Positions 1 to 46,316 of a stretch of DNA of 46,316 bases are shown piece by piece. This stretch comes from Fidelibacterota bacterium (lineage in GTDB: Bacteria > Fidelibacterota > Marinisomatia > Marinisomatales > UBA1611): the NCBI GenBank assembly GCA_018671775.1, contig JABHGY010000126.1, positions 1 through 46,316 of the forward strand, written 5' to 3'. Position 1 is the first letter of the stretch. The number at the start of each line of letters is the position of its first letter. The position numbers and the translations under genes are program-made. The notes under the pieces are model-generated. The model was given only the letters and a program-made list of their open reading frames with translations. It was not told the origin of the DNA and did not search any database.

Positions 1-843
1 GATATTCTAAACATTCACATCCCAGAAACTTGGACTTCCGTTTCTTTGGTTCATGAAGGAACGCTGATTCAAAATATGCAATTTATTCCGAATCAAGTTC
101 AAACCAACCTTACACTTTCGGGCGAATATTTTACGGATTCGATTAAAGACCATTGGAAAGTAACATTGCCACCATCATCTTTTAGATTAAATGAAATTCA
201 TTTTCAGGGCCAAAAATTGAACATTGAAATTTATGGACAAAGTGATGATTTTGAATCGTATTCACTTTTTATTAATGACAGTCTTCTTTTAGATTTCTCT
301 CCAGGCTTTTTGAATCAGGCAGTTTTTGCAGATACTTCTTTTGTCTTGACCTTACAAGATTCTGCCATAGCATGGATTCGTTGGAAAGAAAGCAATGAGC
401 AAGATGAAAACAAGACACTTGAATGGTTTCCTCTGGGTATTGGTGTAGAAAAGCATGTAATTCGGGTTCCAGATGGTGGCGCGTGGGAAGAGACAGATGA
501 GATAAGTTTGGGAACGAGCAATGAGCCAAATCCCATATTTGAAAGTAATATACTCATTCCAGAAGTTTTCATCTTGTATCAAAATTACCCGAATCCGTTT
601 AATGGCGAAACTCAGATATCCTTTGATTTATTAGAAGATGCGAGCATATCATTATTTATTTTTGATGCAAATGGGCGCATTATTCAGCAATTTATTGAAG
701 ATCAATTTATGCCGTCTGGTAATTATCATTATTCATGGAAGGCAAATGGGAATCCAACTGGGATTTACTTTTTTACGATTCAGGCATCAGTGAACGGGCT
801 TGAGTCCACGACGCTCAGTCGAAAAATGATTTACTTGAAATAG
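1..843 (+). CDS. Secreted protein with C-terminal FlgD-like/T9SS-type sorting domain (5' truncated)
   Basis: The reading frame is open from base 1, so this is the 3' part of a longer gene cut by the window edge; the in-frame TTG at 46 is unlikely to be the real start. The visible part is mostly predicted beta-strand without a recognisable catalytic domain. The last ~90 residues begin with the YPNPFNGET signature and continue through alternating strands with a GxIIQQF-type strand and a PTGIYFF motif, ending in RKMIYLK. This is the typical type A C-terminal domain used for type IX secretion or cell-surface anchoring in Bacteroidetes and other FCB bacteria. I infer an exported, surface-attached or secreted protein. 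The function of the upstream part cannot be told from what is visible. Confidence 0.8.
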   Translation, partial: DILNIHIPETWTSVSLVHEGTLIQNMQFIPNQVQTNLTLSGEYFTDSIKDHWKVTLPPSSFRLNEIHFQGQKLNIEIYGQSDDFESYSLFINDSLLLDFSPGFLNQAVFADTSFVLTLQDSAIAWIRWKESNEQDENKTLEWFPLGIGVEKHVIRVPDGGAWEETDEISLGTSNEPNPIFESNILIPEVFILYQNYPNPFNGETQISFDLLEDASISLFIFDANGRIIQQFIEDQFMPSGNYHYSWKANGNPTGIYFFTIQASVNGLESTTLSRKMIYLK

Positions 844-897
844 TTGTCTCTTTTTATTTTCTTCCAATTGGAACAATCCTAACTTTAACTATTGGAA

Positions 898-1620
898 ATG
901 AACAAAGTCCGAAAGATCACGCCCCTTGTTTTGCTTCTTGCCCTTTGGATGGGCTGTGCAACTCACCCAAGCATATCGCCTGAAATAACGCCAGTTGATG
1001 AAATAAACTGGGGATATACTTTTTCTGTAGAAAACACCATTCCAATGATTTGGTTTCGTCGAGGTCTATCAGAAAAGAGTGATTTGGGTCTTAGAATCGG
1101 ATTTCCTTTTTATGGCACAGGAATGGATTATACCCAGATTGTGATGCAAAAGGACAATAAATGGGATGCAATAAATTTAAGTTTTGCAATTAATCCAAAT
1201 AGTAATTTTGATTTCACTTATTATAAATTTAAAAGGAAAATAAAAAAATCCAAAGATGCATCCAAACCCGAAAAAGTGAAAGTGCGGTGGAAAGGTTTCA
1301 GATTTATGTATATCCCGCAAAATGAAATAAGAGGAAATAGCTTTCGTTTTGGGTTTTTGATGGGGCGAAAGCCCAAGCAAGGTTTTGGTTATGAAATTGG
1401 ATATTTTCATGATTTTGCGTCCATGCCCATCTCAAAAATATTGAGTTTCAAATGGGACAACCAAAGTGCAGAAGTCAAAAACGATTGGGGAAGTACGTAC
1501 GATAATTATCCCCACTCTCGCGGAGGATGGCCGTCAGAATATGCAAGAGGGACAGGGCTTTCTTTTCAGCTCATGTATTATTTAGGTGACTTTGATTTAA
1601 AAAATATATTTCCCAAATGA
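898..1620 (+). CDS. Predicted lipoprotein, outer-membrane-like, function unknown
   Basis: 240 residues from the ATG at 898; a TTG two codons upstream is also in frame, but the ATG gives the cleaner signal peptide. The N-terminus has basic residues (NKVRK), a hydrophobic stretch and a lipobox ending WMGC, so it is probably a lipoprotein. The rest is rich in aromatic residues and alternating strands (GYTFSVEN, LGLRIGFPFYG, GFRFMYIP), and the C-terminal LSFQLMYYLGDFDLK looks like a beta-barrel strand. I do not recognise a family. It is the first gene of a tight plus-strand run: its stop overlaps the next start by 4 bases (ATGA). Confidence 0.6.
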   Translation: MNKVRKITPLVLLLALWMGCATHPSISPEITPVDEINWGYTFSVENTIPMIWFRRGLSEKSDLGLRIGFPFYGTGMDYTQIVMQKDNKWDAINLSFAINPNSNFDFTYYKFKRKIKKSKDASKPEKVKVRWKGFRFMYIPQNEIRGNSFRFGFLMGRKPKQGFGYEIGYFHDFASMPISKILSFKWDNQSAEVKNDWGSTYDNYPHSRGGWPSEYARGTGLSFQLMYYLGDFDLKNIFPK

Positions 1621-2600
1621 CCCAAAGTAACTTTCGAGATATCCTCATTGAAGGAGATTCTCAATCTATTCGAGCTCATGTTGATTCTTCAGAAAACGAA
1701 TTAAGAGAAAACCTCAGTGATTTATTGTATATAGCAAGTATGCTAAAGTGGGATTTTTCGGCAAATGCTCATCCAATTATTACTTTGAATGCAATCAAAA
1801 ATCTCATTGGTGATGATAGAAAAAACCCCTCAAAATCACTTCTATTATTTGGTGCGAGATTGGTATCGGGAAAAGAACTTCGAGCAGAGGACCTGGCTAT
1901 TTTAGAAAAGGAACGAAAAGAAGGATTTGCTTCCAGTGTTTTTATCAGTGATTTACAAAATGCTTTGTGTGATGGAAACAAATCTGTTCATGTTTTATCC
2001 GCACAATTATTTTTGGCTTCAGATCGTTCTCTCAGTCTTTTAGAAGTTGTGAGTGAAGTTTTGCTTCATAATATCCCCCAATTTGCTTTATTTGTTTTTC
2101 ATACCATGCGTGCCTTTTCATTTCAAGGAAATAAAGATAATCTTTGGGCGTATTTATCTTGCATGATTCATCAAGCAAAAGGGATAGAATTTCGAGAACG
2201 AATTAATACGGAGCATGTAAAAATATCTGATTATACTTTCTCAATTCTAAAAAATAATCAAGTTAAATTGTGGGACCAATTTTCAATAATGCTCCGATTT
2301 TGGGAAGGAGATTTTGTGAGAATTAAACAATTTCGAACGGATATTTCCTATTATTTAAAACGGAATAATTTTGAGACCGAAAATGAAATTACGCCCATTA
2401 CGAATCATTGGATTTGTAATGGGCCAAAACAGTGGGGACGACACTTTATTGAATTGAGTGAAAAAATATTAGAAATGGATTTATCTGTGAAAGAAAAGTC
2501 AGAAAAAATTATTTCTCTGGAATCGCTAAGAGCAATCGGAAAAAAATGTGACCCCCAAATGCTTCCTTTACTTGGAGGCGGAATTGAGGCTTTATGTTAA
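1617..2600 (+). CDS. Alpha-helical protein of unknown function
   Basis: 327 residues, starting at an ATG that overlaps the preceding stop (ATGA), so probably translationally coupled. No signal peptide or membrane segment is evident. The sequence reads as helical and contains scattered histidines in helix-like contexts (AHPIITLNAIKNL near residue 59, LLHNIPQF, FVFHTMRAF, CMIHQAKG, TNHWICNG), which could form a metal or cofactor site, but I cannot assign a family. It sits directly before a metallo-beta-lactamase-fold hydrolase, overlapping it by 7 bases, so a shared pathway or co-expression is likely. Function unknown. Confidence 0.7.
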   Translation: MTQSNFRDILIEGDSQSIRAHVDSSENELRENLSDLLYIASMLKWDFSANAHPIITLNAIKNLIGDDRKNPSKSLLLFGARLVSGKELRAEDLAILEKERKEGFASSVFISDLQNALCDGNKSVHVLSAQLFLASDRSLSLLEVVSEVLLHNIPQFALFVFHTMRAFSFQGNKDNLWAYLSCMIHQAKGIEFRERINTEHVKISDYTFSILKNNQVKLWDQFSIMLRFWEGDFVRIKQFRTDISYYLKRNNFETENEITPITNHWICNGPKQWGRHFIELSEKILEMDLSVKEKSEKIISLESLRAIGKKCDPQMLPLLGGGIEALC

Positions 2601-3445
2601 AAATCGGACAATTTGAATGCCATAGTATAGAAACAAGTGAATTTGGTTTGGATGGTGGCGCTATGTTTGGCATTATTCCTAAACCACTTTGGGAAAAGAA
2701 AATTCCTGCCGATTCGCAAAATAGAATTCCAATGGTTACTCGCTCTTTACTCTTAATTAGCGACAATAAAAAAATTCTTGTAGATACAGGGAATGGCACA
2801 AAATGGAGCGAAAAACTCAAGCATATTTATAATATCAAAACAGATCGATATAATATGGAATCAGGTTTGGGGAACTTGGGTATTAGCTCCAATGAAATTA
2901 CGGATGTGATTTGCACTCATCTTCATTTTGATCATATTGGGGGAAATACAAAATGGGAAGATGGAAAAATTGTCCCAACTTTTCCGAATGCGAAATATTG
3001 GATGCCAAAAGAGAATCTCGATTTGGCGAAACATCCATCCCAAAAAGATCAAGGTAGTTTTATGGAGCAGGATTGGAAAGTATTGGAAGAAAATGGCATG
3101 ATTCAAATTGTAGATGGAACCTCTCCTTTTCTTGAGGGAATTGATTTTATTTTGACTCATGGGCATACAAAAGGGATGCTCCATCCCATCATTTCTGATG
3201 GAACTCAAACTCTATTTTATGGCGCAGATATTATTCCAAGTTCAGCGCATATTCCTATTCCTTGGATTATGGCATACGACATTGATCCCGTTTTGACTGT
3301 GGACGAAAAAGCAAAGCTTTTACCCAAAATGCTTGATGAAAATTGGATTATATTTTTTGAGCATGACCAAAAGGTACAAGCGGGAACACTCAAACAAGAA
3401 GGGAAGCATTTTTCACTGGACAAGGAAATTGTCATTAGTGGGTGA
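2594..3445 (+). CDS. Metallo-beta-lactamase-fold hydrolase
   Basis: 283 residues with the full metal-binding set of the MBL superfamily: HLHFDH at residues 109-114, a THGHT motif around 188-192, ADIIP with Asp at about 211, and a C-terminal FFEHD histidine near 257. The long insertion after LVDTGNG and the lack of a signal peptide fit the soluble quorum-quenching lactonase/aryl-hydrolase-like branch rather than true beta-lactamases or glyoxalase II. The substrate cannot be told. The start overlaps the preceding gene by 7 bases, and its end overlaps the likely GTG start of the DUF309 gene by 8 bases, placing it in the middle of a compact operon. Confidence 0.85.
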   Translation: MLKIGQFECHSIETSEFGLDGGAMFGIIPKPLWEKKIPADSQNRIPMVTRSLLLISDNKKILVDTGNGTKWSEKLKHIYNIKTDRYNMESGLGNLGISSNEITDVICTHLHFDHIGGNTKWEDGKIVPTFPNAKYWMPKENLDLAKHPSQKDQGSFMEQDWKVLEENGMIQIVDGTSPFLEGIDFILTHGHTKGMLHPIISDGTQTLFYGADIIPSSAHIPIPWIMAYDIDPVLTVDEKAKLLPKMLDENWIIFFEHDQKVQAGTLKQEGKHFSLDKEIVISG

Positions 3446-3806
3446 GCAAGAGCAGATTGAATCTCTTTTTGAAAAGGGACTAAGCGCATACCAAAATGGT
3501 CATTATTTTGATGCCCATGAAGCGTGGGAAGAAATGTGGAGTGATTTTTATCTTGTAGATCGAGATTTGATTCAAGGTCTCATACAATTGTCCGTTAGTT
3601 TTGTCCATTTGTCCAACAACAATCTTATTGGGGCGAAAAGTCTATTAAAGAAATGTCAGAAAAAATTTGATAAGTTCAACGGGCTTTGCAGGGGAATTGA
3701 TATCACTTCTTTAAAGAATAGTTTAAAAAACATAGAAGTAGAATATCAAAAACTGGAATCCAATCAATCATTTCACTGGGACATTGTTCCATCATTGGAG
3801 AAATAA
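3438..3806 (+). CDS. DUF309 domain protein
   Basis: About 122 residues from a GTG at 3438, chosen because an AAGGAA ribosome-binding site lies at 3422-3427 and because the frame extended upstream overlaps the MBL gene completely. The family hallmark is seen: an FDAHEAWEEMW helix followed by a second helix with LIQGLIQLSVSFVH and a third with GAKSLLKK. DUF309 proteins are small all-helical proteins of unknown biochemical role, common in cyanobacteria, Deinococcus and Bacilli. Here it overlaps the MBL hydrolase by 8 bases and abuts the receiver-like gene without a gap, so the three are almost certainly co-translated. Confidence 0.8.
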   Translation: MGEQEQIESLFEKGLSAYQNGHYFDAHEAWEEMWSDFYLVDRDLIQGLIQLSVSFVHLSNNNLIGAKSLLKKCQKKFDKFNGLCRGIDITSLKNSLKNIEVEYQKLESNQSFHWDIVPSLEK

Positions 3807-4151
3807 ATGGCAGATATTTTATTATTCGTAAGAGATTTTGAATTGGGCACAAAATTGTCCGAGGTATTTACAGACTTGGGTCAATCCCTATTGTTTACAG
3901 ATGAAAACACAGATCCAAACGAGTTTAAAGATTCAGCAAAAATGGCGATTGTAGATTTAGATGATCCATATTTTTCCTCCGTTGGTTTGATCGCAGAATT
4001 GAAAAGACATGATTTAAAAGTGGTTGGTTTTATGAATCGGGTCAATCAAAAAGATCAAAATAAAATCAAAAAAGTGGGGTGCGAAATCATATTACCACGC
4101 TCATCTTTGGTAAAAAATATGCCATCCCTTGTGAAAGAATTATTGGACTGA
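3807..4151 (+). CDS. Receiver-like (CheY-fold) protein, probably degenerate
   Basis: 114 residues. The sequence follows the alternating beta/alpha pattern of a response-regulator receiver domain: ADILLFVRD strand, a helix with LGTKLSEVF, an acidic strand MAIVDLDDP with Asp50/52/53 where the phospho-acceptor would lie, then VVGFMN and a CEIILPRSSL strand near the end. The first acidic pair of a normal receiver (DD at the end of strand 1) is reduced to RD, and the conserved Lys of strand 5 is replaced by Pro/Arg. It may therefore be a phosphorylation-independent pseudo-receiver. No output domain is present. The stop TGA shares a base with the nth start. Confidence 0.55.
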   Translation: MADILLFVRDFELGTKLSEVFTDLGQSLLFTDENTDPNEFKDSAKMAIVDLDDPYFSSVGLIAELKRHDLKVVGFMNRVNQKDQNKIKKVGCEIILPRSSLVKNMPSLVKELLD

Positions 4152-4792
4152 TGGATTCCAAGGAAAAGGTAAAATCGCGCGCAGAAAATATTTTAACTTT
4201 ACTCCAAAAAGAATATCCTGATGCTAAATGCTCCCTGCATTATCAGTCTCATCATGAATTGCTCATTGCCACCATTCTTTCCGCTCAATGCACAGATCAT
4301 CGTGTAAATCAAGTCACGCCAAATCTATTTAAAAAATATCCCACAGTTCAATCTTTTGCCCATTCGAATTTGTCAGAATTATCCAAAGATATTCATTCTT
4401 GCGGATACCACAATCAAAAAGCCAAAAGCATTCAAGGCGCATCCTTAACGATTCTGAATGAATATAATGGGGAAGTGCCCAATACCATGGATGCCTTAAT
4501 TCGTCTTCCGGGTGTGGGGAGAAAAACAGCGAATTGTGTATTGGGGCAATGCTTTAATGTCCCGTCAATGGTCATTGATACCCACATGGTTCGCATCATG
4601 AATCTTCTGGGATTCGTGGAAACAAAAGATCCCCAAAAGATAGAACTTGTCGCTATGGATTTATTCCCAGAAGAAAAATGGGTAAAACTGACACACATGG
4701 TCATTGACCATGGACGGGCTATTTGCATCGCAAGAAGACCCCAGTGTAGCGATTGTATTTTGGCGCCCCTTTGTCCTTCCAATCATTCTTAA
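4151..4792 (+). CDS. nth: Endonuclease III
   Basis: 213 residues, close to E. coli Nth (211). It is a DNA N-glycosylase/AP lyase that removes oxidised pyrimidines in base-excision repair. Seen: helix-hairpin-helix LPGVGRKTANCVLG with catalytic Lys125, catalytic Asp143 in VIDTHMVRI, and the C-terminal [4Fe-4S] motif C192-X6-C199-X2-C202-X5-C208. The start is set by the TGATG overlap with the preceding gene; the longer frame upstream runs inside that gene. It is followed after 4 bases by a photoproduct-lyase-like radical SAM gene, giving a two-gene DNA-damage unit inside the operon. Confidence 0.97.
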   Translation: MDSKEKVKSRAENILTLLQKEYPDAKCSLHYQSHHELLIATILSAQCTDHRVNQVTPNLFKKYPTVQSFAHSNLSELSKDIHSCGYHNQKAKSIQGASLTILNEYNGEVPNTMDALIRLPGVGRKTANCVLGQCFNVPSMVIDTHMVRIMNLLGFVETKDPQKIELVAMDLFPEEKWVKLTHMVIDHGRAICIARRPQCSDCILAPLCPSNHS

Positions 4793-4796
4793 TAAT

Positions 4797-6062
4797 ATGT
4801 CAATTTCATCAAAACAAAAAAAAGATCGACTCGCACCGTTTCAAAAAGATGCTCTATTTCGGAGCCTGGGTTTTGACAATCAATCCTATCTAAAAGAGAT
4901 GGCTTATGAAGAAAAACTTACTTTCCAAGAAATTAGACAAAGTATTGAAATCATCATTGATTTATCGATGTGGGGAGAAGATCTTCAAAGGAAATGGATA
5001 GACATCGACAGGAAATCCACAGGAAATAAAGCACAGTTCCATGCGTTAAAATCTCATTGGCAATCTTTGAAAACTGATGAAACACGTTATGATTTACCCT
5101 CATCCCGCGCCAAAGATGCGATTCGAAAAGTAACAAATCATTCGGATGAAAATGAAGTTTTGGGCATGTGTCCCGTTGCTTCAGAAAAAACAGTCTGTTG
5201 CAATTTGATGACTGTGGATGCGGTGCAGGGGTGTGGTCTGGGATGCTCTTATTGCAGTATCCAAACATTTTATCAGGATGGAGATATTTCTATAGATGGC
5301 AATTTGAAAGAAAAATTGTCAAAGATTAGCTTAGATCCAGAAAAAAATTACCATATTGGTTCAGGGCAATCTTCTGATTCCTTGGCTTTTGGAAATAATG
5401 ATGGTATTATCGATGCTCAATTAGATTTTGCACGAAAGCATCCCAATATCATTTTTGAATTCAAGACTAAAACAAAAAACATTTCTCATTTGCTTGATGT
5501 AGAAGTGCCTCAAAATATCTTTGTGTGTTGGTCTCTCAATCCGCAGGTGATTATTGAGCAAGAGGAACACGGGACAGCTTCATTAGAACAGCGCATTTCA
5601 TCAGCACGGAAACTTGCAGATAAGGGTGTGATTGTGGGCTTTCATTTTCATCCCATTTTTTATTATGACGGTTGGAAAAAAGGGTATGAAGATATTGTTA
5701 GAAAAATAACTTCGACTTTTGCATCTGACGAAATTGCCATGATATCAATGGGGACTTTGACATTTATTAAATCTGTTATTAAGCGCATTCGTGAAGCCGG
5801 ATTTCAGAGTAAAACACTTCAAATGCCTTTAGCGGAGGCATCGGGGAAATTATCCTTCCCTTTTGGAATCAAAGAAAAGATTTTCAAAAATGTATATGAA
5901 CACTTTTCATCTTGGCATGATGAGGTTTTCTTTTATTTTTGTATGGAAGATAAAGTGCTGTGGGAAGCGATATTTGGTACATATTATAAAACGAATGAAG
6001 CATTTGAAGAGGCGCTTTTCCAAAGTGTTAAGCAAAAAATGGAAAAAATATCATTAAAATAG
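4797..6062 (+). CDS. Spore-photoproduct-lyase-like radical SAM protein
   Basis: 421 residues from the ATG at 4797, four bases after nth. A radical SAM CxxxCxxC cluster lies at Cys146, Cys150 and Cys153 (GCGLGCSYCS). It is preceded by a CPVAS segment and followed by the SPL-family landmarks SGQSSDSLAFG, VCWSLNP, EHGTASLEQRI, GFHFHPI with a nearby DGWKKGY, and the C-terminal FYFCMEDKVLWE. SPL repairs the 5-thyminyl-5,6-dihydrothymine lesion. From memory of Bacillus SplB, its hydrogen-donor Cys sits just before the TSD motif. Here the equivalent position appears to be Gln (GQSSD), so this is likely an SPL-like enzyme with a different or modified reaction. Co-occurrence with nth supports a nucleic-acid-repair role, by inference only. 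Confidence 0.8.
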   Translation: MSISSKQKKDRLAPFQKDALFRSLGFDNQSYLKEMAYEEKLTFQEIRQSIEIIIDLSMWGEDLQRKWIDIDRKSTGNKAQFHALKSHWQSLKTDETRYDLPSSRAKDAIRKVTNHSDENEVLGMCPVASEKTVCCNLMTVDAVQGCGLGCSYCSIQTFYQDGDISIDGNLKEKLSKISLDPEKNYHIGSGQSSDSLAFGNNDGIIDAQLDFARKHPNIIFEFKTKTKNISHLLDVEVPQNIFVCWSLNPQVIIEQEEHGTASLEQRISSARKLADKGVIVGFHFHPIFYYDGWKKGYEDIVRKITSTFASDEIAMISMGTLTFIKSVIKRIREAGFQSKTLQMPLAEASGKLSFPFGIKEKIFKNVYEHFSSWHDEVFFYFCMEDKVLWEAIFGTYYKTNEAFEEALFQSVKQKMEKISLK

Positions 6063-6066
6063 ATTA

Positions 6067-6095
6067 TTGCTAGATTCTATTTCTTCTCTTACATT
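6067..6095 (+). promoter_or_regulatory. Candidate sigma70-type promoter for the Cys-rich gene
   Basis: TTGCTA at 6067-6072 and TACATT at 6090-6095 with 17-bp spacing, in the gap between the radical SAM gene and the Cys/Lys-rich gene. This is a moderate match only; the -10 hexamer resembles that of the promoter proposed at 17904. Confidence 0.35.
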
Positions 6096-6128
6096 CGTGG
6101 GTTCAAATTTTAACAAAAAGGAAATAAA

Positions 6129-6527
6129 ATGAAGAAACTAATTACAAGCGTACTGGTTGGGATACTTGGTATTGTCGTTATAAGCGCAATGAACCAACCA
6201 ACGGAAACAACAAAAGATAAGTCAGCTCAATGTGAAAAGAGCGCAAAAGCAGGCTGTGATAAAAAAGCTGAAGAGGGACATAAAAAATGTAGCTCGGAAG
6301 GTAAACACGCTTTTGCAAAAGGCTGTGATAAAAAAGAAGCATCCTCTAAAAAACAATGTGATTCAAAAGGAAAACATTTTTCAGAGAAGTCATGCGAGAA
6401 AAAAGGGCATGCTGACCAAAGTAAATGTGCATCTAAAACTACATCAGATTGTTCAAAATCAAAGTCTTTTTCAAAGACTGAAAAATGTGGATCGAGCTGC
6501 AAAAAACCCTGTTGCGCAAAAGCATAA
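6129..6527 (+). CDS. Exported Cys/Lys-rich small protein, possibly metal-binding
   Basis: 132 residues with AAAGGAAATAA just before the ATG. An N-terminal signal sequence (MKKLITSVLVGILGIVVISAM) is followed by a mature region made almost only of Lys, Ser, Cys, Ala, Glu/Asp and Gly. Twelve Cys are spaced about every 7-13 residues, in recurrent contexts such as GCDKK, QCDSKGKH, SCEKKGH and KKCSSEGKH, ending in GSSCKKPCCAKA. Several His follow the Lys-rich segments. This suggests irregular repeats and metal binding or a disulfide-rich periplasmic/surface protein; I recognise no family. It is a single-gene unit with its own promoter candidate and a strong hairpin terminator behind it. Confidence 0.75.
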   Translation: MKKLITSVLVGILGIVVISAMNQPTETTKDKSAQCEKSAKAGCDKKAEEGHKKCSSEGKHAFAKGCDKKEASSKKQCDSKGKHFSEKSCEKKGHADQSKCASKTTSDCSKSKSFSKTEKCGSSCKKPCCAKA

Positions 6528-6544
6528 TTTTTACATAAATGTCT

Positions 6545-6575
6545 AAAAAAAGGGTAACATTGTTACCCTTTTTTT
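6545..6575. terminator. Rho-independent terminator after the Cys-rich gene
   Basis: Perfect inverted repeat: seven A, GGGTAAC, loop ATT, GTTACCC, seven T. It is symmetric, so it could work in both directions. The next start codon follows the last T directly. Confidence 0.85.
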
Positions 6576-7190
6576 ATGGGAAAAAATATCAAATCAAAAC
6601 TGTCTAGGCGCTTCAAAATCATTTTACCTTTTTGGGTAATGATTATTGGATATTTTATAATTTTAGAATCGATTGAACCCATCCCTTCTCCAAAAAGTCT
6701 ATATTTTTTAGATCAGTTTATTCCATTTTTTTGGTTCATGATAATTCCTTATTATTTACATTATATAGGTTTGCTCTTGCCACCAATCCTCATTAAAAGT
6801 GAAACTCAGTTACGTTCAGTTACACAAATGAGCATGATATTGACCGGAATATGTTACGGTTTTTTTATTTTTTGGCCCGTAAGCGTTGATTCATTGTGGA
6901 ACAGTATCATTTCAAATCCCCTGAATGGCATGTATTCAATTTTGTTAGTAGAAGGTTGGGATCAAAATTATTTTCCATCTATGCATGTAACTATTTCCTG
7001 TTTTTTTATGTGGGTTTTTGCACATGAACATCCAAAGCAAAAATGGATCATATATGTAATTGGCTTTTCAATATTCTTTGCAACCTTCCTCACAAAACAA
7101 CATTTTATTTTAGACTCAATATTTGGATTAATACTTGCCTATGGCGGTTTCAAGTATTGTTTAAAAACTGGTAAATTTAACCATGATTGA
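6576..7190 (+). CDS. PAP2-family integral membrane phosphatase/transferase
   Basis: 204 residues with about six hydrophobic segments. The PAP2 (type 2 phosphatidic acid phosphatase) active site is represented by FPSMHV (His137) and TKQHFILD (His176, Asp180), the version found in inositol-phosphorylceramide-synthase-like and other divergent PAP2 proteins. It probably acts on lipid phosphates at the membrane. The ATG at 6576 follows the T-run of a terminator directly and has no visible ribosome-binding site, so the start or its mode of initiation is uncertain. The stop overlaps the ATG of a 30-codon ORF, the first link in a chain of coupled small envelope genes. Confidence 0.8.
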   Translation: MGKNIKSKLSRRFKIILPFWVMIIGYFIILESIEPIPSPKSLYFLDQFIPFFWFMIIPYYLHYIGLLLPPILIKSETQLRSVTQMSMILTGICYGFFIFWPVSVDSLWNSIISNPLNGMYSILLVEGWDQNYFPSMHVTISCFFMWVFAHEHPKQKWIIYVIGFSIFFATFLTKQHFILDSIFGLILAYGGFKYCLKTGKFNHD

Positions 7191-7275
7191 AAAATTATTA
7201 CTTCGAGGACTTATAGTGATCTTTGTGGGCGTCATTCTCTATTTTTATTTGGTAGTATGGTCAACGCATATTTGA
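7183..7275 (+). CDS. 30-residue membrane micro-ORF, possible coupling peptide
   Basis: The ATG at 7183 lies inside the end of the PAP2 gene and the stop TGA is at 7273-7275, 18 bases inside the next gene. The predicted peptide is basic at the N-terminus (MIEKLLLRG) followed by a single hydrophobic helix (IVIFVGVILYFYLVV). It bridges the 66-base gap between the PAP2 and YfiM-like genes exactly, so it may be a small membrane protein or simply keep ribosomes moving to the next start. Length alone cannot prove it is real. Confidence 0.4.
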   Translation: MIEKLLLRGLIVIFVGVILYFYLVVWSTHI

Positions 7276-7619
7276 GAAAGGTTTTACTCTTTATTACTTT
7301 GGGATTAAGCCTTCTTCTTGCTTCACCAGTGAAGGAAGAAAAGCCAAAAGATCCGTGGTTTGCTTTTGATAAAGTGCAACATTTCACATTTGCTTGTTTA
7401 ATAAGTCTGAGTACTCAATATGTTTTAGTTAATAAAATGGCCATGCCAAAAAATGAGGCAATCATCATTTCTTCTTCGGTTAGTCTAATAGCAGGCGTGG
7501 GAAAAGAATTATATGATAGAAATAAACCAAAGGGCTTTTTTAGCCGAAGAGATTTAATCGCCGATTTGCTCGGACTGGGATTTGCAGTATATATTATTGG
7601 ACTTCCCAGCAAAGCATGA
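7257..7619 (+). CDS. YfiM-like (DUF2279) small envelope protein
   Basis: 120 residues, with an N-terminal hydrophobic signal/anchor (VLLFITLGLSLLLASP). The rest matches the YfiM/DUF2279 pattern: DKVQHFTFACLIS, an AGVGKELYD motif and SRRDLIADLLG, followed by a C-terminal hydrophobic segment. YfiM-like proteins are small envelope proteins, distantly VanZ-like, of unknown biochemical role. The ATG lies within the preceding micro-ORF and the stop TGA overlaps the ATG of a further 54-residue ORF, indicating translational coupling. Confidence 0.7.
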   Translation: MVNAYLRKVLLFITLGLSLLLASPVKEEKPKDPWFAFDKVQHFTFACLISLSTQYVLVNKMAMPKNEAIIISSSVSLIAGVGKELYDRNKPKGFFSRRDLIADLLGLGFAVYIIGLPSKA

Positions 7620-7780
7620 AAAGAGGATTTACCTTGATTATAGCCATGGGCTTTGCTGCGAGCTTGGTTATAATTTTAGATCAAGCAATTGATATGCCCG
7701 ATGAATTATCAGGCATTCTTTATTTCATTTCTATTGGGCTTGCTGCATCATCCGTTTTAAATTATTACAAATCAAAATGA
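7616..7780 (+). CDS. 54-residue two-helix membrane protein
   Basis: The ATG overlaps the preceding stop (ATGA at 7616-7619) and its own stop overlaps the msrB start (ATGA at 7777-7780), so the ORF fills the gap exactly. The peptide has two hydrophobic stretches (FTLIIAMGFAASLVIIL and GILYFISIGLAASSVL) separated by an acidic loop (DQAIDMPDE) and ends NYYKSK. The two precise 4-base overlaps make a real gene likely. No family recognised. Confidence 0.65.
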   Translation: MKRGFTLIIAMGFAASLVIILDQAIDMPDELSGILYFISIGLAASSVLNYYKSK

Positions 7781-8289
7781 TTAGAGCAAAGGGTTTTCAA
7801 AGAGCAGGAATCATCCTGATAATATTAATGAGTATTCTTAGTTTTGGGATTTCCCAATCAAAACAGGAAGGAACCATGATGTCCAAAGAAAATACTGGAA
7901 ACAAAACAGAAGCAGAGTGGCAAAAAGAATTATCAACAGAAGTCTACCAAATTCTTCGAGAGAAAGGGACAGAACGGGCTTTTTCTGGAAAGTATGATGA
8001 ACATTTTGAAGCAGGGGTTTATCTCTGTGTTGGATGTGGAGACACATTATATACTTCAGAAACCAAATATAATTCAGGCTGTGGTTGGCCTGCTTTTTCT
8101 GATGGCATCACAGGGAAAATTGATGAATTCGAAGATAATTCATTTGGCATGCGTCGAACAGAAATCACGTGTGCAAATTGCGGAGGTCATTTGGGACATG
8201 TTTTTAATGATGGACCTAAACCAACAGGCTTACGTCATTGTGTCAATTCTGCTTCATTGAAATTTAGTCCAAGTGAAGAATCAAAATGA
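7777..8289 (+). CDS. msrB: Peptide-methionine (R)-S-oxide reductase, exported form
   Basis: 170 residues. An N-terminal hydrophobic segment (AGIILIILMSILSFGIS) precedes a complete MsrB domain, so the enzyme is probably periplasmic or membrane-tethered. It reduces methionine-R-sulfoxide in proteins. Seen: Zn-binding CxxC pairs Cys84/Cys87 and Cys132/Cys135, the SGCGWP loop (Cys102, possible resolving Cys) and the catalytic Cys155 in RHCVNSASL. Selenocysteine is not used. An alternative cytoplasmic start would be the MM at residues 34-35. It is the last gene of the coupled envelope set starting at 6576. Confidence 0.93.
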   Translation: MIRAKGFQRAGIILIILMSILSFGISQSKQEGTMMSKENTGNKTEAEWQKELSTEVYQILREKGTERAFSGKYDEHFEAGVYLCVGCGDTLYTSETKYNSGCGWPAFSDGITGKIDEFEDNSFGMRRTEITCANCGGHLGHVFNDGPKPTGLRHCVNSASLKFSPSEESK

Positions 8290-8371
8290 AAAAAGAGGCC
8301 GTTAAAGAATAGAATTCGAGTAAGGGTTTTGGATTTGTTTCTTTTGATATTGATTTTGGAATGAAAGGCGA

Positions 8372-8953
8372 TTAACGTTCATTTAGGATAAAATTCTTGA
8401 TATGCTTGATGGCAGATAAGGGAATTTTATGTCCTCCCTTATAATATATTAGATTTGAAGCATAACCGGCCTTTTCCAATACTTTTTGCATATCTTTGCT
8501 GCCTTGCGGTTTCACAATTTCATCCTCCTCTCCGTGAAGCAATAAAAATGGAGTATCATTTTTCTTTTTAAAATTTGCTTGATTAAAATGACGTTCCTCC
8601 GGCACGAACCCAGCGATAGGAATGGCAGCTCCAAATGATTGCATATTGTCAGAAACATAATGAAATGTAAAAACAGCGCCTTGAGAAAACCCCAAAAATA
8701 TAATTTGGTTTGGAAGATAGTTCTCTAGTATTTTTGAAAGAAGTTCATCCAGAATTTGGAATGATTTTTTAACTTCCCAACCAGATTCATGGCTACCACC
8801 ATACCAAGATTTCCCAAAGGGTTCCGCATCATAAGGTCCCTCAGGGAAAAACCATTCCATGCTTTTCATTCCAATTGATTTTGAAACAGGAAGCATGGAT
8901 GAAGCATCGCCTGTCCAGCCGTGAAGAGCAATAATAGCATATTGTTTCGCCAT
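8372..8953 (-). CDS. Alpha/beta-hydrolase (carboxylesterase/phospholipase family)
   Basis: 193 residues. The fold landmarks are an LHGWTGD oxyanion segment near residue 10, the nucleophile elbow GFSQG with Ser90, the acid Asp144 in HGEEDEIV and the base His175 in GGHKIP. This matches the small soluble YpfH/acyl-protein-thioesterase-like carboxylesterases. No signal peptide. It lies 9 bases after a small lipoprotein gene on the same strand and faces msrB tail to tail. Confidence 0.88.
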   Translation of the reverse strand: MAKQYAIIALHGWTGDASSMLPVSKSIGMKSMEWFFPEGPYDAEPFGKSWYGGSHESGWEVKKSFQILDELLSKILENYLPNQIIFLGFSQGAVFTFHYVSDNMQSFGAAIPIAGFVPEERHFNQANFKKKNDTPFLLLHGEEDEIVKPQGSKDMQKVLEKAGYASNLIYYKGGHKIPLSAIKHIKNFILNER

Positions 8954-8962
8954 TCTTAAAAT

Positions 8963-9220
8963 TTATTCATATTGGGAACAACAACAATCATCAACAAGGG
9001 CAGCTTCAATAAAACCCTCTGAATCTAATTTTGCACGAATACAGGCTCCGGCACTTGCAGTTAGATTTATTTCTGTGAGTTTTCCAATATCATCCAAAGT
9101 AACGGTTTTATAAATGAATCCATCAAGAATGCCTCCACCACAATCGCTACATTCAGAATTTATGTTATTGCAAGAAAAAGTAAATAGGATGAGGATTGAG
9201 AGAGAAAGAAATAATTTCAT
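8963..9220 (-). CDS. Small Cys-rich lipoprotein, unknown function
   Basis: 85 residues. The signal peptide MKLFLSLSILILFTFSC has a lipobox Cys17, so it is a predicted lipoprotein. The mature part contains a CSDCGGG motif (Cys24, Cys27), Cys60 and a terminal CCC run (79-81) before SQYE. Six non-lipid Cys in fewer than 70 residues suggests disulfides or metal binding. No family recognised. It sits between two hydrolase genes on the same strand (22 bases after the ETHE1-like gene). Confidence 0.7.
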   Translation of the reverse strand: MKLFLSLSILILFTFSCNNINSECSDCGGGILDGFIYKTVTLDDIGKLTEINLTASAGACIRAKLDSEGFIEAALVDDCCCSQYE

Positions 9221-9242
9221 GATAAACTCATTAAGGCTCTTT

Positions 9243-9893
9243 TTATCGGTTTTGCTCGTATGTATTCATTTTACTGATAAAATCATTTTCATCTATCGCT
9301 TGAAGCAACGGGCTTATTTTTATGTTTTCATCCAAAGAGATGGTGCTTTTGTCACCATAATCATGTCCAGGATAAATGATTGTTTCCTGAGGTAGATTCA
9401 AAATTGTATCATAAACAGAGTGATATAAATCTTGAATGTTACTCCCCGAACTTACGACACGTCCCGTTCTGCCTACAAATAAAGTATCTCCTGTGAATAA
9501 AATATTTTCCAATAAAATACAGATTGAATCGGGATAGTGTCCAGGCGTATGGAGAATTTTGAAGGCTAAGTTCCCTATTGTGACTTTTTCTTCATTTTGC
9601 ACAGGATGTATCTTGAATGATTGAAATTTATCTTTGCCCAAAGGATGACAAATGATTTTTGGTTGTGGATTCATATCTTGATAGGCATTGAGATATGCAA
9701 TATGATCTCCATGCGTGTGGGTAATGATGATTTTGGTCAAAGCACTTGAAATATATTTATCAAAGGTCTCAGGCGGTAATGCAGGATCAATTAAACATTG
9801 TTCTCCTGTTTCCAAGCATGTGACCAAGTAAGAAAAATTATGGTCATAACCGCCCTTTGCGGAACGAATTGAGAAATGCTGCGTAGGATTCAT
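9243..9893 (-). CDS. MBL-fold hydrolase, glyoxalase II/ETHE1-like
   Basis: 216 residues with THTHGDHI (HxHxDH), HTPGHYPDS, FTGDTLFVGRTGRV and IYPGHDYG, the full iron/zinc-binding set of the glyoxalase II and persulfide dioxygenase (ETHE1) branch. The short length, without the C-terminal substrate domain of glyoxalase II, and the GHDYG motif favour an ETHE1-like persulfide dioxygenase, which oxidises glutathione persulfide to sulfite. Generic thioester hydrolysis cannot be excluded. No rhodanese domain or other sulfide gene is nearby. First gene of the minus-strand trio ending with the esterase. Confidence 0.8.
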   Translation of the reverse strand: MNPTQHFSIRSAKGGYDHNFSYLVTCLETGEQCLIDPALPPETFDKYISSALTKIIITHTHGDHIAYLNAYQDMNPQPKIICHPLGKDKFQSFKIHPVQNEEKVTIGNLAFKILHTPGHYPDSICILLENILFTGDTLFVGRTGRVVSSGSNIQDLYHSVYDTILNLPQETIIYPGHDYGDKSTISLDENIKISPLLQAIDENDFISKMNTYEQNR

Positions 9894-9929
9894 GAAATAA
9901 TCAAAGTTTTAAGTCGCACTGTCATTAGA

Positions 9930-9958
9930 TTGATGCTTAAAATTAGGGTATATAAAAT
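9930..9958 (+). promoter_or_regulatory. Candidate promoter for the 59-residue membrane protein
   Basis: TTGATG at 9930-9935 and TAAAAT at 9953-9958 with 17-bp spacing, in the divergent gap between the ETHE1-like gene and the small membrane protein. Plausible but untested. Confidence 0.35.
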
Positions 9959-9998
9959 GATTATTGAACAAAGAAAACAGGAGTAATAGGAGTTTAAA

Positions 9999-10178
9999 AT
10001 GCAAACAAAACAAATCGCTTGGTATTTAATATTTGGAGGATTGGCCATTGTCGCCATTCAATTTATAGGTGCAATATTTTCATTTATCGCAGGTCATCCA
10101 ATTTTAGGTTTGGCCTTAGTGGCAATTTCACTTGGAGTAGGGCTTCTTTTATATGACATGAGCCAGAAAGATGCTTAA
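9999..10178 (+). CDS. 59-residue two-helix membrane protein
   Basis: The ATG at 9999 is preceded by an AGGAGT-like sequence (9989-9994) at good spacing. The peptide starts MQTKQIAWYLIFGG and has two hydrophobic helices (LIFGGLAIVAIQFIGAIFSFIA and ILGLALVAISLGVGLLL), ending LYDMSQKDA. It stands alone between a divergent gene and the FKBP gene. No family recognised; a small inner-membrane protein is the only supportable statement. Confidence 0.6.
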   Translation: MQTKQIAWYLIFGGLAIVAIQFIGAIFSFIAGHPILGLALVAISLGVGLLLYDMSQKDA

Positions 10179-10264
10179 TTTCGCCATCTAAATTTTGGGT
10201 TAGTTCTCAAGATTAAATGTCATGGTGACTTTTTCAAATCAACGAAAACAATAAAGGAAATAAA

Positions 10265-10951
10265 ATGAGATTAAAAGTATTGATGAGCCTTCTAATGGGA
10301 AGTCTTGTTATGAATTGTGGCGGTGGAACAGCTCAAGACGTTACATCCCTACAAAGTGAATCTGACTCACTAAGCTATACTTTAGGTATGGATATTGGTG
10401 AAAATTTTAAAAGAGAATCAATAGAAGTAAGTTATGATGCTTTTATGACTGGATTTAAACATGCGAACGAGGGGAAAGATGCTTTATTAACAAAAGCAGA
10501 ACGAGACCAAACGATTCGGAACCTTCAACAAAGTTTACGTAAACAACAGGAAGAAAGAGCTGAAAAAAACGTGACGGAAGGAAAAGAATTTTTAGAAAGT
10601 AATAAAGCAAATCCTGGTGTAACTGAAACGCCAACCGGTCTTCAGTATCGCGTGATTAATGAAGGCGATGGAGATTCTCCAACCGCTTCCGATCAGGTGA
10701 AAGTTCACTATAAAGGAACATTAATTGATGGGACAGAATTTGATAGTTCTTATGGAAGAGGCGAACCAGCAACTTTTCGCGTTAATGGCGTGATTAAAGG
10801 GTGGCAAGAAGGAATTCAACTCATGAAAGTGGGAGCAAAGTATGAATTTTTTATTCCTTCAAGCTTGGCTTATGGGCCACGTCCAAGTCCAAAAATTCCA
10901 GCAAATAGCACACTTGTTTTTGAAGTAGAATTATTAGAAATCGTTAAATAA
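10265..10951 (+). CDS. FKBP-type peptidyl-prolyl cis-trans isomerase, lipoprotein
   Basis: 228 residues. AAAGGAAATAAA precedes the ATG. The signal peptide ends in a lipobox-like LVMNC (Cys18), so the protein is probably lipid-anchored in the periplasm. The Mip/FkpA-like layout follows: a helical dimerisation part ([13 protein letters not shown], then a long helix with [12 protein letters not shown]) and a C-terminal FKBP domain from about residue 118 ([60 protein letters not shown]). It catalyses proline isomerisation and acts as a chaperone for exported proteins. Single gene closed by its own terminator. Confidence 0.93.
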
Positions 10952-10970
10952 TACTAATTCATGATTATAT

Positions 10971-11002
10971 AAAAAAGCCTCATAGCAATATGAGGCTTTT
11001 TT
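10971..11002. terminator. Bidirectional hairpin terminator
   Basis: Perfect 14-bp stem AAAAAAGCCTCATA / TATGAGGCTTTTTT around a GCAA loop, between two convergent genes (FKBP on plus, the Rossmann protein on minus), so it can serve both. Confidence 0.9.
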
Positions 11003-11022
11003 ATTATGTTTTATTATGCGCT

Positions 11023-12726
11023 CTAACTTTTTATTCTTAAGCCTTTATCTTCATGATTGAAAATCCATGCCGCCAACTTTCCGATTTCGAGCGAGTCTTT
11101 TCCTTGCCAATATTGGTGTCCATGATGGTAATGAGAGCTTGTATCTTCTTTGGGTAAATCTTGGATAAAATTTAAAATATTTTCAATCCGAGATTGCCAC
11201 AATGCTATATTCTCTTTTCGTAAATCTATCCAACCTGCATAAGCCCACTCATCGATTTTTTCTTTGTTGATGCGAAGTATATTTCGTCCCAATTGAGCTG
11301 GTATCTTCACAATTGGGCCACGGAGAATTTGTTTTCCATCTCTCATTAAAATAGGCAATCCAACGGAGATCATTTGAGAACGGAGGCCAGGATGTTCTGC
11401 AATATAGTTTTCAGCTTTTTGACAGAGTTCATCTAATCCATGCGTGATAATACAGGATAAATCTCCACATATTTTTTTCAATAAATGTGCTTCAAAGAGT
11501 AGCTTTGATAAACGAGGTGGACCTAAAATTTCGAAAGCAATACTTTCAGAATCATGTTGTTCCATCAGTTCATCCATTTTTTCTAAAGCAAAATGGCGCA
11601 TATATCCCGCTCGATAGGTAGGACCCATAATCGAATTATCCAACGCATTGATAATATCATGACCGGTGCTATCGCCCAATATCTCAAATATGATATTGTC
11701 TGCAATCTCCTCTGGAGTTACAAATTCCATCTGTCCAGCTGCCGTGATAGTTTCAAATTCTCCTCGAGAAAAAATCCCATTTTCACCTGTGTCAATAAAT
11801 ACAGATTTTAGAGATTCTCCCGTATCATTCCAGTTTTCATTTCCTGAAAACGAAAAAGATTCACTTAAGAATTCCGCCCCTTCAATAGGGCAATCATAAA
11901 GCCGAATTGGCTTTCCATGTTTTTTGACTTCTCCATATTCAATGCCTTTCCATGCGATTGCGGCTGCCGGTTTTATTTCTTTACAAATAGGACCATTTGG
12001 CGTTCTCCCCATGAGAAAGAGAAGTAAAGTGTGGGCGCCAGCTAATGATGTTTTACTTAACAAAACCCGAGAAGGTTGTTCTTCACTATGAGTGTAAGGA
12101 ATATTTAAACCCATTCCACCAGTTCCAGTCGTTCCTACTTTAATATAAACGCCCGTTTTGTTGTTAACCATACTTTGGTGCAGAATTTGAATATGGCGGA
12201 TGATTTGAGGTACATAAAGCGTAGTGAGCATTTTTTCAATTTCATCTACGAGTGAATCGGTCAATTCATTTTTTGACTTTGCATTTTCCAATTCATAATT
12301 CAGTGAATAATATCCATTATAAATATCTTGATACGCTAAACCCGTTGCCGAATTAACGGAATCAATGATGATATGAGGTTTGTGTTTTGAAATCAGGACA
12401 TCGAGTGTAGAAGAAGAGAGCATCTCCGAATCAAACGGATCCATCACATCATGCATGAGCTGTTGTCGATATTTTGAATTGCCTAAAATTTCATTTCGAG
12501 AATTATTTTTAAGAGATTCTCTGATAAACATGTTTCCCCATTCTGGCGTCAGTTTTGTCGCATTTGCTTCGGGTAACAAAAGTTCGCAAGCTGACCTTGC
12601 TTCTTCTTCAAATAAAGATAAAATGATAATCTCTTTAGGCTCATGTGTAAATAATTTTCTGATAATTGCTGTTCCAACTAGACCATATCCGCCTAAGAGC
12701 AGAATACGTTTATTGTGTATATCCAT
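11023..12726 (-). CDS. Large NAD(P)-binding Rossmann-fold protein of unknown reaction
   Basis: 567 residues. The N-terminus (RILLLGGYGLVGTAI, residues 7-21) is a dinucleotide-binding GGxGxxG motif of extended SDR or saccharopine-dehydrogenase-like enzymes. A middle region has conserved-looking GTTGTGGMGLNIPYTHSEE and SKTSLAGAHTLLLFLMGRTP segments, and the C-terminal ~250 residues are helical, ending with a His-rich SHYHHGHQYWQ stretch. I do not recognise the family beyond the Rossmann core. The gene directly follows ptb with no intervening base and is the last of the oxoacid oxidoreductase/ptb/buk cluster, so a role with acyl-CoA, 2-oxoacid or branched-chain metabolites is an inference from context. 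Confidence 0.65.
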   Translation of the reverse strand: MDIHNKRILLLGGYGLVGTAIIRKLFTHEPKEIIILSLFEEEARSACELLLPEANATKLTPEWGNMFIRESLKNNSRNEILGNSKYRQQLMHDVMDPFDSEMLSSSTLDVLISKHKPHIIIDSVNSATGLAYQDIYNGYYSLNYELENAKSKNELTDSLVDEIEKMLTTLYVPQIIRHIQILHQSMVNNKTGVYIKVGTTGTGGMGLNIPYTHSEEQPSRVLLSKTSLAGAHTLLLFLMGRTPNGPICKEIKPAAAIAWKGIEYGEVKKHGKPIRLYDCPIEGAEFLSESFSFSGNENWNDTGESLKSVFIDTGENGIFSRGEFETITAAGQMEFVTPEEIADNIIFEILGDSTGHDIINALDNSIMGPTYRAGYMRHFALEKMDELMEQHDSESIAFEILGPPRLSKLLFEAHLLKKICGDLSCIITHGLDELCQKAENYIAEHPGLRSQMISVGLPILMRDGKQILRGPIVKIPAQLGRNILRINKEKIDEWAYAGWIDLRKENIALWQSRIENILNFIQDLPKEDTSSHYHHGHQYWQGKDSLEIGKLAAWIFNHEDKGLRIKS

Positions 12727-13560
12727 TTATGTTTTTCCTTTTAGTAAATTGAGCCCAAGGGCCATTGAATGAAGTTTGCTTTTTTTAGAGTCAGAACGAG
12801 ATAAAAGGACAATTGGTACTTTCGCACCTATAATAATCCCTCCACCTTTTGATTGTCCAATGCTCATTAATGCTTTTACCACAAAGTTTGTTGTCGTAAT
12901 GGAAGGTCCTACAAAAAGATCAGTTTCTCCTGCGATGGATGAGTTTATTCCTTTTGCTTTGCTAGCCATTTTAGATAAGGCTACATCCAAAGCGATGGGA
13001 CCTTCAATGTTCATTCGTTTATCCTGGGAAAAGTGCCGAACGGTTTCATCGGCTAAAATAGTTTCTGGAATTTTGTCTGTTACCTTTTCGACCAAAGATA
13101 ATAGGGCAATATTTGGATGGAGATTTCCAAAGGACGTGCAAAGGGTTAGTCCATTCTCGATCATGGAATGAATAATTTCTGGATATAAAATGGGATGAAT
13201 ACCACCATCCGTGAAAAGCATAAGCTTATGATATTTTGGAGATTCCACAACAGCAATATGGGTTAAAGTTTGATCAATATTTAATCCCAAGGATTTATCT
13301 AATACTATTTTCAAAAGGGTCGCTGTTTTGATGTCTCCTTTCATAAGGAAATCGTTTTCTCCATTTGCTGTATCAATCACCGCTGATTTAGCCGCTTCTT
13401 CTGGGGAATCATTTTGATAAATAACAGGCTCAATCCAGCCCATTTTTTCTGCATCATTTATCAATTCAAAAAGATATTTTTGTTTAGGATTGACGATTGC
13501 CAATCGTTTAGGTTCTTCACCTTTAATGGAAGCAATCAATGCTTGAAATGAATGTATCAT
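12727..13560 (-). CDS. ptb: Phosphate butyryltransferase (phosphotransbutyrylase)
   Basis: 277 residues of the PTA_PTB family, short like Ptb and lacking the extra domains of phosphotransacetylase. It converts a C4 or branched acyl-CoA plus phosphate to acyl-phosphate plus CoA. Family landmarks are IEGPIALDVALSK, SIAGETDLFVGPSITTTNFVVKAL and GGGIIIGAKVPIVLLSRSD. The start overlaps the butyrate kinase stop (ATGA), so the enzyme and its partner kinase are co-translated. Together with the upstream ferredoxin-dependent oxidoreductase it forms a substrate-level phosphorylation module. Confidence 0.92.
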   Translation of the reverse strand: MIHSFQALIASIKGEEPKRLAIVNPKQKYLFELINDAEKMGWIEPVIYQNDSPEEAAKSAVIDTANGENDFLMKGDIKTATLLKIVLDKSLGLNIDQTLTHIAVVESPKYHKLMLFTDGGIHPILYPEIIHSMIENGLTLCTSFGNLHPNIALLSLVEKVTDKIPETILADETVRHFSQDKRMNIEGPIALDVALSKMASKAKGINSSIAGETDLFVGPSITTTNFVVKALMSIGQSKGGGIIIGAKVPIVLLSRSDSKKSKLHSMALGLNLLKGKT

Positions 13561-14600
13561 TTATAAATTTTTGCTTTCTCTTTTTGATTTAAAATGGGAA
13601 GAACGCCCGCAACGAGTGCCTCAAGTTCAAAGGAGCCAGGATAAATCATCGCCTGCTGGATAAAAGATGTTTTCTTTCTAAGTGCATCACAAAATATATT
13701 TGAATGCGTTAATCCTCCTGTTAGAATGAGGCCATCCACAGCACCATCCAAAACAGCATACGCACTTCCGATTTCTTTTGCGATTTGATAAATCATGGCT
13801 TGATATATATTTTTCACTTCGGACTCATTTAAGCGTTTTTCAACTGAACGTAAATCACGATTCCCCAACAATCCTGAAAATCCACTTTTTTTCGAAAATA
13901 TATATTCTAGTTCTTCTTTTGATTTATTATCTGTAAACACAAAATCTAAAATACCAGAAAGCGGAAGGGCACCGGCTCGTTCGATGGAAAAAGGTCCCAT
14001 TCCCAATAATGCGTCATTTACATCAATGATTTTTGTATGTTTTACGGCAGCAATGGAAAATCCCGAGCCAAGGTGAGCCACAACAAATTGAGATTGTTTC
14101 GCATTGATATTTAATTCTTCTGATGCTTTTCGGACACAAAATTTAATATTGAGCGCATGGCTACGACTTTTTCTTGTGATGCCAGGAACCCCTGATATGC
14201 GCGCTTCGGGAATAAATTCATCGGTGGTGACCGGATCTACAATATAAGCAGGTATTTTGAATTGATTGGCAATTTTAAAAGCCATTAAGGCGCCTAAATT
14301 TGATGCATGATTTGAATAACTTCCATTTTGATAATCATTTACCATTGTATCATTGACTAAATAAGCTCCTCCGACAAGTGGTTTTAGAGGGCCACCCCGT
14401 GCGGCAATCGCATCAATTTTTGGTTCTTTTGGTAGGAATTCAGTAAGCGTTGATAGACGAGATGATAACTGGTTTATGAGTGGTTTGGAACTTTCTTCAG
14501 TGTTGTGTTCAATTACTTTTTTCCACAAGCAATTTGTGTTTTCAAAAACACCAAATTCCGTAGAGGTTGAACCAGGATTTATCGTTAAAATAAAGAAAAT
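13557..14600 (-). CDS. buk: Butyrate (branched-chain fatty acid) kinase, start codon unusual
   Basis: ASKHA-fold acyl kinase converting (iso)butyryl-phosphate and ADP to acid and ATP. The ILTINPGSTSTEFGVFE phosphate-binding start, ARGGPLKPLVGGAYLVN, SRSHALNIKF, VVAHLGSGFSIAA, and DGLILTGGLTHS are characteristic of Buk rather than acetate kinase. The family starts a few residues before the LTINPGS motif, but no ATG, GTG or TTG lies between the preceding stop (14609-14611) and that motif. I placed the start at an ATT (14598-14600) behind an AGGA (14605-14608). An ATT at 14589-14591, or a TTG at 14655-14657 inside the upstream gene (366 residues), are alternatives. Length 347 versus about 355 in the family. 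Confidence 0.88.
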   Translation of the reverse strand: MFFILTINPGSTSTEFGVFENTNCLWKKVIEHNTEESSKPLINQLSSRLSTLTEFLPKEPKIDAIAARGGPLKPLVGGAYLVNDTMVNDYQNGSYSNHASNLGALMAFKIANQFKIPAYIVDPVTTDEFIPEARISGVPGITRKSRSHALNIKFCVRKASEELNINAKQSQFVVAHLGSGFSIAAVKHTKIIDVNDALLGMGPFSIERAGALPLSGILDFVFTDNKSKEELEYIFSKKSGFSGLLGNRDLRSVEKRLNESEVKNIYQAMIYQIAKEIGSAYAVLDGAVDGLILTGGLTHSNIFCDALRKKTSFIQQAMIYPGSFELEALVAGVLPILNQKEKAKIYK

Positions 14601-14608
14601 ATTATCCT

Positions 14609-14872
14609 TTAGGCGGGTAGTTCTTCGTGAAAAGAAGAGAGGATACCGTCTATACAAAAATGATTTGCTTTAGATTCATCCAATTTATTCTTTAGGACTT
14701 GGTAATGGTGATCTTCCATTTTGGCGAGGCCAACAAGGAACTGTTTTAATTCTAAATCATCGGCGTTTTTTGCTGCCTCAAGATAAAAGCGAGATGCATC
14801 TTTTTCTTCATTCATGGCATATTCAAAAATGGCTTCGACTGTATTTAGTTCGGGCAATTTTTTTAAATCCAT
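14609..14872 (-). CDS. Half-size rubrerythrin/ferritin-like protein
   Basis: 87 residues behind a strong AAAGGAG site. Two helices with the ferritin-like ligands are seen: AMNEEKDASRFYLEAAKNA (Glu of helix 1) and LKQFLVGLAKMEDHHYQVLKNKL (ExxH of helix 2), as in the first half of rubrerythrin. The second helix pair and the rubredoxin domain are missing, so it would have to dimerise to complete a diiron four-helix bundle. It lies between the oxidoreductase gamma subunit (11 bases upstream) and butyrate kinase. A role in oxygen/peroxide protection or electron transfer for the ferredoxin-dependent enzyme is inference. Confidence 0.75.
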   Translation of the reverse strand: MDLKKLPELNTVEAIFEYAMNEEKDASRFYLEAAKNADDLELKQFLVGLAKMEDHHYQVLKNKLDESKANHFCIDGILSSFHEELPA

Positions 14873-14883
14873 AACTGTCTCCT

Positions 14884-15435
14884 TTAGTTTGGAACCGATT
14901 CGCTGACTAAGTATTTTCCCATTTGCAACGCTTCTCGATTTATAGGAATCAAATGATGATGTCTTTCAGGGAGCACCTTTTTTAAAGCGGTCATAATCGA
15001 TTCATCTTTTAAAATTGGATTGAGTTCAAGAAAAGCACCAAGAAAAATCATATTCATCACTTTTTTATTTTCCATTTCTTGTGCTTTGGCATTTGCTGCT
15101 ATTTTATAATTTTTGACATCTAATCGACTTGGTGATGAAAGAATGGTAGATGCTTCAAATAAAATTTGACCTTCAGGTTTAATCCAGGATTCAAATTTTT
15201 CCATAGAAGGTTGATTCAAAATTATCCCTGTATCAAATGCATTGATGATAGGGGAACTAATTTTGCTGTCTGATAAAATCACAATACAGTTGGCGGTTCC
15301 GCCGCGCATCTCTGGACCATAACTTGGCATCCAGGCGACTTCTTTATCTTCCACCATGCCCGCATAGGCGAGAGTCATGCCCATACTTAGCACACCCTGC
15401 CCCCCAAAGCCAGCAATGACTATTTCTTGATTCAT
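14884..15435 (-). CDS. 2-oxoacid:ferredoxin oxidoreductase, gamma subunit
   Basis: 183 residues with the gamma-domain landmarks GFGGQGVLSMGMTLAYAGM at the N-terminus, PSYGPEMRGGTANCIVILS and NMIFLGAFLELNP. In oxoacid:ferredoxin oxidoreductases this subunit completes the CoA-binding and inter-subunit contacts of the alpha/beta core. It follows the beta gene with no spacer, and alpha and the ferredoxin subunit lie just upstream, so a four-subunit KorABCD/VorABCD-type complex is complete here. Confidence 0.92.
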   Translation of the reverse strand: MNQEIVIAGFGGQGVLSMGMTLAYAGMVEDKEVAWMPSYGPEMRGGTANCIVILSDSKISSPIINAFDTGIILNQPSMEKFESWIKPEGQILFEASTILSSPSRLDVKNYKIAANAKAQEMENKKVMNMIFLGAFLELNPILKDESIMTALKKVLPERHHHLIPINREALQMGKYLVSESVPN

Positions 15436-16239
15436 TCAGTTTTCCTTCGCTGGTAGTTTTAAATCACCCAATTCATAGAAGGAAAAAACTTCATCATCCA
15501 AAAATTGATTGGATTCAACAGGCGTCATTTTCCAACCAGAAGGGCAATTAGAGACTATTTCTATAAAGCTCGTCCCACCTTTTCCATCCAACTGATATTG
15601 AAATGCTTTTTGTATAGATTTTTTTGTTTTACGAACGGTCTTTGCAGAATGGACAGCTTGCCGGGTTACATAATAAGCACCAGGTAGGACAGAAATCATT
15701 TCCGCGATTTTTAAGGGGTGTCCCATTGTTTTGGTGTCTCGACCATTTGGTGATGTGGATGTAACAAATCCAGGCAAAGTTGTAGGAGCCATTTGTCCGC
15801 CCGTCATCCCATAGATACCATTATTCACAAAGATGATGACAATATTTTCACCTCGATTGATGGTGTGGATGGTCTCAGCCGTGCCAATCGCTGCTAAATC
15901 GCCATCCCCTTGATACGTAAATACGATTCGATCTGGCCGAACCCGTTTAATACCAGTTGCGACAGCCGTTGCGCGGCCATGAGCGGCTTCTTGCATATCA
16001 ATATCCATATATTGATATGCGAAAACAGAACATCCTACCGGTGCAACACCAATGGTTTCGCCCTGAATGTTTAATTCTTGGATGACTTCCATGATAAGTC
16101 GATGAACGACTGAATGTCCACACCCTGGGCAATAATGCAATTTGCAATCGATTAAGGTATCAGGCCGGGTCCAGACCTGCTTCATTTGATCAAGGTTTTC
16201 ACATTGAATGGGTAAATCTTTTTGAGAAGTGCCAGACAT
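15436..16239 (-). CDS. 2-oxoacid:ferredoxin oxidoreductase, beta (TPP-binding) subunit
   Basis: 267 residues. It binds thiamine diphosphate and a [4Fe-4S] cluster and decarboxylates the 2-oxoacid. Seen: HYCPGCGH (Cys37, Cys40), PVGCSV (Cys70) and SNCPSGW (Cys232) as cluster ligands, and the GDGD (111-114) to NN (139-140) TPP/Mg motif. Located two bases after the alpha gene. Substrate preference (2-oxoglutarate versus branched-chain 2-oxoacids) cannot be read from the sequence. The ptb-buk neighbours favour branched-chain or C4 substrates. Confidence 0.93.
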   Translation of the reverse strand: MSGTSQKDLPIQCENLDQMKQVWTRPDTLIDCKLHYCPGCGHSVVHRLIMEVIQELNIQGETIGVAPVGCSVFAYQYMDIDMQEAAHGRATAVATGIKRVRPDRIVFTYQGDGDLAAIGTAETIHTINRGENIVIIFVNNGIYGMTGGQMAPTTLPGFVTSTSPNGRDTKTMGHPLKIAEMISVLPGAYYVTRQAVHSAKTVRKTKKSIQKAFQYQLDGKGGTSFIEIVSNCPSGWKMTPVESNQFLDDEVFSFYELGDLKLPAKEN

Positions 16240-16241
16240 TA

Positions 16242-17306
16242 TTAGGGATTTTTTATGGATTTTAATTTTTCTACAATTTCTGATGGCTGTGGAATTACGC
16301 CACCCATTCTACCATAAAATTCAACAGGAATTTTCCCGTTAACGGCTAAACGCACATCTTCAAGCATTTGTCCTGCATTCATTTCAACCACAAGCATTTT
16401 TTTAGCATTTTGTGACGTAGCGATAATATAATCTGTTGGAAATGGGAAGAGCGTAATGGGGCGAATGAGCCCTACTTTTAATCCTGCTTCATTGGCGATT
16501 TCCATTGCTTTATGTGCAACGCGCGCAGCCAGACCAAACGCAACAATTACGATATCTGCATCATCCACATTTATCGTTTCATAACGCACTTCATTCTCTT
16601 GGATAGATTTATATTTTTTTTGTAGATGGATATTAATGTCTTCCATTTTTTCAGCTTCAATATGAAGAGATGTGATGACATGGCGCTCATGTCCTTTCTT
16701 TTTTCCCATCGTTGCCCAATGGGAATGATCTACTTTATTTTTTTCAATATCGTAATCAGGAAAAGATACGGGTTCCATCATTTGCCCTAAAGCGCCATCT
16801 GTTAATATGAGAACGGGCATTAAATATTGATCGGCTAAATCAAATCCTAGATAAACAAAGTCAGCCATTTCCTGGACACTTCCTGGCGCAAGAACGATCA
16901 TTTTATAATCGCCATGCCCACCTCCCTTAACCGCTTGAAAATAATCAGCCTGAGAAGGCTGGATAGTTCCAAGACCCGGACCACCACGAACAACATTGAC
17001 CAGAAGACATGGAAGTTCAGCGCAAGCAATATAAGAAACACCCTCTTGCATGAGGCTAAAACCGGGACTACTTGTGCTTGTCATGGTGCGGACACCTGTT
17101 CCAGCGGAACCATAAACCATATTGATGGCAGCCAATTCGCTTTCAGCTTGGAGAAAAGTCCCCCCTCGATTATTTAAATGAGTGGATAAATATTCCAATA
17201 ATTCTGATTGCGGTGTGATAGGATAGCCAAAATAACCTTTTAACCCCGCCCGAATAGCCGCCTCAGCTAGGGCTTCATTTCCTTTCATGAGAAATTTTTC
17301 ACTCAT
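16242..17306 (-). CDS. 2-oxoacid:ferredoxin oxidoreductase, alpha subunit (VorB/KorA-like)
   Basis: 354 residues. Domain I (GNEALAEAAIRAGLKGYFGYPITPQSE, then QAESELAAINMVYGSAGTGVRTMTSTSSPGFSLM) and the C-terminal domain (VAFGLAARVAHKAMEIANEAGLKVGLIRPITLFPFP) follow the usual order for the alpha chain without a fused gamma domain. By resemblance it is close to proteins named 3-methyl-2-oxobutanoate dehydrogenase subunit VorB, but KorA (2-oxoglutarate) is very similar. The start overlaps the ferredoxin stop by 4 bases. The stop leaves 2 bases before beta. Confidence 0.9.
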   Translation of the reverse strand: MSEKFLMKGNEALAEAAIRAGLKGYFGYPITPQSELLEYLSTHLNNRGGTFLQAESELAAINMVYGSAGTGVRTMTSTSSPGFSLMQEGVSYIACAELPCLLVNVVRGGPGLGTIQPSQADYFQAVKGGGHGDYKMIVLAPGSVQEMADFVYLGFDLADQYLMPVLILTDGALGQMMEPVSFPDYDIEKNKVDHSHWATMGKKKGHERHVITSLHIEAEKMEDINIHLQKKYKSIQENEVRYETINVDDADIVIVAFGLAARVAHKAMEIANEAGLKVGLIRPITLFPFPTDYIIATSQNAKKMLVVEMNAGQMLEDVRLAVNGKIPVEFYGRMGGVIPQPSEIVEKLKSIKNP

Positions 17307-17584
17307 TGGTTGACCTCAACCGTCATATTTTCTGTTACGTTTGAGATGACTGCAATCGGTTTTTTCTTTCCTTCGCGAAAAACGGTAATGATAGCTTCAG
17401 GACAAACTAAAGCACAATTGGTGCATCCAGTACAATTATCTTGAATCAGAACAGCATAGGGATATCCAGCACTATTGAGCGAGCTTGAAAGTTCTAAGGA
17501 ATCTTGAGGGCATTCTTCGACACAGAGATCGCATCCCTTGCAATTTTCTGTTTTTATTGTAATATGTCCTTTTATTTTTGCCAT
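17303..17584 (-). CDS. 2[4Fe-4S] ferredoxin, delta subunit of the oxoacid oxidoreductase
   Basis: 93 residues with two complete CxxCxxCxxxCP motifs: Cys15/18/21/25 and Cys51/54/57/61. It is the built-in electron acceptor of the 2-oxoacid oxidoreductase and first gene of the minus-strand operon, overlapping alpha by 4 bases. The basic extension after the second cluster (REGKKKP) may mediate docking; that is inference. Confidence 0.93.
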   Translation of the reverse strand: MAKIKGHITIKTENCKGCDLCVEECPQDSLELSSSLNSAGYPYAVLIQDNCTGCTNCALVCPEAIITVFREGKKKPIAVISNVTENMTVEVNQ

Positions 17585-17621
17585 AACGAAACCATAATGG
17601 ATAAGTTCATCTTATATTCTG

Positions 17622-17651
17622 AATTTACGCACAATTGGAGAGGCGTATCAA
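17622..17651 (-). promoter_or_regulatory. Candidate promoter of the oxoacid oxidoreductase operon
   Basis: On the minus strand TTGATA (17651-17646) and TAAATT (17627-17622) with 18-bp spacing, about 40 bases before the ferredoxin start. The match is moderate, and the tRNA-Arg gene just upstream is on the same strand, so read-through is also possible. Confidence 0.3.
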
Positions 17652-17680
17652 TTGTTATAAATTAAGATTTAGGGGGGAAG

Positions 17681-17754
17681 TACCCCGGACAGGACTCGAA
17701 CCTGTGACCCTCTGCTTAGAAGGCAGATGCTCTATCCAGCTGAGCTACCGGGGC
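17681..17754 (-). tRNA. tRNA-Arg (anticodon TCT)
   Basis: On the minus strand the 74-base gene folds as a cloverleaf. The acceptor is GCCCCGG / CCGGGGT with a terminal G-T pair and discriminator A. The D-arm begins TAGCTCAGCTGGATAGAGC, the anticodon stem TCTGC/GCAGA encloses loop CTTCTAA, and the T-arm contains GGTTCGAGTCC. The anticodon TCT reads AGA. The 3' CCA is not encoded. Only a short variable loop is present (class I). Confidence 0.95.
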
Positions 17755-17850
17755 ATAAAAAACAGGAAAAAATGAAGAAAAATTCCACAAATTAGCTTCA
17801 TAAATTTACCAAAATATTTTTATTGAATGACAAAAAAAAACAGTCAAAAA

Positions 17851-17872
17851 CTCTCCTCGAGCTCTCCTCGAG
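17851..17872. repeat. Tandem 11-bp direct repeat upstream of the repeat-protein promoter
   Basis: CTCTCCTCGAG occurs twice back to back (17851-17861 and 17862-17872), each copy ending in the palindrome CTCGAG. The second copy ends 7 bases before the -35 box. The period of 11 bp is one helical turn, as expected for a regulator binding the same face of DNA twice. Confidence 0.9.
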
Positions 17873-17879
17873 AAAATAC

Positions 17880-17909
17880 TTGACTTTATCAAAATTAATG
17901 CAGTACACT
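17880..17909 (+). promoter_or_regulatory. Sigma70-type promoter of the 75-residue repeat protein
   Basis: TTGACT at 17880-17885, 18-bp spacer, TACACT at 17904-17909, followed by a roughly 60-base leader. It is preceded directly by the tandem 11-bp repeats and followed by a 7-bp hairpin at 17920-17939 (GAGAGAA / TTCTCTC). The best promoter match I noticed in the window. Confidence 0.6.
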
Positions 17910-17976
17910 CTATTAAGGAGAGAGAATTGATTTTCTCTCGATAAACCACAAAAACGTAATAAAAGGGAGGTCTTAA

Positions 17977-18204
17977 ATGGCTGAAACAGTAAAACAAGTT
18001 GGCGTAAGCAAAGAAAAAGGATACTTATACTATCTCGGAAAAAATGGGAATGTATGGCGTTCTCAAATGGCTCGCGCTGGTAAAGGCGGTGGTAATGCAG
18101 AAGAAGTTGCAAAAGCTGGCGTTACACGTGAAAGCGGTTACCTTTACTATATTGATAAAAATGGAGATGTTTCCCGTTCGCCAATGGCTCGCGGTCGTAA
18201 ATAA
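17977..18204 (+). CDS. Small basic protein of two 32-residue repeats, function unknown
   Basis: 75 residues behind a very strong GGGAGG site. The protein is an internal duplication: residues 5-36 and 44-75 align without gaps with 19 of 32 identities. They share GYLYY, KNG, V, RS, MAR and a closing K, and are joined by a Gly-rich linker (GGGNAEE). Each unit looks like a beta-hairpin (YLYY strand, KNGN or KNGD turn, V.R strand) followed by a basic MAR.xK tail. No Cys, signal peptide or membrane segment is seen, and the net charge is basic, so nucleic-acid or acidic-partner binding is conceivable. The dedicated promoter, strong ribosome-binding site and tight terminator point to a highly expressed single-gene unit. 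I do not recognise a characterised family. Confidence 0.85.
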   Translation: MAETVKQVGVSKEKGYLYYLGKNGNVWRSQMARAGKGGGNAEEVAKAGVTRESGYLYYIDKNGDVSRSPMARGRK

Positions 18205-18219
18205 TAAATCCGTTAATCT

Positions 18220-18249
18220 AAAAAAGGCTCTCATTTGGGAGCCTTTTTT
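18220..18249 (+). terminator. Rho-independent terminator of the repeat-protein gene
   Basis: A-run, then GGCTCTC, loop ATTT, GGGAGCC and six T. The stem has one T-G pair, and it lies 15 bases after the stop codon. Confidence 0.88.
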
Positions 18250-18307
18250 ATTTATACTTTTAATTTAGCTTTGTATATTCCACGACTCAATAGAGCTTAG
18301 ATATTTT

Positions 18308-19039
18308 ATGAATCAAAAAATATTACTTATCATTGTCATGGTAATGGTTACAGTTCCCAAAATAAAAGGAGCAGATAACCCTTCACCTGAGGCACAATGG
18401 TTAAATAAAAATAAAACACTTGCTGTAAGCCAAGAAAGCAAGGAAGTTATTCCTGTGAAGGCGCTTCCGAATGGTTGGGTTTATAGAGATGAATTGCTTG
18501 CAAGTTGGGGTACAAATCTCCCTGCGGCGATTTCTATCATTCCGGATTCTACGATTCAGGTTGTTTATCAAGATGAAAGAAAAACAACAAAAGCGGGAAT
18601 TGTCTTACCGATTAAAAGAGCGTCTGTTACTTTCGATTACCCTGCGCGTCTTACTTTTGAACAAATTACACTGTCTTTCATAAATGTAGACTTTATTTAT
18701 AGTGCTACTAACAGTAGTGATTCACACTTTATCTTAGAAAAAATTACGAAAAAAATAAAACTGATAGATGAAGGGTTCCCAAAATTAACATCGGATGATA
18801 TTATTAAATTTAAAGTCCTCATGGAATATGGCACTCCAAAAGAATTTGATGGTGTTTGGCATACTTATGCCAATGATATATCTGGACTCAGAATTCGAAA
18901 ACTAGATGAAAGAACCCTTCAAATAGAAATGACAGGGTTAAAAATAAAAGGGCTGTTAGAAAAAGCCATTGATGATGTTTACAGTGAAGAGGGGATAGAA
19001 TATAAAAAGCGTTTAATGATGGATGGAATTGACCTCTAG
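18308..19039 (+). CDS. Exported protein of unknown function, partner of a BamA-like barrel
   Basis: 243 residues with an N-terminal signal peptide (KILLIIVMVMVTVPKIKGA) and no further membrane segments. The mature part mixes strands and short helices (IQVVYQDERK, RASVTFDYPARLTFEQITLSF, then a C-terminal LDERTLQIEMTGLKIKGLLEKAIDDV). No known domain is recognised. It ends 12 bases before a short Omp85-family gene, so the two are probably an operon and may work together in the periplasm or outer membrane. Confidence 0.65.
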   Translation: MNQKILLIIVMVMVTVPKIKGADNPSPEAQWLNKNKTLAVSQESKEVIPVKALPNGWVYRDELLASWGTNLPAAISIIPDSTIQVVYQDERKTTKAGIVLPIKRASVTFDYPARLTFEQITLSFINVDFIYSATNSSDSHFILEKITKKIKLIDEGFPKLTSDDIIKFKVLMEYGTPKEFDGVWHTYANDISGLRIRKLDERTLQIEMTGLKIKGLLEKAIDDVYSEEGIEYKKRLMMDGIDL

Positions 19040-19051
19040 GTTTTAATAAAG

Positions 19052-20335
19052 GTGATAAAATATTTTTATAACAGAAGGCCCGTTGGCCTTTTTTTATTTG
19101 CACTACATATATCTACAAATTTATGGGGTCAAATTGTTTCGGAAATCCAATTTATGGGTTTAAAAAAAACAAAACCATATATCGTCATGCGAGAAGTAGA
19201 GCAGACCAAAAATACACAATTAGATAGTGCGTTAGTTGTTGCAGACAGAGATCGCTTGGATAATTTAGGGCTTTTCAGTGAAATCAAATGGCAAATTGTC
19301 CCTTTAGAAGATGGTTCTGTTCGTTTACAATTTATGATAATTGAATCCTGGAATAACATGAAAGGGGCAATGCCTATGTATTCAGAAGAATACGGTTGGT
19401 CCGTTTCTGGTGGATATATTATAAAAAATTTTCGGGGTCGCAATCAAACCCTTAGTCTTGGCGGGAGTTTAGGCGGACAAAATACATACGGAATATCATT
19501 CTCTGATCCTTGGATTTTTGGGAATCATGTTTCTACAGAAATAGAGATTGGGAAAAGTATGAATAATCACTTATTCTTAGATTATAAAAAAAAAATAGCC
19601 TCATTGGGTATCTCTGTGGGGCGATATTATGGAAAATATATACGGGCGTCTTCTAAGATTGAATTTGAAAAAAAATCATTTGAAAACAATGCAAGTTTAA
19701 TATCGTACAAATACTTAAGTCTTATTGCTTCACTTGGATATGACTCTCGAGATATTTATTCCAACCCTAGCAAAGGTATTAAGGCAATAAATACGATTTA
19801 TTATCAAATTGACCATAGAAATGGACAAGAAAATCGTTTGGTATGGAATCAATCATTTAGTGTTTTTCATTCACTCATTCCAGGGGAAAAGAAGTTGGCC
19901 CTTGGATTAAATCTGGCGAATCAAATTAGCTTTGGCGATGATGAAGAGATTTGGTTGGATTATCTCGGTGGAAGTTATTCTGTAAGAGGATGGAAAATGC
20001 CCTCAAGAGAATTATACCAATCGGGCAATCAAAATTATCGGTTCGGGCATCACTGGCTACAAAGTTCAATTGAATTGAGACAAACAATCATTCCAAAATA
20101 TGCCACAAAATTTAAAAGTGAATTTGGTTTGGATTTGGGTTTATTTTTTGATGCTGGAATGAATGCAATGGAATTGAATCATTTATTAGAAAAAGATCCA
20201 TTATTGGGTATAGGCTTTGGAATTCGTATTCCTGCCCCCATGATGGGGATCCTTCGTTTAGATTATGGCTGGGCCTTTTATGAAGGAGAATTCATTGAAT
20301 CTTCCTTCCATTTAGCCATGGGACAACGCTTTTAA
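19052..20335 (+). CDS. BamA/TamA-family outer membrane protein with a short POTRA region
   Basis: 427 residues, probable GTG start. The signal peptide region ends LWGQ. It is followed by a single POTRA-like domain (IVSEIQFMGLKKTKPYIVMREVE, then DRDRLDNLGLFSEIKWQIV and LQFMIIE) and a C-terminal beta-barrel of about 300 residues ending in a terminal Phe (MGQRF), the usual beta-signal. BamA itself has five POTRA domains and about 800 residues, so this is a reduced Omp85 paralogue, perhaps for export or insertion of specific proteins. The SVRGWKMPSRELYQ segment resembles the conserved VRGY/F-R motif inside Omp85 barrels. Tail-to-tail overlap of 4 bases with plsY. Confidence 0.82.
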   Translation: MIKYFYNRRPVGLFLFALHISTNLWGQIVSEIQFMGLKKTKPYIVMREVEQTKNTQLDSALVVADRDRLDNLGLFSEIKWQIVPLEDGSVRLQFMIIESWNNMKGAMPMYSEEYGWSVSGGYIIKNFRGRNQTLSLGGSLGGQNTYGISFSDPWIFGNHVSTEIEIGKSMNNHLFLDYKKKIASLGISVGRYYGKYIRASSKIEFEKKSFENNASLISYKYLSLIASLGYDSRDIYSNPSKGIKAINTIYYQIDHRNGQENRLVWNQSFSVFHSLIPGEKKLALGLNLANQISFGDDEEIWLDYLGGSYSVRGWKMPSRELYQSGNQNYRFGHHWLQSSIELRQTIIPKYATKFKSEFGLDLGLFFDAGMNAMELNHLLEKDPLLGIGFGIRIPAPMMGILRLDYGWAFYEGEFIESSFHLAMGQRF

Positions 20336-20982
20336 TTTTTTTTAAAAATCATTACTCGATCAAATCGTGCTTCGGTTCCGTCTTTGAGTCTTGAAATATT
20401 ATGTCTATGAGTAAAAATCACAAACCACGGGATAAGTAGGCTAAAAACGAGTAAAGATAATGGCGGATTAATTGTATCAAAAAAAGGAAAGATTCCCAAA
20501 AGAATAATGGGAAGAGAAGTGGCAGCTAGGAGTGAACTTAGAGATACAAAACCTGTGGATATAAGCGTCATGATAAAAACAGCCAATGCCATGGGAAATG
20601 CAATAGGGAATAAACCAATCAAAACCCCAGCCAAAGTGCCAATCCCTTTTCCACCACGAAATTGAGCAAAAATAGAATAGGTATGCCCCAAAATTGCACC
20701 AATTCCACAAAGAATTTGAAGTGCACCTAAATCAGGAATAGCTTGAGATTCAAATCCAGCGACTGCGATCCATTTCACGGCTATCCAACCTTTAAGCCCA
20801 TCAATCAATAAAACAATAATTGCTGGCTTCCAACCCAGAACCCGATAGACATTTGTTGCGCCAGCGTTGCCACTGCCGTGTTCTCGAATATCAATTTGTT
20901 TGAGTAGTTTTCCCGCTAGAATACTTGTGGGGAATGAGCCTACTAAATAAGCACCAATAAACAATATCCACAAAATGGCCAT
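20332..20982 (-). CDS. plsY: Acyl-phosphate:glycerol-3-phosphate acyltransferase PlsY
   Basis: 216 residues, multi-pass inner-membrane enzyme of phospholipid synthesis that acylates glycerol-3-phosphate at position 1 using acyl-phosphate. Seen: GAYLVGSFPTS, DIREHGSGNAGATNVYRVLG, the FRGGKGIGTLAGVLIGL loop and IFTHRHNISRLKDGTE near the C-terminus. Length fits the family. Upstream on the same strand lies a DUF502 membrane protein 12 bases away. Confidence 0.97.
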   Translation of the reverse strand: MAILWILFIGAYLVGSFPTSILAGKLLKQIDIREHGSGNAGATNVYRVLGWKPAIIVLLIDGLKGWIAVKWIAVAGFESQAIPDLGALQILCGIGAILGHTYSIFAQFRGGKGIGTLAGVLIGLFPIAFPMALAVFIMTLISTGFVSLSSLLAATSLPIILLGIFPFFDTINPPLSLLVFSLLIPWFVIFTHRHNISRLKDGTEARFDRVMIFKKN

Positions 20983-20994
20983 ATGAATAACTAA

Positions 20995-21603
20995 CTATTT
21001 AGAATCAGGCAGGGGATTTTTTTCAGGGGCTAGCATGCCACCAGATATAATGGTTTTTAAACCTTCTTCCACCGTCATGCCCGTTGGAACCGTATCTTTG
21101 GCAGGAATCATTAGAAAAAAACCAGAAGTTGGATTCGGCGTTGTAGGAACAAATAAATGAAAATACGTTTCTCCATTTTCTGTATTTGATTTCCCAGAAA
21201 TGAAAGCCATTGTCCAAAGGTCTTTTCGCGGATACTGAATATAAACGGCACCTTGAAATGCATCAGACGCTTTGCCTGTAAATGTTTCTGTGATTTGTTT
21301 GAGCGTGCTATAAATTGTACTAACAAAGGGCACACGTTTTAGGATTTTTTCTCCCAGCGAAAATATTTTTTTACCAAGAAAATTAGTAACAATCACTCCA
21401 ATGAAATAAATCAGCACCAAGGTCAGTAGAATGCCAAGACCGGGGATTTGATCTAAACTGAATTTTTTGAGCATGGGTAGTGATATTTGGCTCAAAATAT
21501 CCAATAAGAATTTTAAAAGAATAAAAGTTAGGTAAAGGGGAATTAACGCCGCAATACCAGCAAATATTTTGGTTTTAAAACTTTGTAGTAATGTATGTGT
21601 CAT
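20995..21603 (-). CDS. DUF502 family membrane protein
   Basis: 202 residues with two membrane helices near the N-terminus (IFAGIAALIPLYLTFILLKFLL and LGILLTLVLIYFIGVIV). These are followed by the DUF502 hallmarks LKRVPFVSTIYSTLKQITETF and FHLFVPTTPNPTSGFFLMIP, and a GMTVEEGLKTIISGG C-terminus. The family is widespread, membrane-bound and of unknown function. In a same-strand cluster with ogt and plsY. Confidence 0.92.
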   Translation of the reverse strand: MTHTLLQSFKTKIFAGIAALIPLYLTFILLKFLLDILSQISLPMLKKFSLDQIPGLGILLTLVLIYFIGVIVTNFLGKKIFSLGEKILKRVPFVSTIYSTLKQITETFTGKASDAFQGAVYIQYPRKDLWTMAFISGKSNTENGETYFHLFVPTTPNPTSGFFLMIPAKDTVPTGMTVEEGLKTIISGGMLAPEKNPLPDSK

Positions 21604-21611
21604 ATCGGAAT

Positions 21612-22100
21612 TTATTGTCTTTCTAGCGTTAATAAAAATCTCTTTATCTCTAATCCGCCACCAAAACCACCTAATCCACCGTCATGTTTCAGAACTCTAT
21701 GGCAGGGAATCACAAGGGGAATTGGATTATTGGCATTGGCAGATCCAACGGCTCTCATCGCTTTTGGGTTCCCACATTTTTTTGCTATTTCCTTATAAGA
21801 AGCTGTTTGCCCAAAAGGGATTTTCGAAACTTCGAGCAAAGCCCGTTTAAAAAATGGGGGAGCTTTTAAATCGAGCGCCAGGGAAAAAGATTTTAACTCG
21901 CCTTTGAAATAAGCAATGATTTGGTTTTGGATTTCCTTAGCCGGAGTTTGGACGAAGTTTATTTCTTCCTTTGGATAATATTTTTTTAGGGAAGTTTCAA
22001 ATGGATATTCATTTTGGAAAAGAATGCGTCTAAGTCCAATTTCAGATTCGGCAATACCCAATGTTCCTATGGGAGAATCCATTTGAGATAAGTGTAACAT
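21612..22100 (-). CDS. ogt: Methylated-DNA--protein-cysteine methyltransferase
   Basis: 162 residues. Suicide DNA-repair protein that takes the methyl group from O6-methylguanine. The active-site PCHR with Cys133 is preceded by AMRAVGSANANNPIPLVI and the helix-turn-helix region FGQTASYKEIAKKCG, and followed by GGLGGFGGGLEIKRFLL. It lacks the Ada metal-binding or AraC parts. Located between DUF502 and EamA genes with gaps below 10 bases. Confidence 0.96.
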   Translation of the reverse strand: MLHLSQMDSPIGTLGIAESEIGLRRILFQNEYPFETSLKKYYPKEEINFVQTPAKEIQNQIIAYFKGELKSFSLALDLKAPPFFKRALLEVSKIPFGQTASYKEIAKKCGNPKAMRAVGSANANNPIPLVIPCHRVLKHDGGLGGFGGGLEIKRFLLTLERQ

Positions 22101-22107
22101 TTATGGT

Positions 22108-22998
22108 TTATGCGCCACGTTTTGAAGGAGCAAGCCAATGAATAAACACGGCACCCGCAATGACCATACCCGCGCCGACAATGGCTATGAATGTTAGGAC
22201 TTCGTCCAAGTAAATCCATCCCAGAACAGTTGCAATCACTGGCGGAAAAAAAGCCACATAAGATATTTGTGGCATGCTAAGGTGAGAGAATAGCCAAACA
22301 TAAATCAGCCAGGTAATGACGGTGCCAAAAATAGTGAGATAGACAATGGCGAATATATTAAAGGAGCTCCAAACCATAATCCTGTCTGATTCAAAAATCA
22401 TAGAGATGGACATGAGTAAAATGGCGGCGATGCTTTGGCTTACCACATTGAGTTGTACTGTAGATAAAAGGTGATGATGTTTTTTTAAATAAACATTGGG
22501 CCAAGCGGCGACTAAAACTGCGACTCCCAAAGCACTCACGCCTAGCACCACATTGTTTCCGCCCAATTCTTTTCCTTGGCTTAGCATCAGTAAAACACCA
22601 GCAGTCCCAAATAAAATTGTTCCCAATTTGCTCCAAGTGAGTTTTTCATTGATGAGCATAAAATGAGAAATGAACGTTATGACAAGGGGGAATCCAGCCC
22701 ATATAATGGCGGAGACGCTGGAGTAAACAAATTGAGTTGCCCAATAAGTGAGACTATAAGACACCACAAAATTAAGCAAGGCAAATTGGAGGTAAAGCGC
22801 CCAAGCTTCTTTTGACATAGGGAGTTTTTCTTTTCGATAAAAAAGCAAACCCCACAAAATAATAGATGCAAAAACAAAACGAATTGCTACGCCAAAAAAG
22901 GGAGGCGTTCCCTCGTTTAGACTCATTTTTAGTATAATCCAAGTGGTGCCCCAAATAGAGCAAAGGAGGATATAAAGAGATATGATTTTTAATTTCAT
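22108..22998 (-). CDS. EamA-family (DMT superfamily) transporter
   Basis: 296 residues from the ATG at 22998, chosen because the first helix begins there (MKLKIISLYILLCSIWGTTW). An upstream ATG at 23052 in frame would add 18 poorly hydrophobic residues and reach 3 bases from the divergent ABC gene. About ten hydrophobic helices in two EamA repeats are seen (WGTTWIILKM and, in the second half, YVAFFPPVIATVLGWIYLDEVLT). A metabolite exporter or permease; the substrate is unknown. Confidence 0.88.
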   Translation of the reverse strand: MKLKIISLYILLCSIWGTTWIILKMSLNEGTPPFFGVAIRFVFASIILWGLLFYRKEKLPMSKEAWALYLQFALLNFVVSYSLTYWATQFVYSSVSAIIWAGFPLVITFISHFMLINEKLTWSKLGTILFGTAGVLLMLSQGKELGGNNVVLGVSALGVAVLVAAWPNVYLKKHHHLLSTVQLNVVSQSIAAILLMSISMIFESDRIMVWSSFNIFAIVYLTIFGTVITWLIYVWLFSHLSMPQISYVAFFPPVIATVLGWIYLDEVLTFIAIVGAGMVIAGAVFIHWLAPSKRGA

Positions 22999-23055
22999 GA
23001 TAAGAATTAATGTTAAATTTAGCCTTACTTTCAAATCACAAAAAGAGCTCATTCA

Positions 23056-23826
23056 ATGATTGAAATAAAATCTTTATCCAAAGCATTCAAACTTACACGC
23101 CAACATCGAAGAGAATTGGGCGATGACTTTGCCCATCAAAAATCAATTCAAGCGGTGAATGATATTAGTTTTACCTGTAACCCAGGTCAGATATTTGGAT
23201 TGATTGGTCCCAATGGCGCAGGAAAAACCACCACTTTACGGATGGTAGCAACTATGCTAAAGCCGACAAAAGGAACAATCGCAGTTGCGGGATTTGACAC
23301 GGTGAAAGACAATCAAAAAGTGCGAGAGAAAATAGGATTTATGACAGGGCAAACGGCTTTGTATGATCGTTTAACACCGAACGAAATGGTTCAATATATG
23401 GCAGAGCTTCATGGGATGGATAAGGCTAAATTCAAAACACGTCGCCAAAAATTATTTGATGTCTTGGATATGCACGATTTTGCTGATAGACGCATCGCAC
23501 GATTGAGCACAGGCATGAAGCAAAAAACATCCATTGCTAGAACGATTATTCATGACCCTGAAGTGATGGTTTTTGATGAACCCACTTCTGGTTTGGATGT
23601 GATGACATCTCGTGCAATTATGGATTTGATTCGCGATTGTAAAGCAGAAGGAAAAACAGTTTTATTTTCTACCCATCGAATGGGAGAGATTAATCAAGTC
23701 TGCGATGACATCGCCATTATATTTAACGGAAAATTATATTTTAATGGGACATTAGATCAATTTAAATCAGAAATGACTCAGCCCACTTTTGAAGATGAAT
23801 TTATTTATCGCGTGGAGGGGAAGTAA
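23056..23826 (+). CDS. ABC transporter ATP-binding protein, NatA-like
   Basis: 256 residues: Walker A GPNGAGKT at 51-58, signature LSTGMKQK at 150-157, Walker B VMVFDEPTSGLD at 170-181 and switch His in STHRMGE. The one-domain size and MVATMLKPTKGTI follow the CcmA/NatA subfamily driving ABC-2 exporters. The permease gene starts 1 base after the stop codon, so the pair forms one exporter, likely for Na+ or a small hydrophobic compound as in NatAB. That substrate is inferred from the permease resemblance only. Confidence 0.94.
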   Translation: MIEIKSLSKAFKLTRQHRRELGDDFAHQKSIQAVNDISFTCNPGQIFGLIGPNGAGKTTTLRMVATMLKPTKGTIAVAGFDTVKDNQKVREKIGFMTGQTALYDRLTPNEMVQYMAELHGMDKAKFKTRRQKLFDVLDMHDFADRRIARLSTGMKQKTSIARTIIHDPEVMVFDEPTSGLDVMTSRAIMDLIRDCKAEGKTVLFSTHRMGEINQVCDDIAIIFNGKLYFNGTLDQFKSEMTQPTFEDEFIYRVEGK

Positions 23827-23827
23827 G

Positions 23828-25018
23828 ATGAGAATTTGGATTATTTTTAAAAAAGAATTGAAAGATATCCTCAGAGATAGACGGACCATTATGATGATGG
23901 TTGTCTTCCCCTTATTACTTGTTCCAGCTCTTATGTTTGTGGTTAATAAAGTACAAACAGTTCAATCCAAAAAAGCGGAAGACAAAATCTTAAAATTTCA
24001 TTTTGTAGGGAAGGAATTTGCACCAAAATTATATCAAGATTTTGTATCGGCAGAAAAAATGAGTATTATTTCAGAAGTCTCAGAAGATTCAATTCAAAGC
24101 TACATACAAGACGGAACGCTGGATATTGCGCTTAAAGTGGATGAAGATTATATAGATATTTTAGATCAAAATGGGAAAGCAAAAATCCAAATTATTTATA
24201 AGGGCTCAGATGCCATGGGCGTTACGAAAAAACGTGTAAAAATGATATTGAAATCTCATGAACGTGATATTATTAAATTAAGAATGAATCGACTAAAACT
24301 AAAAATTGATATCGTCGATGCTTATGATATCGAACAGATTGACGTTTCTTCGACTCAGGAAAAATTCGGAAAAATTGCAGGAGGATTTTTGCCTTATATC
24401 TTTATTATTTTTGGGTTTATGGGCGCTATGTATCCTGGTTTAGATTTGGGTGCAGGTGAAAAAGAGAGAGGTACTTTAGAAACCATATTGTCATCACCCG
24501 CCTCTCGATTAGATATTGTGATTGGTAAATTTTTGGTCATTCTAACAGCTGCCGTATCTACTGCATTTATTGCCATGGGTGGCTTATATATCGCCTTGCA
24601 ACAATTTCCAGAAATGCCTGCTGAGATATTGCTTATTATTCAAGAAGTTTTGAGTCTAAAAGTATTTATTATGATTATGGGATTGGTGGTCCCCGTCTCC
24701 GCTTTTTTTTCTGCAATGATTTTGAGTTTATCCATATATGCGAAATCGTTCAAAGAAGCTCAAAGTATTGTGGCGCCTTTAAATATCGTCATCATTTTTC
24801 CAGCCATGATTGGCACAATGCCTGGGATGGAACTCAATACGATGACAGCGCTTATTCCCGTACTCAATGTTTCTCTCGCGGCGAAAGATCTTGTGGCTGG
24901 GATTATTAATCCATTTTTAATGATGGAAGTGTATGTATCACTTTTTGCTTTAGCAGGACTTTCATTATGGTTTTGCGTGAAATGGTTTAGCCGAGAAGAA
25001 ACTATTTTTAGGAATTAA
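23828..25018 (+). CDS. ABC-2 family permease, NatB-like
   Basis: 396 residues from the ATG at 23828. An N-terminal helix after KELKDILRDRRTIMMMV, a large extracytoplasmic loop (residues ~45-190, with VDEDYIDIL and KRVKMILKSHERDIIK) and five or six C-terminal helices make up the NatB/ABC-2 layout. The GAGEKERGTLETILSSPASRLDIVIGKF segment is the typical coupling motif of this family. Partner of the ATPase just upstream. Ends at a hairpin terminator shared with secF. Confidence 0.92.
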   Translation: MRIWIIFKKELKDILRDRRTIMMMVVFPLLLVPALMFVVNKVQTVQSKKAEDKILKFHFVGKEFAPKLYQDFVSAEKMSIISEVSEDSIQSYIQDGTLDIALKVDEDYIDILDQNGKAKIQIIYKGSDAMGVTKKRVKMILKSHERDIIKLRMNRLKLKIDIVDAYDIEQIDVSSTQEKFGKIAGGFLPYIFIIFGFMGAMYPGLDLGAGEKERGTLETILSSPASRLDIVIGKFLVILTAAVSTAFIAMGGLYIALQQFPEMPAEILLIIQEVLSLKVFIMIMGLVVPVSAFFSAMILSLSIYAKSFKEAQSIVAPLNIVIIFPAMIGTMPGMELNTMTALIPVLNVSLAAKDLVAGIINPFLMMEVYVSLFALAGLSLWFCVKWFSREETIFRN

Positions 25019-25036
25019 TTATTTCTAGTTAAAAAC

Positions 25037-25066
25037 AAAAAACCCCGCAATAGTGCGGGGTTTTTT
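25037..25066. terminator. Bidirectional hairpin terminator
   Basis: 13-bp perfect stem AAAAAACCCCGCA / TGCGGGGTTTTTT with loop ATAG, between the convergent NatB-like and secF genes. Confidence 0.92.
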
Positions 25067-25087
25067 ATTGAAAATTACTTCTAAGTT

Positions 25088-26017
25088 TTAATCTTCTTTT
25101 CGATTGTGCATTTTTATCACAATGGGGCTGGCAACAAAAATACTGGAATAGGTTCCAACAATAATACCAATAATCAAAGCAAATGCTAAGTTGTGAATGA
25201 CTTCACCTCCAAATAAGAACAATATCATTACAACAAAAAATGTGGTGAGGGAAGTAATAATGGTCCGGCTCAAAGATTCATTAATGCTTTGATTGATCAC
25301 ATCTTCATAATGTGCCCGTTTATTCAACTTGAGGTTTTCTCTGATTCGATCAAAAATAACAATAGTATCATTCAGTGAATATCCTACGATCATAAGGAAA
25401 GCGGCAATCACCGCTAACGTAATTTCGTAATTTAATATGGAAAAAAAGCCAAGTGTAATGAGGATGTCATGGGCTAAGGCCGCAATGGCACCAACGGCAA
25501 ATGTGAATTCAAATCGAATAGAAATATAAATAAGAATCAACGCTAAGGCTGAAAAAATAGCCATTAATGCATCACCACTTAATTCCGCTCCCACTTTTGG
25601 CCCAACTTTTTCTATGGATAGAATAAAGTCATTGGCGTTTTTTGGTATATTATTTGGAAAAATAGTTTTCATAAAGCCAACAATTTTTTGAGAAAAATTC
25701 TCGGGCTCGTTTTCTAAAGTTCCGATACGAACCGCAACATTTGATTCATCACCAAAATGTTTTATCTCCGCTTTACTGAAGTCAAACGTTTGTCCTTCTA
25801 AGCTAACTTGACTCAAGGCAGAGCGAACCGTTTCGATATCTACGGGCTCTGAATAATTAACCGCAATCATGGTTCCACCCTTAAAGTCGATGCCAAGTTT
25901 TGGACCATTATTGATGGTTAAGGAAACGAGTCCCGCTACGATTAGAAAGAGGGAAAAGAAGCCAGATAAACGGGATTTCCCCATAAAGTCAATATGTGTG
26001 TCTTTAATAATTCTCAT
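25088..26017 (-). CDS. secF: Protein-export membrane protein SecF
   Basis: 309 residues. Accessory subunit of the Sec translocon that uses the proton-motive force to help pull proteins across. Seen: one N-terminal helix, GIDFKGGTMIAV (family FKGGT motif), a periplasmic P1 domain, and the helix block with VGYSLNDTIVIFDRIREN and SLSRTIITSLTTFFVV characteristic of SecF. Follows secD after 2 bases. Confidence 0.97.
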   Translation of the reverse strand: MRIIKDTHIDFMGKSRLSGFFSLFLIVAGLVSLTINNGPKLGIDFKGGTMIAVNYSEPVDIETVRSALSQVSLEGQTFDFSKAEIKHFGDESNVAVRIGTLENEPENFSQKIVGFMKTIFPNNIPKNANDFILSIEKVGPKVGAELSGDALMAIFSALALILIYISIRFEFTFAVGAIAALAHDILITLGFFSILNYEITLAVIAAFLMIVGYSLNDTIVIFDRIRENLKLNKRAHYEDVINQSINESLSRTIITSLTTFFVVMILFLFGGEVIHNLAFALIIGIIVGTYSSIFVASPIVIKMHNRKED

Positions 26018-26019
26018 AA

Positions 26020-27909
26020 TTAGATACTCAAGTTATCCATCCGCCCGCGAGCAGATAAGGAGTTAAAAATAGTTCTGGTAACAAAAATGGCTGTGAACAT
26101 ACTTATCAAAATGCCCCAAAATAATACAGTGGCAAATCCTTTGATCGGACCCGTTCCAAATTGATAAAGAACCAATGCGGCAATAACGGTGGTTACGTTC
26201 GCATCGATAATGGTGGTTAAGGCTCGGGAGTAACCCGCATCAATCGCTGTTTTTGGTGTTTTTCCCTTTCGTAATTCTTCTCGAATTCGCTCAAAAATAA
26301 TCACATTCGAATCGATGGACATTCCCACAGTTAAAATCAATCCAGCAATTCCGGGTAAAGTGAGCGTCGCTTCCAAAGAAGCCAAAACTGCGAGCACCAA
26401 TAAGATGTTCCAAACTAAAGCGAAATCAGCAATAGCACCAGCACCTTTATAATACAATAACATAAAGACTAAAACCAAAGCCAAACCAATGATGACAGAT
26501 TTGGTCCCTTGCGCAATAGAATCTGCTCCAAGGGAAGGTCCTACAATTCGTTCTTCAATAATATTGACAGGTGCAGGCAAGGCACCCGCTCTTAGAATGA
26601 TACCAATATCTTTGGCCTCATTCATATCCGCGAAGCCTTCAATTTGTGTTCTTCCTCCAGGAATCTTTTCTCGAATGTTTGGTGCCATGTGGACTTTTTT
26701 ATCCAAAACAATGGCAATACGTTGACCTACATTTGCGCCCGTAACACGAGCCCATGTTCGAGATCCATCAGAATTCATCGTAAGTGAAACGACAGGTTGG
26801 CCTGCAGATCCGCCACCTAAAGAACCTAGATTTGCTTTTGCTTCTTCTACAACGCCTCCTGTGAGTTCGGATGTGCTTTTTAAATAGTAGAGCCTATAGA
26901 ATCCTGCTTGTGTTTGATCTCCCGCAGAGCGTTCAATTTTATTCCCAAACATGAATTGTCCACCTGCTGATTTAATGAGTGAAACCACTTCAGGCTTACT
27001 CAACATTTTTTTAACAGCATAAATATTTTTCTCATTAACGCCATAATCGGTTCCCATGGGGACCAAGAGGGAGAGTAGTGGTCTTTCAGAGAAAAGGGCA
27101 TCATCAACTAAAAGGGAATCATCAGAATCCGGTGCTACATCTTCTTCGCCGAACAATTCAGAAATGGTTTGAGTCTCATCTTTTTCTTTGGGTGTTTCAA
27201 CAGCTTCTTCTTTTGTGGCAATCAAGTCATCCAATTCTGTTGTGCCTTTGAGTTTGGCATCGATTCGTTGAATGATATCATTGGAAATTTCAGGACCCTT
27301 CACAAGATAAAATTCTAATAAAGCGGTGCTTTGTAGCAAAGCTCGCGCTCTTGCAGGGTCTTGGATGCCAGCTAATTCAACAACAATACGGTGCTTTCCT
27401 TGTTTTTGAATGGTCGGTTCAGAAACGCCAAATTGATCAATTCTGTTTTGAAGAATTTCCAATACGCGATTAATCGCATCATCTGCTTCCTGTTCGAGTT
27501 CTGTAAATATAGCATCAATGGAACCACCATATTCATGATAATAACGAGGGAGCTTAAGTTCAGAAGTTTGAATTTCATTTTTGAATAAAGGAAAAAATTC
27601 AGCGCCAGGTGCAGAGAGTTTTTCTTGGACAGCCTCTAAGACTTGCTCAAAACGTTCATCTTTGTTTTTGGCTAAGTTGGACATCAAAAGAGGTATATCA
27701 GCTTCTAAGACAATATACATGCCTCCTTTTAAATCTAACCCTTGACGGATAATTTTGGATTCCAGTTGTGAAATTTGGCCCGACTCTCTGAGAGATTCTT
27801 TTTCATCTTCGTTGAGATTCTGATATTTCCATGAGGGAAGCAAGGCATATAATGCCCAAGTCAGAATGAGACCAATAACGATATATCGTGGTGTAAGATT
27901 TTTATTCAT
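26020..27909 (-). CDS. secD: Protein-export membrane protein SecD
   Basis: 629 residues. N-terminal helix, GLDLKGGMYIVLEAD, periplasmic domains with VLQNRIDQFGVSEP-type segment and IEGFADMNEAKDIGIILRAGALPAP, then five helices with TVGMSIDSNVIIFERIREEL. Residues about 229-275 are an unusually acidic, low-complexity insert in the P1 region. The 246-base gap upstream (27910-28155, shared with the end of kbl) shows no yajC and no gene I can support; it presumably carries the secDF promoter. secD and secF are co-transcribed. Confidence 0.97.
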   Translation of the reverse strand: MNKNLTPRYIVIGLILTWALYALLPSWKYQNLNEDEKESLRESGQISQLESKIIRQGLDLKGGMYIVLEADIPLLMSNLAKNKDERFEQVLEAVQEKLSAPGAEFFPLFKNEIQTSELKLPRYYHEYGGSIDAIFTELEQEADDAINRVLEILQNRIDQFGVSEPTIQKQGKHRIVVELAGIQDPARARALLQSTALLEFYLVKGPEISNDIIQRIDAKLKGTTELDDLIATKEEAVETPKEKDETQTISELFGEEDVAPDSDDSLLVDDALFSERPLLSLLVPMGTDYGVNEKNIYAVKKMLSKPEVVSLIKSAGGQFMFGNKIERSAGDQTQAGFYRLYYLKSTSELTGGVVEEAKANLGSLGGGSAGQPVVSLTMNSDGSRTWARVTGANVGQRIAIVLDKKVHMAPNIREKIPGGRTQIEGFADMNEAKDIGIILRAGALPAPVNIIEERIVGPSLGADSIAQGTKSVIIGLALVLVFMLLYYKGAGAIADFALVWNILLVLAVLASLEATLTLPGIAGLILTVGMSIDSNVIIFERIREELRKGKTPKTAIDAGYSRALTTIIDANVTTVIAALVLYQFGTGPIKGFATVLFWGILISMFTAIFVTRTIFNSLSARGRMDNLSI

Positions 27910-28155
27910 GTGTTTATTTTAATTAATAGTATTGTGATTAGGACTAATAAAGCCAAGAAATTTACCTGAAGACTCTTTGATAGGCAATTTCTATTTATTC
28001 GAGGAGGCAATCTTTTCTATCTTTCGAAAATCGTTTTAATAAAGCCGAACAAAAATATAGTTCATTAGGGAATTTGAAACACTTTATTGGATTAAATGGA
28101 TTTGGATAACAAAGTCTTAGATTAAAGTTTTTTACTTTTACTTGATAAATTACGG

Positions 28156-29340
28156 TCAAATCACTTCAAACTTTTCTCCAACTTTTACAAAAGCATCAAT
28201 CGCTTTGTCCAAATGTTCTCTTTCCATTGCGGCTGAAATTTGCACTCGAATTCGTGCTTCTCCTTTGGGAACCACAGGAAAGAAAAACCCAGTAACATAA
28301 ATCCCTTCCGTCAAAAGGGAAGAAGCCATCTTTTGGGCTAAGACTGCATCATACAGCATAATGGGAACAATAGGATGAATACCTGATTTCAAATCGAAGC
28401 CAGCTTCAGTCATTTTTCCCCGAAAATAAGCGGTATTGTTTTCCAATTTATCTCGAAGTTTGGTTGAGGAGGATAATAATTCAAAGGCTTTAATGCCAGC
28501 GGAAACAATAGAAGGGGCCACCGTATTTGAAAAAAGATAAGGGCGAGATCGTTGGCGAAGTAAATCAATGATTTCTTGGTTTCCAGAGGTGAATCCACCA
28601 GAAGCGCCTCCCAGTGCTTTTCCTAAAGTGGACGTAAAGATATCAATTTTATCCAAAACGCCATTGTGTTCGCCAGACCCGCGACCGGTTTTCCCCACAA
28701 ATCCGGTGGCGTGAGAATCATCCACCATGAGCAAAGCATCATATTTTTCCGCCAATTCGCTAATCCCTTTGAGATTTGCAATATATCCATCCATAGAAAA
28801 AACGCCATCCGTGGCAATAAGACGAATCCGTGCATCTTGGGCTTCTTTGAGTTTGGCTTCCAAATCGCCCATATCATTATTAGCATAGCGAAATCTTTTT
28901 GCTTTACAAAGGCGAATCCCATCGATGATAGAAGCATGATTTAAAGCATCAGAAATAACCGCATCTTCAGGGCCGAGTAATGTTTCAAATAATCCGCCAT
29001 TTGCATCAAAACAGCTCGTATATAATATGGTATCATCCGTTTTGAGAAAAGTTGAGATCGATTTTTCTAAGGATTTATGTAAATCTTGCGTTCCACAAAT
29101 AAATCGCACGGAAGCCATGCCAAAACCATGTTCATCCAAAGCCTGTTTTGCGGAAGTGATTAGCTCAGGATGATTTGCTAATCCCAAATAGTTGTTGGCG
29201 CAAAAATTGAGCACATTGCCTCCTTCTAGCGTCGCGATATTGACCCCTTGAGGCGTGATGATGATTCGTTCCTTTTTATAGAGCCCTTCTGACTCAATTT
29301 TGGAAAGGGTTTCTGTAAAAATGGTTTTGGCTTTATTCAT
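28156..29340 (-). CDS. kbl: Glycine C-acetyltransferase (2-amino-3-ketobutyrate CoA ligase)
   Basis: 394 residues (E. coli Kbl 398). PLP enzyme cleaving 2-amino-3-ketobutyrate with CoA to glycine and acetyl-CoA, the second step of threonine catabolism. Seen: [48 protein letters not shown] and the PLP-lysine segment [14 protein letters not shown]. The tdh gene lies 37 bases upstream on the same strand, which makes Kbl far more likely than the homologous 8-amino-7-oxononanoate or serine palmitoyl transferases. Confidence 0.96.
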
Positions 29341-29377
29341 ATTTTTTCTACTTTCTTATTTACAACTTTACAACCTT

Positions 29378-30409
29378 CTACTCATCACCCCATTCTAAAA
29401 CAACTTTTCCACAATCGCCTGATTCCATAATATCAAATCCTTTTTGGAAATCATCAATGGGAAAAGTATGGGTCAAAACAGGAGAAATATCCAAACCGCT
29501 ACGGAGCATTTGAGTCATTTTATACCAAGTTTCAAACATCTCTCGCCCGTAAATCCCTTTTACATGAAGTCCTTTAAAAATGATATCATCCCAATTGATT
29601 TGAGTCGATTTGGGGAGCAATCCCAAAAGGGCAATCCGTCCACCGTGGTACATATTTTTAAGCATTGATTTGAAGGCTTGGGGATTACCGGACATTTCTA
29701 AACCCACATCAAATCCATTGGACATACCGAGGTTTGTAATTGCATCTTCAATTTTATCCTTTTTTACATTGAGAGTCAACGATGCACCCATTTTTTTTGC
29801 TAAAGCAAGTCGATAGTCATTTACATCCGTAATGGCCACATGACGAGCACCAACAAAATTGCAGATGGCCACTGCCATAATCCCAATAGGTCCGGCGCCA
29901 GTGATGAGCACATCTTCGCCCACCATTTCATAAGAAAGGGCTGTATGGGTGGCGTTTCCAAAAGGATCAAAAAACGCAGCAATTTCCGATGGGATTTCTG
30001 GATGGATGGGCCAGACATTGGATTCTGGCATGACAAGATATTCAGAAAAAGCACCGTCTCGATGAATTCCAATTCCAATCGTTTTATGGCATAAGTGTCG
30101 CTTTCCAGCACGACAATTTCGACAGTAGCCACACGTAATATGTCCTTCACCAGAAACCCGGTCGCCAATTTTAAAATGCGTAACGCCAGCACCGATTTCT
30201 TCCACAATACCACAAAATTCATGTCCAGTGACTAATGGCGGTTTGATATTACGTTGAGACCATTCGTCCCATTTATATATATGTAAGTCCGTCCCACAAA
30301 TAGCTGTGTGTGTAATTTTAATTTTTACATCATTTGTTTTACAAATAGGAACAGGAACTGATTCCATCCAAATGCCACGTTCGGGAGATTTTTTGACTAA
30401 AGCTTTCAT
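29378..30409 (-). CDS. tdh: L-threonine 3-dehydrogenase
   Basis: 343 residues (E. coli Tdh 341), zinc-dependent MDR dehydrogenase oxidising threonine to 2-amino-3-ketobutyrate with NAD+. Seen: catalytic-zinc motif [28 protein letters not shown], the four-Cys structural zinc site [15 protein letters not shown], and [12 protein letters not shown] for NAD. First gene of the tdh-kbl operon, divergent from parA. Confidence 0.96.
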
Positions 30410-30546
30410 GCGTGTCTCACTCTAATATTTTCAGATAATCCTTTGCTAAATTTACAATGAATAACAGGTGAAATTGATAATTAACAATTCACAATTAAAC
30501 ATTAAAGATATAAATTCCAAGTCCGAAAAAATCGGATTATTATTTT

Positions 30547-31311
30547 ATGGGATACATACTATCATTCACAAATCAAAAAGGCGGGGTGGGAAAAACCACA
30601 TCAGCTGTTAATGTAGCGCTCAGTTTGGGCGTTTCAGAAGAAAAGACGCTTTTGATTGATTTAGATCCACAGGCCAATGCAACGACAGGAGTAATGGATA
30701 TTACTGATAAGCCAATGGCAACTATTTATGATGTACTCATAAAAGATTTGCCCATCAAGGATGCCATCACCTCCTCAAAATTTCCACATTTAGATTTAGT
30801 CGCGTCTACCCACGATTTAGTGGGAGCGGAAATTGAATTGGTCAGTATAATGGCGAGAGAATATCAATTAAAAAAATGTCTAAAATCTATCAAAGATAAA
30901 TATGCTTTTATTATCATTGATTGTCCGCCTTCTTTAGGTTTGCTCACCATCAATGCGCTCACCGCATCCAGTGCTATCATAATCCCAATTCAAAGTGAAT
31001 ATTATGCATTGGAGGGATTGGGACAACTTTTGAATACGGTGCGACTTGTTCAGAGGCACTTAAATAAAAAATTAGAGATCGCAGGTGTTTTGATGACCAT
31101 GTATGATAATCGATTAAATTTATCGAAACAAGTTTTAGAAGAGGTGCAAGGTTATTTTAAAGACAAATTGTTTAAAACACTTATCCATCGTAACGTAAGG
31201 CTCAGTGAGGCGCCCAGTTTTGGAAAGCCCGCTTTATTGTATGATGCCAGTTCAAAAGGAGCAATGGATTATATGAATTTAACAGAGGAGTTATTACAGC
31301 GTGTCAGTTAA
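30547..31311 (+). CDS. parA: Chromosome partitioning ATPase ParA (Soj)
   Basis: 254 residues. The deviant Walker A NQKGGVGKTTSAVN, switch IIDCPPSLG and the SEYYALEGLGQL motif identify a chromosomal ParA/Soj without the N-terminal DNA-binding extension of plasmid type Ia ParA. First gene of a long plus-strand run ending with atpC. No clear ribosome-binding site. Overlaps parB by 11 bases. The 137-base gap to tdh is AT-rich, and I could not find a canonical parS (TGTTTCACGTGAAACA-like) there. Confidence 0.95.
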   Translation: MGYILSFTNQKGGVGKTTSAVNVALSLGVSEEKTLLIDLDPQANATTGVMDITDKPMATIYDVLIKDLPIKDAITSSKFPHLDLVASTHDLVGAEIELVSIMAREYQLKKCLKSIKDKYAFIIIDCPPSLGLLTINALTASSAIIIPIQSEYYALEGLGQLLNTVRLVQRHLNKKLEIAGVLMTMYDNRLNLSKQVLEEVQGYFKDKLFKTLIHRNVRLSEAPSFGKPALLYDASSKGAMDYMNLTEELLQRVS

Positions 31312-32176
31312 GCGATTAGGCCGAGGTTTAGAAGCACTGATTCGGCCCGAACCAGAAACCAAGAAAAAAGCAGCCCCAAAAAAGAAGGGAAAGCCAGGCG
31401 TTTCTGCTATTCCATTAAAAGATATTTTCTCAAACCCAAACCAACCCCGACGTGATTTTGATACAGATGCTTTACAGGAATTGATGGCTTCGATCAAAGA
31501 AAAGGGAATCATTACGCCAGTGACGGTTAGAAAAATCCCAAAAGGGTTTGAACTTGTTGCGGGGGAAAGGCGTTGGCGTGCCGCAAAGAAATTGCGTTTA
31601 AAATCCATTCCTGCTTATATTATTACGGTAACAGATGCTGCAGAAGTCATGGAACTCGCTCTTATCGAAAATATTCAACGAGAAGATTTGAATTCTTTGG
31701 AAGAAGCGGAAGGATATGCGGTATTAAACAGCCAGCATAATTTATCCCATGAAGCCATTGCAAAGGCCGTAGGGAAAAAACGTGTTACCGTTTCAAATGC
31801 ACTTCGTTTGCTGAAGCTACCCCCCGAAATTAGGACAAGCCTTCGAAATAGAGACATCTCTGCAGGGCACGGCCGGGCGATTCTGCAAGCCAAAACAAAT
31901 CATGCCATGATGCAACTTTGGCAAAAAATTCTACGAGACAATTTATCTGTACGTGCGGTAGAATTCTTGGTTAAAGATTCGGCCAGCAAAAAACAAACTT
32001 CTGCAAAAAAGAAAAAAGTTTCTCCCCAGATTCGTGCGCTTGAGAATCAGCTTATTTCGATTTTGGGCACAAAGGTAAAAGTAAAGCCGAAGAAAAAAGG
32101 CGGGAGCATCGAAATCATTTATTTTTCAAAAGATGATTTGGAGCGGCTCCTAGATTTAATCAATACCTTGGATTAA
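31301..32176 (+). CDS. parB: Chromosome partitioning protein ParB (Spo0J)
   Basis: 291 residues, GTG start inside the parA end. The typical N-terminus KRLGRGLEALI is followed by a Lys-rich linker and the ParB/Spo0J core: IFSNPNQPRRDFD, the CTPase motif GERRWRAAK, ENIQREDLN and the helix-turn-helix HEAIAKAVGKKRVTVSNALRLLKLP. The C-terminal dimerisation part ends RLLDLINTLD. It binds parS and loads SMC. Gene order parAB close to the atp operon is common near replication origins. Confidence 0.96.
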   Translation: MSVKRLGRGLEALIRPEPETKKKAAPKKKGKPGVSAIPLKDIFSNPNQPRRDFDTDALQELMASIKEKGIITPVTVRKIPKGFELVAGERRWRAAKKLRLKSIPAYIITVTDAAEVMELALIENIQREDLNSLEEAEGYAVLNSQHNLSHEAIAKAVGKKRVTVSNALRLLKLPPEIRTSLRNRDISAGHGRAILQAKTNHAMMQLWQKILRDNLSVRAVEFLVKDSASKKQTSAKKKKVSPQIRALENQLISILGTKVKVKPKKKGGSIEIIYFSKDDLERLLDLINTLD

Positions 32177-32185
32177 AATTTTAAA

Positions 32186-32959
32186 GTGAGTTCTAAATAT
32201 ACAGCAATTCTTATTCCAGACGATGATGGAAAAACAAGACGATATCGTATTACTGGATTTAGATTAAAAGGATTCATTGTATTGGGCGTGGTCTTTTTTT
32301 GCCTCACGATTGGGTTGTTATTATTTTATATTCCAAAGGCGTCGCAATATGAATCGATGAAAATCCAGTTTGAGCATTTTGTGTCGGAGCGATCTCAGAT
32401 TTTGGAGCTCAGTCGAGATTTAAATCGACTTCATCAAATGGATGAATTGATTCGCAATTCCTTGGGAACAAATTTAGATTTACCTCAAGATTCCAGTGCT
32501 GGAGGTAAGGGCGCCTCTAGAAAGAAAGCTATATCCTATATTGAAAACATTCCTTCAGTTCCCCCTATTTCTGGATATATTTCTCAACGAACAGATCAAA
32601 ATAGTCTCTTTATTCGTAGAGGGCATTATGGTATTGATATTGTTGTCAAAGAAGGAGAACCCATCCAAGCTTCTGCCGCCGGATTGGTGGTGTTTTCTGA
32701 CTGGACATATGATCAAGGGAATGTTGTTATTTTGTATCATGGGGATGGGTATTTTACCCATTATGGTCACAATAAGAGAAATTTGAAACATCAACGAGAA
32801 AGAGTCGCCAGAGGAGAAGTTATTGCTTTGTCTGGAGATACAGGAAACTCCTCGGGGCCTCATTTGCATTATGAAATATGGAAAGATGGAGAAGCCATGG
32901 ACCCAATGGATTACTTTCCAGCTTTTAAATTGAAAGATTTAACGACAAAAAATGGCTAA
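32186..32959 (+). CDS. M23-family peptidase, membrane anchored
   Basis: 257 residues, GTG start 9 bases after parB. A short cytoplasmic tail, one transmembrane helix (about 29-49), a coiled-coil-like stretch (52-92) and a C-terminal LytM domain. Zinc ligands are seen as His147/Asp151 (GHYGIDI) and HxH at 226-228 (GPHLHYE), with His192 of THYGH, so it should be an active peptidoglycan endopeptidase. It overlaps a bactofilin gene by 8 bases. M23 peptidase plus bactofilin is a known cell-shape pair in other bacteria (Helicobacter CcmA with Csd proteins). Confidence 0.92.
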   Translation: MSSKYTAILIPDDDGKTRRYRITGFRLKGFIVLGVVFFCLTIGLLLFYIPKASQYESMKIQFEHFVSERSQILELSRDLNRLHQMDELIRNSLGTNLDLPQDSSAGGKGASRKKAISYIENIPSVPPISGYISQRTDQNSLFIRRGHYGIDIVVKEGEPIQASAAGLVVFSDWTYDQGNVVILYHGDGYFTHYGHNKRNLKHQRERVARGEVIALSGDTGNSSGPHLHYEIWKDGEAMDPMDYFPAFKLKDLTTKNG

Positions 32960-33314
32960 TATTAATTTTCAAAATGTGCATACGATGATTGGAGCGGATG
33001 CGATCGTGGCTGGTTCCATTGATTTACAGGAAGGCATCATTATTTATGGAAATGTTCAAGGCGACGTAACAAGTTTCGGCCCAGTTCGCGTTGCGAAAGG
33101 CGCCATTGTTTATGGAAATATATTTGGGAGTGACATCCAGATTAGCGGACAGGTAACAGGAAATGTAACTGCAAAAGGACAGGTGATTTTGGGGGAAGAG
33201 AGTGTGTTGAAGGGCGATATTATTTATCAAAAATTACATATTGAAGATGGTGCTAAATTCGAGGGAAAATGTGATCTTGTTTCACCAAATCAAACACAAA
33301 CGGCTGAGGTATAA
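32952..33314 (+). CDS. Bactofilin
   Basis: 120 residues. Right-handed beta-helix polymer-forming cytoskeletal protein. Repeated short strands with G-x-I/V pattern (ADAIVAGSIDLQEGIIIYGNV, VRVAKGAIVYGNI, GQVTGNVTAKGQVILG) cover residues 14-105, with short tails at both ends, as in the bactofilin/CcmA family. The 8-base overlap with the M23 peptidase suggests they are made together to localise cell-wall remodelling. Confidence 0.94.
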   Translation: MANINFQNVHTMIGADAIVAGSIDLQEGIIIYGNVQGDVTSFGPVRVAKGAIVYGNIFGSDIQISGQVTGNVTAKGQVILGEESVLKGDIIYQKLHIEDGAKFEGKCDLVSPNQTQTAEV

Positions 33315-33323
33315 AGGTTTATT

Positions 33324-33584
33324 TTGAAACAAGAACTTGATCAAGAGTTTAGTCAGAATCATACACTAAAATCTTTATCTTATTTTCAAAAGATGGTTCA
33401 AAAATCAGGACCAGCAGCGGGTGCCTCTTATGCTTTAATTGGTGGCGTATTGTTATTCGGCGGATTGGGTTACTATCTTGATGGACGATACGATACTAAA
33501 CCAGGATTTTTATTAGCGGGTGTATTTTTAGGGATTATTTCTGGATTTTACCAACTCGCAAAAACAATTTGGGGAAATAAATGA
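33324..33584 (+). CDS. AtpZ/AtpI-family protein
   Basis: 86 residues from a TTG at 33324 behind AAAGG. Two membrane helices (GASYALIGGVLLFGGLGYYL and GFLLAGVFLGIISGFYQLAK) with the D-G-R-Y-D-T-K-P turn between them identify the AtpZ (gene 1) family that accompanies F-type ATP synthases. Role: probably assembly or Mg2+/ion supply for the c-ring, not settled. Overlaps the next gene by 4 bases. Confidence 0.85.
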   Translation: MKQELDQEFSQNHTLKSLSYFQKMVQKSGPAAGASYALIGGVLLFGGLGYYLDGRYDTKPGFLLAGVFLGIISGFYQLAKTIWGNK

Positions 33585-33934
33585 GACTCTATTTATATGC
33601 GTTAGTTGCATGCTTTGGAATTGTTGGAATTGTTTCAGGACTCAAGCCAGAATGGTTTAAAGAAGTGCTTTTTGGATTTCTGGGCCCAGCGAGTGTTGGT
33701 TTCTTCACTATTCGACTATTTTCTAAGTTTGATAAAATGTCTCACGACATTGTGCGAAAATGGATGATGATTAGTTTTGGGTTAAAAATGTTGATTTACC
33801 CAATTTATTTTATCATAATTATTAAAGTTTATTCTTTCTCTCCATACCCATTTGTATTTAGCTTTGCAGGCTTTTTTATAGGGCTTCACATCTTAGAAGC
33901 CATTGTCTTACAAACGAAATCAAAAATAAAATAG
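33581..33934 (+). CDS. Small ATP-synthase-associated membrane protein (AtpI position)
   Basis: 117 residues with four hydrophobic helices. It occupies the place where atpI usually lies between atpZ and atpB and has the size and topology of AtpI, but the residue conservation is too weak for me to be sure. Overlaps atpZ by 4 bases and ends 13 bases before atpB. Confidence 0.6.
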   Translation: MRLYLYALVACFGIVGIVSGLKPEWFKEVLFGFLGPASVGFFTIRLFSKFDKMSHDIVRKWMMISFGLKMLIYPIYFIIIIKVYSFSPYPFVFSFAGFFIGLHILEAIVLQTKSKIK

Positions 33935-33947
33935 AAAATAATTTAGA

Positions 33948-34856
33948 ATGAGTACTGCAGTTTCTGGGGGTGTCATGGAGCAGGTTGGCCCCAACATTAT
34001 TCACCACGTTACCAACTCGGATATCGCACACCCGATCCTTCATTTGCCAACAATTTTTGGCATTGATTTTTCTGTGACAAAACATGTTTTTATGTTATGG
34101 CTTGTCGCTCTTTTGGTTTCAGTGACCGTGATTATACCTGTGCGCCGATATGTAAATGGCAAGAAAATGATTCCCAGTGGATTAGCAAATTTAATCGAGA
34201 TGGTGATTGTTTTTATCAGAGATTCAATTGTAAGGCCTAATGTGGGGACTCGATGGGTAAATACTTGGTCGCCTTTAATTTTTACACTTTTCTTTTTTAT
34301 CTTATTTTCAAACGCCATCGGCATGATTCCAATTTTTGATGTTCTGGGTTTATTAGATCGTTTTGCTCTTAATACTCAAGCAGATTCAATGGTCAATCAT
34401 TTATTGCATGGCGGAACAACCGCAACGGGGAATTTCAACGTAACAGGCGCCCTAGCCGTGGTTACGTTTTTTACTATCATGATTGCAGGAACAAAAGCAC
34501 ACGGGTTTATTAAACATTGGAAAAATTTGGTGCCACATGGACTTGCCTGGCCTGTTTATATTATTCTAATTCCCATTGAACTAATGGGGCTCATCGTAAA
34601 GCCATTTGCCTTAACCATGCGTTTGGCAGCGAATATGACTGGAGGGCACATTGCCCTTTTAGCTCTTTTATCTCTCATGGCCATTTTTGGCGAAATGTTT
34701 CATAGTACTGCTGCTGGCGTTGGTGTCGCATTTGTCGCCGTTCCAATGGCTGTAGCAATTTCGGGTTTAGAAATCATTGTTATATTAGTACAAGCATATG
34801 TATTCACATTGCTTACAGCGGTATTTGTAGGTATGGCAATTAACGTTCATCATTAA
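33948..34856 (+). CDS. atpB: F-type ATP synthase subunit a
   Basis: 302 residues. The stator channel subunit. The essential Arg lies in PFALTMRLAANMTGGHI, with the GTKAHGFIKHW loop before it and EIIVILVQAYVFTLLTAVFVG in the last helices. An extended N-terminus of about 40 residues precedes the first helix, as in Bacteroidetes-type subunits. First core gene of the atpBEFHAGDC order. Confidence 0.96.
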   Translation: MSTAVSGGVMEQVGPNIIHHVTNSDIAHPILHLPTIFGIDFSVTKHVFMLWLVALLVSVTVIIPVRRYVNGKKMIPSGLANLIEMVIVFIRDSIVRPNVGTRWVNTWSPLIFTLFFFILFSNAIGMIPIFDVLGLLDRFALNTQADSMVNHLLHGGTTATGNFNVTGALAVVTFFTIMIAGTKAHGFIKHWKNLVPHGLAWPVYIILIPIELMGLIVKPFALTMRLAANMTGGHIALLALLSLMAIFGEMFHSTAAGVGVAFVAVPMAVAISGLEIIVILVQAYVFTLLTAVFVGMAINVHH

Positions 34857-34877
34857 ATAAAGAAAAAGGAAATCAAA

Positions 34878-35099
34878 ATGGAAATGCAAGCAACTATATT
34901 CCTCCCAATTGGTATGGGATTAATTGTTATTGGCGCTAGTCTAGGTATTGGGAAATTTGCATCTGCAGCAGCAGAGAGCATCGCCCGTCAACCTGAAGCT
35001 GCTGATAAAATTACAGCTGCTGTGAACTTGCCACTCTTCCTCTTGGAAGGTGTTGCGATTCTCGCAGAAGTGTTTACTTTCTTAATGTTAATTCTGTAA
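34878..35099 (+). CDS. atpE: F-type ATP synthase subunit c
   Basis: 73 residues, hairpin with the loop ARQPE. Helix 1 is IGASLGIGKFASAAAESI, helix 2 LPLFLLEGVAILAEVFTFLMLIL. The ion-carrying carboxylate is Glu57. A second Glu (Glu64) follows seven residues later in the same helix. The Gln of Na+-type c subunits (Q32 in Ilyobacter) is replaced by Ile and Glu57 is followed by Gly rather than Ser/Thr, which favours protons as coupling ion. Confidence 0.96.
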   Translation: MEMQATIFLPIGMGLIVIGASLGIGKFASAAAESIARQPEAADKITAAVNLPLFLLEGVAILAEVFTFLMLIL

Positions 35100-35119
35100 A
35101 ACAGAAACATTAATAAAGT

Positions 35120-35698
35120 ATGATGGAACAACATTCGGGAAATCACGGAGCGCAGGTGCTACATGAGACGACAGAAGCTCATGGAACATCTGATGCTCCG
35201 AACCCATTGGTTCGATTAGACCCAGGTCTATTTATATGGACTATTATCACCTTTCTCATTTTATTTGGTGTTTTGGCAAAGTTTGCCTGGAAACCCCTTT
35301 TAAAAGCGTTGGAAAATCGAGAAAACTTGATAAGATCCTCTTTAGTTGATGCAGAGAAAGCACAAAAAAAACTAGAGAAACTAAGCCAAGAGTCAGACGA
35401 ACAATTAGCAAAAACACGGGCAGAATCTCAATCTATATTGGCTGAGGGTAAAGTGGCTGCGGAAAAAGTAAAAGAAGATACCATCCGTCAGGCGCAAGAA
35501 AAAGCAAAAGGGATTATTGAATCAGCAGAAAAACAAATCCAAATCGAAAAAGAAAAAGCGATTACTGAAATTAAAAGTGAGGTTGCAAATCTTGCGATTC
35601 AGGTGGCAGAAAAACTGATTCAAAAAAACCTGAGCAAAGAAGACAATCAATCTTTAATTGATGAGTCTTTGCAAAAGATTAAAGGATATGAAGCCTAA
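35120..35698 (+). CDS. atpF: F-type ATP synthase subunit b
   Basis: 192 residues. A polar N-terminus of ~35 residues is followed by a membrane helix (LFIWTIITFLILFGVLAKFAW) and a long Lys/Glu/Ala/Gln-rich helix that forms the peripheral stalk. Overlaps atpH by 11 bases. Two ATG codons in tandem open the gene; either may be used. Confidence 0.95.
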   Translation: MMEQHSGNHGAQVLHETTEAHGTSDAPNPLVRLDPGLFIWTIITFLILFGVLAKFAWKPLLKALENRENLIRSSLVDAEKAQKKLEKLSQESDEQLAKTRAESQSILAEGKVAAEKVKEDTIRQAQEKAKGIIESAEKQIQIEKEKAITEIKSEVANLAIQVAEKLIQKNLSKEDNQSLIDESLQKIKGYEA

Positions 35699-36227
35699 AT
35701 TTACCGCAAAGCAGTATGCCAATATTTTGTGTGGAGCAGCAGAAAAGATAGATGCTTTAATTGCGCTGGATGAGTCCTTTTTTCTTGTAGAAAAGTTGAT
35801 TCAAAGCCATGCGCAATTTCGATCTTTTGTTTTATCGAAGCGAATTTCGGCGGATCAAAAAAAGCAATCTTTGCGTGCCATATTGGGGGACGATTGTCAT
35901 CCAATTATGATTGAATTTATAGGAATGGTTTCAGGCGTCCAGGCGGGGAAATTGATATTAAATACGGGGAAATTGGTTCACGCAAAGGTAAAAGAAACGC
36001 TAAATAAAATTTCTGTAACAGCACACGTGGCGGATGAGATGAATGACGTTGAAGCTGCTAAGCTTAAGACTTCGTTGGAGTCAATCTTAGGGAAAACAAC
36101 AGACTTAGATTTTGTAATTGATAAAAAATTGATGGGTGGAATTAAGTTAAGAATAGATAATATATTTTTGGATGCATCCATTCAAAATAAACTGAATGGC
36201 TTGCGCTCTAATTTAATGCAATCCTAA
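35688..36227 (+). CDS. atpH: F-type ATP synthase subunit delta
   Basis: 179 residues from the ATG at 35688 behind AAAGGAT. Upstream in-frame codons lie within atpF. The N-terminal helical bundle (AKQYANILCGAAEKIDAL) and C-terminal part (VTAHVADEMNDVE, DLDFVIDKKLMGGIKLRIDNIFLDASI) fit the OSCP/delta family; the MGGIKLRIDNIFLDAS motif is the family's most conserved segment. Confidence 0.95.
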   Translation: MKPKFTAKQYANILCGAAEKIDALIALDESFFLVEKLIQSHAQFRSFVLSKRISADQKKQSLRAILGDDCHPIMIEFIGMVSGVQAGKLILNTGKLVHAKVKETLNKISVTAHVADEMNDVEAAKLKTSLESILGKTTDLDFVIDKKLMGGIKLRIDNIFLDASIQNKLNGLRSNLMQS

Positions 36228-36242
36228 TGCTTAAGGAAGAAA

Positions 36243-37766
36243 ATGGAAATACAGACAGATAAAATAACACAATTAATTAAAGAACAAATCGAAAAGTATG
36301 AGGGTGCCATCGATATCACAGAAGTAGGTGAAGTGATAGAAATTGGCGACGGCGTTGCACGCGTAAGCGGTTTAGAAAATGTAATGAGTTCAGAACTGGT
36401 TGAGCTACCCAACGGTGTATTTGGTATGGCTTTAAACTTAGAAGCTGATAATGTTGGCCTCGTGCTCTTTGGCGAAACACGTCTCGTAAAGGAAGGCGAT
36501 CTTGCAAAACGAACAGGTAAGGTTGTTGAAGTCCCTGTGGGCGAAGCGATGCTTGGACGTGTTGTGAATCCTTTGGGTCAACCCATTGATGGAAAAGGAC
36601 CTATTGACACACCTCACTCTCTTCCTATTGAACGTAAAGCTTTGGGCGTAATGGCTCGCCAACCGGTAACCGAGCCTTTACAATCAGGCATTAAGGCTAT
36701 TGATAGTATGATCCCTGTGGGTCGCGGTCAACGTGAATTGATTATTGGCGATAGACAAACAGGTAAAACTGCGGTCGCCATTGATACGATTATCAATCAA
36801 AAATATACCCATCAAACAGATAAACCCGTTTATTGTATTTATGTTGCGATTGGGCAAAAAGCCTCAACTGTGGCGACTTTGGTAGGCGAATTGGAAGCAA
36901 ACGGAGCGATGGAATACACAACCGTTGTCGCTGCAAATGCATCTGATCCTGCGCCGATTCAATATATTGCACCTTATGCTGGTGCGGCTATGGGAGAATA
37001 TTTTAGAGATGGTGGAAAGCATGCACTTATCGTGTATGATGATTTGTCAAAACAGGCAGTTGCCTACCGACAAATGTCCTTGGTTTTAAGAAGGCCTCCA
37101 GGACGTGAAGCTTTCCCAGGTGATGTATTCTATCTTCACAGTCGCTTATTGGAACGCGCGTCTAAACTTTCAGATGATTTAGGGGGAGGTTCTTTAACAG
37201 CACTCCCAATTATTGAAACACAAGAAGGAGATGTTTCTGCTTATATTCCGACCAATGTGATTTCTATTACAGATGGACAAATTTACTTAGAGACAAATTT
37301 ATTCAATTCAGGGATTCGTCCTGCGATTGATGTGGGATTGTCCGTTTCTCGTGTGGGTGGAAATGCCCAAATTAAAGCGATGAAATCTGTGGCAGGAACA
37401 CTTCGATTAGATTTAGCTCAATACCGTGAATTAGAAGCATTCGCAAAATTTGGATCGGACTTGGATAAATCTACTTTAGCCCAATTGACTCGCGGTGAGC
37501 GAATGGTAGAAATTTTGAAACAAAATCAATATGTTCCTATGAATGTGGAAAAACAAATTGCAATTATTTTTGCTGCTTCCAAAGGGTTTTTAGATGACAT
37601 AGAAATTGGAAAAGTAGCAGACTTTGAAAAAGGGCTCTCTGATTATCTTGAAGCCAATGTTTCTAAAGCACTTAGCGCCATTGTGAGTGAAGGTAGTATT
37701 AGCGAAGAAACGGAAGAGGCATTAAAAACAGCGATTGGTGATTTTAAAAAAGGATTTACTGCATAA
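36243..37766 (+). CDS. atpA: F-type ATP synthase subunit alpha
   Basis: 507 residues. Non-catalytic nucleotide-binding subunit of F1. Walker [39 protein letters not shown], and [22 protein letters not shown] are all present and the length is standard. Fifteen bases after atpH, three before atpG. Confidence 0.99.
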
Positions 37767-37769
37767 GTC

Positions 37770-40043
<2,274 letters not shown>

Positions 40044-40044
<1 letters not shown>

Positions 40045-40442
40045 TGAACGTTTTTCAACTTGAAATTGTAACTCCCACAAGTCTCCTGGATCAAGGAAAA
40101 ATATCCTATTTACGTTGCCCCGGCTTGGATGGTTCTTTTGGTATTATGCACAATCATCGTGAAGGCATTATTGCTTTAGGTGTGGGTGAGATAAAAGTAG
40201 AAACGAATGGAAAAGTGAAGTGGCTTGCAACCAGTGGTGGATTTGTAGAAATATCACAAAATCGAGTCAAGATGCTTTTAGAAACGGTAGAAGCATCAAA
40301 AAATATTGATACAAAACGAGCTGAAGAAGCCTTGAAACGTGCTAAAAATAGACGAGTAGGTTCAAATAAAAATATTGACGAAGCAAGAAGAGATATAGCC
40401 TTATTGAGAGCTGTCAATCGATTAAAAATTTCAAAAAAATAA
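40044..40442 (+). CDS. atpC: F-type ATP synthase subunit epsilon
   Basis: 132 residues. N-terminal beta-sandwich (FQLEIVTPTSLLDQGKISYLRCPGLDGSFGIMHNH, ATSGGFVEISQNRVKMLLE) and a C-terminal helical hairpin (RAEEALKRAKNR and later helix) that can regulate the rotor. Last gene of the long parA-atpC run. Confidence 0.96.
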
Positions 40443-40466
40443 ATTACAATTCAAACTGAATCCATT

Positions 40467-40499
40467 AAAAACCGCTCGTAATTTCTGAGCGGTTTTTTT
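40467..40499 (+). terminator. Rho-independent terminator of the atp operon
   Basis: AAAAACCGCTC, 9-base loop, GAGCGGTTTTT and further T. The hairpin lies 24 bases after atpC and 21 before aspS. Confidence 0.9.
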
Positions 40500-40520
40500 A
40501 TATGAAAAAATAGGAACATT

Positions 40521-42278
40521 ATGTACAAAAGAACACATCACTGCGGTGAACTTCAAACATCAAATATTAGCGAAAAGATACAATTAAATGGGTGGGTAAA
40601 TACAGTCAGATTGCATGGACAAGTTGTGTTTGTGGATTTACGAGATCGGTTTGGCAAAACACAATTAGTATTTAATGCCGATTCTTTTTCCGGAGATTTT
40701 GATGCGGTTAAAAAATTATCAATGGAAGACGTTTTATCCATTAAAGGAAAAGTGCAGGCGCGGGATGAATCAGCAATAAACCCAGAAATGAAAACAGGCG
40801 AAATTGAAGTAAATATTTCGGAATATATTATGTTAAACGAGGCTGCCCCCCTTCCGTTTGTACTAAGCAATCGTGAAAATGCAGAAGAAAATCTGCGCTT
40901 AAAATATCGTTACCTTGAGCTCAGAATGGAGGAACTGCAAAAGAATATGCTAATTCGTCATGAAACATATCAGTTCGTAAGAAGCTATTTATCTGAGAAA
41001 AACTTTATTGAAATTGAAACGCCAATGCTTATGAAGTCCACGCCAGAGGGTGCGCGAGATTATTTGGTCCCAAGTCGAATTCATAAGGGCAAGTTTTATG
41101 CACTTCCCCAGTCTCCACAGCTTTATAAGCAAATTCTTATGATCTCGGGCTATGATCGATATTTTCAAATTGTAAAATGTTTTCGCGATGAAGATTTACG
41201 CGCAGATCGCCAGCCTGAATTCACACAAATTGATATGGAATTATCTTTTGTGGATGAAGAAGATATTTTTGAAAAGATGGAGGGCTTAACGAAACATGTC
41301 TTCAATAAAGTAATAAATATTGATTTGCCAGATTCTTTTCCAAGAATGACTTATGCCGATGCCATGGAAAACTATGGTTCTGATAAACCAGATCTCCGTT
41401 ATGAAATGAAACTTTTGGATGTGAAATCATTTACAGATGCTTCAGATTTTAACGCATTTAAATCAGCTGAAAAGGTGAAAGCTATACGGGTAAATGATGG
41501 CGCGAAATATTCTCGAAAGAATATAGATGAACTCACCGATTTTGTCAAAAAATATAAAGCCAAGGGTTTAGCCTGGATGAAAGGTGATGATGGAAAATTT
41601 GTCGGTGGGATTTCTAAATTCTTTTCTGAAGATATTCAAAAATCCATGTGGAAAAATTTGGGCATGAATGAGGGCGATATCCTTTTTATGATTGGGGATG
41701 AATCTAAAATTACTTTAAATGCGCTAGGACATTTACGGGTGAAAATAGCGAAGCGAGAATCTCTTGCAAATTCGGGTGATTTTAAGCCAGTTTGGATCAC
41801 AGAATTCCCCATGTTTGATTATGATGATGAAGCAAAAAGATTTGTCGCTATCCACCATCCATTTACAGCACCGAGAGAAATAGATTTAATACTATTGGAT
41901 ACTGAGCCAGGAAAAGCACTAAGTCGTGGTTACGATTTGACCATGAATGGTTACGAAATTGCCGGTGGTTCGATTCGAATTCATTCGCCAAAAATACAAG
42001 AAAAAGTTTTTTCTCTTTTGGGCTTAAGCAAGGAAGAAGCTATAGAAAAATTTGGCTTTTTAGTTGAAGCACTCAGTTATGGTGCCCCACCTCACGGGGG
42101 AATTGCTTTTGGTTTTGATCGTTTGGTTATGTTGCTAGCTGGGACTGAAAATATTCGTGACGTGATTGCTTTTCCAAAAACAACTTCTGCAACATCTCTC
42201 ATGGATGAAAGTCCTAGTAATGTGAATACGATTCAATTAGATGAGTTAGGTATTCAGATAAAAAGTATAAAAAACTAA
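40521..42278 (+). CDS. aspS: Aspartyl-tRNA synthetase
   Basis: 585 residues, the long bacterial type. OB-fold anticodon domain (LNGWVNTVRLHGQVVFVDLRDRFG), class II motif 2 FRDEDLRADRQPEFTQIDMEL, a GAD insertion domain (around residues 290-410) and motif 3 GIAFGFDRLVMLLAG. Charges tRNA-Asp; discriminating versus Asp/Asn-dual specificity cannot be decided from sequence alone here. Monocistronic, following the atp terminator. Confidence 0.98.
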   Translation: MYKRTHHCGELQTSNISEKIQLNGWVNTVRLHGQVVFVDLRDRFGKTQLVFNADSFSGDFDAVKKLSMEDVLSIKGKVQARDESAINPEMKTGEIEVNISEYIMLNEAAPLPFVLSNRENAEENLRLKYRYLELRMEELQKNMLIRHETYQFVRSYLSEKNFIEIETPMLMKSTPEGARDYLVPSRIHKGKFYALPQSPQLYKQILMISGYDRYFQIVKCFRDEDLRADRQPEFTQIDMELSFVDEEDIFEKMEGLTKHVFNKVINIDLPDSFPRMTYADAMENYGSDKPDLRYEMKLLDVKSFTDASDFNAFKSAEKVKAIRVNDGAKYSRKNIDELTDFVKKYKAKGLAWMKGDDGKFVGGISKFFSEDIQKSMWKNLGMNEGDILFMIGDESKITLNALGHLRVKIAKRESLANSGDFKPVWITEFPMFDYDDEAKRFVAIHHPFTAPREIDLILLDTEPGKALSRGYDLTMNGYEIAGGSIRIHSPKIQEKVFSLLGLSKEEAIEKFGFLVEALSYGAPPHGGIAFGFDRLVMLLAGTENIRDVIAFPKTTSATSLMDESPSNVNTIQLDELGIQIKSIKN

Positions 42279-42473
42279 AAACGGGTCTAATCGATTTTTG
42301 TTATTTTGCCTTTACTATTAAAGCGTCATTTAAATAATAGATAATAATAATTATACCTGTGATTTATTAAAATGGATATTGTATTAAATACTTTAGTTTT
42401 GTAATTCCAAAATAGTTTTTTTCGTACACATGAATAATAAGATTAATCTAAAGTATTATGTAGTTTTGTATTC

Positions 42474-44015
42474 ATGATAAAAAATATTCAACTCCAACTC
42501 CTACCAGAAGTCGCCGCTAAATCTGATTTATTATTAAAAGTGGTATCAAAAGAATGCGGTACAGAGATATCTGATATAAAACAAATCGTTATTTTAAAAC
42601 GTTCAATTGATGCAAGGCAAAAGGTAACAAAAATCAATTTAAGCGTTGCTGTTTATATCAATGAAGTATTTAAAGAAAAGCAAGAAAATAGTCCTGATTA
42701 TAAAGATGTAAGCAATCAGGATTCTGTTATTATTGTTGGGGCTGGTCCTGCGGGACTTTTTGCTGCATTGAACTTAATTGAAAAGGGGTTAAAACCCATT
42801 ATTCTTGAAAGAGGGAAAGATGTTAGAAGCAGACGGATTGATATTGCGAAATTAACTAAAGAACATATTGTTAATGAAGATTCGAACTATTGTTTTGGTG
42901 AAGGAGGCGCTGGAACCTTTTCTGATGGGAAATTATATACAAGAAGTAAAAAGAGAGGCGATGTAAATAAAATATTAGATATTTTAGTTCAGCATGGCGC
43001 TTCACCTAACATTCGGATTGAAGCACATCCTCATATTGGGACCAACAAATTACCTAAAATTATTCAAGCTATAAGAGAGACCATTATTGAGTTTGGTGGT
43101 CAAGTGTTGTTTAACAGTCGTGTCATAGATATCCTGATAAAAAATAATGCTATTTATGGTGTAGAGTTACAAGATGGCACAATCATTGATGCCAATAAAG
43201 TAATATTAGCCACAGGCCATTCTGCTAGAGATGTTTTTGAATTATTGTATAAAAAAGAAATTGAGATAGAAGCCAAAGCATTTGCTCTTGGCGTAAGGGT
43301 TGAGCATCGTCAAGAACTGATTGACCAAATACAATATAACTGTAAAACGAGAGGGGAATATTTACCTCCTTCAGCTTATTCCATTGTTAAACAGATAAAT
43401 GGCAGAGGTGTTTATTCATTTTGTATGTGCCCGGGTGGAATTATAGCACCTTGTGCAACACAACCAGGTGAAGTTGTAACAAATGGTTGGTCTCCTTCGA
43501 ATAGAGATTATGAAACGTCTAATTCTGGGATTGTAGTTGAACTCACTCTTGAAGATTTTGCTCAATTTTCAAAATATGGACCTTTAGCAGGAATGTATTT
43601 TCAAAAGAAGATCGAGCAAACTGCATGGGAAATAGGTGGTGAAACTCAAAAAGTTCCAGCGCAAAGATTAGTCGATTTTACTCAAAATAAATTATCATCT
43701 GATATTCCTAAAACGTCCTATTTCCCGGGAACAACTTCTGCAAAATTAAAAGATGTTTTACCTTCATTTATCTATCAAAATTTACAAGAAGGGTTTAAGC
43801 AGTTTGGGAAACAAATGAAAGGCTATTTAACCAACGATGCAGTCGTCCATGCTCCAGAAAGTAGAACATCATCGCCTGTTCGAATTCCAAGAGATAGAGT
43901 TACTTTGGAACATCCACAAATAAAGGGATTATTCCCCTGTGGAGAAGGTGCAGGATATGCCGGTGGAATTATTTCAGCAGCGATTGATGGTATTAAATGT
44001 GCTGAGAAATGTTAA
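42474..44015 (+). CDS. FAD-dependent dehydrogenase, COG2509 family
   Basis: 513 residues. N-terminal region of ~75 residues, then a FAD-binding IIVGAGPAGLFAALNLIEKGLKPIILERG motif, the family-specific NYCFGEGGAGTFSDGKLYTRSKKRG segment, IEAHPHIGTNKLPKI, LATGHSARDVFELL, and a C-terminal FPCGEGAGYAGGIISAAIDGIKCAE flavin-binding end. The COG2509 flavoproteins are common but of unknown substrate. The 195-base gap in front (42279-42473) is AT-rich with one 10-bp inverted repeat and no other gene. Confidence 0.92.
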   Translation: MIKNIQLQLLPEVAAKSDLLLKVVSKECGTEISDIKQIVILKRSIDARQKVTKINLSVAVYINEVFKEKQENSPDYKDVSNQDSVIIVGAGPAGLFAALNLIEKGLKPIILERGKDVRSRRIDIAKLTKEHIVNEDSNYCFGEGGAGTFSDGKLYTRSKKRGDVNKILDILVQHGASPNIRIEAHPHIGTNKLPKIIQAIRETIIEFGGQVLFNSRVIDILIKNNAIYGVELQDGTIIDANKVILATGHSARDVFELLYKKEIEIEAKAFALGVRVEHRQELIDQIQYNCKTRGEYLPPSAYSIVKQINGRGVYSFCMCPGGIIAPCATQPGEVVTNGWSPSNRDYETSNSGIVVELTLEDFAQFSKYGPLAGMYFQKKIEQTAWEIGGETQKVPAQRLVDFTQNKLSSDIPKTSYFPGTTSAKLKDVLPSFIYQNLQEGFKQFGKQMKGYLTNDAVVHAPESRTSSPVRIPRDRVTLEHPQIKGLFPCGEGAGYAGGIISAAIDGIKCAEKC

Positions 44016-44043
44016 TATTTTTATTTTGTAGAGTGTGAATATC

Positions 44044-44553
44044 CTACTGAACCTGAATATCTCCATAACCATTTGCCGTATGGAATGAAGAATCAATCCC
44101 CCAATAGAATTCCCAATCATAAAAACATCGATACATACCGGAAGGGACTTTTTCCCCATCATCATTTTTTAAATCCCAGGAATATAACCAGTATCCTGGT
44201 GATAAGGTGTCGTTATTAATAATTTTAATTATATCACCCAATTCATCTTTAATGAATATATTGATATGGTTTTGGTTTGGCCAAGTTAATTGGATAAAAG
44301 TGGTATCGGAAACAGGGTTTGGAAATGCAGGCCCAATTTCGATTTCAGTTGGAATAGGATGAGTGTATTCAATAAGTGGTGTAATTTCATATTTCCAGTC
44401 ATTTGTGTCTTTACTCAAAATGATAAATAAGCCTGATGAGTCAATAACCGTTTCCGTAATTCCATTATAGACATACCCATTATCTTGATAACCACAATTT
44501 GCCATCAATAAAAGAATAAATGAAAAGGTAAATGTGTTGAGTGTCGATTTCAT
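44044..44553 (-). CDS. Lipoprotein with FlgD-like/T9SS-type beta-sandwich domain
   Basis: 169 residues. The signal peptide ends LLMANC (Cys20), so a lipoprotein is likely, although Asn at -1 is unusual. Residues ~74-145 form an FN3/FlgD-like sandwich beginning GPAFPNPVSDTTFIQL and containing WLYSWDLKNDDGEKVPSGMYRC, similar to type A sorting domains, but the protein continues about 25 residues past the usual end. The role is unknown: a surface protein or an anchor for others. A 40-residue ORF lies 20 bases upstream on the same strand. Confidence 0.7.
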   Translation of the reverse strand: MKSTLNTFTFSFILLLMANCGYQDNGYVYNGITETVIDSSGLFIILSKDTNDWKYEITPLIEYTHPIPTEIEIGPAFPNPVSDTTFIQLTWPNQNHINIFIKDELGDIIKIINNDTLSPGYWLYSWDLKNDDGEKVPSGMYRCFYDWEFYWGIDSSFHTANGYGDIQVQ

Positions 44554-44573
44554 ATTTTTTTAAGAATCAAATA

Positions 44574-44696
44574 TTATAAATAATCTTTTTTAAATCCCAC
44601 ACTAATTTCATAATCATCGAGGTTTGGCTTAACATTTGATATTCGCATGGCAAAAGATGTAAATAATACTACACCTGCTAATAAACTATCGAGCAT
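44574..44696 (-). CDS. 40-residue small protein, possible membrane peptide
   Basis: ATG at 44696 behind AAGGAA (rRNA-binding, about 8 bases away). The peptide MLDSLLAGVVLFTSFAMRIS is followed by a polar tail NVKPNLDDYEISVGFKKDYL, i.e. one hydrophobic helix and a charged end. It stops 20 bases before the lipoprotein start on the same strand. No homologue recognised; the ribosome-binding site is the main support. Confidence 0.45.
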   Translation of the reverse strand: MLDSLLAGVVLFTSFAMRISNVKPNLDDYEISVGFKKDYL

Positions 44697-44844
44697 TCTA
44701 TATATTCCTTAAAATTCTAACACGGTAAACTATAATTGATAATATAATATTCTAGGTAAAATTTTAATCTCATATTATCTGAAATTGAATACTCATTGAA
44801 TGAAAATTTATCTCATTGACGAAATGCTATATGTAAATTCCAGA

Positions 44845-45606
44845 ATGATAATTGATACCCATTGCCACCTTTTTTACCCTGAAATCAAAAATAATTTGGA
44901 CGAAGTGTTGCGCCAATCTGAAGAAATGGGTGTTGGGCAATTTATTTGTGTAGGAACAAATTTGGATGATTCGAGAGAATGTTTAATCTTATCGGAAACG
45001 GATACGCGTATTTATGGCACGGCTGGAATTCATCCACATGATGCGAAAGATGCTCCAGAAGATTATACGGACCAAATTTGCGATTTAATGTCTTTTGAAC
45101 GCATGGTGGCTTGTGGCGAAATGGGCTTAGATTTTTTCAGAAATCACTCCGACCCAAAAGTGCAAGAGCGGATTTTTATTGAACAAATTAAATTGGCACA
45201 AATACTAGAGAAGCCCATTATTTTCCACAATCGAGATGCTGACGAAGCGACGATTCGTGTATTAAATAAAAATGGCAATGGCAATGGGGTTGCTCATTGT
45301 TTTTCCAGTGATTTGAAAACGGCCCAGGATTTTTTAGACATGGGCTATTATATTTCATTTTCCGGGAATCTCACTTTCAAAAACAGCCACCTTCCAGATA
45401 TTGCTAAAATGATACCTTTAAATCGTATTCTTGTTGAAACAGATTCTCCATATTTGAGTCCCGTTCCTTTTCGAGGAAAACCAAACATTCCTGGGCGAAC
45501 ACGACTTGTTGCAGAAAAATTAGCAGAGATTCATCACGTTTCTTTAGAAGAAATTTCAGAGAAAACGAGTGAGAATACGAGAAAGCTATTTAGCTTAGAC
45601 GCTTAA
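44845..45606 (+). CDS. TatD-family metal-dependent hydrolase/nuclease
   Basis: 253 residues from the ATG at 44845, where the family consensus MIIDTHCHL begins; an ATG at 44800 would add 15 residues with no homology. Metal ligands: DTHCH, GEMGLDF (Glu), IFHNRDA (His), VAHCFSS (His) and ETDSPYLSP (Asp). TatD/YcfH-type TIM-barrel 3'-5' exonuclease. Its end overlaps the mobA end by 17 bases on the opposite strand. Confidence 0.92.
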   Translation: MIIDTHCHLFYPEIKNNLDEVLRQSEEMGVGQFICVGTNLDDSRECLILSETDTRIYGTAGIHPHDAKDAPEDYTDQICDLMSFERMVACGEMGLDFFRNHSDPKVQERIFIEQIKLAQILEKPIIFHNRDADEATIRVLNKNGNGNGVAHCFSSDLKTAQDFLDMGYYISFSGNLTFKNSHLPDIAKMIPLNRILVETDSPYLSPVPFRGKPNIPGRTRLVAEKLAEIHHVSLEEISEKTSENTRKLFSLDA

Positions 45607-46147
45607 TTTTTTCTAAATCAGCTTTTGTATTCATATTTATAAATCGATCATCGGCGCCAAAATCGATAAAAGTTGTTTCTATCATTTCCAGTAATTTATA
45701 TAAACTATAATGTTTTTTTTGAATTTCGGATTCTAATTTTGGCAAAATTCGTTTATGGTAAAATCCGCAGGTAACTTGTGTTTTGTTATTAGCTTTTGGA
45801 ATGACGATATCACAATTATCAGTTTTTGATTTCCAAAGTTTTTCAAATATTTTGGGTGTAATTAAGGGCAAATCGCAGGAGAGGAATAAAACCCAATCTG
45901 ACTGTGCATTTTTTAGAGCTGTATAAAGTCCATTAATCGGCGCATTCATTTCAAGCGCATCCCGAATAAAAGGTTTTTCAAAATATTTTGGTTTTTCTTT
46001 TCCAATCACGAATCGATTTTCAAAGATATCACAGGCATCCCAAATATGGTCTAAGATTAATTTATCATTAAGGATTGCTTGCCATTTGGGCGAACCAAAC
46101 CGTTTGCTTTTACCACCAATTAAGATAAATACACTTGATTTATTCAT
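45590..46147 (-). CDS. mobA: Molybdenum cofactor guanylyltransferase (MobA-like)
   Basis: 185 residues. Nucleotidyltransferase fold with a slightly diverged LIGGKSKRFGSPKW glycine-rich loop, RDALEMNAPINGLYTAL, SCDLPLI (metal Asp) and the C-terminal NMNTKADLEK. It attaches GMP to molybdopterin, or CMP in related MocA. The R-F-G-S-P-K version replaces RMG-x-D-K of classical MobA, so the call is good at family level only. No other moa/mob gene is in the window. Confidence 0.85.
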   Translation of the reverse strand: MNKSSVFILIGGKSKRFGSPKWQAILNDKLILDHIWDACDIFENRFVIGKEKPKYFEKPFIRDALEMNAPINGLYTALKNAQSDWVLFLSCDLPLITPKIFEKLWKSKTDNCDIVIPKANNKTQVTCGFYHKRILPKLESEIQKKHYSLYKLLEMIETTFIDFGADDRFINMNTKADLEKIKRLS

Positions 46148-46220
46148 GCCCTAATTTCCAAAAGAATTTTCTTTTTTATAAGCCAATTTTAATTTTCCTA
46201 CATTTGGGGTTTATTTATCT

Positions 46221-46260
46221 AAATATAGTATTTGTATTATATAGTAAAATTACTATATTT
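46221..46260. repeat. ATATAGTA direct and inverted repeat cluster
   Basis: ATATAGTA occurs at 46223-46230 and 46239-46246 and its exact inverse TACTATAT at 46251-46258. The second and third form an 8-bp palindrome with a 4-base AAAT loop, and the first with the third pair over 10 bp (AAATATAGTA / TACTATATTT). It lies just before a start codon, as expected for a repressor operator. Confidence 0.8.
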
Positions 46261-46268
46261 CCAGCCAT

Positions 46269-46316
46269 ATGGTAAGCAATCAAACAAAGATTTCCCCAGA
46301 ATTTATCCAAAATGCA
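46269..46316 (+). CDS. Start of a further gene (3' truncated by window end)
   Basis: Only 16 codons are visible: MVSNQTKISPEFIQNA, open to the last base. Placed here because the ATG is preceded by the operator-like repeat cluster. The ribosome-binding site is weak or absent, so confidence is low. Identity cannot be told. Confidence 0.35.
   Translation, partial: MVSNQTKISPEFIQNA

Follow-up and report, generated by a model that had tools for sequence, protein, structure and literature searches.

A conserved two-repeat protein of Neomarinimicrobiota and the array of near-palindromic boxes in its promoter: a candidate autoregulator

The gene for a small basic protein of 75 residues, part of the single-copy core of most Neomarinimicrobiota, was found to have in its promoter 9-bp near-palindromes, CTCGWCGAG, arranged as a phased array. 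Among the genomes searched, the pair of boxes at the upstream end of this array is nearly unique to the promoter of this gene. We consider the best explanation to be that the product is a sequence-specific DNA-binding protein which sets its own level through the box array, and we put the probability of this reading at about 0.5. The gene was analyzed in a stretch of 46,316 nucleotides (hereafter the window) from contig JABHGY010000126.1. The coordinates of the original prediction span the coding region; the array lies outside them. Gene control has been little studied in Neomarinimicrobiota (SAR406), which are widespread in the ocean and for the most part uncultured.

Results

The gene and its internal duplication

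The open reading frame at 17977-18204 is a real gene. Its translation, MAETVKQVGVSKEKGYLYYLGKNGNVWRSQMARAGKGGGNAEEVAKAGVTRESGYLYYIDKNGDVSRSPMARGRK, has a computed pI of 9.9 and a net charge of about +6.5. Pairwise dN values between homologues were far below the dS values (for example, a dN of 0.012 at a dS of 1.15), and the gene is under strong purifying selection. The features of the locus are collected in Table 1.

Table 1. Features of the 75-residue protein gene, its flanking regions and the phage homologue
Feature	Position	Strand	Sequence or description	Basis
Operator box O1 (candidate)	17853..17861	+	CTCCTCGAG; -27 from the -35 hexamer	
Operator box O2 (candidate)	17864..17872	+	CTCCTCGAG; -16 from the -35 hexamer, 11 bp after O1	
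Promoter	17880..17909	+	TTGACT-18-TACACT; -35 at 17880-17885, -10 at 17904-17909	Conserved in homologues
Predicted leader hairpin	17918..17939	+	9-bp stem, likely mRNA 5' end	Fold only
Ribosome-binding site	17965..17970	+	GGGAGG	SD-like sites also in homologues
CDS, 75-residue two-repeat protein	17977..18204	+		ORF, homologues, dN well below dS
Repeat 1 (residues 5-36)	17989..18084	+	VKQVGVSKEKGYLYYLGKNGNVWRSQMARAGK	Self-alignment
Repeat 2 (residues 44-75)	18106..18201	+	VAKAGVTRESGYLYYIDKNGDVSRSPMARGRK	Self-alignment
Intrinsic terminator	18219..18250	+	14-bp stem, 4-nt loop, T tract	Similar hairpins after homologues displayed
Phage homologue	L131:5001-5228; L130:5001-5228; also L132			IMG/VR contigs

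The gapless internal duplication that had been proposed from the sequence, with 19 of 32 positions identical, was confirmed. The self-score of the repeat was 106, far above the scores of 2000 shuffled sequences (mean 19.9, sd 4.2, maximum 45; z of about 21). The original prediction had also envisaged relatives with one to many repeat copies; two repeats were present in every full-length family member read, and the number is constant among them. The arginines R28, R33, R67, R72 and R74 are conserved. A natural member at L083:975-1187 has a Gly-rich linker shorter by four residues, which is useful for judging the constraints on the linker.

Occurrence in the phylum

The gene is present as a single copy in its own genome and in nearly all carrier genomes. 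Absence from closely related genomes, which had been named as an argument against the protein, was not what we observed: 53 of 61 relatives and 169 of 245 genomes of the phylum carry it. The wide conservation that had been named as supporting evidence was thus seen. A profile search matched 110 of the 150 Neomarinimicrobiota genomes that are at least 85% complete, a count in which the weak matches of G066 and G230 (E 0.02-0.03) are to be discounted. Identities in the 53 relatives and in these 110 genomes were 63-91%. The gene was consistently absent from some families such as f23, including the one-contig genome G063; this absence indicates that the gene family marks a subset of the lineages of the phylum. 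Families f22-f24 entirely lack the gene, and both loss and later origin are possible.

Outside the phylum, the searches covered samples of two phyla and one GTDB scan seeded by a pattern. A further 295 Bacteroidota and 298 Pseudomonadota genomes yielded no member, apart from a weak partial match (E 0.009) within a 751-residue frame of one Pseudomonadota genome. The only full-length matches in the Bacteroidota and Pseudomonadota searches came from G245 and G246, which are query-centre genomes and look mis-binned; they were not accepted as homologues from other phyla. In the GTDB scan, the named relatives among the best 80 of 216 were almost all labelled Candidatus Neomarinimicrobiota or Marinimicrobia, which places the window in a genome of this phylum; with these samples, rare members elsewhere may have been missed. 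The plasmid search yielded no member. The gene was also seen on contigs labelled Legionellales (L075, from G246), Cryomorphaceae (L076) and Thaumarchaeota (L060). L075 and L060 also show the typical Neomarinimicrobiota gene order, and mis-binning or mislabelling of MAG contigs seems likely for all three.

Predicted structure and family searches

AlphaFold2 models built first with 20 and later with 48 sequences of the family had pLDDT values of 88 and 91 and pTM values of 0.72 and 0.76, respectively. The predicted fold is all-beta, with six strands (residues 3-6, 16-20 and 26-30, followed by 39/41-45, 55-59 and 65-69) forming two copies of a three-strand unit, and no helix. Each unit had been read as a beta-hairpin with a basic tail. 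The beta-rich nature of the repeats agrees with the models; the hairpin with a tail alone does not, as three strands per unit are predicted.

Foldseek searches of the PDB and BFVD gave nothing at E of 0.001 or below, TM scores stayed under 0.4, and no fold of a DNA-binding protein was matched in these structure searches. Small beta proteins are difficult for fold searches, and this lack of a match is therefore weak evidence for a new fold. The whole protein of the window (P0001) exceeded no curated cut-off in Pfam-A or NCBIfam. Together with the PDB result, this upholds the view that it belongs to no characterised family. A literature search of open-licence PubMed Central papers turned up none on the protein or the box motif.

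Several weak candidates were considered and rejected. The best weak Pfam match was the FaeA/PapI-like winged helix family (PF04703), matched by 15 of 20 members with a best E of 1.7e-4 in a search in which curated cut-offs are shown for P0001 only. P0001 reached 18.5 bits, short of the cut-off of 20.7, the match covered only residues 54-73, and no helix is predicted. The match to phrog_9154 (E 0.0014) was short and the family is unnamed. Weak matches were also obtained with choline-binding repeats, with DUF5050 and with a glucan-binding repeat; membership in the choline- or glucan-binding repeats was discarded because the scores of P0001 lay below the cut-off and no signal peptide was recognised by eye.

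The transcription unit and its neighbours

The promoter had been described as the best in the window. This proved incorrect: it has only 9 of 12 consensus matches, compared with 11 of 12 at two other sites and 10 of 12 at 17 sites. Many homologues throughout the phylum have CTTGACA-17/18-TACACT or TAACAT at 70-105 bp upstream of the ATG, and this conservation shows that it is a real promoter despite the score. The ribosome-binding site, AAAGGGAGGT, lies shortly upstream of the ATG, and 80 of 81 homologues likewise have an SD-like site before the gene. The strong ribosome-binding site and the tight terminator of the original prediction were thus both found. The promoter, SD site and terminator recur in the homologues displayed, in keeping with the proposed dedicated single-gene unit as judged from the sequences. 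A hairpin at the likely mRNA 5' end is also predicted in several leaders of the same family (L036, L038, L046 and L048); the leader hairpins may possibly act as mRNA stabilisers.

An Omp85-family gene (19052-20335 in the window) lies downstream on the same strand, about 0.25-3 kb away, in 56 of 81 loci. It is often preceded by a gene for a protein of the 243-residue type without a Pfam match. In the window, this protein is encoded at 18308-19039 and belongs to cluster 1, which is present in 40 of the 81 homologous loci. The genes upstream differ between lineages across the 81 loci; such variable neighbours indicate that no regulator gene is linked to the 75-residue protein gene. In the window, a tRNA-Arg gene (17680-17754) and a 2-oxoacid:ferredoxin oxidoreductase-like operon are found upstream, both on the opposite strand.

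The box array in the promoter

Side-by-side comparison of the upstream regions revealed recurrent CTCGTCGAG/CTCGACGAG boxes. In the 81 loci, the 170 bp preceding the gene contained 27 exact copies of CTCGWCGAG, and the remainder contained none. When up to two mismatches were allowed, 60 non-redundant promoters contained 90 boxes, compared with 13 expected (maximum 20). These boxes clustered at -27, -16, +8/9 and +31/32, counted from the first base of the -35 hexamer (O1 to O4, respectively). In a set of 119 promoters, which includes near relatives and loci entered twice and whose counts are hence not independent, O1, O2, O3 and O4 were found in 47, 65, 32 and 48 promoters, compared with 0, 1, 4.8 and 2.3 at shifted positions. 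The spacings were 11 bp for O1-O2, about 24 bp for O2-O3 and about 23 bp for O3-O4. The promoter of L041 has canonical boxes.

O3 and O4 were not recognisable in the promoter of the window. Cores of the boxes are retained even in deep-branching lineages: in families f26-f29 the O2 core CGACGG/A is kept 13-15 bp upstream of the -35 hexamer, and f20 members have an O3 core at +10 and often an O4 core at +32. By the criteria used here, a clear box was absent from some members, among them L084, L085, L090 and several in f16; the box calls rest on picking the best-scoring -35 hexamer, a choice that goes wrong in promoters such as L193-L195. Co-variation of box variants inside single promoters was weak and not clear. 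The array very probably regulates the promoter of the 75-residue protein gene.

Near-uniqueness of the box pair

The O1-O2 pattern was searched for in 101 genomes. It gave 32 matches in 23 genomes, a number that counts both strands of near-palindromic pairs; the reversed control gave none. Comparison of coordinates placed all 32 matches just upstream of the 75-residue protein gene, which was confirmed from the fetched locus for G085:C10. The own genome contained a single exact match to the pair, at this promoter, and two further matches with three mismatches that look like chance. The composite pattern CGWCGAGAAAA-TTGAC had 23 matches, 22 of which were at the promoter of the gene; the remaining one (G033:C100) falls inside a coding region and was rejected as a further target. 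The O2-O4 pattern matched at the promoter of the gene and at five other places, all in G041 and G110. The box pair is thus near-unique to this promoter among the genomes searched.

Exact single palindromes were not commoner than a control pattern in ten genomes, and the inspected copies outside the promoter lay mostly in coding sequence. A wide regulon for the box was rejected on these grounds. Three exact palindromes outside the promoter sit near tRNA-Leu genes. At L136:1417-1509 and L142:125-217, in two genomes, the CTCGACGAG palindrome abuts the 3' end of tRNA-Leu(taa), with a terminator-like hairpin after it. In a third genome (L149, about 1501-1509), roughly 100 bp separate it from the preceding tRNA-Leu(taa).

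A copy in phage contigs

Three IMG/VR contigs contained a two-repeat copy that is 51-58% identical. Repeat 1 of this copy lacks the RS-MAR motif, and the Gly-rich linker is also lost. Terminase-like and portal-like proteins were identified around it by reading the sequences. The cluster also encodes a Prok-JAB protein whose score is just under the cut-off, a ThiF/E1-like protein and one of 664 residues with no Pfam match. These neighbours indicate that the gene was taken up by a small lineage of tailed phages, whose host, judging from the 75-residue homologue alone, is probably a member of Neomarinimicrobiota. The CGWCG box was absent from 16 kb around the phage copy. A search of a separate phage collection gave matches at chance level only.

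Discussion

Over much of the phylum, the operator is confined to a single promoter in each genome, and no regulator is linked to it. The simplest binder of the boxes would therefore be the product of the gene itself. O3 and O4 overlap the core promoter, which makes repression likelier than activation. The two-repeat beta architecture, the basic charge, the single copy and the strong purifying selection were counted as further support, and the two near-identical halves of the protein would suit a near-palindromic box. The nucleic-acid binding that had been thought conceivable thus gains indirect support from the operator array and may be regarded as a putative function. Counted against autoregulation are the possibility that the boxes belong to an unlinked regulator, the lack of a fold match to DNA-binding proteins in the structure searches, the members without a clear box, the weak co-variation of box variants inside single promoters and the phage copy without the CGWCG box.

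The first of these points is the main rival explanation. The array could be the target of a separate, unlinked and dedicated regulator, perhaps responsive to growth or stress, the small protein being an effector with another job. Control of the promoter by the array, although very probable, does not fix the identity of the binder, and boxes upstream, in the spacer and at the start would suit any multi-site repressor. A regulator conserved over a phylum with a single target, yet never linked to it, would however be unusual, and the palindrome counts in the ten genomes disclose no wider regulon. We regard this explanation as somewhat unlikely.

Less probable still is an association of this small basic protein with the ribosome or with RNA, in which case it would be highly expressed and the boxes would provide growth-rate control. 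The protein is small, basic, single copy and nearly universal in its lineage, its size and charge are comparable to those of small lineage-specific ribosomal proteins, and the good SD site, the single-gene unit and the predicted leader hairpin would fit. The gene, however, lies outside any ribosomal operon, and whole families of the phylum do without it. Moreover, O1 and O2 are located upstream of the -35 hexamer, outside the transcript, which argues against feedback at the mRNA level. An envelope role, with the hairpins forming choline-binding or beta-propeller-like repeats for a carbohydrate or envelope ligand, is hinted at by the sub-threshold repeat matches and the frequent Omp85-family gene nearby and is very improbable, given the scores of P0001 below curated cut-offs, an N-terminus (MAETVKQVGV) without a signal peptide recognisable by eye, and the terminator between the gene and its downstream neighbour.

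Autoregulation by the 75-residue protein could be explained as follows. The product would be small, basic and all-beta, with two three-strand units in tandem, specific to Neomarinimicrobiota apart from the phage copy. Its near-identical halves would together make up a pseudo-twofold surface for recognition of the 9-bp near-palindrome CTCG-W-CGAG, several copies of which are phased from the region upstream of the -35 hexamer to the start of transcription at its own gene. At high levels of the protein, the boxes over the promoter would be filled and RNA polymerase blocked; at low levels, the promoter, the good ribosome-binding site and the single-gene unit would quickly restore its amount. Such feedback would fit a protein kept at a steady and probably high concentration, for instance one that is associated with the nucleoid or binds nucleic acids in general.

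Known systems offer partial parallels. MraZ consists of two tandem SpoVT/AbrB-like units and is reported to repress itself through several repeated boxes near its promoter. The present system resembles it in the tandem beta repeats and in the multiple boxes at the own promoter, which here are known from sequence with the product as the presumed binder. The 75-residue protein is, however, half the size of MraZ, has no detectable sequence relation to it and no predicted helix; its boxes are 9-bp near-palindromes and not simple direct repeats, and its gene lies outside the dcw cluster. No AbrB or MraZ profile matched P0001 up to an E of 10, and none was among the families listed for 20 members. 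MetJ and other ribbon-helix-helix autoregulators bind tandem short palindromic boxes, which are read by the beta-strands of a twofold protein. Short palindromic boxes in tandem are shared with them; the six predicted strands without a helix in both AlphaFold2 models argue that the 75-residue protein is not of this class. Fis is a small, basic, autoregulated nucleoid protein, several of whose own sites overlap a strong promoter. The likeness extends to size, charge and boxes overlapping the promoter, and a nucleoid role might be considered by analogy; Fis is helical, whereas the present protein is predicted to be all-beta. Less likely than autoregulation itself, though conceivable, is a new class of DNA-binding proteins, in which a helix-free pseudo-dimer of 75 residues, made of two three-strand units, would recognise a 9-bp palindrome, regulate itself through a phased array of four boxes and serve most of the phylum as a chromatin protein or global regulator, with a copy taken up by a phage.

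A core gene of the phylum is thus paired with a defined candidate DNA target, which makes the function of an orphan protein directly testable in vitro. The phage copy suggests that the protein acts at a step worth hijacking. If the 75-residue protein binds the boxes, its fold would be a new and small one among DNA-binding proteins, and most of the phylum would have in it a candidate for a nucleoid or regulatory protein.
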